Shown: piece by piece, positions 1 to 10,849 of the stretch
How positions within the stretch are numbered: the first letter of the stretch is position 1
How the letters are laid out: every line of letters begins with the position of its first letter
Position numbers and translations under genes: made by a program
Source of the DNA: Chloroflexota bacterium
GTDB taxonomy: Bacteria; Chloroflexota; Anaerolineae; B4-G1; SLSP01
Length of the DNA: 10,849 bases
Direction: 5' to 3'
Assembly (NCBI GenBank): GCA_012798275.1
Contig: JAAZNO010000596.1
Location: forward strand, 1 to 10,849
The notes under the pieces: model-generated
Database searches by the model: none
What the model saw: the letters and a program-made list of their open reading frames with translations, nothing else
What the model was told of the DNA's origin: nothing

Positions 1-160
1 CCCCCCGCGAGCGCGGGGGGAAGGGGCCAGGGGATAGGGGGCAAAATTGATTCTCAATCTTCAGCAATCACCAGGAAACCTTGCGTTTTTCAGTCAGTGG
101 CTGAACAGTTACCCTGTGAGCCATAGCCCGTGAGCAGAGGCTGCAACAGCTCACCGCTGC

Positions 161-213
161 GGCTGGGGATGGAATCCCCAGCCTGACAGGAACCAACCGC
201 GCTGAAGCGCGGT
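161..213. repeat. Two tandem stem-loops, probable dispersed intergenic element
   Basis: The first stem is ggctgggga (161-169) paired perfectly with 175-183 around the loop tggaa. Twelve bases later a second stem, accgcgc (196-202), pairs with 207-213 around a tgaa loop. Neither is followed by a T-run, so they do not look like terminators. Paired GC-rich stem-loops like these are common as dispersed intergenic repeats in bacterial genomes. The alternative is a structured leader RNA for the gene at 307. No second copy is visible in this window. Confidence 0.45.
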
Positions 214-257
214 GTTTGAGGACGTAGCAGCCCCGGGGGCAAGGAATTTCTGATCTG

Positions 258-283
258 ATTCGTGAAATTCGTGTTCATTCGGG
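258..283. repeat. Three short attcgtg-like direct repeats before a ribosome binding site
   Basis: The unit attcgtg occurs at 258-264 and 267-273, and a variant attcggg at 277-283, giving a period of 9-10 bases. The block ends 10 bases before the aaggagg at 294-300. The period is close to one DNA helical turn, which would suit a protein-binding site, but a decayed dispersed repeat is equally possible. Confidence 0.4.
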
Positions 284-306
284 GCCATTTTCGAAGGAGG
301 GCACTG

Positions 307-522
307 ATGACCGTTGAGAGGCTAAAACAACTGAGCGAATTTCTGGCGCAGCATCGGGGGTTGCCCGTGCTGCTAGGAGTGGCGCTGGTCGCACTCAACT
401 TCATCCTGCAGGTGCTGCCGCCCTGGGCCGCGATTCGCTGGCTCGCCGATGTGGATCTGTTCCTGCACCTCGGCGTGATCCTGGGATTGCTGGGAATTCT
501 CATCGGGGACGCGCTCGGCTAA
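307..522 (+). CDS. Small two-helix membrane protein of unknown function
   Basis: This encodes 71 residues. I chose the ATG at 307 because a strong Shine-Dalgarno (aaggagg, 294-300) lies six bases upstream; an in-frame ATG at 262 has no such site. The protein opens with a short amphipathic stretch (residues 1-17) rich in Lys, Arg and Glu. Two hydrophobic segments follow (about 19-37 and 51-67), separated by a short loop containing PPW and an Asp-Val-Asp. The C-terminus is GDALG. There is no catalytic motif, no cysteine and no signal-peptidase site. It is probably a small inner-membrane protein. I do not recognise the family well enough to give a function. The next gene has its own promoter, so the two are probably not an operon. 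Confidence 0.7.
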   Translation: MTVERLKQLSEFLAQHRGLPVLLGVALVALNFILQVLPPWAAIRWLADVDLFLHLGVILGLLGILIGDALG

Positions 523-543
523 GCGAGGATTGCCCTCCCCAAA

Positions 544-575
544 AAATGACGGGGCACTTGATTTTTTCGTCATTT
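544..575. promoter_or_regulatory. 8-bp inverted repeat bracketing the LysM promoter -35 box
   Basis: aaatgacg (544-551) is the exact reverse complement of cgtcattt (568-575), with a 16-base spacer. The -35-like ttgatt (558-563) lies inside the spacer. The element could be an operator for the LysM gene. It could also be a weak terminator of the membrane protein gene that ends at 522, although the T-rich run (562-567) lies within the loop rather than after the stem, which argues against that. Confidence 0.35.
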
Positions 576-586
576 CACGGTAGTAT
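558..586 (+). promoter_or_regulatory. Sigma-70-type promoter of the LysM gene
   Basis: A -35-like ttgatt (558-563) and a -10-like tagtat (581-586) are separated by 17 bases, each matching four of six consensus positions. Transcription would start near 593, about 22 bases before the ATG at 615, leaving room for the aaagagg ribosome binding site near 603-609. Confidence 0.5.
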
Positions 587-614
587 AGGAGTGAAGCCGT
601 AGAAAGAGGATGAC

Positions 615-1091
615 ATGTTGCGATTGCGGGGAATTCTTCTGGGCATTGGCGTCGCGTTGAGTGTGATCTCGATGGCAATGGCGGCAACGCCAGGCGCTGC
701 CGAGATCCTGGGACAACATACCGTGCAGCGGGGAGAGACGCTGTTCTGCATCGCGCGGGCCTACGGCGTGGACCCCTGGGCCATCGCCGATCAAAATCAG
801 CTGGTCGAGGTCAGTCGTATCCACTCTGGACTCGTGCTCCAAATCCCCAATGTGCCGCGCACGCTGCCCGCCGGTCCCAGCTGTAAACGGCAGTTTGGCG
901 AGAGTGTCATCGTCCCACAACCTGCCCCTGCACCGGCCTGCACCTGCACCCGGACTCATCTCATCGCCACGGGGGACACTCTGACCGCCATCGGCCTGAA
1001 ATACGGCGTGAGCACCTGGATTGTGGCGAGCTGCAATCGGCTCCAGAATCCCAACTACATCCGCATCGGCGACACGCTCTGCATCCCTTAA
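615..1091 (+). CDS. Secreted protein with two LysM domains
   Basis: This 158-residue protein probably binds the glycan backbone of peptidoglycan or a related polymer outside the cytoplasm. It starts with a signal peptide: Arg at positions 3 and 5, a hydrophobic core to about residue 20, and a likely AMA|AT cleavage after Ala23. LysM 1 spans about 35-78 (HTVQRGETLFCIA near its start) and LysM 2 about 114-158 (GDTLTAIGLKYGV, ending GDTLCIP at the C-terminus). They are joined by a Pro/Ala linker. No catalytic domain is attached, so it is a binder or adaptor rather than a hydrolase. Six cysteines (45, 90, 109, 111, 140, 156) are unusual for so small a LysM protein and could form disulfides after export. 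It has its own promoter at 558-586. The gene after it is separated by 80 bases. Confidence 0.85.
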   Translation: MLRLRGILLGIGVALSVISMAMAATPGAAEILGQHTVQRGETLFCIARAYGVDPWAIADQNQLVEVSRIHSGLVLQIPNVPRTLPAGPSCKRQFGESVIVPQPAPAPACTCTRTHLIATGDTLTAIGLKYGVSTWIVASCNRLQNPNYIRIGDTLCIP

Positions 1092-1171
1092 TCGGCTGCT
1101 GTCTGGCCTTTACGCCAGCATAGGGATCGGCTCGGACCGTAGTAAGTCAAAATTCAATACAGGAGGTTGCC

Positions 1172-1567
1172 ATGAGTTTCGGAGAACACGTGCAGTCAGC
1201 AGATTGGAAGAAGGAAAAACACATTCCGGTCATCGAAGTGCCGGAAATCATTGAGGCGGGCAAGCCCTTTATGGTAACGGTGAGCGTGGGCAAGGAGATC
1301 CCCCATCCCAACACCACCGAACACCACATCAGCTGGATTGATGTTTACTTCAAGCCGGAGAGCGAGAAGTTTCTGCATCAGGTAGGACACTTCGACTTCA
1401 CGGCGCACGCGGAGTCCACTAAAGGCCCTAACGAGGGAGCCGTGCTGGCGCATCCCATCGCCACCTTCTCCATGACCATCAAGGAGCCGGGCACGCTCAT
1501 CGCCCTGGAGTCCTGCAACATCCACGGCATTTGGGAAAACTCGGCAGAGCTCCATCTCTCGGAGTAG
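1172..1567 (+). CDS. Superoxide reductase, neelaredoxin type (class II, single iron centre)
   Basis: The enzyme reduces superoxide to hydrogen peroxide in the cytoplasm, taking electrons usually from rubredoxin. The 131-residue length fits one-iron neelaredoxins, and the N-terminal Cys4 desulforedoxin domain of class I desulfoferrodoxins is absent. The iron ligands expected for the family are visible: His17 (EKHIP), His45 and His51 (HPNTTEH), and the C-terminal pair Cys115 and His118 (CNIHG). Glu15-Lys16 occupies the position of the catalytic Glu-Lys pair. A strong ribosome binding site (aggagg, 1161-1166) fixes the ATG. A terminator follows directly at 1572-1609, so this is probably the last gene of its transcript. 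Its peroxide product could be consumed by the ferritin-like proteins encoded downstream. I see no rubredoxin gene in this window. Confidence 0.93.
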   Translation: MSFGEHVQSADWKKEKHIPVIEVPEIIEAGKPFMVTVSVGKEIPHPNTTEHHISWIDVYFKPESEKFLHQVGHFDFTAHAESTKGPNEGAVLAHPIATFSMTIKEPGTLIALESCNIHGIWENSAELHLSE

Positions 1568-1571
1568 CGAC

Positions 1572-1609
1572 AGGCCCGCGAGGCCTTCTGAGCTTTGCGG
1601 GCCTTTTTT
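1572..1609 (+). terminator. Rho-independent terminator after superoxide reductase
   Basis: aggcccgc (1572-1579) pairs perfectly with gcgggcct (1597-1604) across a 17-base loop. The 3' side runs straight into a T-tract (1604-1609). It lies five bases after the superoxide reductase stop codon. It separates that gene from the encapsulin operon, although partial read-through is possible. Confidence 0.85.
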
Positions 1610-1665
1610 GAAGCTGGGATGTCCTGGCGAGACGCCACCGCGGATGAAAATGTGAGCTGTGAGTT

Positions 1666-1733
1666 GTGCGTCGTGATCGAAGACTGCGACGGCTCTCTTC
1701 TCACGACCCACTGCTTTCTATTTTCCGAGGAGG
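1666..1733 (+). repeat. 68-base leader block, copy A, before the encapsulin cargo gene
   Basis: This block aligns without gaps to 4444-4511, with 53 of 68 positions identical by hand count. Its last seven bases (gaggagg, 1727-1733) are the ribosome binding site of the cargo gene. An 11-bp stem can form between 1666-1676 and 1701-1711, with one C-C mismatch. The same stem exists in copy B. It may be a mobile intergenic element that landed next to both genes, or a shared regulatory leader. No convincing promoter is visible between the upstream terminator and this block. Confidence 0.6.
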
Positions 1734-1737
1734 ATAC

Positions 1738-2694
1738 ATGACCCCTATAGCCCATGAGACTCTGATCGGATTATTGCGAGCTGCGGCGATGGATGAACAT
1801 GCCGCGATCATTCAATACTTGCGCCATGCCTACATGATGGGCGAGAGCAGTCTATCTTGTGAGATCGAGGCCGTGGCCCGGGACGAGATGCGGCATTTCT
1901 GGATCCTGTCGCGTTGGATCGTCAAACTGGGCGGTGAACCGCTCACGGACCGGGGCTTCACCGACTTCAGCGGCGCTACGCCGCCCGAATGGATGGCCCG
2001 CAACGTCGCGGCGGAGGACCGGGCCATCGCTATGTATCGAGATATCCTCGGGCGCACGGACGACGCCGATGTGCGCGCCGACATCGCCTACATTCTGGCA
2101 GATGAAGAGCGGCATCGGCAACAGTTCGTGAAGTTCGGCGCGGAGGTGCGGGCCGAGATGACGGCGGCAGCAGGCGAGCCGACGGAGGCTGCTCCCGAAG
2201 CGGCGCTCGCGGCGGTGGATAAAGAAGCCCTGGAGTGGGGCGTGCAGCATGAGTACGCGGCGCTGCTCCAGTATCTGATGCATTCCTTCTTACTGCACAC
2301 ACAGCCGGATGGTGAAATCTCCGACCGGCTGGAGCTGGAGGCAGTCAACGAAATGCAGCATCTGGGCTGGCTCGGCGAGAAGCTGGCAGGACACGGCCTC
2401 GAGCTGCCCTGGACGCCTCACACGGTCGAGGTGCCCTCTGACACTGAGGCCATGTTGCAGGCCGATGTCAACCTGGAGCAAAGTACCTCGGCCAGGTATG
2501 GACAATTCCTGACCCAAATGGCGGATCCAGCGCTGAAAAGCGTGGTGGAAGATGTGCGGGGACAAGAGCTCTATCACGAAAGTCTCTTCAATCGCCTGTT
2601 GAAGCGCGTGGCCCAGCAGCCCGCCTCCGGAGCGCCGTCGTCGTCACCCCGAACCTGGACTATCGGATCCCTGAAACAAAAGGAGGTGAAGTAA
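1738..2694 (+). CDS. Encapsulin cargo: tandem ferritin-like di-iron protein
   Basis: This 318-residue protein is predicted to oxidise Fe(II) with O2 or peroxide inside an encapsulin shell. I chose the ATG at 1738 because of the gaggagg four bases upstream; an in-frame start at 1666 lies in the repeated leader. Two four-helix ferritin-like domains are present. Domain 1 (about 5-140) has ligands Glu20, Glu50/His53 (EMRH), Glu93 and Glu123/His126 (EERH). Domain 2 (about 160-290) has Glu172, Glu205/His208 (EMQH), Glu247 and Glu277/His280 (ELYH). EHAAIIQYL and EYAALLQYL show that they arose by duplication. A Pro/Ser-rich linker (about 292-306) leads to TIGSLK (308-313), a typical encapsulin targeting motif. 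The shell gene starts within the stop codon. Bacterioferritin- or rubrerythrin-like folds are both possible. I see no rubredoxin cysteines, and haem ligation cannot be judged. Confidence 0.9.
   Translation: MTPIAHETLIGLLRAAAMDEHAAIIQYLRHAYMMGESSLSCEIEAVARDEMRHFWILSRWIVKLGGEPLTDRGFTDFSGATPPEWMARNVAAEDRAIAMYRDILGRTDDADVRADIAYILADEERHRQQFVKFGAEVRAEMTAAAGEPTEAAPEAALAAVDKEALEWGVQHEYAALLQYLMHSFLLHTQPDGEISDRLELEAVNEMQHLGWLGEKLAGHGLELPWTPHTVEVPSDTEAMLQADVNLEQSTSARYGQFLTQMADPALKSVVEDVRGQELYHESLFNRLLKRVAQQPASGAPSSSPRTWTIGSLKQKEVK
2681..2690 (+). promoter_or_regulatory. Shine-Dalgarno of the encapsulin gene inside the cargo gene
   Basis: aggaggtgaa, preceded by aa, is a near-perfect complement of the 16S rRNA 3' end and lies seven bases (counted from aggagg) before the encapsulin ATG at 2694. 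It also encodes the last residues of the cargo (Lys-Glu-Val-Lys), just after the targeting motif. With the TAATG overlap this indicates translational coupling plus strong independent initiation, which would suit a shell needed in many more copies than its cargo. Confidence 0.85.
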
Positions 2695-3500
2695 TGGAGA
2701 ATGTCTTGATGCGGGGTAATTCACCCCTGACCGCAGAACAATGGCAGGTAGTGGATACTACCATCAGCCAGGTAGCGCAGCAGATCCTCGTCGGGCGGCG
2801 CGTGTTGGACCTCTTCGGGCCGTTGGGATTCGGGGCGTACACCGTCCCACTCTACAACTATCCCGGCGGCGGGGAAGCGCCGGTGCGCGCCAAAATGGTC
2901 CGTCAATTGCCGATGACGCTGTTGCAGCAGGACTTCATCATCACGGTAAAGGACCTGGAGCTGATGAATGCGGGCCAGCCCTTCGACATCGCCCCCATTG
3001 CCGCGGCGGCGACTCAAATCGCGCTGGCAGAAGATCGCCTGATCCTCTTCGGCGACGCAGAGGAAGGCGTTGCGGGCCTGCTCAACATTGAAGGCCGCCA
3101 GGTCATGCCGTTGAGCGACTGGGCTGAGGAAGGCGCGGCCGTCGCCGAGGTCGGCAAAGCCATCGCGGCTCTCATCGAGGACAACTTCTACGGCGCGTAT
3201 GCCCTCATCCTGCATCCCGCACGCCTCTCGCGCCTGCAACGTGTCGTCGGGCGGGGTGGCATCCTGGAAGCAGAATTACTGGAAAAGCAAGCCCCCGGCG
3301 GCATCTTCAGTTCCCCTGGCATACCGTTGAACAAAGTGTTGCTCGTGACCGCACAGCCACAGTATGTGGATCTGGCAGTGGGGATGGATCTCGCCGCCGG
3401 CTACCTCGAGACGGTAAACCTGGAGCATCGGTTCCGGCTGATGGAGACGCTGGCCTTGCGGGTCAAGCAGGCCGGGGCGATTTGCACGCTCGAAGGCTGA
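2694..3500 (+). CDS. Family 1 encapsulin shell protein (linocin M18-like, HK97 fold)
   Basis: The 268-residue protein self-assembles into an icosahedral protein nanocompartment in the cytoplasm. Its length is close to that of T=1 encapsulins (about 265 residues in Thermotoga maritima). Family features include the N-terminal segment SPLTAEQW followed by GRRVLDLFGPLGFG, the segment LAEDRLILFGDAEEGVAGLL, corresponding to the fEDevifrG...GvkGLL region of other family 1 shells, and the late VGMDLAAGYLE. The ATG overlaps the cargo stop codon by one base (TAATG). The cargo just upstream ends in a targeting peptide, so this shell almost certainly packages it. A terminator at 3555-3593 ends the operon. 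Compared from memory, the tryptophan that stacks on flavin in the T. maritima shell seems to be absent. HK97 phage origin is ancestral to the family; no phage genes are nearby. Confidence 0.95.
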   Translation: MENVLMRGNSPLTAEQWQVVDTTISQVAQQILVGRRVLDLFGPLGFGAYTVPLYNYPGGGEAPVRAKMVRQLPMTLLQQDFIITVKDLELMNAGQPFDIAPIAAAATQIALAEDRLILFGDAEEGVAGLLNIEGRQVMPLSDWAEEGAAVAEVGKAIAALIEDNFYGAYALILHPARLSRLQRVVGRGGILEAELLEKQAPGGIFSSPGIPLNKVLLVTAQPQYVDLAVGMDLAAGYLETVNLEHRFRLMETLALRVKQAGAICTLEG

Positions 3501-3554
3501 GAACGGCAAATGGGCCAGTCATAACGCGGCAAGTGGTCTTCCCTCCCAATTCAG

Positions 3555-3593
3555 GCGGGTTGTGCGGCCTTTATGGCTGCGCAACCCGCTTTT
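3555..3593 (+). terminator. Rho-independent terminator of the encapsulin operon
   Basis: A 15-bp stem pairs 3555-3569 with 3575-3589 around the loop tttat. All positions pair, two of them as G-U wobbles, and the stem is followed by tttt (3590-3593). It lies 54 bases after the encapsulin stop codon. Confidence 0.88.
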
Positions 3594-3681
3594 GGATGAA
3601 AGGGCACGCGGATCGTCTAACGGCTCCCTGAGCAGCGTGAAACTCCCCTAAATCTATCCCTGCACCTCTCTCCCTTTGCAC

Positions 3682-3710
3682 TTTACCTTTCAGGCAGCAG
3701 CAAGTATAAT
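3682..3710 (+). promoter_or_regulatory. Sigma-70-type promoter of the rubrerythrin-like gene
   Basis: A perfect -10 box tataat (3705-3710) lies 17 bases after a -35-like tttacc (3682-3687, four of six matches). The expected start near 3717 gives a leader of about 120 bases before the ATG at 3840. An alternative -35, ttgcac at 3676-3681, would need a 23-base spacer and is less likely. Confidence 0.65.
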
Positions 3711-3839
3711 AAAGACAAGGTCACAACCCGGCGCTGCAAGCCAGAGTCGAGCAGGAACCGTCATCCCAACGTATGTGCGACCGGCTCGCTGTCAGGGTGG
3801 AAATGGCCCGAATTGACATCAACCTTGAGGAGGTAATCC

Positions 3840-4319
3840 ATGTCCCTTGCCGAGATTTTGACTCAAGCCATGCAGCTGGAAGCAACAGGCCGTGACTTCT
3901 ATCTACAGGCCGCAACCCTGCTGACCGATGAGGCTACTGTCGCGATGTTCAAGCAGCTCGCGGAGGATGAACGGGCGCACTACGGCTATCTTGAGCGCCA
4001 GCTGGCAGCGGTGCAGTGCGGCGAAGACGTCTGCGCTATCCCGGAACTTGGCCCCGTGGCCCCCCTCGACCTGAGCGACCCGATATTCCCCGCTGGCGTC
4101 ACGACGCTGGAGACTCTGGGGCAGCCCTTCTCCCTGGAAGAGGCGCTGCTCTTCTCCATGGGCATCGAGGAGAAGAGCTACAAGCTGTATCGCGGCTACG
4201 CTGAAACTGTCACAGAGGCCGAAGCCAGGCAGCTCTTCTTGCAGCTTGCCTCTGTGGAACTGAAGCACTTCGAGATCCTGGTACAGCGCTACGAATCTTT
4301 CTACCCCTATCCGCATTAG
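3840..4319 (+). CDS. Rubrerythrin-like ferritin-family di-iron protein
   Basis: This 159-residue cytosolic four-helix protein carries one di-iron site. The ligands are all visible: Glu14 (LEATGRDFY), Glu44/His47 (EDERAHY), Glu110 (GIEEKSY) and Glu140/His143 (ELKH). This is the rubrerythrin/COG1633 pattern without the C-terminal rubredoxin domain. Two cysteines (60 and 65) sit in the loop between helix pairs but do not form a Cys4 site. The likely role is peroxide reduction or iron handling. The ATG is fixed by gaggagg (3827-3833). Unlike the protein at 1738 it has no Pro/Ser linker or GSL-type tail (it ends in YPYPH), so it is probably not encapsulin cargo. It has its own promoter and lies next to the encapsulin operon, which supports a shared oxidative or iron stress role. 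Confidence 0.88.
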   Translation: MSLAEILTQAMQLEATGRDFYLQAATLLTDEATVAMFKQLAEDERAHYGYLERQLAAVQCGEDVCAIPELGPVAPLDLSDPIFPAGVTTLETLGQPFSLEEALLFSMGIEEKSYKLYRGYAETVTEAEARQLFLQLASVELKHFEILVQRYESFYPYPH

Positions 4320-4348
4320 CCGCCGCAGCGCCTCCCAGCTCTGCGAAG

Positions 4349-4385
4349 GCCCCGGAGAGGTAGATGCCCTCTGCATGGCCGGGGC
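4349..4385 (+). terminator. Possible terminator hairpin after the rubrerythrin-like gene
   Basis: gccccgg (4349-4355) pairs with ccggggc (4379-4385). Directly inside it, agagg (4356-4360) pairs with cctct (4368-4372), leaving a six-base bulge on the 3' side. The stem is strong, but no T-tract follows, so it would be an atypical terminator or only an mRNA 3'-end stabiliser. Confidence 0.4.
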
Positions 4386-4443
4386 GCCGCCACAGGGCTG
4401 GCCACACCGCTACGACCTGCGCACACCGGGCAAGCATGGACGT

Positions 4444-4511
4444 GTGAGTCGTGATCGGCGGCCGCGACAGCTCTCGACTCACGGCTCACTGAGCTCTATT
4501 TGCTGAGGAGG
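4444..4511 (+). repeat. 68-base leader block, copy B, before mutM
   Basis: This is the second copy of the block at 1666-1733, the same length and gap-free. Here 4444-4454 and 4479-4489 form a fully paired 11-bp stem with one G-U pair. At the single stem column that is mismatched in copy A, both bases differ and are paired here (A-T). The block ends in gaggagg (4505-4511), which serves mutM. Confidence 0.6.
4505..4511 (+). promoter_or_regulatory. Ribosome binding site that selects the TTG start of mutM
   Basis: gaggagg lies six bases before TTG at 4518. It rules out the earlier in-frame TTG at 4500, which lies upstream of the site and would add residues before the catalytic proline. Confidence 0.85.
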
Positions 4512-4517
4512 CAGCCG

Positions 4518-5390
4518 TTGCCGGAATTACCGGAAGTCGAAACCATCGCGCGCCAGCTGCGCCCACAGCTGCTTCAACGCCGCTTCGAGCGCGTGGACAT
4601 CCTCTGGGCGCGCCTCGTGGATCGGCCCTCGGCGATGGAATTCAGCCGCGCCCTGCAGGGAGCTACTGTCGAGGCCATCGGGCGACGAGGGAAATTCCTC
4701 AGCTTCGGCTTGAATACTGGCCAGACCTGGCTGGTGCATCTGCGGATGACGGGGAAATTTCGCCTCTGGAACGCCGCTGCGCCTGCCGAAGAGGATCCGC
4801 ACGTGCGCGCACGCTTTCGGCTGGATGACAGCACCCGGCTGGATTACAGCGACTCAAGGAAATTCGGACGGTTCTATCTGGTAGACGACCCCCAAACCGT
4901 CACCGGCGCCCTGGGACCTGAACCGCTCAGCCCGGACTTCACCCCGGCGTGGTTCAGCGCGGCCCTGGCCGGTCGGCGCGGCGAGATCAAACGCCTGTTG
5001 CTCGATCAAAGCTTTCTTGCCGGCTTGGGCAACATTTATGTCAACGAAGCCCTCTGGCGCGCGGGCATCCATCCCCAGCGGGCCGCGCACACCCTCACCG
5101 CCGCCGAGATCACCCGTCTCCATGCGGCCATCGTGAGCGTCCTCAGCGAGGGCGTGGCGAATGGCGGCGCCACCCTGCCGGATCGCCAATACGTCTATCC
5201 CGACGGAGCCCTGGGCCAACAGCAGTTGCATCTGGCAGTCTACGACCGGGCGGGCGACCGCTGTCCCACCTGCGGCTACCCGCTCGAACGCATCGTCCAG
5301 GCGCAACGCAGCACGTATTTCTGCCCCGTCTGTCAACCTCTCTCCCACCCTTCCGACGCTCCCCAGCCCCCGGAAGAGGAGCAAGGCTGA
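4518..5390 (+). CDS. Formamidopyrimidine-DNA glycosylase (Fpg/MutM)
   Basis: The enzyme excises 8-oxoguanine and formamidopyrimidines from DNA and cuts the abasic site. The TTG start is required: it gives Met-Pro-Glu-Leu-Pro-Glu-Val-Glu, and after Met removal Pro becomes the N-terminal catalytic nucleophile with Glu beside it. Other family features, numbered with Met as 1, are Lys59 (GRRGKF), the lesion-probing HLRMTG and DSRKFGRF segments, the helix-two-turn-helix around QSFLAGLGNIYVNEAL, and the zinc finger Cys249, Cys252, Cys269 and Cys272 with its arginine (QRSTYF). The protein has 290 residues; an 18-residue Pro/Glu-rich tail after the zinc finger makes it a little longer than E. coli Fpg. 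It shares its 68-base leader with the encapsulin cargo gene. A gene follows after 58 bases with no terminator between, so it is probably the first gene of an operon. Confidence 0.96.
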   Translation: MPELPEVETIARQLRPQLLQRRFERVDILWARLVDRPSAMEFSRALQGATVEAIGRRGKFLSFGLNTGQTWLVHLRMTGKFRLWNAAAPAEEDPHVRARFRLDDSTRLDYSDSRKFGRFYLVDDPQTVTGALGPEPLSPDFTPAWFSAALAGRRGEIKRLLLDQSFLAGLGNIYVNEALWRAGIHPQRAAHTLTAAEITRLHAAIVSVLSEGVANGGATLPDRQYVYPDGALGQQQLHLAVYDRAGDRCPTCGYPLERIVQAQRSTYFCPVCQPLSHPSDAPQPPEEEQG

Positions 5391-5448
5391 CGGTAACCCA
5401 CCCGGCGTTCACACAGAATTCCAATTCGCTTTACGAAAGGAGGAACCC

Positions 5449-6462
5449 ATGAACTTCTTGCAGAATCCCAACTTCGATGAGGGCCACCATCATCAGGACA
5501 ACATCACCGAAATCGTCGTGCCCGACGGTTGGCGGCTCTACTGGCTGGATAACGTCATCTTTCCGGGCAGCGCCAGCCCGGCCTATCGCCCCGAATCCAC
5601 CGTCTGGTGGATCTATCACGCGCCGGAAGTGGAGAAACCGCTCTTCTTCCTCACCGGCGATTTTTGCTGGAAGGTTTTCAAGGCCTTTGCGCCGCTGTAC
5701 TTCGCCGTGACGCAGACGGTGACCGGCCTGACACCGGGCCAGCGCTACCGCTTCACCGCCAAAGTCTTCCCCGACATCGTCGAGGAATACAGTCCTACCG
5801 GCAAGATCTGGGCGCGGGATATTTGGGCCGCCGAGGCCCGCGCCGGCTGGAGCGCTCCCGACACGCCATGGCCCGAGGGCGCGGACGGCGACATCGCATG
5901 GACGGAGTGGTTCAACATCCACAACGGGAATTTCGCCTTCGGCCAGTACTGCGATGTCTGGGTGGAATTCGTCGCCCCGGAAGACGGCAGAGCGCAGGTC
6001 TGGCTCGAATGCAAAGCCAAATGGGGGTTCGCTAACAACTGGTTCATGGATGCGTTCACGCTGACAGAAGTCGCCAGTCCCCCGGAACCGGAACCGCAGC
6101 CGGAGCCCGAACCAGAACCCGAGCCGGAACTACCTTCGCCGCGCGGCAAACCGCGCGTGCAATACGAGCGCACCTACGTCCTGATGCCGTCCGACTGTCC
6201 CACGAGCTGGATGACGGCGGTAGCGCGGGTTGCCCTGCCCTTCCAGGTCACACTGGGCTTCTCGGCGGATGACGCCGGCATCGGCGATTTGGACTCGCGC
6301 ACCGTCATCGCCGTCGCCCCCAGTCACATCGGCACCGGCCTTACAGCAGCCTGGTATGCGGAAAACTACCCCGGCGTCACCTTCATCCCCCTGGAAGTGA
6401 ACTCCGCCATCGAACTGGAACAGCGCTTGTACGATCTGCTCGAGGGACGGGGAAACGGGTGA
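5449..6462 (+). CDS. Carbohydrate-binding-like protein with Pro-Glu linker and unknown C-terminal domain
   Basis: I chose the ATG at 5449, five bases after a strong aaaggagg, which gives 337 residues; the open frame extends back into mutM but that part is not used. Residues 1-208 look like a beta-sandwich carbohydrate-binding module: it opens NPNFDEG, continues with PDGWRLYW, has VTGLTPGQRYRFTAKV in the middle, and is rich in Trp and Tyr. A Pro-Glu repeat linker spans about 211-231. The C-terminal domain (about 235-337) contains GFSADDAGIGDLDSR followed by TVIAVAP and a YPGVTFIPL segment. I do not recognise this domain, but its alternating hydrophobic strands suggest an alpha/beta fold. There is no signal peptide, although such domains normally act outside the cell. 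It probably forms an operon with mutM upstream and the large M23/SH3 protein downstream (49-base gap). Confidence 0.75.
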   Translation: MNFLQNPNFDEGHHHQDNITEIVVPDGWRLYWLDNVIFPGSASPAYRPESTVWWIYHAPEVEKPLFFLTGDFCWKVFKAFAPLYFAVTQTVTGLTPGQRYRFTAKVFPDIVEEYSPTGKIWARDIWAAEARAGWSAPDTPWPEGADGDIAWTEWFNIHNGNFAFGQYCDVWVEFVAPEDGRAQVWLECKAKWGFANNWFMDAFTLTEVASPPEPEPQPEPEPEPEPELPSPRGKPRVQYERTYVLMPSDCPTSWMTAVARVALPFQVTLGFSADDAGIGDLDSRTVIAVAPSHIGTGLTAAWYAENYPGVTFIPLEVNSAIELEQRLYDLLEGRGNG

Positions 6463-6483
6463 ACGTGCGCACGTGGGCACGTG
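6463..6483. promoter_or_regulatory. Palindrome and gcacgtg direct repeat, operator-like
   Basis: acgtgcgcacgt (6463-6474) is a perfect 12-base palindrome. It overlaps gcacgtg at 6469-6475, which is repeated at 6477-6483 with a period of eight; each copy contains the palindrome cacgtg. The element lies immediately after one stop codon and 11 bases before the ribosome binding site of the next gene. It may bind a regulator or form a small mRNA hairpin. Confidence 0.35.
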
Positions 6484-6511
6484 TTTATTTTCAAAGGAGG
6501 AGGCAACCCTC

Positions 6512-9181
6512 ATGGCCTTTCGACTGCGCTGGCCTACCCAGCATGGAACGATTACGCAAGCCTTTGGAGTGAATCCCCAGTTCTACAACAAATTCGGCCT
6601 TCCCGGACATGAGGGCCTCGATTTCATGGCCCCCATGGGAAGCGAAATTTACGCCGGCGCCGACGGCTTTGTGAGCGACGTGCGGCTCGACGGCAACGCC
6701 AATCCCCTGCAACTGCCTTACGGCAATCAGGTCCGCGTGGAGCACAACGACGGCTTCGAGACGATCTACGCGCATCTCGAACAGGTCGTCGTGGTGCGTG
6801 GACAATTCGTCCGCGCCGGACAGCTCATCGCGCTGGCAGATGACACGGGCAACTCCACCGGCTCCCATCTGCACCTCACGCTGAAGCAAAAGGGCGCGAC
6901 CCAGGCGGGACAGACGACCTATCCGCACGACATCATCGACCCCACGCCCTACCTCACTCCCTTTCAGCCCGGCGGGGTGGAACCGACGCCTCCCGCCCAG
7001 CCCACCCTCTACGTCACCGTAGACAGCCCGGAGCTGGGCTACCTCAACGTCCGCAAGGCCCCTTACGCCAGCGCGGAGCTGCTGGGGCAGGTAGATCATG
7101 GGGCGCGTCTGGGCATCCTCGAAGATGCCGACCTGGCGCAGGCCAAGATCGGCCAGTACGGGCAGTGGTTGTGGATTCGAACGCCCGACGATCGAGTAGG
7201 CTACGTCGCCGCCTGGTATGTGAAACTCGCAGCGACGCCGACCCCCACCCCGCCTCCGACCGTGCTTTTTGTCGTGGTAGAGAGCCCCGAGGTCCCCCTC
7301 AAACTGCGCCAGGGACCGGGCGTGTCCTACGCCATCATCGCGGAGCTGCCCCATGCAACGCGGCTCAAAGCGCTGGAAGCCGAAGCCGTCGTGAAGCAGA
7401 AAGTCGGCCAGCAGGGACAATGGCTGAACGTGCAGGCGCCCAACGGCCAACAGGGATACGTCGCCGCCTGGTACATCAAACTGCAGACCCCCGACGCTGT
7501 GCCCATCGTCCCCCAGCCGACGGAAGGACCGGTGACCCACATCATCGTGGAAAGCCCCGACGCGGGCCTGCGCGTCCGCCAGCAGCCGACGACGAGCGCC
7601 GCGCAGGTCTGGTGGGTGCCCCATGGCGCCGTGCTCGAAGTGCTGGAGGATCCCGCCGAAGCCGGCAAAAAAGTCGGGCAGCAAGACCAATGGATCCGCG
7701 TCCGCACCCCCTCACGGCACGAGGGGTTCGTGGCGGCGTGGTACGTGCGCGCGCCGCGCACGAGCGACACCCGCCGCCTGGCGACCGTCGCCGACCTGCC
7801 CAAGGGCCTCTCGCCGTACCTCTTCGGGATTCACGCCGCGCAGCTCAGCGACGACGCAGCCTTCCGCGACGGCCTCCGCGCGCTCTTCACGAGCAAGGGC
7901 AAAAAAGGCTGGGTCCTCTTCACCGAGTCGCTGGGACGGCATCCGGCCAACATCACACTGGATCAGAACCTCCGCAACCGGCTTTGGGACTGGGCGCAGC
8001 AGGGCTATGGCGTCATCATCCGGCTGAATCACGGCTATCATCCCAGCGGCACACTGCCCGTCTCTGCCGGCTACGACGATTTCGCCGCGACCTGCGCCCG
8101 GTGGGTGGAGCTGTATCTCAAGGCCGACAGCGCCACCAACACCCAGTACCAATGGACACTTCAGATCGGCAATGAGCAGAACAATCCCAGCGAGCATCCG
8201 GGGGATTACGGGCAGATCTTCGAGCACATCACGCCGGAGCGCTACGCGCAGGCCTTCAACAAAGTCTATGCCGCCATCAAAGCCGTCTTGCCCGGGGCGG
8301 TCGTCTGCCCCGGCGCAGTGGATCCCTACAACTCGACGCCGCTGCCGCTGCTTGGTCAGGCCCGTTGGCGTCCCCTCGACTATTTCCAGACCATGCTGGA
8401 CAACATCCCGGCGCTGGATGGCTTCATCCTGCACGCCTACACGCACGGCCCCGCGCTCGACGCGATCACTAACCTGGCCACCTTTGGGGATTCCCTGCTC
8501 AGCGACCATTACTTCGACTTCCAGACGTACCGGCTGTTCATGGAACGCATCCCGCTGAAGTGGCGCGATCTACCCGTCTACCTCACGGAGACCAATCATA
8601 TCTGCCGCCCGGGCGCCGCGCCGGCCTGCCTCCACGATCAGGGATGGGTGAACCAGAACACCGGCTGGGTGCGCGCCATGTACACCGAAATCCACCGCTG
8701 GAACCGGCAGCCCTACGCGCAGCAGATCCGTTGCGCCCTGCTCTATCGCTGGGATGGCGACGATTGGCGCATCGCCGATAAGCCCGGCGTCCAGGAGGAC
8801 TTCCGACAGGCGCTGGATAACGACTACCGCTGGCTGTTGCCTGAGCCGGAATTGCTCGCCCAGGCCGCCGTCGTCCCGGCGGCAGCCGCGCCGGTCGCTG
8901 CCCCGCAGCCCCCAGAGCGGACCCTCGTAGCGCCGGACAACCTCAAACGCATTTGGGGCATCGGTCCCAAGGCCGAGGTCGCGCTCAACGCCGCGGGCAT
9001 CTTCCTTTTCGAGCAGCTGGCGGCGCTCACTCCCGAGGCGCTTCTGGATCTCCTCGGCGAGACAGCGTTGCGCGTCCGCTACACCGCCACCTGGCCTGAG
9101 CAAGCGCGTCTGCTGGTCGAACAGCGTCACGACGAATGGCTCGACCTGCAACGCCGGTTGGGACGCGGTCGCCCGCGCTAA
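6512..9181 (+). CDS. Multi-domain M23 peptidase, three SH3 domains, clan A-like glycosidase and HhH
   Basis: This 889-residue protein is probably a cell-wall or polysaccharide-active enzyme. I chose the ATG at 6512 for the aaaggagg near 6494; an upstream in-frame GTG lies in the palindromic element. Residues 1-150 form an M23 (LytM) endopeptidase: His33 and Asp37 (HEGLD), His88 (YAHL), and His119/His121 (GSHLHL). Three bacterial SH3 domains follow (about 166-239, 251-324 and 342-415), each ending in a copy of (Y/F)VAAWY. Residues about 425-790 resemble a clan A glycoside hydrolase barrel, with Glu555 (GNEQN) as candidate acid/base and Glu693 (LTETN) as candidate nucleophile. After an Ala/Pro linker, residues 808-889 look like a helix-hairpin-helix module ([18 protein letters not shown]). 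No signal peptide or membrane segment is present. The glycosidase substrate is not evident. It sits at the end of the mutM unit. Confidence 0.85.
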
Positions 9182-9190
9182 CGCGGGGCC

Positions 9191-9218
9191 TTGCCCAGCC
9201 CGAATCTCATGTTAAAAT
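9191..9218 (+). promoter_or_regulatory. Promoter of trmD, apparently leaderless
   Basis: taaaat (9213-9218, five of six to the -10 consensus) lies 16 bases after ttgccc (9191-9196, four of six). The expected start, about seven bases after the -10 box, falls at or beside the trmD ATG (9226). No useful Shine-Dalgarno lies in between: aagg at 9219-9222 is only three bases from the ATG. Confidence 0.6.
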
Positions 9219-9225
9219 AAGGCTG

Positions 9226-9975
9226 ATGCGCATAGATGTCCTGACTCTGTTCCCGGCGATGTTTTTAGGCCCGCTGCAGGAGAGCATTCTGAAGCGCGCT
9301 CAGGAACGGGGCCAGCTCACCCTGGTGATCCATCCCTTGCGAGACTATGCCCTGGACCGGCATCAGCTGACCGATGACACGCCCTACGGCGGCGGCGAGG
9401 GGATGCTGCTCAAGCCCGAACCCATCGTCCGCGCGGTGACGGCGCTGCGAGGGACCCAGGAGTTCCCGGTGGTGTTGTTAAGCCCGCAAGGGCGGCTCCT
9501 GGATCAGACAGTGGTTCAGGCGCTCGCGCAGCAGTCGCGGTTGCTGCTGATCTGCGGGCATTACGAGGGCTTCGACGAGCGGGTGCGTGACCTTCTGCAT
9601 CCCGATGAGATTTCCATCGGCGATTTCGTGCTCACCGGCGGCGAGCTGCCCGCCATGGTGCTCATTGACGCCGTGGCCAGATGGATCCCGGGCGTGCTCG
9701 GCGATGCCGAAAGCGCCCGGCAGGACTCGTTCGCCGACGGCTTGCTGGAAGGGCCGCAATACACACGCCCGCCGAGCTTCGGCGGCCTCGAGGTTCCCGC
9801 GGTGCTACGTTCGGGCCATCATGCCGCGATCGCCCGCTGGCGGCGGCAAGAGGCGCTTCGCCGCACCCGGCTCCGGCGACCGGAATTGCTCGCGCGGGCA
9901 ACTCTGACCGCCGGGGATCGCCAGTTTCTGGCCCAGCTGGAAGCCGCCGGGCCCCAAACGTCGGAACAAGGATAA
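9226..9975 (+). CDS. tRNA (guanine-N1)-methyltransferase TrmD
   Basis: The enzyme methylates N1 of G37, next to the anticodon, using S-adenosylmethionine, which prevents +1 frameshifting. The start at 9226 gives the conserved [10 protein letters not shown]. The protein is 249 residues, the normal length. Knot-fold SAM-site motifs are intact: [17 protein letters not shown] (50-66), [17 protein letters not shown] (110-120) and [19 protein letters not shown] (130-148). The residues matching the catalytic Arg154 and Asp169 of the E. coli enzyme are present as Arg152 (RWIPG) and Asp167 (QDSF). It seems to be transcribed leaderless from the promoter at 9191-9218. It is not with rpsP, rimM and rplS, its usual partners in many bacteria. 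An ECF sigma factor gene follows after three bases, so the two are probably co-transcribed. Confidence 0.97.
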
Positions 9976-9978
9976 GAC

Positions 9979-10551
9979 ATGGAAACCTCCCTGGTAGAAC
10001 AGCTTCAGCGAGGCGACTTGAATGCCCTTGGGGAGCTCTACGAGCGGTACAAAGACCTGGTCTACCGTGTCGCTCTGGCTGCCACACGCGACCATCGCGC
10101 CGCTGAAGACATCCTCCAGGAATGCTTCGTGCGCCTCTACACCTACGCCAGGACCATTGACCCTCACCGCCCCCTCGAACCGTGGCTGTACCGCGTCACA
10201 CTCAACCTGGTCTACGATTGGTCCGCCAAAATCCGCTGGGCGCAGCCGATCGAAGACTTGCTGGAATGGCTGTCGGGCTTGCCGGCCATGTTCCCGGCGC
10301 CCGATCATCGCACCGAAGAGCGGGAAACTGCCGCCCTGATCCGCGAGGTCATCGCTGACCTCCCCTCCTCACACCGGGCCGTCGTGGTGCTCTTCTACAT
10401 CGAAGAGCTGCCCCTCGACGAAATCGCGCGAATTCTGGATCTGCCGGTAGGGACCGTGAAGTCACGCCTGCACTACGCGCGCGAGCGCCTGCGGGAAGCG
10501 CTCATCCAACGTCAGCGGCCCGTGCCCGAACTCCAATATGAGTTCACATGA
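9979..10551 (+). CDS. ECF-family RNA polymerase sigma factor
   Basis: A 190-residue alternative sigma factor that would direct RNA polymerase to a stress or envelope regulon. Region 2 (about 17-86) has LGELYERYKDLVYRVAL, the RAAEDILQECFVRLY segment for core binding, and PLEPWLYRVTLNLVYD for -10 recognition. A 30-residue linker leads to region 4 (about 119-174) with DLPSSHRAVVVLFYIEELPL and the helix-turn-helix EIARILDLPVGTVKSRLHYA. The C-terminus has only a short tail, so there is no fused anti-sigma or SnoaL-like domain. aagga (9968-9972) lies six bases before the ATG, and the gene starts three bases after trmD ends. No typical anti-sigma gene follows directly; the next gene encodes a lipoprotein. 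Confidence 0.95.
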   Translation: METSLVEQLQRGDLNALGELYERYKDLVYRVALAATRDHRAAEDILQECFVRLYTYARTIDPHRPLEPWLYRVTLNLVYDWSAKIRWAQPIEDLLEWLSGLPAMFPAPDHRTEERETAALIREVIADLPSSHRAVVVLFYIEELPLDEIARILDLPVGTVKSRLHYARERLREALIQRQRPVPELQYEFT

Positions 10552-10626
10552 CGCCCCGGCAGTGAGGCGCTCACCTGGCTGAGGCCCCCTGCCATGCTTC
10601 CCCATATCTTGCTTCAGGAGTCCTGC

Positions 10627-10849
10627 ATGAGAAAAAGAAAGTGGTGGGGTTCTCTGGTCCCGCTGTTGATCTGGGGTCTGCTGGCCAGCTGTACAAATCT
10701 TCCGACGACAAGTCCGCTCCTCACCCCACCGGCGGGAACAGCCACCGCCGGCGTCACCGTGGAAGCGTCCGCCACGGCGACCCCCACTGCCACCGCGACG
10801 CCGACGCCTACCGCGCCCCCCACGCCCACCCCTCCGCCGCCCACAACCC
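10627..10849 (+). CDS. Lipoprotein with Thr/Pro-rich stalk, 3' end missing
   Basis: An open frame starts at ATG 10627, six bases after caggag (10615-10620), and runs off the window without a stop; 74 complete codons are visible. It begins with MRKRKWW, a hydrophobic stretch, and a lipobox Leu19-Ala20-Ser21-Cys22, so Cys22 is probably lipidated and the protein anchored on the outer face of the membrane. After that come about 50 residues rich in Thr, Pro and Ala (ATPTATATPTPTAPP), a flexible stalk typical of surface proteins. The functional domain lies beyond the window and cannot be named. The gene begins 75 bases after the sigma factor gene with no terminator between, so it may share its operon or regulon. 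Confidence 0.78.
   Translation, partial: MRKRKWWGSLVPLLIWGLLASCTNLPTTSPLLTPPAGTATAGVTVEASATATPTATATPTPTAPPTPTPPPPTT

Follow-up and report, generated by a model that had tools for sequence, protein, structure and literature searches.

What does a chain of two consecutive ferritin-like domains do when its gene overlaps that of an encapsulin? The question is raised by a 10,849-nucleotide stretch of DNA (the window), contig 45 in the draft genome of a Chloroflexota bacterium (3.06 Mb, 724 contigs, 89% complete). According to our analysis, the two genes very probably form a family 1 encapsulin pair with a fused bacterioferritin (Bfr)-type cargo, working as an encapsulated ferroxidase for iron storage. 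The initial annotation had read a fused double ferritin-like cargo from the 318-residue frame, and this observation is confirmed: both halves are predicted to adopt the Bfr fold, as two four-helix bundles following each other in one chain. Its implied claim of a novel cargo class is ruled out by earlier description in PMC8346489 and in section 8 of PMC11202242. What our analysis adds to the known class is a lineage split at the second di-iron site, a fully kept pair of methionines at the haem position, and the linkage of docking tail and shell gene, with untagged relatives.

Both frames lie on the forward strand, overlapping by one base, and a strong ribosome-binding sequence precedes each of them (Table 1). 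The shell protein scores 211.5 bits with NF041155 encap_f1 (cut-off 100), which makes it a member of family 1. It also matches Linocin_M18 (E 2.1e-59), and its best match by sequence among solved structures is EncA (4pt2, E 9.4e-50). The upstream superoxide reductase is recognised by NCBIfam neela_ferrous as well (domain score 105.3 bits, cut-off 61.9). The terminator scan returned one hairpin against a shuffle mean of 2.0, which by count is not above chance, and its placement directly after the stop codon is fitting for a terminator. The rubrerythrin-like protein downstream has no targeting motif at its end. Further along, positions 6473-9181 encode a 902-residue protein, in which a peptidase M23 domain and three SH3_3 stretches are recognised; its C-terminus weakly matches a helix-hairpin-helix. 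Concerning a plasmid location, tblastn against a plasmid collection gave no match. The closest named record among the loci listed (L011) comes from an Anaerolineae bacterium, its cargo being 93% identical.

Table 1. Features of the cargo-encapsulin pair and its neighbours (positions in the window)
Feature	Position	Strand	Details
Superoxide reductase (desulfoferrodoxin / neelaredoxin type), upstream neighbour	1172..1567	+	Pfam Desulfoferrodox E 5.7e-33
Terminator-like hairpin between superoxide reductase and cargo	1572..1604	+	13 pairs + T run; consensus scan
Cargo ribosome-binding sequence	1727..1733	+	GAGGAGG; read from sequence
Cargo, tandem bacterioferritin-type protein	1738..2694	+	318 aa; stop codon included
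Bundle 1, residues 6-144	1753..2169	+	ligands E20 E50 H53 E93 E123 H126; haem-position Met51
Bundle 2, residues 158-293	2209..2616	+	ligands E172 E205 H208 E247 E277 H280; haem-position Met206
Flexible Pro/Ser-containing linker, residues 294-307	2617..2658	+	pLDDT down to 76, then 54
TIGSLK, encapsulin targeting-peptide-like motif, residues 308-313	2659..2676	+	sequence; co-occurrence of tail motif and encapsulin gene
Encapsulin ribosome-binding sequence	2680..2686	+	AAGGAGG; within last cargo codons; read from sequence
Family 1 encapsulin shell protein	2694..3500	+	268 aa
Rubrerythrin-like protein, downstream neighbour	3840..4319	+	Pfam Rubrerythrin E 7e-12

Structure prediction gives each cargo half four long helices, followed by linker or tail. 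Neither half contains the fifth helix of a single-domain bacterioferritin subunit. A helix in the B-C loop, which in Dps and DpsL sits where the haem would be, is lacking from both as well. Two bundles in one chain, with a C-terminal TIGSLK and a neighbouring encapsulin gene, identify the protein as one of the two-bundle cargos named 'Flp + Flp' in the 2024 review PMC11202242, where the name is attributed to Giessen and Silver 2017. The 2021 survey PMC8346489 describes 'Bfr' cargos of two four-helix bundles in Firmicutes, Aquificae, Chloroflexi and Cyanobacteria, which it counts as encapsulin cargo on account of their targeting peptides. As far as the passages of both papers on these cargos go, our protein has the same build, with consecutive four-helix bundles, a linker, a targeting peptide at the C-terminus and an encapsulin of family 1.

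Other known systems resemble the cargo in part. PDB 9viw ('Bacterioferritin', 306 aa) is a homologue from end to end (E 3.5e-64 against the family profile). The 291-residue aligned part of 9viw is identical to P0121, labelled Thermocrinis minervae, and its C-terminus is FTIGGL; it differs from our cargo in being an Aquificota protein with Ser at position 205 of site 2. No paper naming 9VIW was found in the open-licence literature. With bacterioferritin (E. coli 1bcf and others) each half shares the fold, the six di-iron ligands and the haem-position Met. However, bacterioferritin is assembled from 24 single subunits, each of which has a fifth helix and no tail, and since that helix is missing here we do not file the cargo as a classical bacterioferritin. 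Mini-bacterioferritin (9qq4, 9qq5), in the relevant passages of PMC13168243, is a bare four-helix bundle with canonical di-iron ligands, a haem-position Met and neither B-C nor fifth helix, as is each cargo half. But it is a single-domain 12-mer without docking tail or other terminal extension, and its signature residue, the interface His29, falls on Ala31 of the cargo by hand mapping of the alignment; because of this residue and of the tail, the cargo is not filed as mini-bacterioferritin either. As far as its sequence tells, it would work like a bacterioferritin or mini-bacterioferritin pair. For single-domain relatives, a half-domain profile search listed 120 of 439 proteins of 129-257 aa, several of them labelled partial, and the domain tree holds three single-domain rows only. 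EncFtn / EncB is likewise an encapsulin cargo with a C-terminal targeting peptide and EXXH di-iron chemistry, but its subunits have two helices and its site is built across a dimer, in a decamer (PMC11202242, in part). Our cargo scores below the cut-offs of its profiles (EncB_fam 41.4 bits against 90; TIGR04535 24.7 bits against 125).

The claim of two complete di-iron sites also stands, each half carrying the canonical six-ligand site within one bundle. A first alignment has 121 rows, one for the window's cargo and 120 for the best of 1610 proteins; all 12 ligands are found in the 117 of 117 that are fully aligned. In a larger second alignment, 116 of the best 120 proteins have all 12, and the other four are gapped or broken. 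At the level of loci, we considered the best 80 of 141 from a contig search and 10 from a phylum search, the window included, two pairs of these 90 rows being identical in the tree. Both sites are complete in 88 of the 90, mostly Chloroflexota, and L009 and L010 show changes in site 2 alone. A degenerate second domain is ruled out for the Chloroflexota-type branch by this completeness.

In this respect our cargo differs from the general description of its class. The passage of PMC11202242 on such cargos states that generally the first bundle alone keeps a conserved di-iron site; judged from the aligned residues, this does not hold for our mostly Chloroflexota branch. The review models another member, EDP73503.1, and compares it with a Bfr homodimer; a pseudo-dimer of this kind is also what the initial annotation suggested the cargo could form. 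A second branch appears among the 134 proteins related to 9VIW: position 205, one Glu of site 2, is Ser in all of the best 120, and the named members of this set are labelled Aquificota, bar one Acidobacteria MAG. We take EDP73503.1 to be an Aquificota protein; if so, the first-site-only statement describes the Aquificota branch.

Docking tail and shell gene go together, which supports the docking tag read by the initial annotation. A T[VI]GSL-like tail is present in 23 of the 90 loci and absent from 67. In all 23 tagged loci an encapsulin gene lies no more than 4.3 kb away; in 22 the frame lies inside the locus, and in the 23rd (L008) it was found about 4.2 kb downstream on a longer stretch. 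Near the untagged relatives no encapsulin was found (0/67), 60 of these loci having at least 1 kb of downstream sequence and the other seven being weak tests because they have less. Ten whole genomes gave encapsulin in 4/4 with the tagged and 0/6 with the untagged protein. On a quick tree, at least 6 changes of the tag/shell trait are needed, and well-supported branches force 4 of these. When kinship is allowed for, 4 well-supported contrasts remain, or 6 if every branch is counted. They all point the same way, and the sign test gives p 0.125, so the contrast is not significant by itself. If the tagged state is ancestral, tag and shell would have been lost together several times.

Of the 61 untagged loci with a name, 35 carry a Dehalococcoidia-type label and 4 a Deltaproteobacteria label, as against none of the 19 named tagged ones. 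A large untagged tandem group (L020-L022, L025-L033, L035-L059 and others), many of its members labelled Dehalococcoidia, has no encapsulin nearby and is apparently a free-standing cytosolic tandem bacterioferritin. In the Aquificota-like set (best 120 of 134), a T[VIL]G[DEGKNST]L-like end occurs in 113/120; a stricter pattern that excludes Asp and Glu leaves 32/120.

As an encapsulated ferroxidase, the preferred reading, the cargo would work as follows. Each half would hold its own canonical di-iron ferroxidase site, and the two halves would pack as a built-in Bfr-like dimer. TIGSLK, at the end of the flexible tail, would dock the chain to the shell interior, loading the cargo. Inside the shell, both sites would oxidise Fe(II) using O2 or H2O2, and the ferric product would be retained and stored there, the cell thus being protected from free iron and peroxide. 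In the organism's own genome the only PF00210 matches are the two cargo halves. At about 89% completeness, this genome may have a further ferritin that the data lack; rubrerythrin-type proteins are also present. No stand-alone bacterioferritin-associated ferredoxin was found in it, and its two PF04324 matches lie in 714- and 528-residue frames. In the phylum Chloroflexota, 10 of 301 sampled genomes, our own included, contain a match with an E-value of 1e-15 or lower.

The alternative that survives best would supplement iron storage by an encapsulated ferroxidase and not displace it. The same cargo may bind one haem where its halves meet, with Met51 on one side and Met206 on the other, as happens between two subunits of bacterioferritin and mini-bacterioferritin. 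This haem would conduct electrons to the stored iron, so that the docked chain deposits iron and releases it too. We regard this as quite possible, leaning slightly against it. Position 51 is Met in 118/120 of the best of 1610 proteins, in 118/120 of the best of 134 related to 9VIW and in 90/90 loci, and position 206 in 119/120, 120/120 and 90/90, respectively. Every row without Met has a gap there, so Met occupies both positions in all rows that reach them among the 240 listed proteins. Moreover, Met206 outlasts the change in site 2, being retained in 120/120 Aquificota-like Ser205 proteins (best 120 of 134) and in L009 and L010. The domain 1 Met lines up with a Met of D. desulfuricans Bfr (1nf4), the one in its EMRH motif; according to a passage of PMC13168243, this Bfr binds Fe-coproporphyrin. 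The lack of the B-C loop helix in both halves is consistent with a haem at this place, as is the resemblance of the published model of a relative to a Bfr homodimer (PMC11202242, section on these cargos). However, the Dps-like PA4880 (8w1d) also has Met at the aligned place, and the accessible text of its paper mentions haem solely in a cited title. The Ala31 found in place of the mini-bacterioferritin His29 argues against a haem too, and the tandem-cargo passages of PMC8346489 and PMC11202242 make no mention of one. In the accessible text of the open-licence literature, we found no report of haem in a tandem encapsulin cargo.

The two halves show a fixed asymmetry at equivalent positions just after the first Glu ligand. 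In half 1, His21 is nearly invariant (118/120 in the best of 1610, 117/120 in the best of 134, 88/90 loci), and in half 2 Tyr173 is invariant across the listed rows (120/120, 120/120 and 90/90). This near-invariance suggests that the joint of the halves may be asymmetric.

An inner ferritin-like cage, built of six or twelve tandem chains within the encapsulin and holding the stored iron, is in our opinion unlikely. Such an arrangement is proposed in passages of PMC8346489 and PMC11202242, and the halves share the fold of Bfr and mini-Bfr, whose single-domain forms make 24- and 12-mers. But both halves lack the fifth helix, which lies at the core of the four-fold axis in Bfr 24-mers, and Arg61, a dimer-dimer salt-bridge residue of mini-Bfr, falls by hand mapping on Trp60 in half 1, at a position that varies.

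Equally improbable to us is that the pair mainly detoxifies peroxide in partnership with superoxide reductase and rubrerythrin, storage being secondary and H2O2 from superoxide reductase serving to oxidise Fe(II). A superoxide reductase frame lies within 1 kb of the cargo frame in 13/23 tagged against 11/67 untagged loci, and a broad profile places rubrerythrin/ferritin-like frames no more than 3 kb away in 15/23 against 23/67. The basis of this proposal is gene neighbourhood, however; in the window the hairpin separates the superoxide reductase gene from the cargo gene, and superoxide reductase carries no docking tail. Detoxification would be compatible with storage, so the two are not exclusive. 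Superoxide reductase near the cargo-encapsulin pair, as in the window, recurs across the family. In L075 and L065 it lies downstream of the encapsulin, not upstream, and a rubrerythrin/ferritin-like frame abuts or overlaps the cargo frame on its upstream side.

In summary, it is tempting to propose, although the picture as a whole is rather doubtful, that the cargo is a covalent, slightly asymmetric Bfr dimer in which both ferroxidase sites work and the joint holds one bis-Met haem, a single docked chain depositing iron and conducting the electrons for its release. The Aquificota branch would have given up site 2 and kept the haem Met, and the joint loss of tag and shell, on several occasions, would have left untagged forms in the cytosol, many of them in Dehalococcoidia. 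The exit of iron from encapsulins appears as an open question in PMC11202242, in the part bearing on it. If the proposal is true, a haem built into the cargo provides a direct, testable route for iron release. The two-site Chloroflexota-type branch and the Ser205 Aquificota-type branch offer a natural comparison for the role of the second ferroxidase site, and tagged and untagged versions of one protein reveal what encapsulation adds.
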